From: Candidatus Aminicenantota bacterium | GTDB lineage: Bacteria > Acidobacteriota > Aminicenantia > JAMOAD01 | Direction: 5' to 3' | DNA: 48,103 bases | Assembly (NCBI GenBank): GCA_027061995.1 | Contig: JAMOUT010000046.1 | Span: 1 to 48,103 of the forward strand | Part shown: positions 1 through 48,103 of the stretch, piece after piece | Numbering within the stretch: position 1 is the stretch's first letter | Layout of the letters: each line of letters opens with the position of its first letter | Notes under the pieces: generated by a model | Seen by the model: only the letters and a program-made list of their open reading frames with translations | The model's database searches: none | What the model was told of the DNA's origin: nothing | Position numbers and translations under genes: made by a program

Positions 1-429
1 ACAATTAAATTTAAAAATAATGGAAACTCTCCTATAAACATAGAGTATTATCCCGTCTTTATGAGAAAGATAGAAAAATTCACTATTACTTTAACGAATT
101 CAAAAGAGATAAACTTTAAACTTGACAGAGATTATCTATTATACAGCAAAGAATTTGATTTTCAAGAAAAACCGGAATTATTAAAACAAGATGATAGGAT
201 TAAAATCACTTTTAAGAAAGATAAAAAAGAAAATCGCTTAACTTATATTTTTTTAGAACTTTTTGAGATCACCGTGAAAAAAATTGTGGGAGCAAGAATT
301 AATAAAGGACGAAATAATGAAGAAAAGATATTATTGTATAATCCTACGATAAATAAGAACATATATATATATTTCAAGAAAATCGAGGAAGAAAAATATC
401 TGTTTAAGCCAAATAAAGAACAAAAATAA
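1..429 (+). CDS. C-terminal part of a hypothetical protein (cut by window edge)
   Basis: The reading frame is open from the first base of the window to the TAA at 427-429. The ATG at 61 has no ribosome binding site and the codons before it read as ordinary protein, so the true start probably lies upstream of the window. The visible part is about 142 residues, rich in Lys, Ile, Glu and Asn, with alternating hydrophobic and charged residues that suggest beta strands. There is no membrane segment and no motif I recognise. It is followed after about 47 nt by the tricorn homologue on the same strand. Function unknown. Confidence 0.6.
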   Translation, partial: TIKFKNNGNSPINIEYYPVFMRKIEKFTITLTNSKEINFKLDRDYLLYSKEFDFQEKPELLKQDDRIKITFKKDKKENRLTYIFLELFEITVKKIVGARINKGRNNEEKILLYNPTINKNIYIYFKKIEEEKYLFKPNKEQK

Positions 430-476
430 TTTTTTTTCGTATTAGTATAATAAAAACTTTTATAAACGGAGGAATA

Positions 477-3400
477 ATGAGAGCAATTTTTAAGAAATCG
501 TTTTATTATCTTTGTATTATTATCTTATTAACTTTATTTTCTTTCAGTCAATCAACGATAACTTTTTCCCAATGGAAAAGGTATCCCGCCATATCACCTG
601 ACGGAACTCAAATAGTCTTTAGCTATCAAGGAGATCTTTTTATAGTCTCGACAGAAGGGGGAAAACCTATTCAACTTACAAGACATGAAGCTCATGATTT
701 TAATCCGGTGTGGAGTCCTGATGGAAAATACATAGCTTTTGCATCAAATAGATTCGGAAATTTCGATATATTCATAATTCCGGCGAACGGAGGTAAAAGT
801 AAAAGATTAACTTTTCACAGTGCTTCCGATTTCCCTTCCGGTTGGACAGCGGATAGTAAATACATCCTTTTTTCATCATCAAGAATGGATTCGGTTAGAA
901 GTTCATTGTTCCCATCACCTGTTTTACCTGAACTTTACAAAGTTAGTATTAAGGGCGGAGTACCTGCTCAAATATTAACAACTCCCGCAATAGATGCTCA
1001 AATTAATAAAAACGGAACAAAAATTATATATCATGATCAAAAAGGGTATGAAAACAAATGGAGAAAGCACCATACTTCTTCGATAGCAAGAGATGTATGG
1101 GTATATGATATAAAAACCGATAAACACACAAAATTAACAAGTTTTTCTGGAGAAGACAGAAATCCGGTGTGGAATGTAAACGAGAAAAAGATATATTATA
1201 TCAGTGAAAAAAGCGGAAGTTTTAATGTATGGAAGATGCAATCGGATAATTCGAAAAATATTAAACAGATAACTTTTTTCAAAAAGAATCCCGTTCGATT
1301 TTTATCAATCTCAAAAAACGGAATTTTGTGTTTCGGTTATAATGGAGATATTTTTATTAAAAGACAAAATAAAAAACCGGAAAAAGTTAATATTAATCTT
1401 AATATAGATTATGCAAAGAATCCTATTTCTCCGAAAACTTTTATGTCAAATGCAACAGAGATTGCACTATCCCCGAACGGAAAAGAGATAGCTTTTATAG
1501 TCAGGGGGGAGGTTTTTGTAACTTCAGTGGATTTTTCGGACACAAAGAGAATAACACATACTCCTGAACAGGAAAGATCCGTTTCTTTTAGTCCTGACGG
1601 CAAAAAACTTTTATTTGCGGGAGAGATAAATGATAGCTGGAATCTCTATGAAGCAAGTATTGTTAAAAAGGGTGAACCCTATTTTTATGCGGCAACTCTT
1701 ATTAAAGTCAAACCTTTACTCGTAACAAAACAGGAGACCTTTCAACCTGGATATAGTCCGGATGGTAAAAAAATCGCTTTTCTTGAGAATAGGACAACAC
1801 TGAGAGTTATGGATTTAAAAACAAAAAAGATTATAACTGTTCTTTCGGGAGATAAAAATTACTCTTACCGTGACGGGGATCAATGGTTCAGGTGGTCACC
1901 CGACAGCAAATGGCTTCTCGTTACTTACCTTGATAAAGACAGATGGGTTTCGGAAGTAGGTCTTGTTGATGCTTCCGGTAAAAAACCCGTAATTAATCTT
2001 ACAAATAGTGGTTATAATGATGAATCCCCGAAATGGACAATGAAAGGCAATATGATGATTTGGGCTTCCGATATGATGGGATACAGAAGTCACGGGAGCT
2101 GGGGATCCGAATATGATATATACGGAATGTTTTTTAATAAAAAAACATTTGACAAATTCAAACTAAGCAAATCCGATTATGAATTATTACAAGAGAGAGA
2201 AAAAAAACTCAAGAAAAAAACAGTTATAAAAGATAAGAAAAATCCCAAAAAAGGGCAAAAAGAGGAGAAAAAGATCAATATTGATCTGAAAAATATAGAA
2301 GACAGAATTGTCAGATTAACTGTTCGCTCCTCAAACATCCTTGATTTCGGTTTAACACCTGATGGGAAAACATTAGTTTATATCAGCAGATACAAAAAGG
2401 GTTATGCCATATGGACAAACAAGATTAGGGAAAAGAAGATAAAACTTTTGACTAAATTAAGTTCCTGGGCGGGAAGCATACACTTTGATAAAACAGGGAA
2501 AAACATCTTCCTTTTATCAAGAGGAAAAATAATGAAAGTTAATATACAAAACGGAAGAATTAAACCAATTAGTTTTATGGCTCAAATGGACATTAATTAT
2601 ACAAAAGAGAAACAATATATCTTTAAACATGTTTGGAGACAAGTTAAAGAAAAATTATTCGATGTTAAACTTCAAGGTGTGGATTGGAATTATTATAAAA
2701 AGAATTATGAGAAATTTATCCCCTCAATAACAAACAATTATGATTTTACGGAGCTTTTAAGCGAAATGCTGGGGGAATTAAATGTTTCTCATACAGGTTC
2801 TGGTTATAGAGCGATGAAAAGAAATAGGGATTCTACCGCTGCACTCGGACTATTTTTTGAACAAAACTATAATGGAGATGGATTAAAAATAGCAGAAGTA
2901 ATTGAAAAAGGCCCTTTTGATAATGCTGAAACCAAAGTTAAATCTGGAATAATCATTAAAAAGATTAATGGTGTTTTAATTAAAAAAGGGATGAACTATT
3001 ATCCTTTGCTTAATCATAAAGCTGGTAAAAGAGTTTTACTTACCCTTTATAATCATAGAACAAGAGCTTCGTGGGAGGAAGTTGTTAAACCCATAAGCTT
3101 TTATGCTCAAAATAATTTACTCTATCAACGATGGGTAAAAAAGAGAAGAATTCTAACTGAAAAATTATCACACGGAAAGCTCGGATATGTTCATGTGAGA
3201 GGGATGAACAGTAGAAGCTTTAGAAAAGTATTTTCCGAAATCATGGGAAGAAACTATGATAAAGAGGGGATTATCGTAGATACCAGATTTAATGGCGGAG
3301 GGTGGCTGCACGATGATCTTGTTGTTCTTTTAAGCGGCAAAAAATATATGACTTTTTATCCGCGAGGAAGGAAAATAGGGATAGAGCCTATGAACAGATG

Positions 3401-3725
3401 GGTAAAAAAATCTGTTGTAATTGTTAGTGAGTCTAATTATTCAGACGCTCATATGTTCCCTTACTCATACAAAGAACTTGGTATCGGAAAATTAGTGGGC
3501 ATGCCTGTTCCCGGAACAGGAACAGCCGTATGGTGGGAGACTCTCCAAGATCCCACTATTTATTTCGGAATACCTCAAATCGGGATGCTCGGCAATGATG
3601 GAAAATACCTTGAAAATCAGCAATTATATCCTGACTATCAAGTTAAAAATGACCCTGAAAGTTCTTCGAGAGGAAAAGATAAACAACTTGAAAAAGCTGT
3701 TAAAGTGTTATTAAAAGAGAAATGA
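477..3725 (+). CDS. Tricorn protease homologue (exported S41-family serine peptidase)
   Basis: Predicted peptidase that trims oligopeptides to shorter products. An N-terminal hydrophobic segment (about residues 8-24) suggests export to the periplasm. Residues about 30-330 and 330-700 hold TolB/PD40-type propeller repeats (recurring SPDGK and NPVW patterns), then a tricorn-core/PDZ-like part and a C-terminal S41 domain. The catalytic set of archaeal tricorn is matched in order and spacing: S771-H772 (NVSHTG), S989-D990 (NYSDA) and E1046 (YLEN); Thermoplasma tricorn has H746, S965 and E1023. At 1082 residues it is of normal family length. Oddity: a Lys/Glu-rich linker (about 565-595) joins the two propeller regions. 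A cggagga ribosome binding site precedes the ATG. The assignment is firm; the in vivo substrate is unknown. Confidence 0.9.
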   Translation: MRAIFKKSFYYLCIIILLTLFSFSQSTITFSQWKRYPAISPDGTQIVFSYQGDLFIVSTEGGKPIQLTRHEAHDFNPVWSPDGKYIAFASNRFGNFDIFIIPANGGKSKRLTFHSASDFPSGWTADSKYILFSSSRMDSVRSSLFPSPVLPELYKVSIKGGVPAQILTTPAIDAQINKNGTKIIYHDQKGYENKWRKHHTSSIARDVWVYDIKTDKHTKLTSFSGEDRNPVWNVNEKKIYYISEKSGSFNVWKMQSDNSKNIKQITFFKKNPVRFLSISKNGILCFGYNGDIFIKRQNKKPEKVNINLNIDYAKNPISPKTFMSNATEIALSPNGKEIAFIVRGEVFVTSVDFSDTKRITHTPEQERSVSFSPDGKKLLFAGEINDSWNLYEASIVKKGEPYFYAATLIKVKPLLVTKQETFQPGYSPDGKKIAFLENRTTLRVMDLKTKKIITVLSGDKNYSYRDGDQWFRWSPDSKWLLVTYLDKDRWVSEVGLVDASGKKPVINLTNSGYNDESPKWTMKGNMMIWASDMMGYRSHGSWGSEYDIYGMFFNKKTFDKFKLSKSDYELLQEREKKLKKKTVIKDKKNPKKGQKEEKKINIDLKNIEDRIVRLTVRSSNILDFGLTPDGKTLVYISRYKKGYAIWTNKIREKKIKLLTKLSSWAGSIHFDKTGKNIFLLSRGKIMKVNIQNGRIKPISFMAQMDINYTKEKQYIFKHVWRQVKEKLFDVKLQGVDWNYYKKNYEKFIPSITNNYDFTELLSEMLGELNVSHTGSGYRAMKRNRDSTAALGLFFEQNYNGDGLKIAEVIEKGPFDNAETKVKSGIIIKKINGVLIKKGMNYYPLLNHKAGKRVLLTLYNHRTRASWEEVVKPISFYAQNNLLYQRWVKKRRILTEKLSHGKLGYVHVRGMNSRSFRKVFSEIMGRNYDKEGIIVDTRFNGGGWLHDDLVVLLSGKKYMTFYPRGRKIGIEPMNRWVKKSVVIVSESNYSDAHMFPYSYKELGIGKLVGMPVPGTGTAVWWETLQDPTIYFGIPQIGMLGNDGKYLENQQLYPDYQVKNDPESSSRGKDKQLEKAVKVLLKEK

Positions 3726-3753
3726 TATAAGAAAATCTATAAATTTACAAATG

Positions 3754-3783
3754 TAAGGACACCGCTGTACAGCGGTGTCCTTA
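3754..3783 (+). terminator. Perfect 30-nt inverted repeat, probable terminator hairpin
   Basis: The sequence from 3754 to 3783 is fully self-complementary (GGACACCGCTG paired with CAGCGGTGTCC), GC-rich in an AT-rich setting, 29 nt after the tricorn stop codon. The T tract that follows is weak (TTATTATTT overlaps the end), so a protein-binding palindrome is an alternative. The next gene has its own promoter, which fits termination here. Confidence 0.55.
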
Positions 3784-3827
3784 TTATTTCCAATACTGTT
3801 TTTCATAGTAAATCATTATATCCAATC

Positions 3828-3856
3828 TTGAAAGAAATCTGAATTTCTTATACAAT
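3828..3856 (+). promoter_or_regulatory. Sigma-70-type promoter, apparently leaderless, for the DHH-like gene
   Basis: TTGAAA at 3828-3833, a 17-nt spacer and TACAAT at 3851-3856. The ATG begins 5 nt later at 3862, so the transcript would start at or next to the start codon. No Shine-Dalgarno sequence is present. The same geometry occurs upstream of two other genes in this window. Confidence 0.5.
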
Positions 3857-3861
3857 ACACA

Positions 3862-4902
3862 ATGCCTGAAATAAGATTTCATTTTGTGGGATACGGAGAA
3901 GAGTTAGCACCTCAACAAAATACAATTATTCTTGATGTGGGGAAAAACTTGGATTTCGGGATATTGGACCATCACCAGAAAACAGCCCCTAATGAATGCG
4001 CTTCTTCACTTGTTGTTAAATACCCCGAATACATATTGGACCATCTGAAAGGGGAAAAAGAGATAACAATAATAACCCATAAATACCCTGATTTTGATGC
4101 TGTGACAGCTTCATATTTAACAAAAAAATTAATAGAAACAGGTGAAATCAGTAAAAGTATGATTAAGATAGCACAGTATGCTAAAATAGTTGATTCCGCA
4201 AACCTCCCTATCAATATCCCTCTTGAAAACACCCCTTACGCAATTTTATATTCTCTGTTTCATAATATAAATTATTTTGGAGAAAGAAAAGATAAAATTC
4301 AATATATAGGGGAAAAAAGGATGCGGATAGGGTTTTCTCTTTTATCGGAAATTGAAAACAAAATTAAAGAGGGGATTGCCGTCAGTCAATCAATTCAATA
4401 TTTATCAGGATTCCAAGATTATGAAAAAGCAAGACAAATGATAAATTTTGATTATATGGAATATCTTACCGATGTTAAACGGGCGGGAAAAGGGACAATT
4501 AAATTATTGCGGGAGGATAATAAAGGTCTGAAATCGGTTGATTTTTTTTATATTATTAACCCTAACTCATATCTTTTGAAAGATTGGATAAAAAGAGATT
4601 TTAAAAATTCTCCGTCAAAAAAAGGGTTTTCTCTTATAATAAGCTCCCTTTACGAGGGGAATTTTATGATAGCAACTTCACCTCTTTCGGGAACCTATCT
4701 TAAAGGGTTGGGAGAATTGATAAACAGATATGAAAAAGAGAAAAGGGGGGAAAAGAACATGGAATTTTTATCATGGTATGAGGGGGATTCCCCTTTTTTC
4801 AATTACAGGATAATCGCAAGCCCTGGCGATGGAACCATTTTAACGAGAGAAGAGTTATTGGACATTTTCAAAAAATATCTGAAGTTAATAGAGCAAAATT
4901 AA
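3862..4902 (+). CDS. DHH-superfamily-like putative phosphoesterase with permuted motif order
   Basis: Contains the metal-binding signatures of DHH phosphoesterases, but in an unusual order. ILDVG (D25) and LDHHQ (D36-H37-H38) come first and THKYPDFDA (H73, D77, D79) follows. In canonical DHH proteins the HxxPDxDA motif is N-terminal and the DHH motif comes later. The remaining 260 residues contain a WYEGDSP segment and an SPGDGTIL segment near the C-terminus, which may form the substrate domain. The protein is soluble with no signal peptide. It has its own promoter and stands alone between a terminator-like hairpin and a convergent operon whose end is 10 nt away. Hydrolysis of a phosphodiester or inorganic phosphate compound is inferred from motifs only. 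Confidence 0.6.
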   Translation: MPEIRFHFVGYGEELAPQQNTIILDVGKNLDFGILDHHQKTAPNECASSLVVKYPEYILDHLKGEKEITIITHKYPDFDAVTASYLTKKLIETGEISKSMIKIAQYAKIVDSANLPINIPLENTPYAILYSLFHNINYFGERKDKIQYIGEKRMRIGFSLLSEIENKIKEGIAVSQSIQYLSGFQDYEKARQMINFDYMEYLTDVKRAGKGTIKLLREDNKGLKSVDFFYIINPNSYLLKDWIKRDFKNSPSKKGFSLIISSLYEGNFMIATSPLSGTYLKGLGELINRYEKEKRGEKNMEFLSWYEGDSPFFNYRIIASPGDGTILTREELLDIFKKYLKLIEQN

Positions 4903-4912
4903 TCATAGTTTA

Positions 4913-6919
4913 TTATTTAAGTGTTTCCAAATAATTCACTATTTTTTTTAATTGAGGTTGGTTGGCATTTAAAGATAAAGATAGTTTAAAATATTTTAAA
5001 GCTTCTTTGCCTCTTGATAATCGCTTAAGGTAAAAATAACCTATAGAGTTCAATATTTTATATCTTTTATTATTTTTCAGAAGGATAGATTTGATTAGCT
5101 CTTTACCCTGTTTTTCATCCCCTGATCGATACAATAATTCTGCAAGTTTAAATTGCTCTTTCAATGAGGATCTATTTAATTTTTTAAATACAGCTATTGC
5201 TGATTTATAATTCTTATGTTTTATAAAAAAATCTAATTTTTGGAGAGGGGTTAATGAATAAAAACCCTGCTTTATTGAAATAATATTATTACCCCTAAAA
5301 ATATCAGGATGTTTTTTTACTATCTTTTGAGCTTTATCCCATTTTTCATAACCAATATAAAGATATAGCAACTTATAATATAATTCTTTTACACTACCCA
5401 GCTCTTTTATAGCTTCTTTAATAATCTTTTCACTTTTATCAAAATTACCTTTTGATAATGCAATATCTGCTTTTGTCTCATAATACAAAATTTTATTTAG
5501 ATTATCAATTTTTAATCTTTTTATTCTTTTTAACCATAATAGAGATTCATTATAATTTGCTTTTGAATATTCCAATTTGGCATACATAACTCCGATAAAA
5601 ACAGCTGTATAATTTCTCATTTTATAGTTTAGAGCATTTTTTAAAACAAATTCCCCTTTTATCAGATCTCTTTTTTTAAACAAACTTTTTGCATATACCG
5701 CAGCAATAAAAGGAACATTCTTTTCCCTATTATATATCTTTTCCCAGAATAATTCCGAATTTTCATAATAAAGTGAATTATAAACAGTGGATAAGCTAAA
5801 TGAAGAAAGGATTAGAATAAGAATAAAATATTTGATATTAGTTTTTATTTTTAAAAAATATTTAACCCCAATCCATAAAATCCCGATAAACGGAACTATT
5901 ATATATCTCGTGGAAATTGAATAAGGGTATAAATTTGAATATGCAAAAATAATATAAAAAGGTAAAAATATTCCTACAAAAAGAAGAGGAATTTTTAATG
6001 ATGAATCTTTTTTAAAAGAAAAATACAGCAAATATATTAATATACAAAAAGAGACAATCCCCCATATTATATAATGAAAATTAGTGATATTATCAATAAA
6101 AGAAAACATAGTAAAATCAAAGGGTAAGATCATGGATTTAAAATAATAGCCTATAGTACCAAAAAAGACATATATATTTTTTATAAATGGATAAAAGAGA
6201 TGAAACTTTTCTCCCCCGAAACCATTCACTTGAAATTTAATAAAAAATAGGAGTAAAACAGACAATAAATTAATTATATGATACAAAATTGTAATTTTTC
6301 TCCTTTTTAAAAGTTCATAAAAGAAAAAGAAAGGAAGAAAAAAAACAGAAGATTCTTTGGAAAATAAGGCAAGCAAAAAAAATAAAGTGGCAAAAACAAG
6401 ATTTTTCCTATCATCTTTTGTTATGAATCTATCCAAAAAATATATGGAAAGAATACCCCATAAGAGTAAAAAAAGATCACACCTGCCGACAACCCACACC
6501 ACATTATCAATATGAAGAGGAAATACAGCAAAAACAACAACAGCTATTTCAGCAAAATATTTTTGCTCAAGTTGAGATTTAAAATAAAAATACAAAATAA
6601 TAAGAATGAAATAAAATAAGAAAAGATTAACTATTTTAAAAGATACATTAGAATCACCAAGGATTTTTTTATTTAATATTAATGAAGCTATTGTTAATGG
6701 TCTATAATAATCATTCCTACCCAAATTATAGCCCATTGGTTCCCAAAACCCGTATTTAAAAGCCTTAAATATGGAAGAATTGTTCACAATTAAACTATTC
6801 TTTTCTATCTGAAGTCTCGAATCCCAAATTAAAGCTGAATTTAAACTATTATAATATATTCCGAAAATAATAATAAACAATAATAATAAATAAACAATTA
6901 TCTCTTTTCTATTCTTCAT
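4913..6919 (-). CDS. TMTC-like GT-C membrane glycosyltransferase with C-terminal TPR repeats
   Basis: Large multi-pass membrane protein (about 10 segments in residues 1-400) followed by a TPR-like helical tail (about 410-668). The N-terminal part carries marks of TMTC/GT-C proteins: a WDS loop after the first membrane segment (D33; the usual second acidic residue is Ser), NDYYRPL (residues 69-75) and FPLHIDNVVWVVGRCD (133-148). TMTC proteins are lipid-linked-sugar O-mannosyltransferases in eukaryotes; bacterial relatives are poorly characterised. The start overlaps the end of the upstream ligase-like gene by 11 nt, so the two are probably co-translated. Likely role: sugar transfer to a secreted protein or surface polymer, inferred from family and context. 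Confidence 0.7.
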   Translation of the reverse strand: MKNRKEIIVYLLLLFIIIFGIYYNSLNSALIWDSRLQIEKNSLIVNNSSIFKAFKYGFWEPMGYNLGRNDYYRPLTIASLILNKKILGDSNVSFKIVNLFLFYFILIILYFYFKSQLEQKYFAEIAVVVFAVFPLHIDNVVWVVGRCDLFLLLWGILSIYFLDRFITKDDRKNLVFATLFFLLALFSKESSVFFLPFFFFYELLKRRKITILYHIINLLSVLLLFFIKFQVNGFGGEKFHLFYPFIKNIYVFFGTIGYYFKSMILPFDFTMFSFIDNITNFHYIIWGIVSFCILIYLLYFSFKKDSSLKIPLLFVGIFLPFYIIFAYSNLYPYSISTRYIIVPFIGILWIGVKYFLKIKTNIKYFILILILSSFSLSTVYNSLYYENSELFWEKIYNREKNVPFIAAVYAKSLFKKRDLIKGEFVLKNALNYKMRNYTAVFIGVMYAKLEYSKANYNESLLWLKRIKRLKIDNLNKILYYETKADIALSKGNFDKSEKIIKEAIKELGSVKELYYKLLYLYIGYEKWDKAQKIVKKHPDIFRGNNIISIKQGFYSLTPLQKLDFFIKHKNYKSAIAVFKKLNRSSLKEQFKLAELLYRSGDEKQGKELIKSILLKNNKRYKILNSIGYFYLKRLSRGKEALKYFKLSLSLNANQPQLKKIVNYLETLK

Positions 6920-8675
6920 TTATTACTAACCTCTCATAAGATGATTTTCCCTTAAATCTATAATTCATTTTATCCTTTTTTATTTTCTCCAAAACCTGAT
7001 TAATAATCTTTTTGTTTTTTGAATTATTTTCAATTATATATATCTCCCGTAATTCAATTAATCCTCGGACAAAAAAAGGTTCGATTTCAAGAGCTCTGAA
7101 TATATATGATTTAGCGGCTTTAATATCAGAGTCAGTGTTTAACAGAGATAATCTCCCATATATAAAAGGGGAAAAAGGTTCGATTTCCAATTGTTTTTTC
7201 AAATAATATATCGTTTTATTTTTAAAAAACGGGTTTTTATCCATCTTATAGATATGAAAAAAAGATTCCGAAAGAATGGAGTATATATCCTTAAGCCTAT
7301 TATTATAGGTTAATATTTTTTCCCCTTTTTCCTTTAACCTCATCAAGCCTCTAAATTCCCCGCTTTTTTTAAAGCGATTAAACTCATTGCCGAAATCCCG
7401 TAAATCGGGTCTGATATCAAAAGGAAGAACCCTTTTCGCCAAAAAAGGGTTCTTGTTTATTAATGATTGATTAAGGAAAAAAGATAAAGAATAACCGAAA
7501 AAATAGATTAATAGAATTAGGATTATACTCTTTCGATTAATAGTAAATCTGCATGATAAATTGTCCGTTTGTTTTTCGATTTTGAAAATTAAAATTGATA
7601 TAAACGGTAATAGAAAAAGATAATTCATTGTAAAATTCTGGAGCATCGAATAAAAAAAGAGGGATAATAAAATCAATCTATCATTAAGAGAATAATATTT
7701 TAAAAATTTTAAAAATAGAAAGCCAAGAGAAATTATAAAAATCAATCCCGGAACTCCTGTTTCCGTAAATAATTTTAAAATAATATTATGTTCGTATATA
7801 GCGGTTTTTGTATTGTAAACTTGCAGTTTTATCTTGTTCTCCAAATATAGTTTATAAAAGTTTAAATCATCGGTAATTTCATGTGTTTCAACCGCTTTAA
7901 AACTATCGGTATAATAGGGAAAATTAAACCCCCCGATACCGAGAGGAAAATAATTTACTCCTGTTTCAAATGCAGTTTTCCATATTCTGAGTCTTCCTTT
8001 AACAAAAGGGTCTTCTTTAACAGATTTATAGAAAAAATAGGATAAAATTATCATAAGAAAAATTAAAGGTATAATAGTTATTAATCGCACTTTTTTTTGT
8101 TTTTTAAATTGAGAGAAAACCAGAATAAATAAAATAATTAAAAAGGCAATATAAGTTGTTTTTGAAAAAGTCAAAAGAATCGCAATAATATAAACAAGAT
8201 TCATAACTTTGTTTTCTTTCAAAAGGATAAAACCGAAAATCAAAAGCATCCCGAGTAAAGAACTATGTTTAAAGATGAAGCTTGACTCGGATTGATTATA
8301 AATAAAATAATATATTATTGATAAAAACGGTAAAAAAAGCAAAGGAAATTTTGCATTATAAAAATTAATTCCTGAAAACAAGAAAATTATTATTGTTAAA
8401 ACAATGGATGAAAAAAGTAAAGGGTTAAATTTCAGAGGATAAAATAAAATAAGAAGTGATGAAAAAAGGAAAAACAGTGAGAATAAAATAAAATAATATT
8501 TATTGACTTCTATTTTTCCGTTTTTTTTGACTTTTATCAATATTTTTATAATTAAAAAAAGATCAACAATAAAAAAATATGTATCTCTGTTGATAAAATA
8601 AAAATAGATAAGAAATATCCAAAAAACAGTATCAATAATTGTTTCAACTTTTAATTTATTCAGGGCTCTATTCAT
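6909..8675 (-). CDS. O-antigen ligase/polymerase-family (Wzy/WaaL-like) protein with TPR-like tail
   Basis: Polytopic membrane protein (about 12 segments, residues 1-400). It has the periplasmic-loop signature of the family: GRLRIWKTAFETG, then PLGIGGFNF, and the conserved EHNIILKLFTETGVPGL helix. The C-terminal 150 residues look like TPR helices. The family joins lipid-linked glycans to lipid A, to each other or to proteins such as pilins. I chose the ATG at 8675 (MNRALN), which overlaps the preceding stop codon; a TTG at 8687 would add four residues. It is a paralogue of the next upstream gene. Acceptor and substrate cannot be read from sequence; the nearby pilin suggests protein glycosylation. 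Confidence 0.75.
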   Translation of the reverse strand: MNRALNKLKVETIIDTVFWIFLIYFYFINRDTYFFIVDLFLIIKILIKVKKNGKIEVNKYYFILFSLFFLFSSLLILFYPLKFNPLLFSSIVLTIIIFLFSGINFYNAKFPLLFLPFLSIIYYFIYNQSESSFIFKHSSLLGMLLIFGFILLKENKVMNLVYIIAILLTFSKTTYIAFLIILFILVFSQFKKQKKVRLITIIPLIFLMIILSYFFYKSVKEDPFVKGRLRIWKTAFETGVNYFPLGIGGFNFPYYTDSFKAVETHEITDDLNFYKLYLENKIKLQVYNTKTAIYEHNIILKLFTETGVPGLIFIISLGFLFLKFLKYYSLNDRLILLSLFFYSMLQNFTMNYLFLLPFISILIFKIEKQTDNLSCRFTINRKSIILILLIYFFGYSLSFFLNQSLINKNPFLAKRVLPFDIRPDLRDFGNEFNRFKKSGEFRGLMRLKEKGEKILTYNNRLKDIYSILSESFFHIYKMDKNPFFKNKTIYYLKKQLEIEPFSPFIYGRLSLLNTDSDIKAAKSYIFRALEIEPFFVRGLIELREIYIIENNSKNKKIINQVLEKIKKDKMNYRFKGKSSYERLVINEE

Positions 8676-10119
8676 CTTTTTTCTCAAGCAATTTTTTTTT
8701 CAAATTTATAAAATACCCATTATTTTTATAATTATCTATTGCAAAATCCAAAGTGGCAAGAGCTTCATAATAATCTTTATTAAGCAGCTCTGAAAGAATC
8801 TTGATCTTATATGTTGAAATTGAGATCGGATCTAAATTAAAAAGTTCCTTGGAACATTTAAAAGATTTATTGTTTTGCTTTGTTTCAATATAATAACTAC
8901 ATTCGATTGATTTTGAAATCGGGTTAAAAGGGAATATTTTCGAAGCTTGTTTTGATAATGAAACGGACTCCTTATTATCAACAATCCACACATATTTAGC
9001 TTTATTAGAAAGATAACTTGAATAAAAAACAGGTATTAACAGAATTAATAAAAGAATTATGATTGCCTTTCCCCTTGATCCAACTCTTATTAATTTTTCG
9101 CTGTTTTTCAACAAACTGCCGAATAAGATTGCAAAAAGAAAACCGAAAGATAAAAAAGATACACCTATATCAATAAGATTATAAGATAAGAAAACCATTA
9201 GAGAGCTTATTACAGCTATATTAAACGGGTTTTTCTCAATATTTATAATCAACCTGATAATGTAAATTAAAAAGACAAGGAAAATCATCGTTCCTATTAC
9301 CCCTGTTTCAGCAAACAATTGAAGAAAAAAATTATGTGCATATTTTGATTGAGGGTCTCCCGCTTTTATAAAAAAGCTGGAATAGGGGCCAAAATTACCA
9401 AGCCCGACTCCGTAAAAAGGGGATAATAAAAACTCCTTAATTGCAATTATCCAATGAAACATCCTTAGTCTAAGAGGGGTCAGATCAAGAAGCTCCCCCC
9501 CCCTGAAATATGAGATAAGCGTTCCTATTGAAAAGATTATAAAAAACAGTGAAACAGTTATTTTCTCTTTTGTTTTTTTATCCATCGGATAAAATAAGAA
9601 TAGACTTAACAAAAGAAAAGATAGTCCTACTATTATTCCGAATGATTTTGATAAAACAAGAGAGAGAAAAATAAAAACAGAAGTAAGTGTTGTAAAAAAT
9701 TTATTCGGTTTTTTCATATATACAAAATAGATAAAAAAAGGGATAATGATCAGGATGAAGAATGAAAATTCTGTTGGCAGGGAAAACAAAGATTTTAATC
9801 TTTTATATTTTATCTGTTTTAATAAAACTCCTGCAAAATCAGAGTTTGATTTTGCAATATTTTTTAAAATCGGGACATTCTCCGGAAAAAGGATATACAT
9901 ATGAATATAAGAAAACAATATGTGAAAAAAAAACGGGATTAATAAAAAGAATGTAATTTGTTCATTTTTAAATTCAAAAGAGGGAAATATAGCTGATAAA
10001 ATAAAAATAAGAAGAAAATATTCAAAAAAATATAAGGTGTAAAAGAATGGTTTATATAGAAATATAAAAGGGATTAATAAGATAAAAAAAAAAGATATTT
10101 GGAGGATACGGGTAAACAA
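8668..10119 (-). CDS. Second Wzy/WaaL-family protein, N-terminus lost by a frameshift
   Basis: Polytopic membrane protein with the same signatures as its neighbour: LRLRMFHWIIAIKEF, YGVGLGNFG and YAHNFFLQLFAETGVIG, plus a short helical tail. The frame as it stands must start at a TTG (10119) with a poorly spaced ribosome site. The missing N-terminal membrane segments are encoded in another frame from 10274 and join this one if the run of ten A at 10084-10093 gains one base, giving about 535 residues. The joined sequence (KYLFFFILLIPF) aligns with the same region of the downstream paralogue (KYYFILFSLFF). The end overlaps the next gene by 8 nt. The break may be a sequencing error, a phase-variable switch or true decay. 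Confidence 0.7.
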   Translation of the reverse strand: MFTRILQISFFFILLIPFIFLYKPFFYTLYFFEYFLLIFILSAIFPSFEFKNEQITFFLLIPFFFHILFSYIHMYILFPENVPILKNIAKSNSDFAGVLLKQIKYKRLKSLFSLPTEFSFFILIIIPFFIYFVYMKKPNKFFTTLTSVFIFLSLVLSKSFGIIVGLSFLLLSLFLFYPMDKKTKEKITVSLFFIIFSIGTLISYFRGGELLDLTPLRLRMFHWIIAIKEFLLSPFYGVGLGNFGPYSSFFIKAGDPQSKYAHNFFLQLFAETGVIGTMIFLVFLIYIIRLIINIEKNPFNIAVISSLMVFLSYNLIDIGVSFLSFGFLFAILFGSLLKNSEKLIRVGSRGKAIIILLLILLIPVFYSSYLSNKAKYVWIVDNKESVSLSKQASKIFPFNPISKSIECSYYIETKQNNKSFKCSKELFNLDPISISTYKIKILSELLNKDYYEALATLDFAIDNYKNNGYFINLKKKLLEKKDE

Positions 10120-10274
10120 AATTCCTTTTTATAAACAATGTATAAAATGAGAATTAATATTGATGATATAATGAGTTCATTAAAAGTTTCCACCGGTAAA
10201 ATAAGCGGTAGAATATAGATGGTAAAAAAAAAGAGGGAAAGGATAATCCTTTCCCTCTTTATATTTTTCAGCAT
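10084..10274 (-). pseudogene. Out-of-frame N-terminal segment of the second Wzy/WaaL-like gene
   Basis: From an ATG at 10274, seven nt past the pilin stop, the frame encodes two hydrophobic segments (ILSLFFFTIYILPLIL and LIISSILILILYIVY) and then KKEFCLPVSSKYL. It reaches a poly-T (ten T on this strand) and stops soon after. Length and pattern match the first 50 residues of the paralogue at 6909-8675, so this is most likely the beginning of the gene at 8668-10119. There is no ribosome binding site; translation might be coupled to the pilin gene. The first codons also form the pilin terminator hairpin. Confidence 0.5.
10224..10259 (-). terminator. Rho-independent terminator after the pilin gene
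   Basis: A perfect 13-bp stem (AAGAGGGAAAGGA paired with TCCTTTCCCTCTT) with a 3-nt loop, followed on the minus strand by nine T. It begins about 22 nt after the pilin stop. It lies inside the reconstructed start of the next gene, so the glycosyltransferase genes would be reached only by read-through, which would favour the pilin over them. Confidence 0.9.
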
Positions 10275-10280
10275 AAAATA

Positions 10281-10739
10281 TTAATGTTGTCTCGGAGCAT
10301 AAGTAAATGAACCACTTGAATAAATAATATCTCTGTTAAAGTCTCCTTTACTTGTCGGGGGATCATATAATTCTGCTGTTGTACCAAAGTTAACTGTACT
10401 ACCATCCTTACCTCCGGAACCTACGGAATAATCATCTAGTGAATGTTGATATTGAAAATCATTATTCCATTGATCTTGCTGAGCAAACTTTTTGGTATAA
10501 AAAGGTTGTAAATAATTCCTAAGGGTTGCAATTGAAGTTGTACTAACAGCCATTCCCCAGTCTGTCATATAATTATCAACCGACATACCGATATTTCTCA
10601 TATCTTCCATCGTTGATTTTAATTTTGCTTTCTGAATCGCGGTAAGTAGATTGGGTGTCATAATCATAGCAAGAATAGCTATAATAGCAACAACAATCAT
10701 AAGCTCAATCAAAGAAAAACCTTTGTTTCTTTTTAACAT
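10281..10739 (-). CDS. Type IV pilin-like / type II secretion pseudopilin
   Basis: Class III prepilin signal MLKRNKG^FSLIE, with cleavage expected after G7, Glu at mature position 5 and a hydrophobic helix MIVVAIIAILAMIM that packs in the pilus core. The remaining 110 residues look like a GspG-type headpiece ending in Gly/Ser-rich loops. At 152 residues it has normal length. A strong aaaggaggaaaa ribosome site precedes the ATG. No pilus-assembly ATPase, platform protein or prepilin peptidase lies in the window, so a major pilin and a minor pseudopilin cannot be told apart. The strong ribosome site and dedicated terminator suggest high expression. The downstream ligase-like genes may glycosylate it (inference). 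Confidence 0.88.
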   Translation of the reverse strand: MLKRNKGFSLIELMIVVAIIAILAMIMTPNLLTAIQKAKLKSTMEDMRNIGMSVDNYMTDWGMAVSTTSIATLRNYLQPFYTKKFAQQDQWNNDFQYQHSLDDYSVGSGGKDGSTVNFGTTAELYDPPTSKGDFNRDIIYSSGSFTYAPRQH

Positions 10740-10791
10740 TTTTTCCTCCTTTTAATTTTAATAAAATATATATTCAAATAATATGCCAAAG

Positions 10792-10815
10792 AAGACCTTT
10801 TGTTTATACGGTCTT
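10792..10815. repeat. Short inverted repeat upstream of the pilin gene
   Basis: AAGACC and GGTCTT separated by 12 nt, in the 137-nt gap between pepA and the pilin gene. It could be an operator or a leader hairpin; nothing in the sequence decides. The rest of the gap is AT-rich. Confidence 0.3.
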
Positions 10816-10857
10816 AAAACAACCCGAATTTAGAATAGACAATTATCGTTCTTTTAA

Positions 10858-10878
10858 TATGACAAAAATTGTCATATT
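10858..10878 (-). terminator. Small hairpin overlapping the pepA stop codon
   Basis: ATATGACAA and TTGTCATAT form a 9-bp stem with a 3-nt loop that overlaps the pepA stop. On the minus strand it is followed by TTAAAAG, a poor T tract. It may be a weak terminator or processing site at the 3' end of the pepA operon. Confidence 0.35.
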
Positions 10879-12262
10879 ACAAATATTTAAGAAAATCCAT
10901 TGTTGTTCTGACCCCGAATCCTGTAGCTTTTTTTAAACCGAAAAAATCCCCTGTTTCAAAAAATGAGGGACCAGCGATATCAAGATGAATCCAATTTTTC
11001 CCGTTTACAAATTGCTCCAAAAACATAGCTGCTTTAAGAGTACCTCCCCCTTCTCCATACCCTGTATTTTTAAGATCCGCAATATCGGATTCAATATCTT
11101 TTTCATAAAATTCAGGCATAGGGAGTTGCCATAATGGTTCAAGATTATTCCACCCTTGTTTTACTATCTTTTTAATCAGAGTATCATTATTTCCCAAAAT
11201 TGCAGCGATTTTAGTGCCGAGAGCAGATATTGCAGCTCCCGTCAAAGTAGCAAAATCCATTATAAGATCGGTGTTCTCCTCCGCCGCCAAAGATAATGCA
11301 TCAGCAAGAATTAATCTCCCTTCCGCATCAGTATGTTTTATCTCCACTGTTTTTCCATTATATATTTTTACAAAGTCTCCCTGCTTGTAAGATAGAGGCC
11401 CCGGCATATTTTCAACTGTCGGAATATACCCTTTCAAATTAATCGGCAGATTAAGCTCATTTGCAAGTTTTAAAATTCCGAGGACTACAGAACCTCCGCT
11501 CATATCTATTTTCATATCTTCCATAGCTTTATATGGTTTAACATTCAAACCGCCGGAATCAAATGTAACAGCTTTTCCTACAAGAGAAACGGTTTTCACG
11601 GCTTTTTTATGATTGTATTCTATGTTAATAAGTCTCGGCGATTTTCCTCCCCCCTTTCCGACCGCAATTATCCCTCCGAAACCTCTTTTTTCAAGTTCTT
11701 CACCCTTTATTATATTTATTTTAAAATTATTTGAATCAAAATTATCATACACTGTTTTTTCCATAGTCTCGGGATTAATCTCTTCGGCACTCCCGTTAAT
11801 TAATGATCTTGTAAAATTGATTGCTTCACCGTAAATTTCACTTTCTTTGGGGATTCCGTTAATTTCTATTTTAAACCCTTTATCCCGCTCTTTTTTTGAT
11901 TTTTTTATAAATCTATAATTAAAGAGTGAATTCATCAGTCCTATCTCAAATTTATAGTCAAAACCAAGTTTTTTTAATGTCCTGTTTAAAAGAGTTATCT
12001 TTTTAATCTTTAATGTTTCAGCTATCTTATTTAATTTTAGATATATCTCCCTTAATTTAAAAGCTGAAAACTCTTTTATTCTCCCCCCTCCGAGAAAAAT
12101 AATCCATTGGGAATCGTGGTTTCTGACAATAAAATATTCATTTTCATTAAATTTGAATTTACCCTTTTTCCGGTTTTCGGAAAATAATTTCATAAAATCA
12201 TCAGGAAGATTTTTTTCCTTATCATCTTTAAATAAAATAATTGCATAATCTCTGTTTTTCAT
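10877..12262 (-). CDS. pepA: Leucyl aminopeptidase (M17, PepA family)
   Basis: Cytosolic dizinc aminopeptidase releasing N-terminal residues from peptides. The C-terminal catalytic domain carries all signature elements: VGKAVTFDSGG, NVKPYKAMEDMKIDMSGG and HTDAEGRLILADAL, covering the lysine, aspartates, glutamate and arginine that bind the metals and bicarbonate. The N-terminal 150 residues are the variable domain. At 461 residues it is slightly shorter than E. coli PepA (503). An aaaaaggaggaaaac ribosome site gives the start. It is preceded by the small FlhB-like gene with a 13-nt gap and is probably the last gene of a four-gene minus-strand operon. Confidence 0.95.
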   Translation of the reverse strand: MKNRDYAIILFKDDKEKNLPDDFMKLFSENRKKGKFKFNENEYFIVRNHDSQWIIFLGGGRIKEFSAFKLREIYLKLNKIAETLKIKKITLLNRTLKKLGFDYKFEIGLMNSLFNYRFIKKSKKERDKGFKIEINGIPKESEIYGEAINFTRSLINGSAEEINPETMEKTVYDNFDSNNFKINIIKGEELEKRGFGGIIAVGKGGGKSPRLINIEYNHKKAVKTVSLVGKAVTFDSGGLNVKPYKAMEDMKIDMSGGSVVLGILKLANELNLPINLKGYIPTVENMPGPLSYKQGDFVKIYNGKTVEIKHTDAEGRLILADALSLAAEENTDLIMDFATLTGAAISALGTKIAAILGNNDTLIKKIVKQGWNNLEPLWQLPMPEFYEKDIESDIADLKNTGYGEGGGTLKAAMFLEQFVNGKNWIHLDIAGPSFFETGDFFGLKKATGFGVRTTMDFLKYL

Positions 12263-12275
12263 GTTTTCCTCCTTT

Positions 12276-12542
12276 TTATTTCATATCTCTATTAAGACTA
12301 TAAACATATGCTAATATTTCAGCTATAGCCATGTAAAGTTCGGGGGGAACTTCTTCATAAAGTTCAAGTTTAATTAGTGCTTCGGCAAGGTCTTTGTCCT
12401 CTTTTATATCAACTCCGGATTCATTTGCAACTTCTATAATTCTCTTTGCCATTTTCCTAAGTCCTTTTGCCACTATTTTCGGAGCTTTATCCTTTTCAGA
12501 ATCATATTTAAGAGCTATTGCCTTAAGTTCATCTTTTTTCAT
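12276..12542 (-). CDS. FlhB C-terminus-like protein (FlhX/YlqH, EscU/YscU family)
   Basis: An 88-residue soluble protein matching the cytoplasmic end of the flagellar/type III export switch protein FlhB: ALKYDSEKDKAPKIVAKG, then IIEVANESGVDIKED, then EEVPPELYMAIAEILAYVY. It has no membrane part and lacks the NPTH autocleavage motif. Such stand-alone proteins (Bacillus YlqH, FlhX) occur in many bacteria; FlhX of some species can replace the FlhB C-terminal domain. No flagellar gene is visible here. It overlaps the end of the YdjM-like gene by 14 nt, so the two are translationally coupled. Role here unknown. Confidence 0.85.
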   Translation of the reverse strand: MKKDELKAIALKYDSEKDKAPKIVAKGLRKMAKRIIEVANESGVDIKEDKDLAEALIKLELYEEVPPELYMAIAEILAYVYSLNRDMK

Positions 12543-13050
12543 CTTTTTTCACTTTTTTTAATATATCATATATTGTGTATCCCCATAAAGGTGACAAAAT
12601 AATAATTTCAACAATAACAGCTTTTAAATTATGGATTGAAAACAGCGCTTTTAAACTTGATTTATTAACCCCCATCAAAAGCGGGATATTAAATAATTTT
12701 GATGAAAAAGGATAAAAAAGCATAAGTCCTATAGGCGGTTTTTTATCTATAACGAAAAGATCGAGAAACAGATGAGATAAAAGGGCGAAAAAGACAAAAA
12801 AAGTGATTTTTTTGTTTTTCTTCGATAAAAAATAGGTTAAAAGAGTGATAACCAGAACAAAAGGAAGATTGTGTGTATATAATTGATGAATATTTATACC
12901 GGCTTTCCCGAAAAATATAAACCCGAAAATAATATCAAAGTCAGGCAAGGATGCTATTATAGTATAAAATATAATAGATTTTATATCTGTTTTTTTTTCA
13001 ATTATATCCCCTATCCAAATCCCTACAATAGTATGTCCGACGGGAGTCAT
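12529..13050 (-). CDS. YdjM-like membrane-bound metal-dependent hydrolase (DUF457)
   Basis: Membrane protein with 4-5 hydrophobic segments and the conserved polar residues of the family: TPVGHTIVG at the N-terminus, SLPDFDIIFGF, QLYTHNLPF and LLSHLFLDLF. These His/Asp residues sit at membrane edges and are taken to bind metal. E. coli YdjM belongs to the LexA regulon, but I see no SOS box here. The ATG overlaps the stop codon of the lipoprotein gene by one base (TAATG). Biochemical activity in this family is not established; the assignment is to the family only. Confidence 0.75.
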   Translation of the reverse strand: MTPVGHTIVGIWIGDIIEKKTDIKSIIFYTIIASLPDFDIIFGFIFFGKAGINIHQLYTHNLPFVLVITLLTYFLSKKNKKITFFVFFALLSHLFLDLFVIDKKPPIGLMLFYPFSSKLFNIPLLMGVNKSSLKALFSIHNLKAVIVEIIILSPLWGYTIYDILKKVKKDEKR

Positions 13051-13667
13051 TAGTTTTTCTTTTCCCAGAGTTTAAAAAAATCCTTTATTTTTTTTGAAGC
13101 AAACATACTTGATACTATACTTCGAGATAATTCTCTTAAACTTGATTCAATAGAAGGTGCTGGTTCACTTAATTTTGATTCGATCGGGAAAGATTTATCA
13201 TGAGCTTTCGTCTTTTTTATATCTCTTTCATACCATATGGTTTTTTTTGTTTTCACCTCTATAACCCTTACCCTTAAAACAATCTCTGTTCCTGTTAACT
13301 TTCCGTATATAATTTTATCTATCCAACCCAGTAAGATAAAATCAAACCCCCGTTTTTCACCTATCAATAAAGCATTTTTAATAGAAGTTTCATCATCCCT
13401 GTATTTTACTACCCATTCTGCTTGAGTATCAAGAACCGCTTTTTTCAGAATGTTTTTTCTTAAAAGTTCCTGATGAAAAATTTCAGCGGCTGTTTTACCG
13501 ATTTTACTATCATAAAGAGGTGTTTTAAATTGTAAGATTAGCAAAGATTTTGATTCGGGTTCAGCAATTTTCCCTTTTAAAAATTTGTCTTTTTTTGTAT
13601 CATTAACTTTTAGAACACATGATGAAATTAATAATGCGACAATAATAAGAGAAAGATATCGTTTCAT
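13050..13667 (-). CDS. Lipoprotein, possibly CsgG/TolB-N-like fold
   Basis: The N-terminus has a signal peptide and lipobox (LLISSC, Cys17), so it is probably anchored to the outer membrane. The mature part contains LLILQFKTP, AAEIFHQELL, GFDFILLGWIDKI and LRVRVIEVKTKKTIWYERD. This alternation of strands and helices recalls the N-terminal domain of CsgG/TolB-type lipoproteins that build 'find the gene product, report its state' envelope systems; the resemblance is by eye. It is the first gene of a minus-strand operon with YdjM-like, FlhX-like and pepA genes, and seems to be transcribed from a leaderless promoter. Confidence 0.6.
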   Translation of the reverse strand: MKRYLSLIIVALLISSCVLKVNDTKKDKFLKGKIAEPESKSLLILQFKTPLYDSKIGKTAAEIFHQELLRKNILKKAVLDTQAEWVVKYRDDETSIKNALLIGEKRGFDFILLGWIDKIIYGKLTGTEIVLRVRVIEVKTKKTIWYERDIKKTKAHDKSFPIESKLSEPAPSIESSLRELSRSIVSSMFASKKIKDFFKLWEKKN

Positions 13668-13672
13668 AAAAC

Positions 13673-13701
13673 ATTATAAACAAAATAAACAAATTTTTCA
13701 A
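13673..13701 (-). promoter_or_regulatory. Sigma-70-type promoter, apparently leaderless, for the lipoprotein operon
   Basis: On the minus strand TTGAAA (13701-13696), a 17-nt spacer and TATAAT (13678-13673), then 5 nt to the ATG at 13667. There is no Shine-Dalgarno sequence in the 5 nt. The geometry is identical to that at 3828-3862. Confidence 0.6.
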
Positions 13702-13769
13702 ATTAAGGAAGGATTTTTTTCATATTTACTGTATCTATAATATAAACAAAAAAAATAGGAGGTAATAAA

Positions 13770-14294
13770 ATGAGCAAAAAAATCAAATTTATTTCGGTGT
13801 TGGTTTTAATTGTTTTTTTAAGCAGTGGTGTATTTGCCCGGGCGATGATGTCCAAAAGGGGAAATTCGAGAATGGGTCATCATCAAATGATGAAAACAGC
13901 AGGTTCCCATTCGCCAATGATGCTTTACAGAGTTTTAAAAAATAGGAAACAGGAACTTAAAGTAACTGATAACCAGCTAAACAAAATTAAGGAATTAGCA
14001 TTTAATTGGGAAAAAGAGATGATTAATTACAGAGCAAGCAATGCGTCACTCAGACTTGAATTAAAAAAATTGTTAAGTGCGGAAAAACCCGATTATAATA
14101 AGATAAAAAATCTTATGAATAAAATAGGTGCCGCAAAAACCGATTTTTTCATCAATCGTCTTAAAGTTAAAGATCAAATCAAAACCATTTTGACAAAAGA
14201 GCAACTTGATAAACTTGCAAAAATGAGAAAGAACCTTATGATGAACAGATTCAAAAGGAAAAGAGATAACAGAAGAAACTCACATCACAGATAA
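13770..14294 (+). CDS. Spy/CpxP-like periplasmic protein (LTxxQ family)
   Basis: Signal peptide (about residues 5-23, ending VFARA), then a Met/His/Ser/Gly-rich stretch (MGHHQMMK and similar), then a helical domain with VTDNQLNKI and the family motif LTKEQLDKL, and a very basic Arg/His-rich tail. Length (174) fits the CpxP/Spy/ZraP group of periplasmic chaperones and metal sensors. A good ribosome site (ataggaggtaataaa) gives the start and a terminator follows directly, so the gene is a single transcription unit, divergent from the lipoprotein operon. TATAAT at 13736-13741 is a likely -10 with no clear -35. Metal binding is inferred from the His/Met content. Confidence 0.75.
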   Translation: MSKKIKFISVLVLIVFLSSGVFARAMMSKRGNSRMGHHQMMKTAGSHSPMMLYRVLKNRKQELKVTDNQLNKIKELAFNWEKEMINYRASNASLRLELKKLLSAEKPDYNKIKNLMNKIGAAKTDFFINRLKVKDQIKTILTKEQLDKLAKMRKNLMMNRFKRKRDNRRNSHHR

Positions 14295-14316
14295 AACAGA
14301 AATAAACAAAATATGT

Positions 14317-14349
14317 AAAAAAGGGGAGAGATTTTATCTTCCCTTTTTT
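14317..14349 (+). terminator. Rho-independent terminator after the Spy/CpxP-like gene
   Basis: AAAAAGGGGAGA pairs with TCTTCCCTTTTT (one G.U pair) around a GATTTTA-type loop, ending in six T. It starts 22 nt after the stop codon. Confidence 0.8.
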
Positions 14350-14360
14350 ACATTAATTAT

Positions 14361-14392
14361 AAGTTAAGAATAATAAGTTAAGAATAATAAGT
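14361..14392. repeat. Short tandem repeat, 14-bp unit
   Basis: AAGTTAAGAATAAT occurs twice in direct succession, plus the first four bases of a third copy. It sits in a 299-nt gap between the Spy-like gene and the DUF507 pair. The gap otherwise contains the terminator at its left end, a 51-codon open frame on the minus strand (14438-14593) and the promoter at its right end. Confidence 0.6.
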
Positions 14393-14559
14393 AATGAATT
14401 GAATTATATCATCCAAAAAAACAAGAACAAAATTTAGTTAACAAACCATTGTCTTGCCTAAGAAATTTATTAACAATTCCATTCTTGATAAGTTAAAGTC
14501 CCCTTTTTTCACTATTTCTGCCATTGATATTCGGTTTTCAGGGGGCGAATATAGAAAAC

Positions 14560-14588
14560 TTGTTTTTCTAATGAAATTATCATATAAT
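14560..14588 (+). promoter_or_regulatory. Sigma-70-type promoter, apparently leaderless, for the DUF507 pair
   Basis: TTGTTT at 14560-14565, a 17-nt spacer and TATAAT at 14583-14588, then 5 nt to the ATG at 14594. There is no Shine-Dalgarno sequence. This is the third occurrence of the same geometry in the window. Confidence 0.5.
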
Positions 14589-14593
14589 ACCAT

Positions 14594-14872
14594 ATGAAAT
14601 TATCGAGTAATCAAATTAATCATATGGCTTTTATTATTGTTCGAGAATTAATCAAAAAGCAACTCATCACAACTGACAAACAAAATGAACTAACCGATAA
14701 AGTGGTTAAAATAATAGAAGCGGATATAAAAAGGGAAGAGGAATTGGATGAAGAGGTTAAAGAACTTCTTTTACAATATTCCGATGCTATGAGAAAAGAA
14801 AATGTTGATTATGGCGAAATGTTTAGAATGATTAAAAATAGATTAGCAAAAGAAAAGGGGATAATTTTATGA
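14594..14872 (+). CDS. DUF507 family protein (first of a tandem pair)
   Basis: A 92-residue, highly charged, all-helical protein. The N-terminus (KLSSNQINHMAFIIVRELI) and the EEELDEEVKELL segment match the DUF507 family, whose members are about 90-95 residues long and of unknown function. No membrane segment or catalytic motif is visible. The last 4 nt overlap the start of a second, diverged DUF507 gene (ATGA), so the two products are likely made together and may form a heteromer (inference). Confidence 0.8.
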   Translation: MKLSSNQINHMAFIIVRELIKKQLITTDKQNELTDKVVKIIEADIKREEELDEEVKELLLQYSDAMRKENVDYGEMFRMIKNRLAKEKGIIL

Positions 14873-15159
14873 AATACGGATTTTCATATGATAGAATAGC
14901 TCATATTGCAAAAGAGATAATAGATGAGCTATATAATGACAATGATGTTGAAATTTATACGGACGACTATACTCTAATCAAAGCGATAAGAGATTCTATT
15001 GAAAACGAACTTCAATTCTACGAAGAATTGAGAGAGAAAGCAAAACAAAAGATATTATCCCAAAAAAAGAAAATAGTGGAAAGAAGCAGAGAATGGGATC
15101 TTTTACTTAATAGATATTTTAACGAAGAGATAGAAAAACTTGAAAGAATCTGGGACTGA
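14869..15159 (+). CDS. DUF507 family protein (second of a tandem pair)
   Basis: A 96-residue charged helical protein of the same family as its upstream neighbour: YDRIAHIAKEIIDELY at the N-terminus, a central FYEELREKAKQKI helix and a C-terminal LLNRYFNEEIEKL segment. Identity between the two copies is modest, so this is an old duplication. It begins within the stop codon of the first copy. It is followed by about 40 nt, then the promoter of tRNA-Leu. Function unknown. Confidence 0.8.
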   Translation: MKYGFSYDRIAHIAKEIIDELYNDNDVEIYTDDYTLIKAIRDSIENELQFYEELREKAKQKILSQKKKIVERSREWDLLLNRYFNEEIEKLERIWD

Positions 15160-15197
15160 TAATTAATCATTTAAGGGTTATAATTATGAAGATAAAC

Positions 15198-15226
15198 TTG
15201 ACAAAATTAGTAAATGATGTTATTTT
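15198..15226 (+). promoter_or_regulatory. Promoter for tRNA-Leu and probably the tig operon
   Basis: Consensus TTGACA at 15198-15203, a 17-nt spacer and TATTTT at 15221-15226, about 30 nt before the mature tRNA. A second -10-like TAAAAT lies at 15238-15243. No terminator is seen between the tRNA and tig, so tig may be transcribed from here. Confidence 0.5.
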
Positions 15227-15255
15227 TCAATTCATTCTAAAATATAAACAATTAA

Positions 15256-15340
15256 GCGAAAGTGGCGGAATTGGCAGACGCATCGGACTTAGGATCCGGT
15301 GGGGATTTTCCCTGTGGGGGTTCAAGTCCCCCCTTTCGCA
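15256..15340 (+). tRNA. tRNA-Leu (anticodon UAG)
   Basis: An 85-nt cloverleaf with a 7-bp acceptor stem (GCGAAAG paired with CTTTCGC), discriminator A, D loop with TTGGCAGACG, anticodon TAG at 15290-15292 in loop CTTAGGA, a long class II variable arm (GGGGATTTTCCC) and a T arm GGGGGTTCAAGTCCCCC. CCA is not encoded, so it must be added by the nucleotidyltransferase. It ends 20 nt before the trigger factor ATG. Confidence 0.96.
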
Positions 15341-15360
15341 AATAAAAGGAGGTTATTTCA

Positions 15361-16827
15361 ATGGATGAAAAAGAAAAGAATAATAGTGTTGTTAAAAAGG
15401 AAGATAAAAAAGAGAAAAAAACTGCTAAAGGTTCGGTAAATAGAACAAAGAAAAAAGATGCTGTAAATGAAGATGCATTAAAATTAAAAGAGCAAGATAA
15501 AGCATTATCTATAAAAGATGAGATTTTTATAGAGGAGAAAAAAGTCCAGGCAAAAATTGATGAGAAAGCTAAAACTTATAAGAATAGAGTAAAAATAAAG
15601 GGTTTTAGACCGGGCAAAGTTCCCGTTGATTATGTTAAAAAATATCTTTATAAAGAGCTTCTGGAAGAAACTATTGATGATTTTTTAAGAGATAATGTTA
15701 AAAAAATACTCGACAGTGTTAAAAACTTGGCAACTTATCCGAATATTACAAAAAAATATGAGGAGGGAAAAGGATTAACTATTAAAATCCAGTATGAGCT
15801 TTTGCCGGAAATTGAGCTTCCCGAATATCAAGGTATAGCAGTTGAAGATTACAAAACCACAGCTTTAAAAAAAGAGGTTGATGCTGAGATGGAAAGATTG
15901 GCTATGCAGGTTGCTGAAGTTATCCCTTTTGAAAAAGATACCCCTTTGGAAGATGATAATACCTTGGTTGATTTTGAATTTCAAATTAAAAATCCCAACA
16001 CAGGTAAATGGATGAAAAAAGAGCTTTTAAAAGAAAGAAAATTAAAAGATCAAGCTTTCATGGATGTTAATAAACACTTAAAAGGGATGAAAATCGGAGA
16101 TGAAAAAGTTTTTAAAGGGATAATCCCCGATTCATTAAAAGAAAAGAGTTTCGCAGGTAAAGAGACAGAAGCAAGAATAAAAATAATCTCAGCTAAAAAA
16201 CATAAAATTCCCGAATTAAATGATGAATTTGCAAAAAGTCTCGGAGAATATAAAACCATAGCTGAACTAAAAACAAAAATAAAGAAAGCTATCGAAGATA
16301 AGAAAAAAGAGGATAAAAAGTTTGTTCTCGGCGAAAGAGTTCTTGAAAAAATAGCAAAGAAAACGGATTTCGGTATTCCCGTTAGTTTTATCTTTGAAGA
16401 GATGAACAGACTTTTTAAAGAAGGGGCACAGTATGATCCCGCAACCTCTTTAAAAGTTTCGCGAGAAAATATTAAAAAACAACTTATTATGGAGAAGATA
16501 GCGGAAAAAGAGAAAATTGATGTTAATCAAAAAGAGATTGATGAATATATCGAGAAATATGCGAAATCCATCGGAGTTCCCGTTCAATTTATAAAACCCT
16601 CTCTCAAAGAGGAACAGATTACGGAGATAAAACATGCGGTAAAAATGAATAAAGTTATAGCACTTTTGGGAGAGAAAGCGAAAACAGGACAAAAATCTTC
16701 ATCAAAAAGTAAAACAACTGATAAACCGGAAGAAAAAGAGAAAAAAACAGCTACCAAAAAAGAGGAAAAAAGAGAAAAAAAAGCAGCCCCGACTAAAAAA
16801 TCAAAAAAAAGCGACGGGGGTAAATAA
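15361..16827 (+). CDS. tig: Trigger factor (ribosome-bound chaperone/peptidyl-prolyl isomerase)
   Basis: Binds the ribosome exit site and shields nascent chains. The ribosome-binding signature KGFRPGKVP lies at about residues 80-88, about 35 residues later than in E. coli. The N-terminal strands are replaced or preceded by a Lys/Glu-rich, low-complexity stretch of about 45 residues. An FKBP-type domain follows (about 190-280, including [14 protein letters not shown]), then the long helical C-terminal domain. The last 50 residues are again Lys/Glu/Ser-rich ([16 protein letters not shown]). At 488 residues it is longer than the usual 430. An aaggaggttattt ribosome site gives the start, and the stop overlaps clpP by one base. 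Identity is firm; the two charged tails are unusual. Confidence 0.93.
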
Positions 16828-17417
16828 TGCAGATACCGTATGTAATAGAGCAAACAGGCAGAGGTGAAAGAGTTTATGATATATATTCCAGGTTACTTAA
16901 AGATAATATAATCTTCATAGGGGACCAGATTAATGATTATATGGCGAATATTATTATAGCTCAGATGCTTTTTCTTGAGGCTGATAATCCTGAAAAAGAT
17001 ATATACCTGTATATCAACAGCCCGGGAGGTTCTGTTACCGCCGGACTTGCTATTTATGATACCATGCAATTCATAAAAAACGATGTTTCAACAATCTGTA
17101 TAGGTCAAGCTGCAAGTATGGGAGCCGTTCTTCTTGCCGCCGGAACACAGGGAAAAAGATTTATTTTACCTAATTCAAGAGTGATGATTCATCAACCTCT
17201 CGGAGGAGCGCAGGGAAAGGCATCCGATGTTGAAGTTTATACAAAAGAGTTGTTAAGAATAAAAGAGATGCTATTTAAGATATTACAAAAACATACTGGT
17301 CAAACTTTGTCAAAAATTAAAAAAGACTCTGAAAAAGATCTGTTTTTAACAGCAGATGAATCTTTAAAATACGGTTTGGTTGACAAAATTATGGAGAAGA
17401 GGGATGAAAAAAGATAA
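16827..17417 (+). CDS. clpP: ATP-dependent Clp protease proteolytic subunit
   Basis: Serine peptidase that forms the tetradecameric chamber of Clp proteases. The triad is intact: S97 (GQAASMGAV), H122 (MIHQP) and D171 (EKDLFL). The substrate-strand motif YINSPGG and the Q-rich handle region ([11 protein letters not shown]) are present. Length (196) is standard. It starts in the tig stop (TAATG) and ends inside clpX, in the classic tig-clpP-clpX-lon order. There is little or no propeptide: the sequence begins [15 protein letters not shown]. Confidence 0.97.
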
Positions 17418-18669
17418 AGAGGTCAGATGTTCTTTTTGCGGGAAAAAAAGTTCAGAAGTAGAGCAAATGATAATGGGAACAAACGGATATATATGTAATA
17501 ATTGTATAGAAGCCGCTTATGATATTTTACATCCTTTTCATGAAAAGATTGTTGACAAATCAGTGAAAACCAAAGATTTTGATAAGTTTGAAAAAGAGGG
17601 GATGAAAAAACTCCCTACCCCCTCCATGATAAAAAAATATCTTGACGATTATGTTATAGGACAAAATGAAGCAAAAAAAAGGATATCGGTTGCTGTTTAT
17701 AATCATTATAAGAGGATTAAGTTTAGCGGGAAAGATGATGATGTTGAACTTGAAAAAAGCAATATTTTGCTTATAGGACCGACAGGTTCGGGAAAAACTC
17801 TTATAGCCCAAACCTTAGCTCGGTTTCTAAAAGTTCCTTTTGCAATTGCCGATGCAACCACACTTACCGAAGCCGGTTATGTGGGAGAAGATGTTGAAAA
17901 TATTTTATTAACACTGATTGAAAATGCTAACGGAGATATCAAAAGAGCTGAAAAGGGGATTATCTATATAGATGAAGTTGATAAAATAGGAAGAAAAAGC
18001 GAGAATGTCTCCATTACAAGAGATGTGTCCGGTGAAGGGGTTCAACAAGCACTACTTAAAATAATAGAGGGAACGATTGCTAAGGTTCCCCCCAAGGGGG
18101 GGCGAAAACATCCTCATCAGGAATTTTTAAAAATTGATACAAAAAATATCCTTTTTATTCTCGGTGGAGCTTTTATAGGGCTTGATAAAATTATCTCGAC
18201 AAGAATAGGCAAAACACAGGTCGGATTTAACTCTAACTCCATTTCAAAGAAAAAAGATAAAATTGATTTTTTGTATTCAAAAATTCATCCTGAAGATTTA
18301 ATAAAATACGGAATGATTCCGGAATTTATAGGAAGGGTTCCTATAATCGCCACATTACAAGAGTTAACCAAAGAGGATATGATTCAGATTTTGGTTAAAC
18401 CTAAAAACTCCTTAATAAAACAATATAAAGCTTTATTTAAAATGGAAAATACGGAACTTGAATTTACCGATGATGCTCTTGAATATATTGCAAATGAAGC
18501 TATAAAAAGGAAAGTTGGAGCAAGAGGATTAAGAGGTATTGTCGAGGAGATAATGATGGATATAATGTATCATTTGCCTGATAAAAAAAATATTGATAAA
18601 ATTATTATTAACAGAAAAGTTATTGATGGAAAAGAGAAAATATTTAAAAGATATAAAAAAGCCGTGTGA
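17404..18669 (+). CDS. clpX: ClpX ATPase, unfoldase subunit of ClpXP
   Basis: AAA+ unfoldase that feeds substrates to ClpP. The N-terminal C4 zinc-binding domain has Cys9, 12, 31 and 34 (CSFCGKK ... YICNNC). Walker A GPTGSGKT, pore loop GYVGEDVE, Walker [11 protein letters not shown], sensor region and the C-terminal [11 protein letters not shown] arginine are all present. The ClpP-contacting loop reads VGF (usually IGF or LGF). I chose the ATG at 17404 because a ggagaagaggg ribosome site precedes it and the protein then begins just before the zinc domain. A TTG at 17380 would add eight residues. It overlaps clpP by 14 nt. Confidence 0.97.
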
Positions 18670-18672
18670 TTT

Positions 18673-21036
18673 ATGAAGGAAAACAAAGAGAATATAAGAA
18701 AATTACCTTTAATTCCTTTGAGAGAAATGATAGTATTTCCCTCGACTTTGGCACCTTTTTTAATCGGAAGATATTCTTCCGTAGCTGCATTTGATTATGC
18801 TGTTCATAAGAAAACATCCCTGTTTTTGGCAACTCAGATAAACCCCGCAATCGATTATCCTACTCCACCCGATATTTTTACTATGGGGATTGAAGCAAGA
18901 ATCGTTCAATCGGCAAAATCAAAAGACGGAACCATAAAAATTGTGGTTGAAGGGATAAAGAGGGGAAGGATTATCGAATATTCAAAATATTCTCCCTTTT
19001 TCGAAGTTGTCGTGAAGGATGTTCCTTATATTAATGTTGATAAAAAAGAGTTTGAAAAGCACTATAATATTTTGCTTAAATTATTTAAGGATTTTATTAA
19101 GATTAATTCGGGAGAAACACTTGATTCCATTATTCCCTCAACAATTGAAAGTCATCCTTTGAGAGTGATTGATATTATATCATCACAAGTCCCCGTTCCT
19201 ATCATTGAAAAACAAAATCTATTGGAAATTATAAATCCCATAGAAAAAATAATAAGATTAAATTATTATTTTAGTGAAGAGTTAAGAATAAGAAAGATTA
19301 AAGACAGACTAAAAAAAGTTAAAGGTAAAAATCTTTTTTCATTTCCTGATAAGAATTTAAATGATGAATTTGAGAACAAAGAAACGGATCCAATGTCTGA
19401 AATTGATGAATTGAGAGAGAGATTGGAAAAACTCAATTTACCGAGAAAAGTAAGGAAAATAGCGGAAAATGAGATAAATAAATTGGAGATAATGCCCCCT
19501 ATATCTTCCGAAACAACTGTTTCAAGAAATTATATTGATTGGATATTATCCACTCCTTGGAAGAAAAAAACAAGAGATAATAAAGATATTAATAATGCAA
19601 AAAAAATTCTTGAAGAGGATCACTATGGTTTAAAGGATGTGAAAGAGAGAATACTTGAATTTCTCGCGGTCAGAACACTGAAAAAAAACAATAAATCCCC
19701 GATACTGTGTTTTGTGGGCCCTCCCGGAGTCGGGAAAAGCTCTCTCGGAAAATCAATAGCAAGATCAATGGGGAGAAAATTCGTCAGATTATCCCTCGGA
19801 GGAATAAGAGATGAGGCTGAAATTAAAGGTCATAGAAGAACATATATAGGTTCATATCCGGGACAAATAATTCAGCAAATCAAAAGAGGGGGAGTTAAAA
19901 ACCCTGTTTTTCTTCTGGATGAGGTTGATAAAATGACAGCTGATTTTCGAGGGGATCCTTCGGCTGCTCTTCTCGAAGTTCTTGATCCCGAACAAAATAA
20001 TGAATTTGTTGACAGATATCTTGATATTGAGTTTGATTTATCGGATGTTTTTTTTATTACAACCGCAAATAATTTGTATCCTATTCCATCGGCACTTAGA
20101 GATAGAATGGAGATAATCGAGCTTCCCGGATACACGGAGCTTGAAAAACTTGCTATAGCAAAACAGTATTTAATAAACAAAGAGATAGAGAATAATGGGC
20201 TGAAAAAAGACCAAATAAAAATAACCGATGATGCTATTCTCGACATTATCAGATTTTATACGAGAGAAAGCGGGGTTAGGAATCTTGAAAGAAAAATAGC
20301 GGGAGTTTGTAGAAAAGTTGCGCTTAAAATCGTATCAAAAGGGAAAAAACATAAAGAGATAATAAAAAGCGAAAATCTTAAACAATATCTCGGCCCCAAG
20401 AAATTTCATTTAACTCAAAAGGAGAAGATGGAGGAGGTCGGAGTTGTTACAGGGCTCGCATGGACTGAATCTGGTGGAGACCTTCTTTCGTTTGAAGTTA
20501 GAGTAATCCCCGGAAAAGGTGATTTGGTATTAACCGGTAGTCTCGGAGAGGTAATGAAAGAGTCGGCTCAAACAGCTTTTTCATTTGTAAAAAACTGGCT
20601 TTTAAGAGCAGGTTATGATTTTTCCGAATTTAAAGATTATGATTTTCATCTTCATGTTCCCGAAGGAGCTGTTCCTAAAGAGGGACCTTCGGCGGGAATA
20701 ACAATATCAACCGCATTAATTTCATTAATATTTAATATACCTGTCAGAAATGATGTCGCAATGACAGGAGAAGTAACTCTAAGAGGTAAGGTTTTACCTG
20801 TAGGAGGATTAAAAGAGAAACTTATAGCTGCAAACAGAGAAAAGATAAGAACAATAATCATCCCTTTTGAGAATAAGGGGGATATTGAGGAAATTCCCTC
20901 GGAAGTTAAAGAAAGTAGTGATATAATCCTTGTAAAAACAATGGAAGATGTTTTAAAAATTGCCCTTGTCAGAGAATTAAAAAAATTTCATTATAAAAGA
21001 TCAATTAATGAATCTTTTTCAAAAAGAGAAAATTAA
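18673..21036 (+). CDS. lon: ATP-dependent Lon protease
   Basis: Cytosolic AAA+ protease for misfolded and regulatory proteins. It has the N-terminal LAN substrate domain (LPLIPLREMIVFPS), a coiled central helix region, Walker A GPPGVGKS (residues 349-356), Walker B PVFLLDEVDKM, and the catalytic dyad S673 (PKEGPSAGIT) and K716 (GGLKEKLIAA), 43 residues apart as in E. coli (S679/K722). At 787 residues it has full length. It starts 3 nt after clpX with no good ribosome site, which suggests coupled translation. Confidence 0.97.
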   Translation: MKENKENIRKLPLIPLREMIVFPSTLAPFLIGRYSSVAAFDYAVHKKTSLFLATQINPAIDYPTPPDIFTMGIEARIVQSAKSKDGTIKIVVEGIKRGRIIEYSKYSPFFEVVVKDVPYINVDKKEFEKHYNILLKLFKDFIKINSGETLDSIIPSTIESHPLRVIDIISSQVPVPIIEKQNLLEIINPIEKIIRLNYYFSEELRIRKIKDRLKKVKGKNLFSFPDKNLNDEFENKETDPMSEIDELRERLEKLNLPRKVRKIAENEINKLEIMPPISSETTVSRNYIDWILSTPWKKKTRDNKDINNAKKILEEDHYGLKDVKERILEFLAVRTLKKNNKSPILCFVGPPGVGKSSLGKSIARSMGRKFVRLSLGGIRDEAEIKGHRRTYIGSYPGQIIQQIKRGGVKNPVFLLDEVDKMTADFRGDPSAALLEVLDPEQNNEFVDRYLDIEFDLSDVFFITTANNLYPIPSALRDRMEIIELPGYTELEKLAIAKQYLINKEIENNGLKKDQIKITDDAILDIIRFYTRESGVRNLERKIAGVCRKVALKIVSKGKKHKEIIKSENLKQYLGPKKFHLTQKEKMEEVGVVTGLAWTESGGDLLSFEVRVIPGKGDLVLTGSLGEVMKESAQTAFSFVKNWLLRAGYDFSEFKDYDFHLHVPEGAVPKEGPSAGITISTALISLIFNIPVRNDVAMTGEVTLRGKVLPVGGLKEKLIAANREKIRTIIIPFENKGDIEEIPSEVKESSDIILVKTMEDVLKIALVRELKKFHYKRSINESFSKREN

Positions 21037-21038
21037 TC

Positions 21039-21611
21039 GTGAAAATAACAGATACTAAACTTGTAAAAACCGTTTATGATAATGATTTTTTGGATGATAA
21101 AAGAAAAAAGATTGTATTTGCAGGAAGATCGAATGTCGGAAAATCAACGCTTATTAATACAATGTTTAACAGAAAAAATTTGGCGAAAGTAAGTTCAACT
21201 CCGGGGAAAACAAGATCAGTTAATTATTATCTTGTAAATGATAAATTTTATTTTGTGGATTTACCGGGATACGGATATGCCAAAGTTCCGAAAGCAGAAA
21301 AAAACAGATGGAAGAAACTTTTGAATGAGTTTTTTTATTTTGAAAAATATGTTATCCTATTAACTCTTATTGTTGATTCGAATATAGGGATAAGCGATTA
21401 TGACAAACAGATGATCTCTTTGGCTGCCTTTTTTGAATTACCAACTATAATAATTGGAAATAAAATTGATAAACTTAAAAAGAATGAGATTAATAAAAAG
21501 ATAAAAGAGATAAATGATTATTTTAATATTCCCGTAATCCCCTTTTCGGCAAAAAAGGGGATAGGTAAGAATATTTTATGGGAAACAATACAAAATGCCT
21601 TAAAGGAGTAA
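21039..21611 (+). CDS. engB: Ribosome-biogenesis GTPase EngB (YihA/YsxC)
   Basis: TRAFAC GTPase needed for assembly of the large ribosomal subunit. G1 GRSNVGKST, G2 region TPGKTRSVN, G3 DLPGYGYAKV, G4 NKIDKL and G5 SAKKG are all present. The start is GTG at 21039, 2 nt after the lon stop; there is no in-frame ATG nearby that would keep the N-terminal strand. Length (190) is normal. A position directly after lon is common in bacteria. Confidence 0.95.
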   Translation: MKITDTKLVKTVYDNDFLDDKRKKIVFAGRSNVGKSTLINTMFNRKNLAKVSSTPGKTRSVNYYLVNDKFYFVDLPGYGYAKVPKAEKNRWKKLLNEFFYFEKYVILLTLIVDSNIGISDYDKQMISLAAFFELPTIIIGNKIDKLKKNEINKKIKEINDYFNIPVIPFSAKKGIGKNILWETIQNALKE

Positions 21612-21614
21612 AAA

Positions 21615-22919
21615 ATGGCGGAAAAAATTAAAGAAGAGATCAATGAAAAAAATTTATTAAAATTAGAAGATCTTGAAAAAAAATCAATGGCTCAGCTTCA
21701 AAAATTAGCTAAAGAGATGAAGATTCAAGGATTGTCCTTTTTAAAGAAACACGAACTTGTATTTAAACTTCTCGAAGCTCAAGCAAAAGCTCACGGATAC
21801 TTGTTTGCCGAAGGTATTATTGAGATTTTACCCGAAGGTTACGGTTTCTTAAGATTTCCCGAATACGCATATTTGCCGAGTTCTGATGATATATATGTCG
21901 CCCCTTCCCAAATAAAAAAATTTGACCTTAGAATGGGGGATACTTTATCCGGATGGGTAAGACCCCCGAGAGATAATGAAAAATATCTTGCTCTGATTAA
22001 GCTTGATGCCATAAATTTTTCACCTGTCGATAAAGCATTAAAGATGAGAACCGGGGTAAAATTCGAGCAGCTTACACCCCTATATCCGTATGAAAGAATT
22101 CAACTTGAAACAGTAAAAGAAAACATGAATGCAAGAGTTATGGATCTTTTAACTCCGATTGGAAAAGGACAAAGAGGGTTAATCGTTGCCGCACCGAGAA
22201 CAGGAAAAACCATTCTACTTCAAACTATAGCAAAATCCATAGAGATCAATCATCCTGAGATGATGATAATAGTTTTATTGATTGATGAAAGGCCGGAAGA
22301 GGTTACAGATATGGAAAGAAATGTTAATGGAGAAGTTGTTTCTTCAACATTCGACGAGCATCCCTCCAGACATGTTAAAGTTGCGGAAATGGTAATTGAA
22401 AAAGCTAAAAGACTTGTCGAACATGGAAAAGATGTTGTAATTCTTTTGGATAGTATTACAAGACTTGCAAGAGCTCATAACTCAGTTCTTCCAACTTCAA
22501 AAAGAGTTATGTCGGGCGGATTGGATGCAAATGCTTTACATAAACCCAAGAAATTTTTCGGGGCTGCAAGAAAGATAGAGGATGGAGGAAGTTTAACCAT
22601 AATAGCTACCGCTCTTGTTGATACGGGAAGCAGAATGGATGAGGTTATTTTCGAAGAATTCAAGGGAACGGGAAATATGGAGATAAATTTGGATAGAAGG
22701 CTTGTTGATAAAAGGGTATTCCCCGCCATTGATATTTTTAAATCTGGAACAAGAAAAGAGGAACTTCTAATACCTAAGGAAGACCTTAATAGAATTTGGA
22801 TTCTGAGAAAAGTTTTATCACAATTAAATGAAGTTGAGGCAATGGAACTTTTAATAGAAAAACTCAGAAAAACAAAATCAAATAGAGAATTTTTACAATC
22901 CATGTCAAGAGGGTTATAA
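21615..22919 (+). CDS. rho: Transcription termination factor Rho
   Basis: Hexameric RNA helicase. It has an N-terminal helical domain ([12 protein letters not shown]), a cold-shock-like RNA-binding fold ([21 protein letters not shown]), Walker A APRTGKT, Walker [17 protein letters not shown], the Q-loop/R-loop region ([16 protein letters not shown]) and arginine finger region. Length 434. The ribosome site aaaggagtaaaaa lies in the 3-nt gap and the end of engB, so it is probably the last gene of the tig-to-rho operon. Confidence 0.97.
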
Positions 22920-22950
22920 CCCAATATTTATTTAATCCGGAGGTAATAAA

Positions 22951-23898
22951 ATGAAAAATCAAAAGATAGCTGTTGTTGCTATTGGTGGTAATGCATTATC
23001 AGATGGTAATACTCCAACCGAAGAGCAATTAAAAAGAGCATATGAAGCTGCAAAACTTATTGAAAATCTTGTGCTGAAAAATTATAAGGTGGTTGTTGTT
23101 CATGGAAACGGTCCTCAAGTTGGTATTGCTTATCTTAGACAACTTGCGGGTGTTAAAGAGAATATTCCTCCGTTAAATCTTGCTCTGTGTGACGCCTTAA
23201 CCCAAGCTGAAATAGGAACGATGCTTGAACTTGCCATTATTAATACAATTAATCAACATAAACCTGATTTTGAAGTTTTGACAATTGTAAGTCAGGTAGA
23301 GGTAAATGCTGATGACGAAGGGTTTAAAAACCCTACAAAACCGGTTGGTCCATTTTACGAAGAAAAAGAGTTGGGTGAAATAAAGAGAAAATTCAGTGAT
23401 TGGGTAATGAAAGAGGATGCGGGACGAGGATATAGAAGAGTTGTCCCATCTCCGAAACCTATAAAAGTGTTTGCTTCCCCCATAATACCCGAAGCTTTTA
23501 GAAGAGCCGATGTTATTATTACGGGGGGCGGAGGAGGAATTCCCGTAATAAGAAAAGAGGATAATACTTTTGAACTTGTTGATGCTGTTATAGATAAAGA
23601 CAGAACTGCTGCATTAATTGCTGAAGATATAGGTGCCACCCACTTCTTTTTATTAACCGGTGTCCCCCATGTCCTTCTTAACTTCGGTAAACCGGAACAA
23701 AAAGATCTTTTTGAATTAAAGGTCGAGGATGCTAAAAAATATTTGGAAGAGGGGCAGTTTCCCGCAGGTTCAATGGGACCTAAAATCGAAGCTGCCATTG
23801 ATTATGTTGAAAAAACAGGTGGAGAAGCCATAATAACAAATGCGGAAAATATCCGGTTAGCGATAGAAAAAAAAGAAGGCACAAGAATAATAAGATAA
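22951..23898 (+). CDS. arcC: Carbamate kinase
   Basis: Converts carbamoyl phosphate and ADP to carbamate and ATP, giving ATP in fermentative arginine or purine/pyrimidine breakdown. Amino-acid kinase fold with AIGGNALSDGN at the N-terminus, VVHGNGPQVG, the GRGYRRVVPSP loop and ITGGGGGIPV. Length (315) is typical. A ccggaggtaataaa ribosome site sits in the 31-nt gap after rho. No arginine deiminase or ornithine carbamoyltransferase lies in the window, so the source of carbamoyl phosphate is unknown. It may be co-transcribed with rho. Confidence 0.95.
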   Translation: MKNQKIAVVAIGGNALSDGNTPTEEQLKRAYEAAKLIENLVLKNYKVVVVHGNGPQVGIAYLRQLAGVKENIPPLNLALCDALTQAEIGTMLELAIINTINQHKPDFEVLTIVSQVEVNADDEGFKNPTKPVGPFYEEKELGEIKRKFSDWVMKEDAGRGYRRVVPSPKPIKVFASPIIPEAFRRADVIITGGGGGIPVIRKEDNTFELVDAVIDKDRTAALIAEDIGATHFFLLTGVPHVLLNFGKPEQKDLFELKVEDAKKYLEEGQFPAGSMGPKIEAAIDYVEKTGGEAIITNAENIRLAIEKKEGTRIIR

Positions 23899-24403
23899 TT
23901 TTATCAATTAAAAAAAATAGATTACCGTTAAGATAGTGGTGGTGATTTATTTTCATTTATTCAAAAAGTGATGCTATTATAAGGAAAACCATGATTTTAT
24001 CAATTCCATTTCTGCTGTTTTATTAAATCTCTTATAAAGATTTATCACCTGCTAAGAAGATACAGTTGATGGTATTAATGAGTTTTTTTTTCTTAGTAAA
24101 TAAAGAATTAACTGCAGATTAAGCGGAAATATTTTTTTACTAACAAACATCGAACATGCTCGCTCTGTTCAGGAAGAAATAGTTGTTTTACCGTAAGCCC
24201 CGAAATTTTAATAAGAGGAAAATCAATATTTACGGGAGGATAATGCTTTAAAAGAATTTATATTAAAATATTGAAATAAAGAGGGAAAGATTAATTACTA
24301 ACTTTTATAAAGAAGAGATAAAAAGGATATCCCCTTGTAAATAAAAATAAACCTCTTTCCCCTTTTAATATAAAAACAAAAAATAGTTTAAATTTAACTT
24401 TAC
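23899..24403. other. Non-coding gap of 505 nt
   Basis: Lies between convergent carbamate kinase and cold-shock genes. No open frame longer than about 50 codons, no tRNA-like fold and no clear terminator. Short stretches read like protein in broken frames, for example around 24140-24270 (CSLCSGRN in one frame, EENQYLREDNALKEF in another, both interrupted by stops), so a decayed gene is possible but cannot be identified. Confidence 0.4.
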
Positions 24404-24604
24404 TTATTCCGGTCTGACATTTACCGCCTGAGGACCTTTTTCTCCCTCAACGATTTCAAAAGTTACAGATTCTCCTTCACTTAAAGTTTTGTAACCATCT
24501 TTTTCGATATTGGAAAAATGGACAAAAACATCTTCCCCGTTTTCAGCATGAATGAAACCGTAACCTTTTTTGGCGTTAAACCATTTTACTGTTCCTTTTA
24601 ACAT
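24404..24604 (-). CDS. Cold-shock protein (CspA family)
   Basis: A 66-residue single-strand nucleic-acid-binding protein of the OB fold. RNP1 KGYGFI and RNP2 VFVHF are intact, and the start [14 protein letters not shown] is canonical. It acts as an RNA chaperone. It is a single-gene unit with its own promoter and a moderate ribosome site (aagga). The 5' leader is only about 25 nt, shorter than the long thermosensing leader of E. coli cspA, so cold regulation by the leader is unlikely. Confidence 0.97.
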
Positions 24605-24634
24605 AATATAATCCTTAAAAGTTAAATATTTTAA

Positions 24635-24663
24635 ATTTTAACAAAGAAATATTTTAAAGTCAA
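24635..24663 (-). promoter_or_regulatory. Promoter of the cold-shock gene
   Basis: On the minus strand TTGACT (24663-24658), a 17-nt spacer and TAAAAT (24640-24635), 30 nt before the ATG. It lies in the gap to the end of folD. Confidence 0.6.
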
Positions 24664-24690
24664 ATTGATTACAGAAAATCCCTCTAATTA

Positions 24691-25611
24691 TTATGAAATC
24701 TCATGTTTTTGTTCAAATGTTTTGACCGTATTTTCAAGGAGGGTTATAACCGTTAAAGGGCCTACTCCTCCCGGAACAGGGGTTAAATATTTTGCGGTTT
24801 TAACAACATTCGGGTTAACATCTCCGGTTAAAACATATCCCCTTTTTTTAAATCTTTCTATTTTTTTCGGATAGTCCGAGAAAACTTCATTTATCAGTTT
24901 TTCATCATTAATCGCATTAACTCCAACATCAATTACAATTGCCCCCTTTTTCACATAATCTTGTTCTATCATCAAAGGTTTTCCCACAGCGGCAAAAATA
25001 AAATCCGCATTTTTACATATATCTTTAAGGTTTTTTGTTTTTGAATGGGCTATGGTCAAAGTCATATTCTCTTTCAACAATAAAAAGAATAGAGGTTTTC
25101 CCACAATATTGGATCTGCCTATTATCACCCCCGTTTTTCCTTCAAGAGAGAAATTATTGTATTTTAAAAAATTAATGATGCCAAGGGGTGTGCAAGGGTA
25201 GAGAGCATCTTCTCCTCTGAATAATTTTCCGAGGTTTATAGGATGAAAACCATCTACATCCTTATCAGGAGAGATGCTGTCTATAATTTTGTTTACGGAT
25301 ATATGCTCGGGTAAAGGTAATTGAACTATAACTCCATCTATAGCATCATCATTGTTTATCTCATCTATTTTTATCAATAACTCTTTCTCATTTATATCCT
25401 TATCAAATTTTACTATGTTTGATTTCATCCCTATCTCTTTTGCAAGTTTGTCTTTTATTCGGACATAAGAGAGCGAAGCTCTGTTATCACCCGCAAGTAT
25501 TACTGTTAAAGACGGGGCTCTTCCCTGTTTCTGCTTTAAAGAATCTATCTTTATTGATAACTCTTTTTTTTTAAAATTTATGTAATCTTTGGAATATAAA
25601 AAGACTCCCAT
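24691..25611 (-). CDS. folD: Bifunctional methylenetetrahydrofolate dehydrogenase/cyclohydrolase
   Basis: Interconverts 5,10-methylene-, methenyl- and 10-formyl-tetrahydrofolate. The catalytic Y49xxxK53 pair (SYVRIKDK), VIVQLPLP, DKDVDGFHPIN, the nucleotide-binding GRSNIVGKP and the C-terminal TPVPGGVGPLT signature are present. Length (306) is slightly above E. coli FolD (288). The ribosome site aggagtagcgg lies across the end of the M20 peptidase gene (3-nt gap), so the two are co-transcribed. It may use the one-carbon units released from serine, whose synthesis genes lie just upstream. Confidence 0.96.
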   Translation of the reverse strand: MGVFLYSKDYINFKKKELSIKIDSLKQKQGRAPSLTVILAGDNRASLSYVRIKDKLAKEIGMKSNIVKFDKDINEKELLIKIDEINNDDAIDGVIVQLPLPEHISVNKIIDSISPDKDVDGFHPINLGKLFRGEDALYPCTPLGIINFLKYNNFSLEGKTGVIIGRSNIVGKPLFFLLLKENMTLTIAHSKTKNLKDICKNADFIFAAVGKPLMIEQDYVKKGAIVIDVGVNAINDEKLINEVFSDYPKKIERFKKRGYVLTGDVNPNVVKTAKYLTPVPGGVGPLTVITLLENTVKTFEQKHEIS

Positions 25612-25614
25612 CCG

Positions 25615-26844
25615 CTACTCCTTGATAAAGGTTAAGGCAAAAACCTGTGCATCTATAATAGCATTATTAATAACACAATATTCATTCGGTTTATGAGCTG
25701 TTTTATTTATTTTTCTCCAAACAGCCACATTTAATCCTATATTCCGTAAAAAAGAGGCAAGAGTTGCCACTCCTATACCTGTAACTTTCGGTTCCTTTTT
25801 CAAAACAGTTTTTATTGATTGCTTTAAATTTTTAACAATTTTAGAATTTTCCGGTGTTTTTCTTTCTGTTCTTATCTCAAGGACTTTTGAAACAAATATT
25901 TTTACCCCTTCATCCTCTTCAACCTTTTTAGATATTCTTTTTACCTCCTCTTCAATCTCTTTATTGGAATATTCTGGTAAAACTCTAATATCCATATAAA
26001 ACACATCATTGCCCGGAATCATATTAACATTAGGGATGTTTTTTTCTTTTAAAGTCGGTTCAAAAGTGGAATAAGGGGGGTCGAAGATAGAATCTTGAAA
26101 AGGGAATGTTTTCTCAAGTTCTCTCAATTCCTGAATCAATTTTGCGCACACTTTCAGTGTGTTTTTCCCCAGATGGGGAGTTGATGAATGGGTTGCTTTC
26201 CCTTTTATATGAAATTTAAACCAAATCACCCCTTTTTCAGCTATCTCAATCTTCAATCCGTCGGGCGTTCCTCCGTCGGGAACAATATAATAGTCATCCG
26301 CTGAAAATAGATTCGGGTAATTATTTAATATATACCTCATCCCTTTTTTGGAACCTGATTCTTCATCAGATAAAAAAACAAGATTAATATCATATGGAAT
26401 TTCAACTTTGAACTCCTTTAATGCTTTTACAGCATAAAGAGCTGCCGTTATATCCTGATTATTATCTTCTGTCCCTCTTCCGAAAACTCTACCTTCCGAT
26501 ATATAAGGGTCAAAAGGGTCTCCGTCCCAAAGGGATAGGTCTCCCACAGGTTCAACATCAAGATGGGTTAATAACCATATTTTTCTGTTTTTGTTTTTTC
26601 CTTTGAATGTTCCTATTATATTCGGTCTGTATCCGCTACTGACTTCAAGATCGGGAGCATTAAGTTCGATAATATCATCAGCGCCCAAATCTTTTAATTT
26701 TTCTTTTATCCATTCCCCCTTTTCCCATTCCCCGTCCCCTCCGACATCGGGGGAAAGAGGATGAATTGAAGAAAGTTCGATAATATCATCGGTTATATCT
26801 TCTCTAAAATCTTCTATCGCATCAAGTATCTTTTTTTCAATCAT
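25615..26844 (-). CDS. M20-family dizinc peptidase/deacylase (ArgE/DapE/Acy1 type)
   Basis: Co-catalytic zinc amidohydrolase. Ligands visible: H94 (LLTHLDVEPVG), D127 (GRGTEDNNQ), E161-E162 (SDEESGS), VPDGG around residue 190, and a C-terminal NKTAHKPNEY His. A dimerisation/lid domain lies in between (about 205-310, KGKATHSSTPH). The GRGTEDNNQ form is the one I associate with archaeal diaminopimelate aminotransferase/M20 proteins. Possible activities are N-acyl amino-acid deacylase, desuccinylase or dipeptidase; sequence alone does not decide. It starts about 43 nt after serA with no clear ribosome site and is coupled to folD downstream. Confidence 0.8.
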   Translation of the reverse strand: MIEKKILDAIEDFREDITDDIIELSSIHPLSPDVGGDGEWEKGEWIKEKLKDLGADDIIELNAPDLEVSSGYRPNIIGTFKGKNKNRKIWLLTHLDVEPVGDLSLWDGDPFDPYISEGRVFGRGTEDNNQDITAALYAVKALKEFKVEIPYDINLVFLSDEESGSKKGMRYILNNYPNLFSADDYYIVPDGGTPDGLKIEIAEKGVIWFKFHIKGKATHSSTPHLGKNTLKVCAKLIQELRELEKTFPFQDSIFDPPYSTFEPTLKEKNIPNVNMIPGNDVFYMDIRVLPEYSNKEIEEEVKRISKKVEEDEGVKIFVSKVLEIRTERKTPENSKIVKNLKQSIKTVLKKEPKVTGIGVATLASFLRNIGLNVAVWRKINKTAHKPNEYCVINNAIIDAQVFALTFIKE

Positions 26845-26852
26845 TTTTTTAG

Positions 26853-26880
26853 AAGGGGTATCCTTTAAAAGACACCCCTT
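26853..26880. terminator. Hairpin between serA and the M20 gene
   Basis: AAGGGGT and ACCCCTT form a 7-bp GC-rich stem that extends with imperfect inner pairs. Neither side has a T tract, so it is either a weak or Rho-assisted terminator after serA or an mRNA processing/stability element. Confidence 0.4.
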
Positions 26881-26887
26881 ATATGTT

Positions 26888-27793
26888 TTATTTATTAAAA
26901 AATTCCTTTAAAATTCTGACTACTTCAAGACCTGCCCTTTCCTGTCCCTCTTTTGCCGAAGCTCCGAGATGAGGAAGAGGGATAACTCTCGGATGATCAA
27001 TAAGCTCATAATTCGTCGGAGGCTCCGTCTCAAAAACATCAAGAATAGCAGCTTTTAATTTTCCATTATTCAAAGTCTCAAGAAGAGATTTTTCATTAAT
27101 TGTTCCACCCCTTGCAACATTGATAATTACAGCATTCTCTTTCATAAGTTCAAACTCTTTTTTGTCAATCATGTTTCTTGTTTTGTCGGTTAAAGGCAGA
27201 TGCATTGAGACATAATCCGATTCTTTTAATAAGGTGGCTAAATCAACCTGTTTTGCGGAAACATCCGTTTTAATATCAAAGATATCATAGAATATCACAT
27301 TCATCCCGAGGGCAAGTTCTCTTCTCCCTACCTCTCTTCCGATTCTTCCGAACCCGATTACTCCAGCCGTTTTACCGTATAATTCCGTTCCTCCGAATTT
27401 TTTCTTTTCCCATTTATGCTCTTTCATGGAAGAATAAGCCTGCGGTATCATTCTTGCGGCGGCAAACATCAATCCGATTGTATATTCGGCAACGGTTATT
27501 GAAGTTGCTGTGGGAGTATTAAAAACCTTTATATTTAGTTCCTCGGCTTTTTTAAGATCAACATTATCAAGTCCGATTCCCGCTCTAACAACAACCTTAA
27601 GGTTATCAGCCGCTTCCAAAATTTCCGCTCTAAGTTTTGTAGCACTTCTAATAACAATCCCGTCATAATTTTTTATCTCGTTTTTTAATTCTTCCGGAGT
27701 CATACCTGTTTTAACAGTTATCTCAAAACCATTTATTTTTTTCAATTCACCGATAGCTGTTTCCGGTAATTTATCCGATATCAATATTTTCAT
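26888..27793 (-). CDS. serA: D-3-phosphoglycerate dehydrogenase, short form without ACT domain
   Basis: First step of serine synthesis, oxidising 3-phosphoglycerate with NAD. The D-2-hydroxyacid dehydrogenase fold has VIGFGRIGREV (NAD loop), NVARGG (catalytic Arg), DVFETEPP (Glu) and PHLGAS (His). The protein ends after the substrate-binding domain at 301 residues, so the regulatory ACT domain of the E. coli type is absent and serine feedback through it is not expected. I chose the ATG at 27793, which has a ggagg site 7 nt upstream and overlaps the aminotransferase stop (ATGA). A GTG at 27799 is the alternative. Confidence 0.9.
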   Translation of the reverse strand: MKILISDKLPETAIGELKKINGFEITVKTGMTPEELKNEIKNYDGIVIRSATKLRAEILEAADNLKVVVRAGIGLDNVDLKKAEELNIKVFNTPTATSITVAEYTIGLMFAAARMIPQAYSSMKEHKWEKKKFGGTELYGKTAGVIGFGRIGREVGRRELALGMNVIFYDIFDIKTDVSAKQVDLATLLKESDYVSMHLPLTDKTRNMIDKKEFELMKENAVIINVARGGTINEKSLLETLNNGKLKAAILDVFETEPPTNYELIDHPRVIPLPHLGASAKEGQERAGLEVVRILKEFFNK

Positions 27794-28935
27794 TTCCACT
27801 CCTCCCTAAGGATTTTTTGCGCCATAGCCACCCCTTTTCCGAGTTCAAGTTTATACCCTTCATCAAGAAGAGCCATTTCAAGAGCTGTAAGAGCGGTTAT
27901 AACATCAAAAGCACCCATATACCCGAGATGAGCTATTCTGAAAAACTTTCCTTTCATGGGATCCTGTGCTCCTGAAATATATGCCAGATATTTTGATTGC
28001 ATTGTTTTTACGAGTTTTTTTCCATCAACACCTTCCGGAGTTTTAACCGAAGTTAAAATATTTCCGGGAACTTTTGAAAACAGTTCAAGCCCCATTGCTT
28101 TTACAGCTTCTCTGGTAGCCTTTCCAAGAATCGCATGATGTTCTAAGATTCCTTCAATAGTTTGTTCTTTTATAAGCTTTATTGCTTCCGCTTGCTGATA
28201 AACAAGAGATACCGCCGGTGTATAAGGGGTTGTTCTTTTTGCAAGGCTTTTTCTTGCTTTTTTCATATCAAAATAATATTTGGGCAAGGTTGATGATTCT
28301 ACAAGTTTCCAAGCTTTATCATCAAAAGAGATAAAAGCAAGGCCGGGGGGTATCATTAAGGATTTTTGAGACCCTGTTAATAAAACATTGATTTTCCATT
28401 CATCCATAGGACATTTTGCGGCACCAAGGCCAGATATACCATCCACAACAAGAATAGCATCAGTCTTTGAAACAACCTCCGCATATCCTTTAACATCATA
28501 TACGCTTCCCGTGGAAGTTTCGGAAAGCTGAGTAAAAACAGCCTTTGCATCAGGATTCGCTTTTAGCGTTTCCTCAAGTTTTTCGAGTGAAAGAGCTGTT
28601 CCCCAATCAACGATAATTTCAACAACTTCAATACCGTAAACTCTTGCTATCTGTCCCCATCTTTCTCCGAATTTTCCTCCGTTAATAGTGATAATTTTGT
28701 CCCCGGGAGAGAGAAGATTTACAATAGCTGTTTCCATTGCCCCTGTTCCGGAGCTGGTCAAAGTATAAACATCATTCTTTGTTTGAAAAATATACTGCAT
28801 CCCCTCTGTCATCTCCATAAAAGCATCTGAAAATTCAGCCGATCTGTGATGAATAATAGGTAATGCGGCCTTTGCCAAAACTTTTTCCGGAACCGGTGTT
28901 GGTCCCGGGGATAAAAGATAATACTTTTTGATCAT
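27790..28935 (-). CDS. Class V PLP aminotransferase (serine/alanine-glyoxylate or phosphoserine type)
   Basis: PLP enzyme of the class V group: LLSPGPTPVPEKV at the N-terminus, SSGTGAMETA, VVDGISGLGA and the PLP lysine K191 in LTGSQKSLMIPPG. The C-terminus RIAHLGYMGAFD is typical of the alanine-glyoxylate aminotransferase branch used by thermophiles and methanogens in place of SerC. The 4-nt overlap with serA says its job is probably the second step of serine synthesis (3-phosphohydroxypyruvate to phosphoserine) or serine-glyoxylate exchange; context favours the former. It is the first gene of this minus-strand operon, with a ggaggg site. Confidence 0.85.
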   Translation of the reverse strand: MIKKYYLLSPGPTPVPEKVLAKAALPIIHHRSAEFSDAFMEMTEGMQYIFQTKNDVYTLTSSGTGAMETAIVNLLSPGDKIITINGGKFGERWGQIARVYGIEVVEIIVDWGTALSLEKLEETLKANPDAKAVFTQLSETSTGSVYDVKGYAEVVSKTDAILVVDGISGLGAAKCPMDEWKINVLLTGSQKSLMIPPGLAFISFDDKAWKLVESSTLPKYYFDMKKARKSLAKRTTPYTPAVSLVYQQAEAIKLIKEQTIEGILEHHAILGKATREAVKAMGLELFSKVPGNILTSVKTPEGVDGKKLVKTMQSKYLAYISGAQDPMKGKFFRIAHLGYMGAFDVITALTALEMALLDEGYKLELGKGVAMAQKILREEWK

Positions 28936-28984
28936 ATGAAACCCTCCAAATTATAAAATATTTATTAAATTATTATAAAATAAA

Positions 28985-29013
28985 ATTATAATAAATTATG
29001 GATCTTTTGTAAA
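28985..29013 (-). promoter_or_regulatory. Promoter of the serine operon
   Basis: On the minus strand TTTACA (29013-29008), a 17-nt spacer and TATAAT (28990-28985), giving a leader of about 45 nt before the aminotransferase ATG. It is divergent from the promoter at 29050-29079. Confidence 0.55.
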
Positions 29014-29049
29014 CCTCCCCTTATAAGGTTTTGTGAATAAAAAATTTAC

Positions 29050-29079
29050 TTGACTTGTTTCAACAGACTGCTTTATAAT
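29050..29079 (+). promoter_or_regulatory. Promoter of the outer-membrane-protein gene
   Basis: TTGACT at 29050-29055, an 18-nt spacer and consensus TATAAT at 29074-29079, about 32 nt before the ATG. Confidence 0.6.
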
Positions 29080-29111
29080 AAAGAATTAGATATAAAAAAT
29101 AAGGAGAAAAG

Positions 29112-29837
29112 ATGAGAAGAACTATCATTTTTTTTGTTATCATATTGAGTTTTAGTTTCCCTCGTAAAGCAAATTCAAAAATATTGATAAATTTGAACGG
29201 CGGATTAACACTCCATACGGCTACAATAAATGACAATTGGACAGATGATTATTATAAAGAAAGCTATCTGCAGAAAAATTCGTATAAAGAAAAAACCGGT
29301 TATAATATAGGTTTTGATATATCTTATATGTTTTTAAATAATGGAGGGATAAATATCGCTATGGAGAAAACTCTCGCTGACATGGAGGGTTGTTTTTACG
29401 GAGAATATCCCCATCCTTTTTATTTTAATTCCCCGAGAAAAATCGATTGGACAAAAGATACGAATTTTAATATAACACAATTTGATTTGGATTTTATATA
29501 TGGGTTTGGCAATTCCACTATTTTTAGAAGTTATGCTTTTTTCGGACTCAGTTTCTTTCAAGGCAAACCCGCTTTTCTAACTTCCGTTAGCTTTAATGAG
29601 GTTTATCCTTATGATGTTTTACAAATTAAAGAGACCTTCTATAATAATAAAACATATAATTCCACCGGTTTTAATATAGGAGTCTCTTTTTATAGAAAAG
29701 TAGTCTCTAATTTTTCCATTGGAATAAAAATTAAATATTCTTACGGCAAATTTGATATAGAAAGGGAAAATCTTTCGGACATGAAGATTCCTCTTCAAAA
29801 CTTGAAATTTCAGGCAAGCTTTTCTTATGTTTTTTAA
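29112..29837 (+). CDS. Probable outer-membrane beta-barrel protein
   Basis: Signal peptide (FFVIILSFSFP, residues about 6-20), then alternating polar/aromatic strands with Gly turns (ILINLNGGLTLHTA, GYNIGFDISYMF, GFNIGVSFYRKV, SIGIKIKYSYG) and a C-terminal ASFSYVF ending in Phe, the usual BamA recognition signal. At 241 residues, 8-10 strands would fit. There is no recognisable family motif. An aaggagaaaag site gives the start. It stands alone on its own promoter; the following gap of 177 nt contains nothing I can identify. Function unknown. Confidence 0.65.
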   Translation: MRRTIIFFVIILSFSFPRKANSKILINLNGGLTLHTATINDNWTDDYYKESYLQKNSYKEKTGYNIGFDISYMFLNNGGINIAMEKTLADMEGCFYGEYPHPFYFNSPRKIDWTKDTNFNITQFDLDFIYGFGNSTIFRSYAFFGLSFFQGKPAFLTSVSFNEVYPYDVLQIKETFYNNKTYNSTGFNIGVSFYRKVVSNFSIGIKIKYSYGKFDIERENLSDMKIPLQNLKFQASFSYVF

Positions 29838-30014
29838 TATTAACACTCTTAAAAACAAAAATAAATCATATCGCTTTACTTGTTCGAGATAAAACAGAAA
29901 GAATAACTCAAAACACAATATTCTCCCCTATGGTGAGAACCTTAACAACTCAGTGTTTTAAAATAAGGAAACTTATGGTAAAATTAATCATTAGATTGTA
30001 ATAAGGAGTTTATC

Positions 30015-30623
30015 ATGGAAGAGAAATGGCTTGAAGCATCGGATATCAATGTAGAAGAGATAATGAAAAAAATAAGAGAAAGAGTTGAAGATAAAAAGAA
30101 GAAAGGCATCTATAAAGAAGAAGAGATTAAGGATATTGAGAATGTGGAACTTTTCCCTCTTCCCGATATTCTTGATGTTCCTGTTGTATATAGCCCCGAG
30201 GATCTTGAAAGGGGGTTTGAAAAGATAAAAGAGCTTTCAAATGTTAAATTAATAGAGCTTGAAAAACCTCCCCAATCAAAATTAAAAATAAAAATCAGAA
30301 ATTTTATGATTAAAATTAGAAACAAGATTTTCCCCCTTTTGAATTTCATCTCTTTTTTCACACTTTCGGAACTTTATGCTTCAGTGGATCTTAATAAAGA
30401 AAAAATCAATATTCTTGTGGATAAAAATAGTGAAGTTTTAAACCTATATAAAGAACATCTTAAAATATTGCACAATTATATCCATCATATAACGACAGAG
30501 ATAACAAAATTAAAAATAGAAAATGATGAATTAAAAGTTCGGTTAAAAGAGATTGAAAACAAACTGGGGTTTCTTGAAGACAGAGAAAGAACTTTAGAAA
30601 AAGAGACTATTGAAAAAGAATGA
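30015..30623 (+). CDS. Coiled-coil protein with DVxxIM motif of glycan-synthesis loci
   Basis: No catalytic domain. The N-terminus SDINVEEIMKKIRERV resembles a short motif found at the start of many methyltransferases and glycosyltransferases of surface-polysaccharide clusters. A hydrophobic/amphipathic stretch follows (residues about 95-125, FMIKIRNKIFPLLNFISFF), possibly membrane-associated, then a coiled coil from about 145 to 202. It overlaps the following glycosyltransferase gene by 4 nt, so it may scaffold or anchor that enzyme (inference). An ataaggagtttatc site gives the start. Confidence 0.6.
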   Translation: MEEKWLEASDINVEEIMKKIRERVEDKKKKGIYKEEEIKDIENVELFPLPDILDVPVVYSPEDLERGFEKIKELSNVKLIELEKPPQSKLKIKIRNFMIKIRNKIFPLLNFISFFTLSELYASVDLNKEKINILVDKNSEVLNLYKEHLKILHNYIHHITTEITKLKIENDELKVRLKEIENKLGFLEDRERTLEKETIEKE

Positions 30624-31687
30624 AAGTTCACCAAATTGTAACATCTTTAACCTACGGGGATGCCATATCAAATGAAACACTTGCAATAAAAAAATTTCTT
30701 AATGAAGAGGGGATAGAGAGTGAGATTTACGGATATTATCATCATCCGAAACTATCAAAATATTTTAACCATTATTCTTCCTTTTTATCTCAATCTTCAA
30801 AAGATGATATTTTAATCTTCCATTTTTCAATCGGTTCCCCTGTTTCAAAAACCTATTTTCAAGCAAAAGAGAAAAAAATCATGATTTATCATAATATAAC
30901 CCCTTATAAATTCTTTGAAAATTACCACAGAATACTTGCCAAAGAGTGTTATAAAGGGAGATTAGAGCTTGAGAAGTTCGTAAATAAAACTGATTTAGGG
31001 CTTGGCGATTCGGAATATAACAGATTGGAGCTTGAGGAATTAGGATTTAAAAAAACAGGTGTTTTGCCGATTGTCATGGATTTTGCAAAATTTGATAGAG
31101 ACGGAAGTAAAATCATTAAGAGCCTTTACGGAGATGATAAATTTAATATTTTATTTGTCGGAAGGGTTATCCCGAATAAAAAGATAGATGAACTTGTAAA
31201 ATTATTCGCTATTTATCAGAAATATTACAATCCCAATTCCAGATTAATCATTGCGGGTGAATACAGAGGGTTTGAAAGATATTTAAGTGATATCTATCAA
31301 ATTATAGGAAAATATCAAGTAAAGGATGTTATTTTAACCGGACATATATCTTTTAATGATCTTGTGGCTTTTTACAAAATAGCGGATCTTTATATATCTC
31401 TTTCCGAACACGAAGGTTTCGGGGTTCCTCTTCTTGAAGCTTTTTATAATAAAATTCCGGTTATAGGTTATGATGCCGGAGCCGTAAAAGAAACCATGAA
31501 TGGCGGAGGTATCATAATAAAAGAGAAAAATTTTGGAAAGCTCGGAGCTCTTATGGAAGAGATAAGAACAGATAATATCCTAAAAGATAAAATTATAATG
31601 GGTCAGAATAAAGCCCTTGAAAAATATTCATATGAAAATATAAAAAAAATATTGTTAAATCATATAAATAATCTAAAGGAGATATAA
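30620..31687 (+). CDS. Glycosyltransferase family 4 (GT-B fold)
   Basis: Retaining glycosyltransferase with the C-terminal Rossmann domain of the GT4 type: FVGRVIPNKKID, LIIAGEYRG, VILTGHISFNDLVAFYKIADLYI and the E265-x7-E273 signature in SEHEGFGVPLLEA. The N-terminal domain has the HNITPYKFF acceptor-side motif seen in related polysaccharide enzymes. It has no membrane segment and acts on the cytoplasmic face. Donor and acceptor cannot be read from sequence. It overlaps both neighbours closely (4 nt upstream, 1-nt gap downstream). Confidence 0.9.
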   Translation: MKVHQIVTSLTYGDAISNETLAIKKFLNEEGIESEIYGYYHHPKLSKYFNHYSSFLSQSSKDDILIFHFSIGSPVSKTYFQAKEKKIMIYHNITPYKFFENYHRILAKECYKGRLELEKFVNKTDLGLGDSEYNRLELEELGFKKTGVLPIVMDFAKFDRDGSKIIKSLYGDDKFNILFVGRVIPNKKIDELVKLFAIYQKYYNPNSRLIIAGEYRGFERYLSDIYQIIGKYQVKDVILTGHISFNDLVAFYKIADLYISLSEHEGFGVPLLEAFYNKIPVIGYDAGAVKETMNGGGIIIKEKNFGKLGALMEEIRTDNILKDKIIMGQNKALEKYSYENIKKILLNHINNLKEI

Positions 31688-31688
31688 T

Positions 31689-33299
31689 ATGAAAAAAATT
31701 TCATTATTTATTCTTATTATTTTTCTATCCGTTTTATTTTTAAGTGCTGACGAAGGTAAAATTTTAGACAGTTACACTCTTAATATAAAAAAACCCACAG
31801 GATTATCGTTTGACGGAACAAATTTTTGGGTTTCGGACAGACTTTCCGCAAAAATATATAAAATATCAAAACAGGGAAAAGTATTAGAAAGTTTTCAAGC
31901 TCCCGGACCTTGGCCAATCGGCATAGCGTATTGCAATGGTAAGTTGTGGGTAGCGGACAGAGCTGATAAAAAAGCTTATCTTATCTCTCTTGACGGTAAA
32001 ACAATTTATAAATCGATTGTAATCCCGACGAGAACGCCCACCGGAATTACAGTGGTAAAAGACGGGTTATGGGTGGCAACAGAAAGAGATAATAAGATAA
32101 TTAAAATCAGCAAAACAGATGGTTCTATATTACAAGAGTTTCCCGCCCCCAAATATTTGAACGGAATCCATGTTTATGATAATAATGGTAATTTTTTTGC
32201 AACTTCAAGAATTAATGATAGGGTTTACAGAGGTTCGATAAAGAACGGGATTTTTTATTTTTATTTTCCGGTTAATTATTCCTATTCATGGGGTGTTTTT
32301 TATGACGGGAAAAATCTTTGGAATCTCGATCAGGCGGGAAAGACCTTGAATAAATTATATTATTCCGAAAAAGACAACTGGATTAAAGGAAAAGCAAAAG
32401 AGAGAATCATAAGGTATAGAAGCGGAATATATAATTATGGTCCGGGGAAAGTAAAAGATCTTAAAATTTATGTGGCTCTTCCGGAAAATAAATATAATCA
32501 AAAAATAGAATCCGTTAAATATTATTTTAAAGGAAAACAAATAAAACCTGAGAAAATCATCAATGATAAAACAGGGCAAAAATACGCATACTTTATTATA
32601 AAAGAGGTAAAAGCCGGAGAAAGGGTAAGAGTCATAGCCGAATACAGATTTATTCATCAGGAAGTCCAAGCTGTTTTAACACCGGAGAAAATTAAAGGAG
32701 GTATTCCTGAAAATATAAAGAAGATTTATCTTGGGAACGGAGAGAGATTTGATTATAATAATCCTTATATAGAAAACAAAGTTAAGGAGCTTTTAAAAGG
32801 GTGTGACAATTATTATATGAAGGTTTATAAATTATATAAGTTTGTAGGAGATACTGTTACATATAAACTTTACGGAGGTTGGGAACCCGCTCCCATTGTT
32901 TTGGAGAGAGGCTCGGGTTCATGTTCGGAATACAGTTTCAGTTTTCTCGCACTTCTTAGAAAAGCGGGAATTCCCGCACGATATGTGGGAACAATTTCAA
33001 GAAGGGGAGATGACATAGGATTTGACGATGTTTTTCACAGATGGGTTGAGGTTTATTTCCCCGGATTCGGTTGGGCACCGGTTGACCCTGATGCCGGAGA
33101 TAGTAAAGTTATTGATAATCAAATCTTTTTTTACGGAGGAACAAAGAGAAGATATCTTATAACAACAAGACATGTGGGACCTTCCCCTTATTTAAAATGG
33201 GAATACAACTCGGTAATGTATTGGACAACAGAGGGAAGAGCTAAGGTTTATGAGGATAGAGTTGCTGAATGGTATCTTCCGAAAAAAAACAATAGGTGA
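31689..33299 (+). CDS. Exported propeller-transglutaminase-like protein
   Basis: Signal peptide (residues 3-20), then a six- or seven-bladed NHL/Vgb-like propeller (about 25-230, repeats of WVSDR, WVADR, WVATER), a beta-sandwich linker (about 240-335) and a transglutaminase-core domain with C412 (GSGSCSEYSF), H450 (FHRWVEVYFPGFGW) and D466 (APVDPD). The triad is complete. Bacterial transglut-core proteins of this kind are usually proteases or amidases rather than cross-linkers. A periplasmic location next to an amidase suggests action on a peptide or peptidoglycan. The propeller fusion is unusual to me. Confidence 0.8.
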   Translation: MKKISLFILIIFLSVLFLSADEGKILDSYTLNIKKPTGLSFDGTNFWVSDRLSAKIYKISKQGKVLESFQAPGPWPIGIAYCNGKLWVADRADKKAYLISLDGKTIYKSIVIPTRTPTGITVVKDGLWVATERDNKIIKISKTDGSILQEFPAPKYLNGIHVYDNNGNFFATSRINDRVYRGSIKNGIFYFYFPVNYSYSWGVFYDGKNLWNLDQAGKTLNKLYYSEKDNWIKGKAKERIIRYRSGIYNYGPGKVKDLKIYVALPENKYNQKIESVKYYFKGKQIKPEKIINDKTGQKYAYFIIKEVKAGERVRVIAEYRFIHQEVQAVLTPEKIKGGIPENIKKIYLGNGERFDYNNPYIENKVKELLKGCDNYYMKVYKLYKFVGDTVTYKLYGGWEPAPIVLERGSGSCSEYSFSFLALLRKAGIPARYVGTISRRGDDIGFDDVFHRWVEVYFPGFGWAPVDPDAGDSKVIDNQIFFYGGTKRRYLITTRHVGPSPYLKWEYNSVMYWTTEGRAKVYEDRVAEWYLPKKNNR

Positions 33300-34528
33300 A
33301 AAAAAACAGATATTTAATTTTGATTTTCCTCTTTTTATGGGGAAATTCTTTATTTGCGACTAATTCCGCAATTTTAAAGGATATAAGATACTTTAGTTAT
33401 AAAGATTATACCAGAGTGGTTCTTGATCTTTCAAAGCCTATCAGATATAAGGAAAAAGAGCTTAAAGAAAAAGACAGAGTTCGATTTTTTCTTGATCTTA
33501 AAAACACTGTTCTCTCAAAAAAACTTAAGGGGAAAAAGAGAATTGTGTTTAATAGAAACTATATAAGAGAGATAAGAATCGGACAATTCAAAAAAGATAT
33601 TGCAAGGGTTGTTCTTGAATTTAAAGAGGTTAAGGAAAAAAAACATTTTGCTCTTAAACAGCCTTTCAGAATAGTGATTGATATCTTTGGAACACGGGGA
33701 GAAAAGAATGGAATAAAAACAACAATAAAAAACAGTAATAAACCGAATAAAAAGAAAATCGGTAAAATCTCAAATACTAAACCTGTTAAAACTGGAACCG
33801 CAAAACTTGACGGAGATAAAAAATTCTCCATGGCTCGACAATTGGCTCTTACGGTTAAAACAATTGTCCTTGACCCCGGTCACGGAGGAAAAGACCCGGG
33901 AACAATTGGAAAATATTATAAAACAAAAGAAAAAACAGTTGTTTTGGATATAGCGAAAAGAGTTGAATATTATATTACAAGATATACCAAAATTAAAGTT
34001 TATATGACAAGAAGAACTGATGTTTTTATCCCTCTTGAGGAAAGAACCGCTTTTGCAAATTCAAAACACGCTGATCTTTTTATCTCAATTCACGCAAATT
34101 CCGCAAAAAACAGAAAAGCCTACGGACTTGAAACTTTCTGGCTAAATTTTACAACGGACGCACACTCTATAAGTGTTGCGGCAAAGGAAAATGCTTCATC
34201 AAGTCGTTCCATATGGGAGCTCAAAGGACTTTTAAAAAAAATAACTTTAACTTCAAAATTAATCGAATCAAGAATTTTCGCTCAAAAAGTGCAATACTCC
34301 ACCTTATATTATCTTCGCAGATACTACAGATACCCCGATTATAAAGTCCGAAAAGCCCCTTTTTATGTTTTAATAGGAGCTTCCATGCCCGCTATTCTTG
34401 TTGAAACAGGCTTTCTAAGTAATAGGACGAATGAGAGACTTCTAAGAATGTCTTCGTTTAGAAATAGAATAGCTTACGGAATATTTCTCGGGGTGAAAAA
34501 ATATATTAAATCACTAAACGGTAAATAA
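33296..34528 (+). CDS. N-acetylmuramoyl-L-alanine amidase with AMIN domain (AmiC-like)
   Basis: Zinc amidase that cleaves the lactyl-peptide bond of peptidoglycan. Signal peptide (residues 5-21), AMIN-type domain (about 28-130) that targets septal glycan or secretins, a Lys/Asn-rich linker (135-180) and Amidase_3 domain with zinc ligands H196 (DPGHGGKDPG), E212 and H266 (SIHANS) and catalytic E370 (LVETGFLSN). The start is GTG, overlapping the previous stop by 4 nt. It is the last gene of the four-gene envelope operon. Confidence 0.93.
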   Translation: MKKNRYLILIFLFLWGNSLFATNSAILKDIRYFSYKDYTRVVLDLSKPIRYKEKELKEKDRVRFFLDLKNTVLSKKLKGKKRIVFNRNYIREIRIGQFKKDIARVVLEFKEVKEKKHFALKQPFRIVIDIFGTRGEKNGIKTTIKNSNKPNKKKIGKISNTKPVKTGTAKLDGDKKFSMARQLALTVKTIVLDPGHGGKDPGTIGKYYKTKEKTVVLDIAKRVEYYITRYTKIKVYMTRRTDVFIPLEERTAFANSKHADLFISIHANSAKNRKAYGLETFWLNFTTDAHSISVAAKENASSSRSIWELKGLLKKITLTSKLIESRIFAQKVQYSTLYYLRRYYRYPDYKVRKAPFYVLIGASMPAILVETGFLSNRTNERLLRMSSFRNRIAYGIFLGVKKYIKSLNGK

Positions 34529-34662
34529 AGTATGATTACAGAATACTAATATCCATAATTCAAAATTTCATTTTCCTCTAAACCAAAGATTATTTTATTT
34601 TTTGCGAATAAAAAAAGTTTATTTAAAGAAGATTATATTAGGGAAACATCATGATTTTGTGA

Positions 34663-34896
34663 TTATCCTCCCGAATATATATGAGAGATTACAATTCTAT
34701 CACCATCGTTTAATAAATCATCCTCTTTTATCGGCTTACCGTTTCTTAATATCAGCTTTCTGTTTTTTTTATAATCTTCCAGTCCGAGTTTTTCTATAAT
34801 AGTTTTTAATGTTGAGTTATCGGGTAAGATATAATCTTTCTCTGAAAATCTCATTTTATTGATTAAAGAGCCGATAAATACAACCGTGATTTTCAT
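34663..34896 (-). CDS. MoaD/ThiS-family sulfur carrier-like protein
   Basis: A 77-residue beta-grasp protein ending in Gly-Gly (HIYSGG), as needed for C-terminal adenylation and thiocarboxylation. NGKPIKEDDLLNDGDRI matches the last half of MoaD/ThiS. It starts 7 nt after the aldehyde ferredoxin oxidoreductase gene, where such proteins are often found, so it probably supplies sulfur for the tungstopterin cofactor of that enzyme. No MoeB/ThiF-like activating enzyme is in the window. The 134-nt gap to the convergent amidase gene holds no feature I can support. Confidence 0.85.
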   Translation of the reverse strand: MKITVVFIGSLINKMRFSEKDYILPDNSTLKTIIEKLGLEDYKKNRKLILRNGKPIKEDDLLNDGDRIVISHIYSGG

Positions 34897-34903
34897 AAAC
34901 AGG

Positions 34904-36739
34904 TTATTTTAATTTTGCTTCTTCCGGCAAACTTTTTGCTTCCTCTTCAAGATCCAATCTTTTAATGGTTTCCATTGTGGGAATTCCTCTGTCATCCCAA
35001 CCTCTTGCATCATAGAAAAGGGTCAACATCTCATCATATTTATCTTTTTCCAAAATTTTTCCCGCTATAGGACCCTCTTTATCGGCATTTGCAGGATCAA
35101 ACCATACTTCGGGAACATAATCTCTTGTTCTATCCCAATCGGGATCTTCCCTGAGCCAGAAGAGTTTCATAAGTGAATAGATTCTGTCCGCAATTTTCCA
35201 AAAATCGTCAAGGGTATAATCTATACCTGTTGCATCTTTAAAATATTTTGTATAAATATTAAGATCCATTCCGAGTTCGACCCACGGGAATCTACATGAA
35301 ACTATAAATTCGAAAAGTCCCCCTCTTATCCTCTGAAGTTCTATGATTTTATCAACTTTTTGTTGAGAATAAGCTTCCCTCGGGGTTTCACTAATCTCAT
35401 AAGTTATTACCCATGATTCTTTATGATGTGCACCTATAGGACTTGTTCCGAAAGCGAGAGCCATTCCGGGGAGAAATTTACAATTATAAGCTGATATCTC
35501 CATCCCTTTTACTTGCATTGCATAATCAAGTGAATTGTTTCCGAATTTTAATGCTGCTCTGTATGAACCATCCGCCAATATATCTCCGACTCCTTCTCTT
35601 TTTGCAATCATCCCGAGAATCTCTATAGCTCTTTTTGCATCACCGAATTTAAAATCACCTTCTGTGGCACCGTGGTCAATAGCATCAGCATAAAAGGCAA
35701 GGACATCACCCGCTGATATCGTATCCAGCCCATAATCATCACAAAGATAGTTCAGTGAACCGACATCCTGAAGATTAAATATTTCAAGACTTGCACCAAG
35801 AAGACCTATGTTTTCATAATCAAGCTCTGATTCTCTTTTTTCACTGTCATGAATTGTTATTCCGCAATGGAATGTGCAATTGGGACACCCGTAAGTTGCA
35901 ACTCTTGCTTCGTCAAGTCTTTGCCCGTCTATTTTCCATGCATCGGGATGTGAAGTTTTTCTCATGTTTCTTACGGGAAGAGTGTTTGTTTCATTACACC
36001 AAGCAAGAACGCCGTTTGTGGCTTGTTTTGACCATCCGATTTTTTTATCTGTCTGATAGGCCTCTTTCATCCCCTCTTTTCCGTCTTTTCTCATTTTTTC
36101 GGGATCTGCAACAGGGATATCTTTTGTTCCTTTAACAACAATCGCTTTTAGGTTTTTAGAGCCCATGACAGCACCCATTCCCGGTCTTCCTCCGGCTCTG
36201 CCTTCAAGACTTCGAACAATGGCAAATTTAACAAGGTTTTCTCCCCCTTGACCAATGGTCATAGCTCCGACCTGTTTGCCGAATTTTTCATAAAGCCATT
36301 TTTGAGAGTCATAGGTTCCTTTTCCCCAAATCTCATCAGCCGGCAAAAATTCAACTTCATCATCTTTTATATAAAGACAGGTTGGTGAATCCGCTTTTCC
36401 TTCAACTATAAGGATATCATAACCGGCTTTTCTCAAATGGATGGAAACATATGTTCCCATATTTCCGTCTCCATAACCACCGGTCAGAGGTGATTTTGCG
36501 GCAACAACAGCTTTACCTGTGTTCGGAGCGGGTATTCCCGATATAGGACCGAGAGCGACAATAAATTTATTTTCAGGTCCCAAAGGATCTATTCCGGGTT
36601 TAAGTTCATCATATAAAATTTTTGTGGCAAATCCTCTGCCACCTATCCATTTTTTAGCAAATTCTTCAGAAAACGACTCTTTTCTGAATGTTTTGTCAGT
36701 TAAATTCACTCTTAAAATATTACCAAGCCAACCTTTCAT
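34904..36739 (-). CDS. aor: Tungsten-containing aldehyde:ferredoxin oxidoreductase
   Basis: Oxidises aldehydes to acids with ferredoxin, or runs in reverse. The fold is recognised by GWLGNILRVNLT at the N-terminus, GRPGMGAVMGSKNLKAIVV (pterin binding), and the 4Fe-4S cysteines C285, C288 and C292 (GCPNCTFHCG) with C482 (IVSCRF); Pyrococcus AOR has C288, C291, C295 and C494. Length 611. The second pterin motif (about 335-350, DDYGLDTISAGD) is intact. A cggagga site gives the start. It is probably cotranscribed with the MoaD/ThiS-like gene. It implies tungstate uptake and an anaerobic, ferredoxin-based metabolism. Confidence 0.95.
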   Translation of the reverse strand: MKGWLGNILRVNLTDKTFRKESFSEEFAKKWIGGRGFATKILYDELKPGIDPLGPENKFIVALGPISGIPAPNTGKAVVAAKSPLTGGYGDGNMGTYVSIHLRKAGYDILIVEGKADSPTCLYIKDDEVEFLPADEIWGKGTYDSQKWLYEKFGKQVGAMTIGQGGENLVKFAIVRSLEGRAGGRPGMGAVMGSKNLKAIVVKGTKDIPVADPEKMRKDGKEGMKEAYQTDKKIGWSKQATNGVLAWCNETNTLPVRNMRKTSHPDAWKIDGQRLDEARVATYGCPNCTFHCGITIHDSEKRESELDYENIGLLGASLEIFNLQDVGSLNYLCDDYGLDTISAGDVLAFYADAIDHGATEGDFKFGDAKRAIEILGMIAKREGVGDILADGSYRAALKFGNNSLDYAMQVKGMEISAYNCKFLPGMALAFGTSPIGAHHKESWVITYEISETPREAYSQQKVDKIIELQRIRGGLFEFIVSCRFPWVELGMDLNIYTKYFKDATGIDYTLDDFWKIADRIYSLMKLFWLREDPDWDRTRDYVPEVWFDPANADKEGPIAGKILEKDKYDEMLTLFYDARGWDDRGIPTMETIKRLDLEEEAKSLPEEAKLK

Positions 36740-36760
36740 ATTATTATCCTCCGATATATA

Positions 36761-36790
36761 ATTTTAACTATATAATTTATCATAAAACAA
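36761..36790 (-). promoter_or_regulatory. Possible promoter of the aor gene
   Basis: On the minus strand TTGTTT (36790-36785), an 18-nt spacer and TAAAAT (36766-36761), about 21 nt before the ATG. The region is very AT-rich, so chance matches are likely. Confidence 0.35.
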
Positions 36791-36986
36791 GCATAAATTA
36801 AAGAAGAACTTTAAATCCCTGAAAACCGAATAATAACTGTAAAAACAATGGCAAAAAAGCGAAAATATCATAAAAGAGTATAAATGGGATATAGGGTTAT
36901 GGAAAAGGTTTGAGAAGCGATTGAATTGAATCTTAGGAAAAAACAAAGCAAGATAAAAGTTTAATGGAGCAGTCTGTTTAAAGTAT

Positions 36987-37050
36987 GTAAATTTTAAAAA
37001 TTTACCCGTTTTCTCTCCGTTTTTTTATCTTTCTTATAACATAAAGATAA
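36987..37050. other. Inverted repeats in the 446-nt gap upstream of aor
   Basis: Two AT-rich dyads: GTAAATTT/AAATTTAC at 36987-37005 and TTATCTTT/AAAGATAA at 37025-37050. Neither has a T tract. The gap (36740-37185) has no plausible gene; it also shares the short word AACAGACTGCT (36968-36980, minus strand) with the promoter region at 29061. Confidence 0.35.
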
Positions 37051-37185
37051 TTATTTCTCCTTATTACTCTGTTTTTTGCCAAAATCCCGGACTCTCCTCT
37101 AACTTATTCCCTTATTCGAGGTTTTGGGTTATCCGTCTCTTTCAGACTTGTTCCGAAATGATAAAGACTTTTTTATCTAAACTCA

Positions 37186-37557
37186 TTATTTATCACTCCT
37201 AATTTCCCAGTGACCGCCTTTATCCGGTCCAAAGCGATCTAATTTTTTTTGCTTTTTTAATTTTGCAATCTGTTTTTCTATAGCTCTGGTTGATAAACCA
37301 ATGTTTTCAGCTATTTCAGGTATAGTGATATATTTATTTTCTTTTATAAGGTTAATTATTTTTACCGAACTTTTCTGTAAATTTTCAAATTTGAAAATCA
37401 TTCGTGTAAAACTATCACCAAACACAAAACAATCTCTCAAATAGCTTTTTAATATCCGTGGCACTCCCGAGCCGAGCTGTTCTACCATATCCAAATCCCT
37501 GAAAATACGCATTAATTCTTTGTTCTTTGGTAGCGATAACCCCGAAAATAGGTAGAA
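37186..37557 (-). pseudogene. Truncated AlbA/Schlafen-type ATP-binding regulator, C-terminal remnant
   Basis: Encodes only the end of the widespread 'ATP-binding/RecG-like' regulator family: LPKNKELMRIFRDLDMVEQLGSGVPRIL, which normally closes the HATPase_c_4-like domain, then a winged-helix domain (IPEIAENIGLSTRAIEKQI). The family protein is about 400-500 residues; the N-terminal AlbA_2 domain is missing. The frame is open back to a TGA at about 37558-37560, and the family sequence continues upstream of the only ATG (37512), so that ATG is internal. Upstream of it lies the promoter of the next gene on the other strand. I read it as a decayed gene. Confidence 0.7.
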
Positions 37558-37561
37558 TCAT

Positions 37562-37588
37562 TTGACAATAATTTGTCTATAATATAAT
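37562..37588 (+). promoter_or_regulatory. Promoter of the serine-hydrolase lipoprotein gene
   Basis: Consensus TTGACA at 37562-37567 and TATAAT at 37583-37588 with a short 15-nt spacer; a second TATAAT lies 5 nt earlier. The ATG follows at 37614. Confidence 0.5.
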
Positions 37589-37613
37589 CTTGTATATTTT
37601 ATAGGGAATGAAT

Positions 37614-38771
37614 ATGAAAAAAGCTGTTTGGATAATATTATTAATTATTATTTTTTCCGTAGGATGCAGGAAAGATGAGGAAAATAAGGTTTATCAACCC
37701 TATTTAAAGACAGGTGAATTCAGAGGAGAATATTACCCCACTTTAAAATGGAGAGAATGCAAACCGGAAAGCGTCGGATTTGATTCCGTAAAATTAAAAC
37801 GAGTCTATGATTATGCGGCAAACCCCGATATAAAAACTCAAGCATTGATAATCATAAGAAGAGGATATATATTTTTTGAAGTATATCTTAATAATTTTAC
37901 GAAAGATTCGGGGCATTACAGCTATTCCGTAGCGAAGAGTTTTTCATCCGCACTCATCGGAATAGCTTACTATGATAAACTCATAGATAGTCTTGATGAT
38001 AAAATCTATGATTATTATCCGAAATATAAAGAACTTTTTGAGGGAAACGATTCCTCTCTGAAAAAAGAGATAACCATTAGGAATTTGCTAACCATGACTT
38101 CAGGATTACAATGGAATGAAGAAAATTACAGTATTCCCGAGAATGATGCTTTTATAATGATTGATGATTCTGATGATTATTTTAATTATATATTATCAAA
38201 ACCCATGAGATATCCACCCGGAACAGATTGGAATTATTCAAGCGGTGATTCAATGTTACTTTCGGGTATTATAGAAAAAGCAACAGGCAGTTCCCCCTTT
38301 GAGTATGCCAAAAAAAAGATTTTCGGGAAAATAGGCATCAAAAATATTACATGGGAGACAGATAAAGCGGGACATACGATTACCGCATGGGGGATAAAAA
38401 CAACGGCAAGAAATTTTGCAAAATTCGGATATCTTTACCTTAAAAACGGTATATGGGAAAATAAACCAATAATAGATAAAAGATGGATTAAAGAATCTTT
38501 GATTCCCGTTTCAAAAAGATATCCGGAAGAACTTTCAAGCATAGATTTTTACGGTTATCAATGGTGGTTATTACCGGCTTTGGAAAATTACAGGAATTAT
38601 GATATCCCGCCGAAAACATATCTTTCGTGGGGGCGTTATACTCAACAAATTTTTATTATTCCCGAAAAAGAGATTATTATTATCAGGCTTGCGCATGATA
38701 CGGATTATCAACGGGATGATTGGAGAGAAGCGGAATTTCTCAGTATTGTTTTAAAGTGTTTAAATAATTAA
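37614..38771 (+). CDS. Serine beta-lactamase-like hydrolase, lipoprotein
   Basis: Class C beta-lactamase/DD-peptidase fold. Signal peptide with lipobox (FSVGC), so the mature protein is lipid-anchored outside the inner membrane. The S-x-x-K motif is SVAK (S105-K108, counted from this start), followed by the Tyr motif WNYSSGD and a C-terminal YTQQIFIIPEKEII strand. Family members are esterases, peptidases or beta-lactamases; a role in true beta-lactam resistance cannot be read from sequence. I chose the ATG at 37614 over 37608 because the aggga site is then properly spaced. It is a single gene, convergent with the tonB-like gene. Confidence 0.85.
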   Translation: MKKAVWIILLIIIFSVGCRKDEENKVYQPYLKTGEFRGEYYPTLKWRECKPESVGFDSVKLKRVYDYAANPDIKTQALIIIRRGYIFFEVYLNNFTKDSGHYSYSVAKSFSSALIGIAYYDKLIDSLDDKIYDYYPKYKELFEGNDSSLKKEITIRNLLTMTSGLQWNEENYSIPENDAFIMIDDSDDYFNYILSKPMRYPPGTDWNYSSGDSMLLSGIIEKATGSSPFEYAKKKIFGKIGIKNITWETDKAGHTITAWGIKTTARNFAKFGYLYLKNGIWENKPIIDKRWIKESLIPVSKRYPEELSSIDFYGYQWWLLPALENYRNYDIPPKTYLSWGRYTQQIFIIPEKEIIIIRLAHDTDYQRDDWREAEFLSIVLKCLNN

Positions 38772-38789
38772 ACCTTATTATGATAAAAT

Positions 38790-39827
38790 TTAATTTTCTC
38801 CCGCTTCACTCGGATAAAGATTATAATAGAAAAGAAATCTTGCTTTTACTGTTTTATACGGATAATAATCGGGTAAAGGGGGAAACGGAACAGAACCTTT
38901 AATAGCATTCTGCGAAGAGAGATTAAAAGAGATTACTTTTGATTTGACCAATACTTTAAATTGCGACAGAGAGCCATCTTTACTGAAAACAATATAAAAG
39001 GCATTGTATCCTTTTAAACCTAATTTTGCAGCCGTAGGAACAATCCAATTGGCTTTCACCCTTCTTATTACCTCTTTTATCCAAGGATCAAGATTAATCC
39101 CGTGAGTATCGAAAGCAACCGAAGCCCCGTAATTTTTCCAGCCGCTTCCTCCGCCGATACCCTCTCCGAGTTTAAAACTAAACCTGTTTTTACCCCCGTA
39201 AGGGATTACCAATTTTTTCTTCTTGATTTTCGGTTTGCTCTTACTTATCCCTTTATAAAGATAATTACCCCCTTTTCCCGGATTACCGGGAGGCAGATTA
39301 TCTTTTCCTTTAACCGGTCCTCTCGGGTCCTTGTCGGGAACTATTATCATCCTTTTTTTTGTTAAAGGCAATTTTTTCATTTTTTCTTTTGGTATGGGAA
39401 TAGGCGTTTTTTTAATAGGTTTTGTTTTTTTAATTGGTTTCAACTTCGGTTTGATAATCGGTTTTGGTTTTGGTTTGATAATTGGTTTTGGTTTTTTAAC
39501 GGATTTTTTCTCTTTTACCAATGAAAAATTATTTTTAGGCTTTTCAGGTTGAGCGGGTTTTCTTTTTTCCACCTGTTTTTTCTTTGTTTCAACAGGTTTA
39601 GGCTTTATAAGCTTCTTTTTTTTCTTCTTTATAATAACTTTTTTAAATTTCGGATAATGAATCGGTTTTTTCAGTGGTTCGGGGATAACAACATCCGTTA
39701 TTTTTTCTTCGGGGTATTCTCGAGTATCGGGAATAAACATGAGCAAACCGAATATTAATATATGCAGAATAATGGATAATATTAAAAAAACCGGTTTTTC
39801 CTTTCTCTTATTAAATTCTTCAAACAT
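38790..39827 (-). CDS. TonB-family energy-transducing protein
   Basis: Inner-membrane anchor (PVFLILSIILHILIFGLLMFI), a Pro/Lys-rich periplasmic span (about residues 35-180, with repeats such as KPKPIIKPKPKP), a Gly-rich linker and a C-terminal TonB/TolA-like domain (about 245-340: DPWIKEVIRRVKANW, VPFPPLPDYYP). The PxK repeats suit a long rigid span across the periplasm. No exbB/exbD or TonB-dependent receptor is in the window. It starts within the end of the upstream hydrolase gene (8-nt overlap) and is the last gene of the bamA operon. TolA-like function is an alternative. Confidence 0.8.
   Translation of the reverse strand: MFEEFNKRKEKPVFLILSIILHILIFGLLMFIPDTREYPEEKITDVVIPEPLKKPIHYPKFKKVIIKKKKKKLIKPKPVETKKKQVEKRKPAQPEKPKNNFSLVKEKKSVKKPKPIIKPKPKPIIKPKLKPIKKTKPIKKTPIPIPKEKMKKLPLTKKRMIIVPDKDPRGPVKGKDNLPPGNPGKGGNYLYKGISKSKPKIKKKKLVIPYGGKNRFSFKLGEGIGGGSGWKNYGASVAFDTHGINLDPWIKEVIRRVKANWIVPTAAKLGLKGYNAFYIVFSKDGSLSQFKVLVKSKVISFNLSSQNAIKGSVPFPPLPDYYPYKTVKARFLFYYNLYPSEAGEN
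39448..39495. repeat. 24-bp tandem repeat in the tonB-like gene
   Basis: Two consecutive 24-bp copies differing at one base, encoding KPKPIIKP twice in the Pro/Lys-rich span. Copy number could vary by slippage without changing frame. Confidence 0.75.
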
Positions 39828-40905
39828 ATCTTCTCATAATTATATCTTGGCTCTTTTTAATTATATCACTATGAGTCGGTTCATGAACTTTCGGGTGAAC
39901 TCTGTTCAGGAGAATAGTGATTATCAAATCTCTCTCAGGATCTATTGTAATACTTGTTCCCGTAAAACCAAAATGATAAATTGTTTTATCGGATAATAAT
40001 TTTGATATTGAAGCCCCTTGCGTTGTTTTTAAAATGAATCCCATGCTTCTGTGAACCGAACTAAAAGGGGTAAGGTTTTTATAAAAAAGTTGCAGCATTC
40101 TGTTTGTTAATATTGTATTTGAATTCGGTAAAAATTGCATTGCGATTTTTGATACATCATCGGCTGTTGAAAACAATCCCGCATTTCCGGCTGTTCCACC
40201 GGAGAAAAAGGAATTTCCATCATGGACTTTTCCCCATATTATCCCTTTTCTTTCGGGTATCTTTATCTTAAAAATATTCAAAGCTTTTTCTTTTTCATAT
40301 CCGTTTCCATCCTCTGTTGCCGATATCCTTTCTTTTAATTTTATCGGCGGCGAAAAAAAGGTATCTTCAATTTTCAAAGGTTTTTTTATCAACCTGTTAA
40401 AAATAGATATATAATCTTCCCCCGTAATTTTTTCAATAATTGCTTTTAATATTATATAATTGAGACAACTGTAAATTACAAATTTCCCGGGAGGTTTTTC
40501 AAGTTTTGTCCGCAATGCTTCTCTGAAAATGGAATTAAAATTTTGGTTTTTATAATACAGAGGTTTCCAGCTTATGTTTCCCGTCGTATGAGTTAAAAGC
40601 TGCTCTATAGTTATCTCTTTTTTATCTTCGGGAATATCTCCGAAAATATAACCGAGATTATCCCCCTGTTTAAATTTTTTATCCTCTATCAAAAGAGCAA
40701 TCAAAAAAGATGTTGCAAGAGGTTTTGTAATTGAAGCCAAATCATAAATCGTTTTTTGTGTGGTTTTTATTTTTTCGGGGATAATAACGGAAAATCCTCC
40801 GAATGTTGAAAAAACAGTTTTTCCGTTTTTGATAACGACGATATTATATGAAGTGATTCTATTTTCTTCAATTTTCCGATTTAAGTAATTGTTTAGTTCG
40901 TGCAT
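39820..40905 (-). CDS. Serine hydrolase of the beta-lactamase/DD-carboxypeptidase family
   Basis: Class C-type fold with S-x-x-K motif SITK (S58-K61, DLASITKPLATS), a Tyr region VIYSCLNYIIL and the HFGFTGTS motif near the C-terminus. It has no signal peptide, so a cytoplasmic location is predicted, unlike the lipoprotein at 37614. The 38-nt overlap with the upstream oxidoreductase gene is long, but no later start codon gives an intact N-terminus. Proteins of this group include esterases and muropeptide hydrolases. Its place in a lipid A/outer-membrane operon suggests an envelope role. It is poorly conserved and I give no gene name. Confidence 0.8.
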   Translation of the reverse strand: MHELNNYLNRKIEENRITSYNIVVIKNGKTVFSTFGGFSVIIPEKIKTTQKTIYDLASITKPLATSFLIALLIEDKKFKQGDNLGYIFGDIPEDKKEITIEQLLTHTTGNISWKPLYYKNQNFNSIFREALRTKLEKPPGKFVIYSCLNYIILKAIIEKITGEDYISIFNRLIKKPLKIEDTFFSPPIKLKERISATEDGNGYEKEKALNIFKIKIPERKGIIWGKVHDGNSFFSGGTAGNAGLFSTADDVSKIAMQFLPNSNTILTNRMLQLFYKNLTPFSSVHRSMGFILKTTQGASISKLLSDKTIYHFGFTGTSITIDPERDLIITILLNRVHPKVHEPTHSDIIKKSQDIIMRRYV

Positions 40906-41806
40906 TAATAAATTCCAAGATTTTTTCCGCTATTTCAAGTGCTCTAACCCCCTCTTTGAGAGTAACTTCCTGCTCCCCTCTTTTGTCTATACTATCGAAA
41001 AAATTGATTAATTCAAGTTTTAAAGGTTCCCCCTTATCGACTTCAATAGGGGTTCTCCTTATATCATTTTTGAAAACTTTTGTTACAAAAACTTCCTGTA
41101 TAGTATAATCAAGATTAAAATATGAATTTTTTTGAAATATCCTGATTTTTCTGACTTTTTCAGCCGAAACTCTACTTGCTGTCAAATTTGCAACGGAGCC
41201 ATCCTCGAATTCAATTATTACATTGGCTATATCAATGCTTTTAGTAACCACGGGAATCCCTACCGCTCTTATATCCGTAGGTTTTGCTTTTGCAAGTGAA
41301 AAAACGATATCAATATCATGTATCATCAAATCTTTTACAACATCAACATCCAAAGCTCTATTTGAAAATCTTCCCAATCTTTCGGTTATAAAATAAAAAG
41401 GGTATTCTATGTGTTGTCGAAAAGCTTTCAGAGCCGGATTAAACCTTTCTATATGACCTACCGTTATGATTTTATCACTGTTCTTTGAAAGTTCCAGCAA
41501 TTTATGAGCTTCTTCAAGTTTTGCTGCTACAGGTTTTTCTATAAGGACATTTTTTCCCTTTAAAATAAGGTTTTTGGCAATATCATAATGGGTTATCGTA
41601 GGCGTAGCGATGATAAAGCTATCAACTTTTCCCACAAGATCATTATAATCGGTATAATAAGGAACATTGAACTCTTCCCCGACCTCTTTAGCTCTGTCAG
41701 GGTCAATATCAACAACTCCGACAAGTTTTACACTGTCCAATGATTTGATAATTCTTGTATGGTGATATCCGAGATATCCTACTCCAATTACTCCTACATT
41801 TATCAT
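40868..41806 (-). CDS. Gfo/Idh/MocA-family NAD(P) oxidoreductase, possible GnnA-like UDP-GlcNAc 3-dehydrogenase
   Basis: Rossmann domain with GVIGVGYLGYHHTR, ATPTITHYD and the family signature VLIEKPVAA (EKP), followed by the C-terminal alpha/beta domain with VGHIERFNPA and LMIHDIDIV. Length 312. It lies between lpxI (4-nt overlap) and a serine hydrolase. In bacteria with amide-linked lipid A, such as Acidithiobacillus and Leptospira, a Gfo/Idh enzyme (GnnA) oxidises UDP-GlcNAc at C3 before an aminotransferase (GnnB) acts. The position next to lpxA fits this, but no GnnB-like aminotransferase is present here. Other sugar dehydrogenase roles are possible. Confidence 0.8.
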   Translation of the reverse strand: MINVGVIGVGYLGYHHTRIIKSLDSVKLVGVVDIDPDRAKEVGEEFNVPYYTDYNDLVGKVDSFIIATPTITHYDIAKNLILKGKNVLIEKPVAAKLEEAHKLLELSKNSDKIITVGHIERFNPALKAFRQHIEYPFYFITERLGRFSNRALDVDVVKDLMIHDIDIVFSLAKAKPTDIRAVGIPVVTKSIDIANVIIEFEDGSVANLTASRVSAEKVRKIRIFQKNSYFNLDYTIQEVFVTKVFKNDIRRTPIEVDKGEPLKLELINFFDSIDKRGEQEVTLKEGVRALEIAEKILEFINARTKQLLKSEN

Positions 41807-42597
41807 ATTGCCACCAAAATTAATTTTGTCTTTTTACAATACTCCATAACTTTAACAAAGTCAAGGATTATGGTTTTTTTTGATTCTATCGCGAGTGCTT
41901 TTCCCCCGTTATTTTTAATATTTTTCACGGTATCAAGCCCCACCACCGGGATATCAAATCTCATATCATGATCGGGCATGGAGACTTTGACTATTGTAAA
42001 ATCATCAGCATATTTACCCGTCCTTTCTATCATTTTATCAGTGCCTTCAATCCCTTCAACCGCAAGAATCACTCCCTCTTTAACCGCCACTGATTGACCT
42101 ATTCCCATTTTTGCAATCTCTTTTGCTATTTGATAGCCAAACTCAATATCCTTTTTTATTTTTTTCCCGATTTTCCCCGATAAAATAGTTTTATCCGGTA
42201 TTATATCCGATAAAATCTGATCATATCTTAATAATTCTATGGAAAAAGTTTTCAGAAATTCTTTTATAGTGTCAAATATTGAAGAGGGATTTTTTGATTT
42301 AAGTTTGTTAATTATTGACAGAGCGAATTTATCAGGCTTTATATCCTTAAATATATTTATATGCTCCACCTTTCCGGCGAGAATAACTTTTTTTATCCGG
42401 TTTTTCGTCAAAATATCAATCATTTTTTTTACTTGTCCTAATTTTACTTCAAAATAATAAGGGGTCAAATTTTTTAAAGAGGGATGAGCAAAATTAGTCA
42501 AACCGATTATATAAACCTCATTATTTTGATTTATAAGCTCTTTTGCAATTGTTTCGGGTAATTTTCCGCTACCGGAAATTATAGCTATCTTTCCCAT
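41803..42597 (-). CDS. lpxI: UDP-2,3-diacylglucosamine pyrophosphatase, LpxI type
   Basis: Hydrolyses UDP-2,3-diacylglucosamine to lipid X and UMP in lipid A synthesis, the role of LpxH in E. coli. The N-terminus KIAIISGSGKLPETIAKE, KVILAGKVEH, MGIGQSVAVKEGVILAVE and the C-terminal GVEGTD/MPDHDMRFDIPVVGLDT regions are typical of LpxI (formerly DUF1009). Length 264. It overlaps lpxA by 13 nt and the downstream oxidoreductase by 4 nt, so it is translated together with them. Confidence 0.92.
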   Translation of the reverse strand: MGKIAIISGSGKLPETIAKELINQNNEVYIIGLTNFAHPSLKNLTPYYFEVKLGQVKKMIDILTKNRIKKVILAGKVEHINIFKDIKPDKFALSIINKLKSKNPSSIFDTIKEFLKTFSIELLRYDQILSDIIPDKTILSGKIGKKIKKDIEFGYQIAKEIAKMGIGQSVAVKEGVILAVEGIEGTDKMIERTGKYADDFTIVKVSMPDHDMRFDIPVVGLDTVKNIKNNGGKALAIESKKTIILDFVKVMEYCKKTKLILVAI

Positions 42598-43388
42598 TTA
42601 TCCCTTATTTTTTTTATAATACCTCTTTTTGAATTTTTTATAAAATTTAAAAGATGTGTTAATTCCTTATCTTTTTCCAACTCTTTTTCTATTTTTACCA
42701 AAGCATCCGTTGTATTTAATCCTGACCTAAACAGAATTTTGAAAGCTTCTTTTATTATAGCTACAGCTTCCTTGGAGATTCCGTTTCTTCTCATCCCGAT
42801 TGAGTTAACATCAACAATATACGCAGGTCTTGCTCCGACTACCCGTGCAAAAGGGGGAACATCCCGGGTTACCACCGCATACCCGCCGAGAAAACTGAAT
42901 TTCCCGATTCTAACAAATTGATGAACACCGACAAATGCACTTAAGATGGCATAATCCTCGATTATTGTATGTCCGCCGATAGTTGCTCCGTTCGTCATAA
43001 TAATATTACTACCTATTTGACAATCATGTGCTATATGGGAGTATAACATAAAATAGTTATTATCCCCTATTTTTGTTAATCCTCCCCCCTTTGTTGTTCC
43101 TATGTTTATACTCGTATATCCTCTGATAATATTATTGTTTCCTATGATAACCCTATGGGGCTCACCTTTATAACCGATATCCTGAGGCGGTGTTCCTATT
43201 GAAGCGAAAGAGTAAATTTTATTATTTTCTCCGATTTCAACATTACCCGTTATTAATGTATTTTGAAATACTTTAGTATTTTTCTTTATTCGAACATTCT
43301 TTCCTATATAAGAAAAGGCGCCTATTTCCACGCCTTCATCAAGCTCAGCTCCTTTCTCAACCTGTGCTTTTGAATCTATCAGAACCAT
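42585..43388 (-). CDS. lpxA: UDP-N-acetylglucosamine acyltransferase
   Basis: First step of lipid A synthesis. Left-handed beta-helix with repeated hexapeptides (VEIGAF, VEIGEN, IGDNNY) and the catalytic His pair region HIAHDC (H118, H121), then the C-terminal helical end GMRRNGISKEAV. Length (267) fits. The segment that reads TIHRGT in E. coli LpxA is SINIGT here, while the following GGGLTKIG is conserved. It starts 1 nt after fabZ. Combined with the GnnA-like gene, it may use an amino-sugar acceptor (inference). Confidence 0.95.
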   Translation of the reverse strand: MVLIDSKAQVEKGAELDEGVEIGAFSYIGKNVRIKKNTKVFQNTLITGNVEIGENNKIYSFASIGTPPQDIGYKGEPHRVIIGNNNIIRGYTSINIGTTKGGGLTKIGDNNYFMLYSHIAHDCQIGSNIIMTNGATIGGHTIIEDYAILSAFVGVHQFVRIGKFSFLGGYAVVTRDVPPFARVVGARPAYIVDVNSIGMRRNGISKEAVAIIKEAFKILFRSGLNTTDALVKIEKELEKDKELTHLLNFIKNSKRGIIKKIRDKWER

Positions 43389-43389
43389 T

Positions 43390-43836
43390 CTAAAATCCGA
43401 GATCTTTTTTTGGTTTTATAACAGTAAGAATGACAGCTTCAGCCACTATATTTTCATCTACTTTTGCCACTCCCTCTATTTTCGCAATACCTCTTCTAAA
43501 AGAGAGTATTTTTACCTCTAAGAACAGAGTATCACCCGGAAGAACCGGTTTTCTGAATTTTGCTTTTTCTATTCCCGCGAAAAAAGTAACATTATTCTTT
43601 TTTTCTATATCATACCTGCTTAATAAAGACAAACCGCCGGCCTGAGCAAGTGCCTCTATTATCAAAACTCCCGGCATTATGGGCATATCGGGAAAATGTC
43701 CCTGAAAAAAAGGCTCATTATGGGAAACATTTTTAATAGCTACAAATTTATCTTCGCTATCCTCTATTATTTTATCAACAAGAAGAAAAGGGTATCTATG
43801 AGGCAATAACTCTAATATTTTATATCTATCCTTCAT
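43390..43836 (-). CDS. fabZ: (3R)-hydroxyacyl-ACP dehydratase FabZ
   Basis: Hot-dog-fold dehydratase of fatty-acid elongation. The catalytic His lies in QGHFPDMPIMPGV and the Glu in IEALAQAGG; LPHRYPFLLVD opens the protein. Length (148) is standard. It sits between ompH and lpxA, as in many Proteobacteria, where lpxD is usually also present but is missing here. It competes with LpxA for hydroxyacyl-ACP, which explains the shared operon. Confidence 0.96.
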   Translation of the reverse strand: MKDRYKILELLPHRYPFLLVDKIIEDSEDKFVAIKNVSHNEPFFQGHFPDMPIMPGVLIIEALAQAGGLSLLSRYDIEKKNNVTFFAGIEKAKFRKPVLPGDTLFLEVKILSFRRGIAKIEGVAKVDENIVAEAVILTVIKPKKDLGF

Positions 43837-43854
43837 AATAATAAAAAATTGCTA

Positions 43855-44409
43855 TTATTTCTTTGTCTTTGATGCTAATTTTGATTTATTGTATCTTTGA
43901 ATAACTTCATCGGTAATATCTATCGATTTATCCATATCAACTATCCCTGCTCTTGTTACATCAAAAATAATAGCTATTTTTTTCTCTTGTCTTATTTTTT
44001 TAATTATGGGCTCTAACTCTTTTTGAACTTTACCCAATAATTGTTTGCTTTGGAACTGCATATCCATCTGAGCGTTTTTATATTCCTGTTGTAAAGTTGC
44101 TTTTTTAGCATCAATCTTTTTTTGAAGATTAATTCTCGCTTGCTCACTCATAGTTAATCCTTGAGTTTGTAATTTGTTTTGAAGTGTTGATAATTCTCTT
44201 TTCAATCTGGTTAATTTGTTTTGTTTTGCTTTTTGAAGATTATCAAGCTTTTTCATAACTTTTTGCCCTGCTATTGATTTTTGGAGCACTTTCTGGGGGT
44301 TGATAACAGCGATTTTCTGACCATTGTTTGATTGTGCATAAAAAATTGTCGTGCCTGCAATAATCATCACCATAACCATTGTTAATGTTAATATTCTTTT
44401 TTTCATCAT
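43855..44409 (-). CDS. OmpH/Skp-family periplasmic chaperone
   Basis: Signal peptide (residues about 5-24, ending FYAQS), then KIAVINPQKVLQKS, the start of the Skp body, a long coiled coil of about 90 residues (QKAKQNKLTRLKREL region) and the closing IAIIFDVTRAGIVDMDKSIDIT strand. Skp trimers hold unfolded outer-membrane proteins for BamA. It lies 31 nt downstream of bamA, the usual arrangement. An aataggaggaatag site precedes two adjacent ATG codons; the first is taken as the start. Confidence 0.92.
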   Translation of the reverse strand: MMKKRILTLTMVMVMIIAGTTIFYAQSNNGQKIAVINPQKVLQKSIAGQKVMKKLDNLQKAKQNKLTRLKRELSTLQNKLQTQGLTMSEQARINLQKKIDAKKATLQQEYKNAQMDMQFQSKQLLGKVQKELEPIIKKIRQEKKIAIIFDVTRAGIVDMDKSIDITDEVIQRYNKSKLASKTKK

Positions 44410-44440
44410 CTATTCCTCCTATTATTTTTCTATGTAATCA

Positions 44441-46762
44441 TTAAAAAGTTGTTCCAACACCAAATCTCATCTGAAAGTGGTTATCTTCCTCCCTTAATAC
44501 ACGGGGATTATAAGCGAATATTAATCTGAAAGGAACATTGAGAGCGGGGATAAATATTCTGAACTCAACACCGAGCGAGGAATACATATCTTTCAGACTT
44601 GCGGAAATACCGGGCCCCCAAGTATTTGCATGATCGGCAAAAAGAATGAGACTGAGAGGCATTTGGGCCCCGAGCGGGATTTTATATTCAAAATTAAATT
44701 GAAGCAGTTTATCACCTCCTACGACATATCCGTTTTTATCCTTAGGGGCAATCCGATAAACCTCAAATCCTCTGACACTCATCTCACCACCAATATAAAA
44801 TCTTTCATAAAACGGAATCTCTTTATCATCGAGGGATTTAATAAAACTTCCTTCAAAATGTATCCCTACGGTGTGTTTTTTTGCTATTCCTTTAAAATAC
44901 TTTGTAAATAAAAAGCGAGGTTTTATAAGACTATAATCCCCCCCAAGAAATTTTCCGGAAAATTTTAAACTGAACCCATACATAACACCGGAGGTAGGAT
45001 CAAGTGGAGAATCAACAGTTGAATAATATAAATTAGGCATAATGCTTGAGAAGGTTCTTTCTCCCATTTGGTAATAGTAATAATAGTAGGGATTTATGGA
45101 ATTGAAAAAATTACTTATTTCATTAACCTTGATTTTTTCGTATGAGTATGTCAAATTGAGATTAAGATATCTGTATAATCTTGCAAAAACAGATAAACTT
45201 ACCCCTTTGGTTTGTTGGTCAAACAGTCCCGGATAAACCATTGATTTATTAAAGACACTAAATCCGAGAGACATGGGCAAATCAAAAACATAAGGTTCGG
45301 TAAAACCAAAACTATAATTTTTTGTTCTTGAGCCATACATCATCATAACACTTAATTTTTCGCCCGCGCCCATAAAATTGGATGTCGAATAAGAGAACAT
45401 TATAAAGGTTCCTTCATAACCACTGTATCCGCCACTGAATTGAAACATATTTCTTCCGAGTTCTTCGACCTTAACTCCTATATCTATTTGGGTGGGATCT
45501 TTAGGATCCGGTTTGACATCGGGCATCTCTTTTATATCAACAAGTCCGAGTTGTTTCATCCTCCTTAAACTCTGTTTGAAAAATTCCAACCTGAATACAT
45601 CCCCTTCTCTGAGAAAAAACTCTCTTCTTAATACAAAATCCTTTGTATATGTATTTCCTTTAAATGTTAAAAATCTTAAATAAGCTCTTTTATTTTCCTG
45701 AACATTGATTGTGATATTAACCCTCTTGTGAGCAGGGTCAAGCTGTTCCGAAGGAGCTACCTGACAATAAAAATACCCTCTGTTCCCGTAAATATCCTGA
45801 ACATCCTTTATTCCGTCATTTCTTTTCTTTAAACTATACCATTGCCCTTTTTTAAACTTTAAGATAGCTTTTATTACCGGGGTAGGCAAAATTTTATTAC
45901 CCTCCACCTTAATTTCCCCTATCTTATAACGAACCCCCTCTTCAATAGGTATGGTTATATTAACCATCTTTCTCTTTCGAAAAAAGATATCCCTTTTAAA
46001 TACATATTTAAACAAAGGATTCCCCGTCTTAACTTCGAGATACCCTTTGTTATAGTATGCTTCTTTAATATTCTCAAGGGCTTTTGATAATTTTTCTTTT
46101 GAAAAAGTATCTTTTGAAAAGATGGAAAATATTAAGGAGTGTTCCCTTTGTTCTTTTAATTTCCATTTTAAAAGAAAAGAGGGAATTGCTTTATTTCCCG
46201 TAAAAACGATTTTATTTATTTTTATACTCAATCCCCTGTTAACATAAATATCAATTGTAACATTTTTTTTATCTTTACTATATTTGGTTTCATATCTGAC
46301 TTCGGAATCATCATAATTTTTCTCTTTCAGATAAGCTTTTATCTCTCTAACAGCCGATTTTAATCTATATTCATCATAGTATGAATAAGGGAGAATTTTT
46401 AAATTTTTTTCATCAAGGTGTTTATTTATATCTTTCTCTTTTATCCCTTTTGTAATAAAATTGATTGCCTTAACAATAGGTTTCTCCTTAACAATTAAAG
46501 TTAACTCCACCCCTTTAAGGCTATCGGTTTTTTTTATCTCAATATAATCGAAAAAACCGGTTTCCCACAATCTTTTTATACTTGAATCAATTTTTCTCAT
46601 ATCATACCTACTACCCTTTGAAAAATCCAAATAATAGGTTATTGTCTCAATAGAAGTTCTCTCATTTCCCACGATCTTAAGAGAAGTTATTGTTTCGGAG
46701 AACAGAAAAGGGGAACTAACTAAAACTATTATTATCAATGACAAAAAAAACTTTTTCTTCAT
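44441..46762 (-). CDS. bamA: Outer-membrane protein assembly factor BamA (Omp85)
   Basis: Inserts beta-barrel proteins into the outer membrane. Signal peptide (residues 3-22), five POTRA domains (about 24-430, with repeated G-N-x-x-x-x patterns such as IVGNERTS, VFTGNKAIP, VEGNKILP, FKGNTYTK) and a C-terminal 16-strand barrel (about 430-773) with the loop-6 motif VRGFE and a terminal Phe (GVGTTF). Length (773) is close to E. coli BamA (810). A gaggtaaaaa site follows a good promoter. It is the first gene of the operon bamA-ompH-fabZ-lpxA-lpxI-Gfo/Idh-hydrolase-tonB. Confidence 0.95.
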   Translation of the reverse strand: MKKKFFLSLIIIVLVSSPFLFSETITSLKIVGNERTSIETITYYLDFSKGSRYDMRKIDSSIKRLWETGFFDYIEIKKTDSLKGVELTLIVKEKPIVKAINFITKGIKEKDINKHLDEKNLKILPYSYYDEYRLKSAVREIKAYLKEKNYDDSEVRYETKYSKDKKNVTIDIYVNRGLSIKINKIVFTGNKAIPSFLLKWKLKEQREHSLIFSIFSKDTFSKEKLSKALENIKEAYYNKGYLEVKTGNPLFKYVFKRDIFFRKRKMVNITIPIEEGVRYKIGEIKVEGNKILPTPVIKAILKFKKGQWYSLKKRNDGIKDVQDIYGNRGYFYCQVAPSEQLDPAHKRVNITINVQENKRAYLRFLTFKGNTYTKDFVLRREFFLREGDVFRLEFFKQSLRRMKQLGLVDIKEMPDVKPDPKDPTQIDIGVKVEELGRNMFQFSGGYSGYEGTFIMFSYSTSNFMGAGEKLSVMMMYGSRTKNYSFGFTEPYVFDLPMSLGFSVFNKSMVYPGLFDQQTKGVSLSVFARLYRYLNLNLTYSYEKIKVNEISNFFNSINPYYYYYYQMGERTFSSIMPNLYYSTVDSPLDPTSGVMYGFSLKFSGKFLGGDYSLIKPRFLFTKYFKGIAKKHTVGIHFEGSFIKSLDDKEIPFYERFYIGGEMSVRGFEVYRIAPKDKNGYVVGGDKLLQFNFEYKIPLGAQMPLSLILFADHANTWGPGISASLKDMYSSLGVEFRIFIPALNVPFRLIFAYNPRVLREEDNHFQMRFGVGTTF

Positions 46763-46786
46763 TTTTTACCTCATAATAAATGTTAT

Positions 46787-46815
46787 ATTATATATCATAA
46801 AAAAAAGAAATACAA
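46787..46815 (-). promoter_or_regulatory. Promoter of the bamA operon
   Basis: On the minus strand TTGTAT (46815-46810), a 17-nt spacer and consensus TATAAT (46792-46787), about 25 nt before the bamA ATG. It lies in the 155-nt gap to the next minus-strand gene. Confidence 0.55.
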
Positions 46816-46917
46816 AAGAACCTGTTTTCCTTTGATCCTCGAAAAAAAGACGGGCAATCAGTAAAGGACATTGTAAAATACGGTATTTTTCCTTGCAAAA
46901 GAGAAAAACTTAATTAT

Positions 46918-47781
46918 CTATTTTATCTCTTCTCCCGTAGGATACTTTAGGATTACACCCTCAGGGACCTCATACACCTTTTTCCAACCGCCGTATCTTT
47001 CCACCACGGCTGGTGATGTCAGGGGATGCTTTTTCCCGTTCTGAATCAGATAAACCGGTCTGTCGGCTCTTTTTGATTTTTCAATAATCATCTTTCCTTC
47101 AAAAGTATATTTTATTTTCTCCCCTTCGGGTATTGAAGCAAGTGTTTTCAATGATATTTTTCTCAAAAGTTTCCACGGATCTTTTTTTCTTCTTGTAAAA
47201 TATGTGTAAGCGAAGATACTCTCAAGATCGGAAAAAGCTCTCTTTTCATATTTCCCGACCGCAACCCTTCTAATCAGATAAACAGTATCTCCCGAACCTT
47301 TTACATAGTATCCGTTTAAATAAGCAAGATTCCGAGAAGAACCCCAAGAAGAAAACTCCCTTTCCATATCATTTAAAATATATTCAGCCTCTCTCAATTC
47401 ATAAGGACTTATACGAAGGGAATACATATCCTCCTTTAATTGATAAAAATAATCGGCAACATATTTAAAAGCATTGTAAAGATTGGTGGTTAAATAATCT
47501 CTCATATAAAAAGATTCACTTTCCGCAACAAGCTTCCCGAACAAATTAACGGATGCTATAAAACTTTCCGAGCTGAAAAGAACTTTCTGCTCTCTTTCGG
47601 AAATTCTCCCGTCCCAACCTTTAAAATGTTCATAACTTTTTTGTGCTATTATTATAGCTTTCGAGTGAAGTTCTCCGTTTAATTTTAATATATCCTCTTT
47701 GATATAAGAGGGGATATAGCTAAAAAGATTAACCATTCCTAAAACACCCATTATAATGGATATTAATATGATTTTCCTCAT
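46918..47781 (-). CDS. Exported protein of unknown function
   Basis: Signal peptide or N-terminal membrane anchor (KIILISIIMGVLGMVNLFSY). The middle is helical with no recognised motif (residues about 25-200). The C-terminal 50 residues, VYLIQNGKKHPLTSPAVVERYGG to the end, look like a small domain found at the ends of several surface proteins (PVYLI-NGKK-x-I pattern), which I recognise only loosely. I chose the ATG at 47781, with a ggaggc site; an ATG 10 codons earlier is less likely. The leader of about 95 nt contains GC-rich hairpins related to the repeats beyond. Function unknown. Confidence 0.7.
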   Translation of the reverse strand: MRKIILISIIMGVLGMVNLFSYIPSYIKEDILKLNGELHSKAIIIAQKSYEHFKGWDGRISEREQKVLFSSESFIASVNLFGKLVAESESFYMRDYLTTNLYNAFKYVADYFYQLKEDMYSLRISPYELREAEYILNDMEREFSSWGSSRNLAYLNGYYVKGSGDTVYLIRRVAVGKYEKRAFSDLESIFAYTYFTRRKKDPWKLLRKISLKTLASIPEGEKIKYTFEGKMIIEKSKRADRPVYLIQNGKKHPLTSPAVVERYGGWKKVYEVPEGVILKYPTGEEIK

Positions 47782-47817
47782 TTTTGCCTCCTTTATAAAG
47801 CCTCGAAGCATAAAGCC

Positions 47818-47835
47818 AAGAGCCTCAAAGCTCTT
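47818..47835. repeat. Short hairpin in the leader of the exported-protein gene
   Basis: AAGAGC and GCTCTT pair around a 6-nt loop. On the plus strand it is followed by T's; on the minus strand it lies within the 5' leader of the gene at 46918-47781. It shares the GCCTCGAAGC-type words with the repeats at 47917 and beyond. Confidence 0.45.
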
Positions 47836-47876
47836 TTTAAATACATCCGCATAAGATGAGTGCTTTATTAATATAA

Positions 47877-47905
47877 TTTATACAATATTAAAGAGATTTT
47901 TGCAA
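47877..47905 (-). promoter_or_regulatory. Promoter of the exported-protein gene
   Basis: On the minus strand TTGCAA (47905-47900), a 17-nt spacer and TATAAA (47882-47877), leaving a leader of about 95 nt. Confidence 0.5.
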
Positions 47906-47930
47906 GAGATTAAAAAAAGCCTCCAAGCTT

Positions 47931-48064
47931 CGGAGCTTCGGAGCCTCGGAGCTATTTTAAATCGTGCAAACTTTTGCAAAAGCTTTAAGAAAAGCCTCGG
48001 AGCTTCGGAGCCTCGAAGCTATTTAAAATCATGCAAACTTTTGCAAAAGCTTTAGAGCTTCATG
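47931..48064. repeat. 67-bp tandem repeat, two copies, GC-rich part
   Basis: Two direct copies of about 67 bp (47931-47997 and 47998-48064) with a few substitutions and one-base shifts. Each starts with CGGAGCTTCGGAGCCTCGG, an imperfect dyad, and ends with GCAAACTTTTGCAAAAGCTTT. A partial copy (AAGCCTCCAAGCTT) precedes them from 47917. The array runs to the edge of the window, so its full length is unknown. Confidence 0.75.
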
Positions 48065-48103
48065 GCTTTGATAGCTTTAAGCCCCAATAGCTGCCTTAGA
48101 GAT

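Follow-up and report, generated by a model that had tools for sequence, protein, structure and literature searches.

Lipid A with amide-linked chains is the rarer version of the outer-membrane anchor, and amide links should withstand ester hydrolysis. Oxidation and amination at C3 are also the work of the WlbA/WbpB–WbpE pairs, which provide the 3-amino sugars of O-antigen. For gnnA and gnnB themselves, PMC8036547 cites work in C. jejuni in which strains without them activated TLR4 more and were more easily affected by antimicrobial peptides, and gives for G. bethesdensis, where GlcN3N was shown by NMR, a GnnA 44% identical and candidate GnnBs only 37–39% identical to those of A. ferrooxidans. 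In M. loti, according to PMC5644692, gnnA and gnnB are separate from each other and from lpxA.

We analysed a stretch of 48,103 nucleotides (the window) from a MAG of the Aminicenantia class that is 95% complete in 104 contigs. A preliminary description had proposed amide-linked lipid A for this organism, on the grounds of an lpxA-lpxI-Gfo/Idh gene order and an altered loop in LpxA. The proposal stands in part: the GnnA kind of the oxidoreductase, its linkage to lpxA and a GnnB candidate speak for it, whereas neither the loop nor the gene order can serve as a special sign. We put at roughly 60% the probability that GnnA and an unlinked DegT aminotransferase together make UDP-GlcNAc3N, to which the one LpxA then attaches amide-linked chains. 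If this reading is true, a single gene beside lpxA would allow lipid A chemistry to be forecast for entire groups in which no LPS structure is known. The literature searched yielded no lipid A structure for the class.

The lpxA gene run and its oxidoreductase

Six genes, all on the minus strand, lie in the order bamA-skp-fabZ-lpxA-lpxI-gfo, and since a neighbourhood comparison shows this order recurring in relatives, it is not a matter of chance. At the head of the run is BamA (44441–46762), an Omp85 protein with POTRA domains (Pfam Omp85 167 bits, POTRA 170 bits), followed by a Skp/OmpH-like chaperone (43855–44409; Pfam OmpH 94 bits, cut-off 32) and by FabZ (43390–43836; NCBIfam FabZ 185 bits, cut-off 113), the upstream neighbour of lpxA at a distance of 1 nt. 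LpxA, the first acyltransferase of lipid A synthesis (42585–43388, 267 residues), matches LpxA structures in the PDB, scores 323 bits with the NCBIfam model PRK05289 (cut-off 226) and is the single match in its own genome at an E-value of 1e-30. The LpxI-type UDP-2,3-diacylglucosamine diphosphatase (41803–42597, 264 residues) exceeds the Pfam cut-off of 25 bits with both LpxI_N (99 bits) and LpxI_C (130 bits), though with 103 bits it falls far short of the 400 required by the NCBIfam LpxI equivalog. The Gfo/Idh/MocA oxidoreductase, a proposed UDP-GlcNAc 3-dehydrogenase of 312 residues, occupies 40868–41806 and is followed by a PF00144 serine hydrolase gene. For lpxA, lpxI and the oxidoreductase gene the earlier coordinates were right, as was the overlap of the last two, which amounts to 4 nt (ATGA); lpxA and lpxI overlap by 13 nt, and the three genes lie head to tail. 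The same lpxA-lpxI-gfo order occurs in 23 of 80 named loci, so it is no peculiarity of this genome. An LpxD is also present in the genome (345 bits, cut-off 242.5).

The oxidoreductase has the make-up of an NAD-binding Gfo/Idh/MocA protein, with PF01408 (105 bits) and PF22725 (34 bits) both over their cut-offs. When compared with PDB sequences its best match is 7bvj, which we take to be GnnA of A. ferrooxidans, at an E-value of 8e-49 and 170 bits, the next chain reaching only 62 bits. The alignment gives 39% identity to 7bvj and retains the invariant Lys91 of the EKP motif as well as D159xxxH163. Among the 13 NCBIfam models listed for the protein there is no bacterial GnnA model, and the best-scoring is an archaeal one for UDP-GlcNAc 3-dehydrogenase (NF040723; 215 bits, under its cut-off of 450). 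In a tree of chosen loci, built from rows of at least 230 residues and including one (L069) kept though it is a frame-choice artefact, the window protein falls inside a family that holds 7bvj and members paired with a DegT. The GnnA identity suggested earlier is thus supported by the gap in PDB scores, the conserved residues and the tree, and the window oxidoreductase is, as judged from its sequence, of the GnnA kind. If the amide-linked reading is true, annotating such genes as plain Gfo/Idh oxidoreductases overlooks a lipid A enzyme.

The tie between oxidoreductase and lpxA, drawn in the preliminary description from this one locus, extends across the class: a Gfo/Idh of the window type is present in 45 of 46 LpxA-positive relatives and in none of the 14 that are LpxA-negative. 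Where both genes occur (45 genomes, our own included), they lie on one contig and within about 1.3 kb in 42. Outside the class, two gammaproteobacterial loci (L336 and L338, in genomes G213 and G328) have lpxA-lpxI-gnnA-gnnB as contiguous genes, and these rows are the missing link for the window cluster. Three more loci (L333–L335) read lpxA-gnnA-gnnB, with a Gfo/Idh 60–75% identical to 7bvj, and a genome of Ca. Goldiibacteriota (G074) has fabZ-lpxA-lpxI-DegT in order. It is tempting, though we would give it somewhat less than an even chance, to regard GnnA as a regular part of lpxA(-lpxI) operons in Acidobacteriota, Aminicenantia, Gemmatimonadota, Nitrospirota, deltaproteobacterial lineages and others. 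In these little-studied groups, diamino-sugar lipid A with amide links would then be a widespread default, perhaps an old one, and not an oddity, with GnnB repeatedly supplied by different unlinked DegT lineages.

Candidate aminotransferases

A whole-genome search with PF01041 lists no DegT match on C46, the contig of the window, so the earlier statement that GnnB is not in the window holds. The same genome does contain a GnnB-like DegT, at 29289–30440 of contig C74, and hence is not one that lacks a GnnB candidate. This protein scores 384 bits with PF01041, and QdtB and WbpE, which aminate C3, are among the nearest PDB entries that carry a name; from its sequence it is of the C3-amination DegT/DnrJ/EryC1 type and a candidate GnnB. 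Compared with the DegT of L333, one of the lpxA-gnnA-gnnB loci, it reaches 39% identity and 290 bits, against 27% and 162 bits for the second strong DegT of the genome (C79).

The C74 gene adjoins gatB (named by eye), and it does not stand beside gnnA or lpx genes either here or in 26 further loci of the phylum that were examined. No lpx gene was recognised among the neighbours of unlinked DegTs; near them are GlmS in two f7 genomes, and NusG-like and glutamine synthetase-like genes, both named by eye, in f4. The presence of a DegT is uninformative on its own, as such genes are about equally common with LpxA (44 of 46 relatives) and without it (12 of 14).

Two trees, from which rows below 330 and 320 residues respectively were excluded and whose deep forks are weak, do not settle whether C74 or C79 is the GnnB. 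The C74 protein sits in a clade of its own with six rows, whose placement the first tree leaves unresolved and the second joins weakly (83) to a group holding C79 and the DegTs of L164 and L286. The second tree also dropped L238, L120, L290, L294, L171 and L300 and had its unlinked rows thinned to a chosen list; L238 in the first tree and L350 in the second suffered from a wrong frame or from very long branches.

The LpxA loop

Residues 93–98 of LpxA (43095–43112, minus strand) read SINIGT opposite TIHRGT of E. coli, as described earlier, the histidine being E. coli H99. As a sign of amide formation the loop is not supported: Leptospira LpxA, one of those that the preliminary description had named for alignment, keeps the histidine (NIHKGT). 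Among gammaproteobacterial LpxAs that position holds asparagine or serine in 18 of 28 where no GnnA was detected and in 23 of 30 where one was. The GnnA-negative set comprised 30 genomes, 19 listed without a match and 11 taken as negative for not being among the matches listed, and from the 11 GnnA-positive genomes with two LpxAs only the copy nearer the window LpxA was scored. The Leptospira loop and the gammaproteobacterial comparison together lead us to reject the altered loop as diagnostic of amide-type LpxAs, and we would caution against its use as a predictor.

Two other markers were considered. R100 is a weak one, being replaced in 1 of 30 GnnA-positive and 2 of 28 GnnA-negative rows and kept in L333–L335. 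A scan of LpxA columns in 7 gnnA-adjacent and 28 GnnA-negative rows found differing columns, only some of which the window family matches; we set it aside because lineage accounts for these columns equally well and the agreement of the window family is mixed.

Proposed route and known systems

The analysis shows that the oxidoreductase is akin to GnnA and consistently linked to lpxA, and that the genome encodes both a C3-type DegT and an LpxD; we infer what each enzyme acts on, that GnnA works with the C74 DegT and which substrate LpxA takes. The GnnA-like enzyme would oxidise C3 of UDP-GlcNAc using NAD, and a DegT encoded elsewhere, for which C74 is the best candidate, would convert the 3-ketone to a 3-amine, with UDP-GlcNAc3N as the product. 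LpxA, of which there is one, would then add a 3-hydroxyacyl chain to the 3-nitrogen, and LpxD, LpxI and the remaining steps would proceed as usual to a backbone with amide-linked chains at position 3.

The same dehydrogenase could instead serve a surface polysaccharide, LpxA using UDP-GlcNAc and lipid A being ester-linked. The nearest curated family is indeed that of the archaeal UDP-GlcNAc 3-dehydrogenases, WlbA/WbpE-like pairs occur in some relatives, and the histidine is present (as HRGT or HRAT) in 11 of 30 LpxAs from Aminicenantia carrying the same Gfo/Idh gene. We nevertheless consider this quite unlikely, since the gene lies within the bamA-skp-fabZ-lpxA-lpxI run and across 60 relatives is absent only together with lpxA or at the end of a contig, WlbA-type genes form a separate long branch of the Gfo/Idh tree, and no polysaccharide cluster was seen around the C74 DegT. 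That the oxidoreductase uses some other sugar of lipid A or the core, or is no more than a bystander, so that no GlcNAc3N is made, seems very improbable given its kinship with 7bvj, the conserved residues and the contiguous lpxA-lpxI-gnnA-gnnB genes of two other genomes, even though Gfo/Idh enzymes have a broad substrate range and the GnnA role is a predicted one.

A different partner for a real GnnA, either the ArnB/PseC-like C79 protein or a DegT absent from the MAG, would leave the lipid A outcome unchanged. C79 groups in both trees, on a long branch, with the gnnA-adjacent DegT of L164 and the lpxI-adjacent one of L286 (99–100 SH-aLRT), and five f22 genomes of the phylum have a further DegT adjoining a Kdo/WaaP-type kinase, so the role of GnnB may have changed hands repeatedly. 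We find such a partner unlikely: the best named solved relatives of C79 are ArnB, and all 32 distinct DegTs adjacent to gnnA or lpx genes, those of L164 and L286 included, score higher with C74 (38 of 39 rows when duplicates are counted; the one that disagrees comes from a second, truncated copy of the L286 gene).

Our preferred arrangement, GnnA paired with the C74 DegT, resembles the GnnA–GnnB–LpxA system of Acidithiobacillus ferrooxidans in its LpxA and LpxD, in a DegT of the C3 type and in a GnnA-like Gfo/Idh linked to lpxA. It differs in that lpxI separates lpxA from gnnA, the candidate for gnnB is unlinked on another contig, GnnA is just 39% identical to 7bvj and the reactions are predicted ones. 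The O-antigen pairs WlbA/WbpB–WbpE draw on the same two enzyme families, but their Gfo/Idh branches apart and is encoded near its aminotransferase, not near lpxA. In Mesorhizobium and Phyllobacterium, which have GlcN3N lipid A, gnnA and/or gnnB lie outside the lpxA cluster, as gnnB does here; there, according to PMC5644692, both genes are away from lpxA and the lipid A chemistry is known. With the Gammaproteobacteria G213 and G328 the window has the lpxA-lpxI-gnnA order in common, though there gnnB comes directly after gnnA and here the serine hydrolase gene does. Because the genome holds a plausible partner gene at another place, the window cluster looks like a fresh example of a known pathway, not a new one.

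The gene run and its oxidoreductase

The window contig, part of a 2.36 Mb MAG that is 95% complete, carries on its minus strand a run of bamA (46762-44441), skp (44409-43855), fabZ (43836-43390), lpxA (43388-42585), lpxI (42597-41803), a gnnA-like Gfo/Idh oxidoreductase (41806-40868), a beta-lactamase/PBP4B-like serine hydrolase (PF00144; 40905-39820) and a TonB-like gene (39827-38790), with an overlap or a 1-nt gap at each of the last five junctions. The overlap of the oxidoreductase with lpxI, pointed out in the preliminary description, is borne out, an ATGA being common to both genes. The order from bamA through the oxidoreductase and downstream is kept within the organism's own family as far as contigs extend, and in other families of the class, taken to be Aminicenantia, up to the oxidoreductase. 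The hydrolase gene shares 38 nt with the 3′ end of the gnnA-like gene, and a relative of it follows gnnA in 8 of 20 gnnA-locus regions examined.

When PDB sequences were searched with the oxidoreductase, the best match was chain 7bvj, which we take to be GnnA of Acidithiobacillus ferrooxidans (39% identity, 170 bits; next chain 62 bits). The lysine of its EKP motif (K91) and D159-x3-H163 are invariant in an alignment with 7bvj and seven relatives, and its top NCBIfam model, an archaeal one scoring below cut-off, is UDP-GlcNAc 3-dehydrogenase. A tree built from 149 Gfo/Idh rows places it in the 7bvj family, which also takes in the DegT-paired genes of Gammaproteobacteria and Nitrospirota and genes linked to lpxA in many phyla. 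The WlbA-type genes stand apart within that tree on a long branch, of a kind that, as the program warns, may be joined falsely. At the level of sequence, the oxidoreductase is well supported as a GnnA.

The gene also travels with lpxA. Among 60 relatives, own genome included, LpxA was called at E 1e-30 in 46, and in 45 of these the oxidoreductase scores at least 187 bits, the exception (G040) having its LpxA 657 bases from the contig end on the downstream side. None of the 14 LpxA-negative relatives has it, the top score being 118 bits for a gene adjoining a DegT in G006; another, G050, shows a 49-bit fragment at the edge of a contig. The two genes lie on one contig, at most about 1.3 kb apart, in 42 of the 45 genomes. 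Among the best 80 of at least 589 matching loci in named genomes, lpxA lies within 2.5 kb of the oxidoreductase in 39, with lpxI too in 23 of these, and a DegT adjoins the oxidoreductase in six.

In one family of the class, f3, both the LpxA match (E 1e-30) and the GnnA-type gene are absent from 10 of 11 genomes (G006, G025, G028, G030, G035, G037, G039, G041, G043 and G047; exception G045), and lipid A has probably been lost in this branch of Aminicenantia.

Candidates for GnnB

The pathway proposed in the preliminary description calls for a GnnB-like DegT aminotransferase in the genome, and a candidate is indeed present, on another contig than the window. A PF01041 profile search over the whole genome returned C74:29307-30395 at 384 bits and C79:84630-85754 at 392 bits as its strong matches; five more were weak (19 to 29 bits). 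The named solved structures closest to the C74 protein include QdtB and WbpE, presumably C3 aminotransferases, and those closest to the C79 protein are ArnB. The C74 protein is 39% identical to the DegT of a Gammaproteobacteria gnnA locus, L333 (290 bits), compared to 27% (162 bits) for C79, and each of the 32 distinct DegTs adjacent to gnnA or lpx genes gets a higher score against C74 than against C79, the sole dissenting row of the 39 listed, duplicates included, being a truncated copy. It is kept in four of four family members at 57-70%, a range similar to that of the oxidoreductase (63-71%).

Trees, neighbourhoods and the distribution of DegTs speak against this candidate. The C74 protein forms its own clade with weak deeper joins, and the C79 protein groups, on a long branch, with the linked DegTs of L164 and L286 (99-100 SH-aLRT). 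The C74 gene adjoins gatB, and in 26 new phylum loci no DegT of its type lies beside gnnA or lpx genes, two having WlbA-type genes nearby; C79 adjoins a hexapeptide acyltransferase-like gene. A DegT occurs in 12 of 14 LpxA-negative relatives compared to 44 of 46 LpxA-positive ones. Taken together, we consider the C74 protein the likeliest GnnB at slightly better than even odds, and the GnnB part of the pathway moderately supported.

The C79 region (L008, 9098-11369) pairs an ArnB/PseC-like DegT with a protein that has a GlmU-like hexapeptide half, in which Pfam recognised no pyrophosphorylase half. Other unlinked DegTs of the phylum lie beside GlmS (L121, 5990-8989, and L119, 6052-9057, in the f7 genomes G010 and G059), beside a glutamine synthetase-like gene named by eye (L128 and L131, family f4), or beside a Kdo/WaaP-type lipopolysaccharide kinase in five f22 genomes (L422, L427, L433, L438 and L441; all five assigned by similarity, two confirmed by Pfam). 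These neighbours hint that several stand-alone DegT lineages serve LPS.

The LpxA loop and copy number

The preliminary description also read amide formation from the LpxA loop, SINIGT where E. coli has TIHRGT. The difference is real, but it says little on amide formation, as H, N and S are mixed in genomes with and without GnnA. Loops in 30 genomes of the class, all with the oxidoreductase, vary (TVHRGT, TINRGT, TVNKGS, SINMGT and others), with H in 11. The aligned loop is NIHKGT in 3hsq, which we take to be the Leptospira LpxA, selective for UDP-GlcNAc3N, and TINSGT in 3r0s, presumably that of Campylobacter. With a single LpxA read per genome, 28 of 30 Gammaproteobacteria without GnnA at E 1e-40 gave 16 N, 10 H and 2 S, compared to 20 N, 7 H and 3 S for 30 of 30 with GnnA; the E. 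coli histidine is merely one of the common letters. Where lpxA adjoins both gnnA and gnnB the loop is TINRGT (L333-L335) or TLHVGT and TLHLGT (L336 and L338), and it therefore varies even among such loci. Leptospira LpxA is considered to owe its selectivity to a main-chain carbonyl, a feature that sequence does not reveal.

The genome has one LpxA match, so that the same linkage is predicted on both backbone sugars if UDP-GlcNAc3N is the LpxA substrate. Two matches occur in 11 of 30 GnnA-positive Gammaproteobacteria (G104, G108, G112, G121, G128, G132, G137, G138, G149, G155 and G159), compared to none of the 28 GnnA-negative ones having LpxA, and G121 has the order lpxA-gnnA-lpxA on a single contig. 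Ester-type and amide-type enzymes possibly divide labour in such genomes. Capnocytophaga, whose backbone is a hybrid one, carries two lpxA genes (PMC3342949). The genome also has two LpxD-like genes, C10:59229-60206 (345 bits, cut-off 242.5) and C94:411-1370 (228 bits, just below), the second of which may act on another amino sugar.

Comparison with known pathways

We conclude that this uncultured lineage probably has a GlcNAc3N lipid A pathway of already known type, in which, we infer, LpxA takes UDP-GlcNAc3N as substrate. Judged by titles and abstract openings, the literature gave no lipid A structure for Aminicenantes. Nothing matched 'lipid A structure' with 'diamino' for Acidobacteria, or LpxI together with GlcN3N, in a search whose coverage mostly excludes subscription papers. 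The gene-order literature being covered in part, the lpxA-lpxI-gnnA order is not claimed as new. LpxI lies between lpxA and lpxB in Caulobacter and others (PMC3087551), gnnA and gnnB are split in M. loti (PMC5644692), and GlcN3N was shown by NMR in G. bethesdensis, whose gnnB candidates are weakly similar (PMC8036547).

A GnnA-type gene (E 1e-40) occurs in 128 of 369 genomes of the Legionella bononiensis class, Gammaproteobacteria, and a DegT lies directly beside it in 25 of 30 fetched loci, one of the other five ending at a contig edge. Three loci read fabZ-lpxA-gnnA-gnnB, their GnnA being 60-75% identical to 7bvj. In G074, the Ca. Goldiibacteriota genome to which locus L180 belongs, a DegT comes straight after fabZ-lpxA-lpxI, and the oxidoreductase is absent from that stretch. 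Two loci, L336 and L338, have an uninterrupted lpxA-lpxI-gnnA-gnnB. Across all these loci, the GnnA and GnnB halves therefore each occur naturally in this operon slot. The window shares the lpxA-lpxI-gnnA order of L336 and L338, which differ from it in having gnnB as well.
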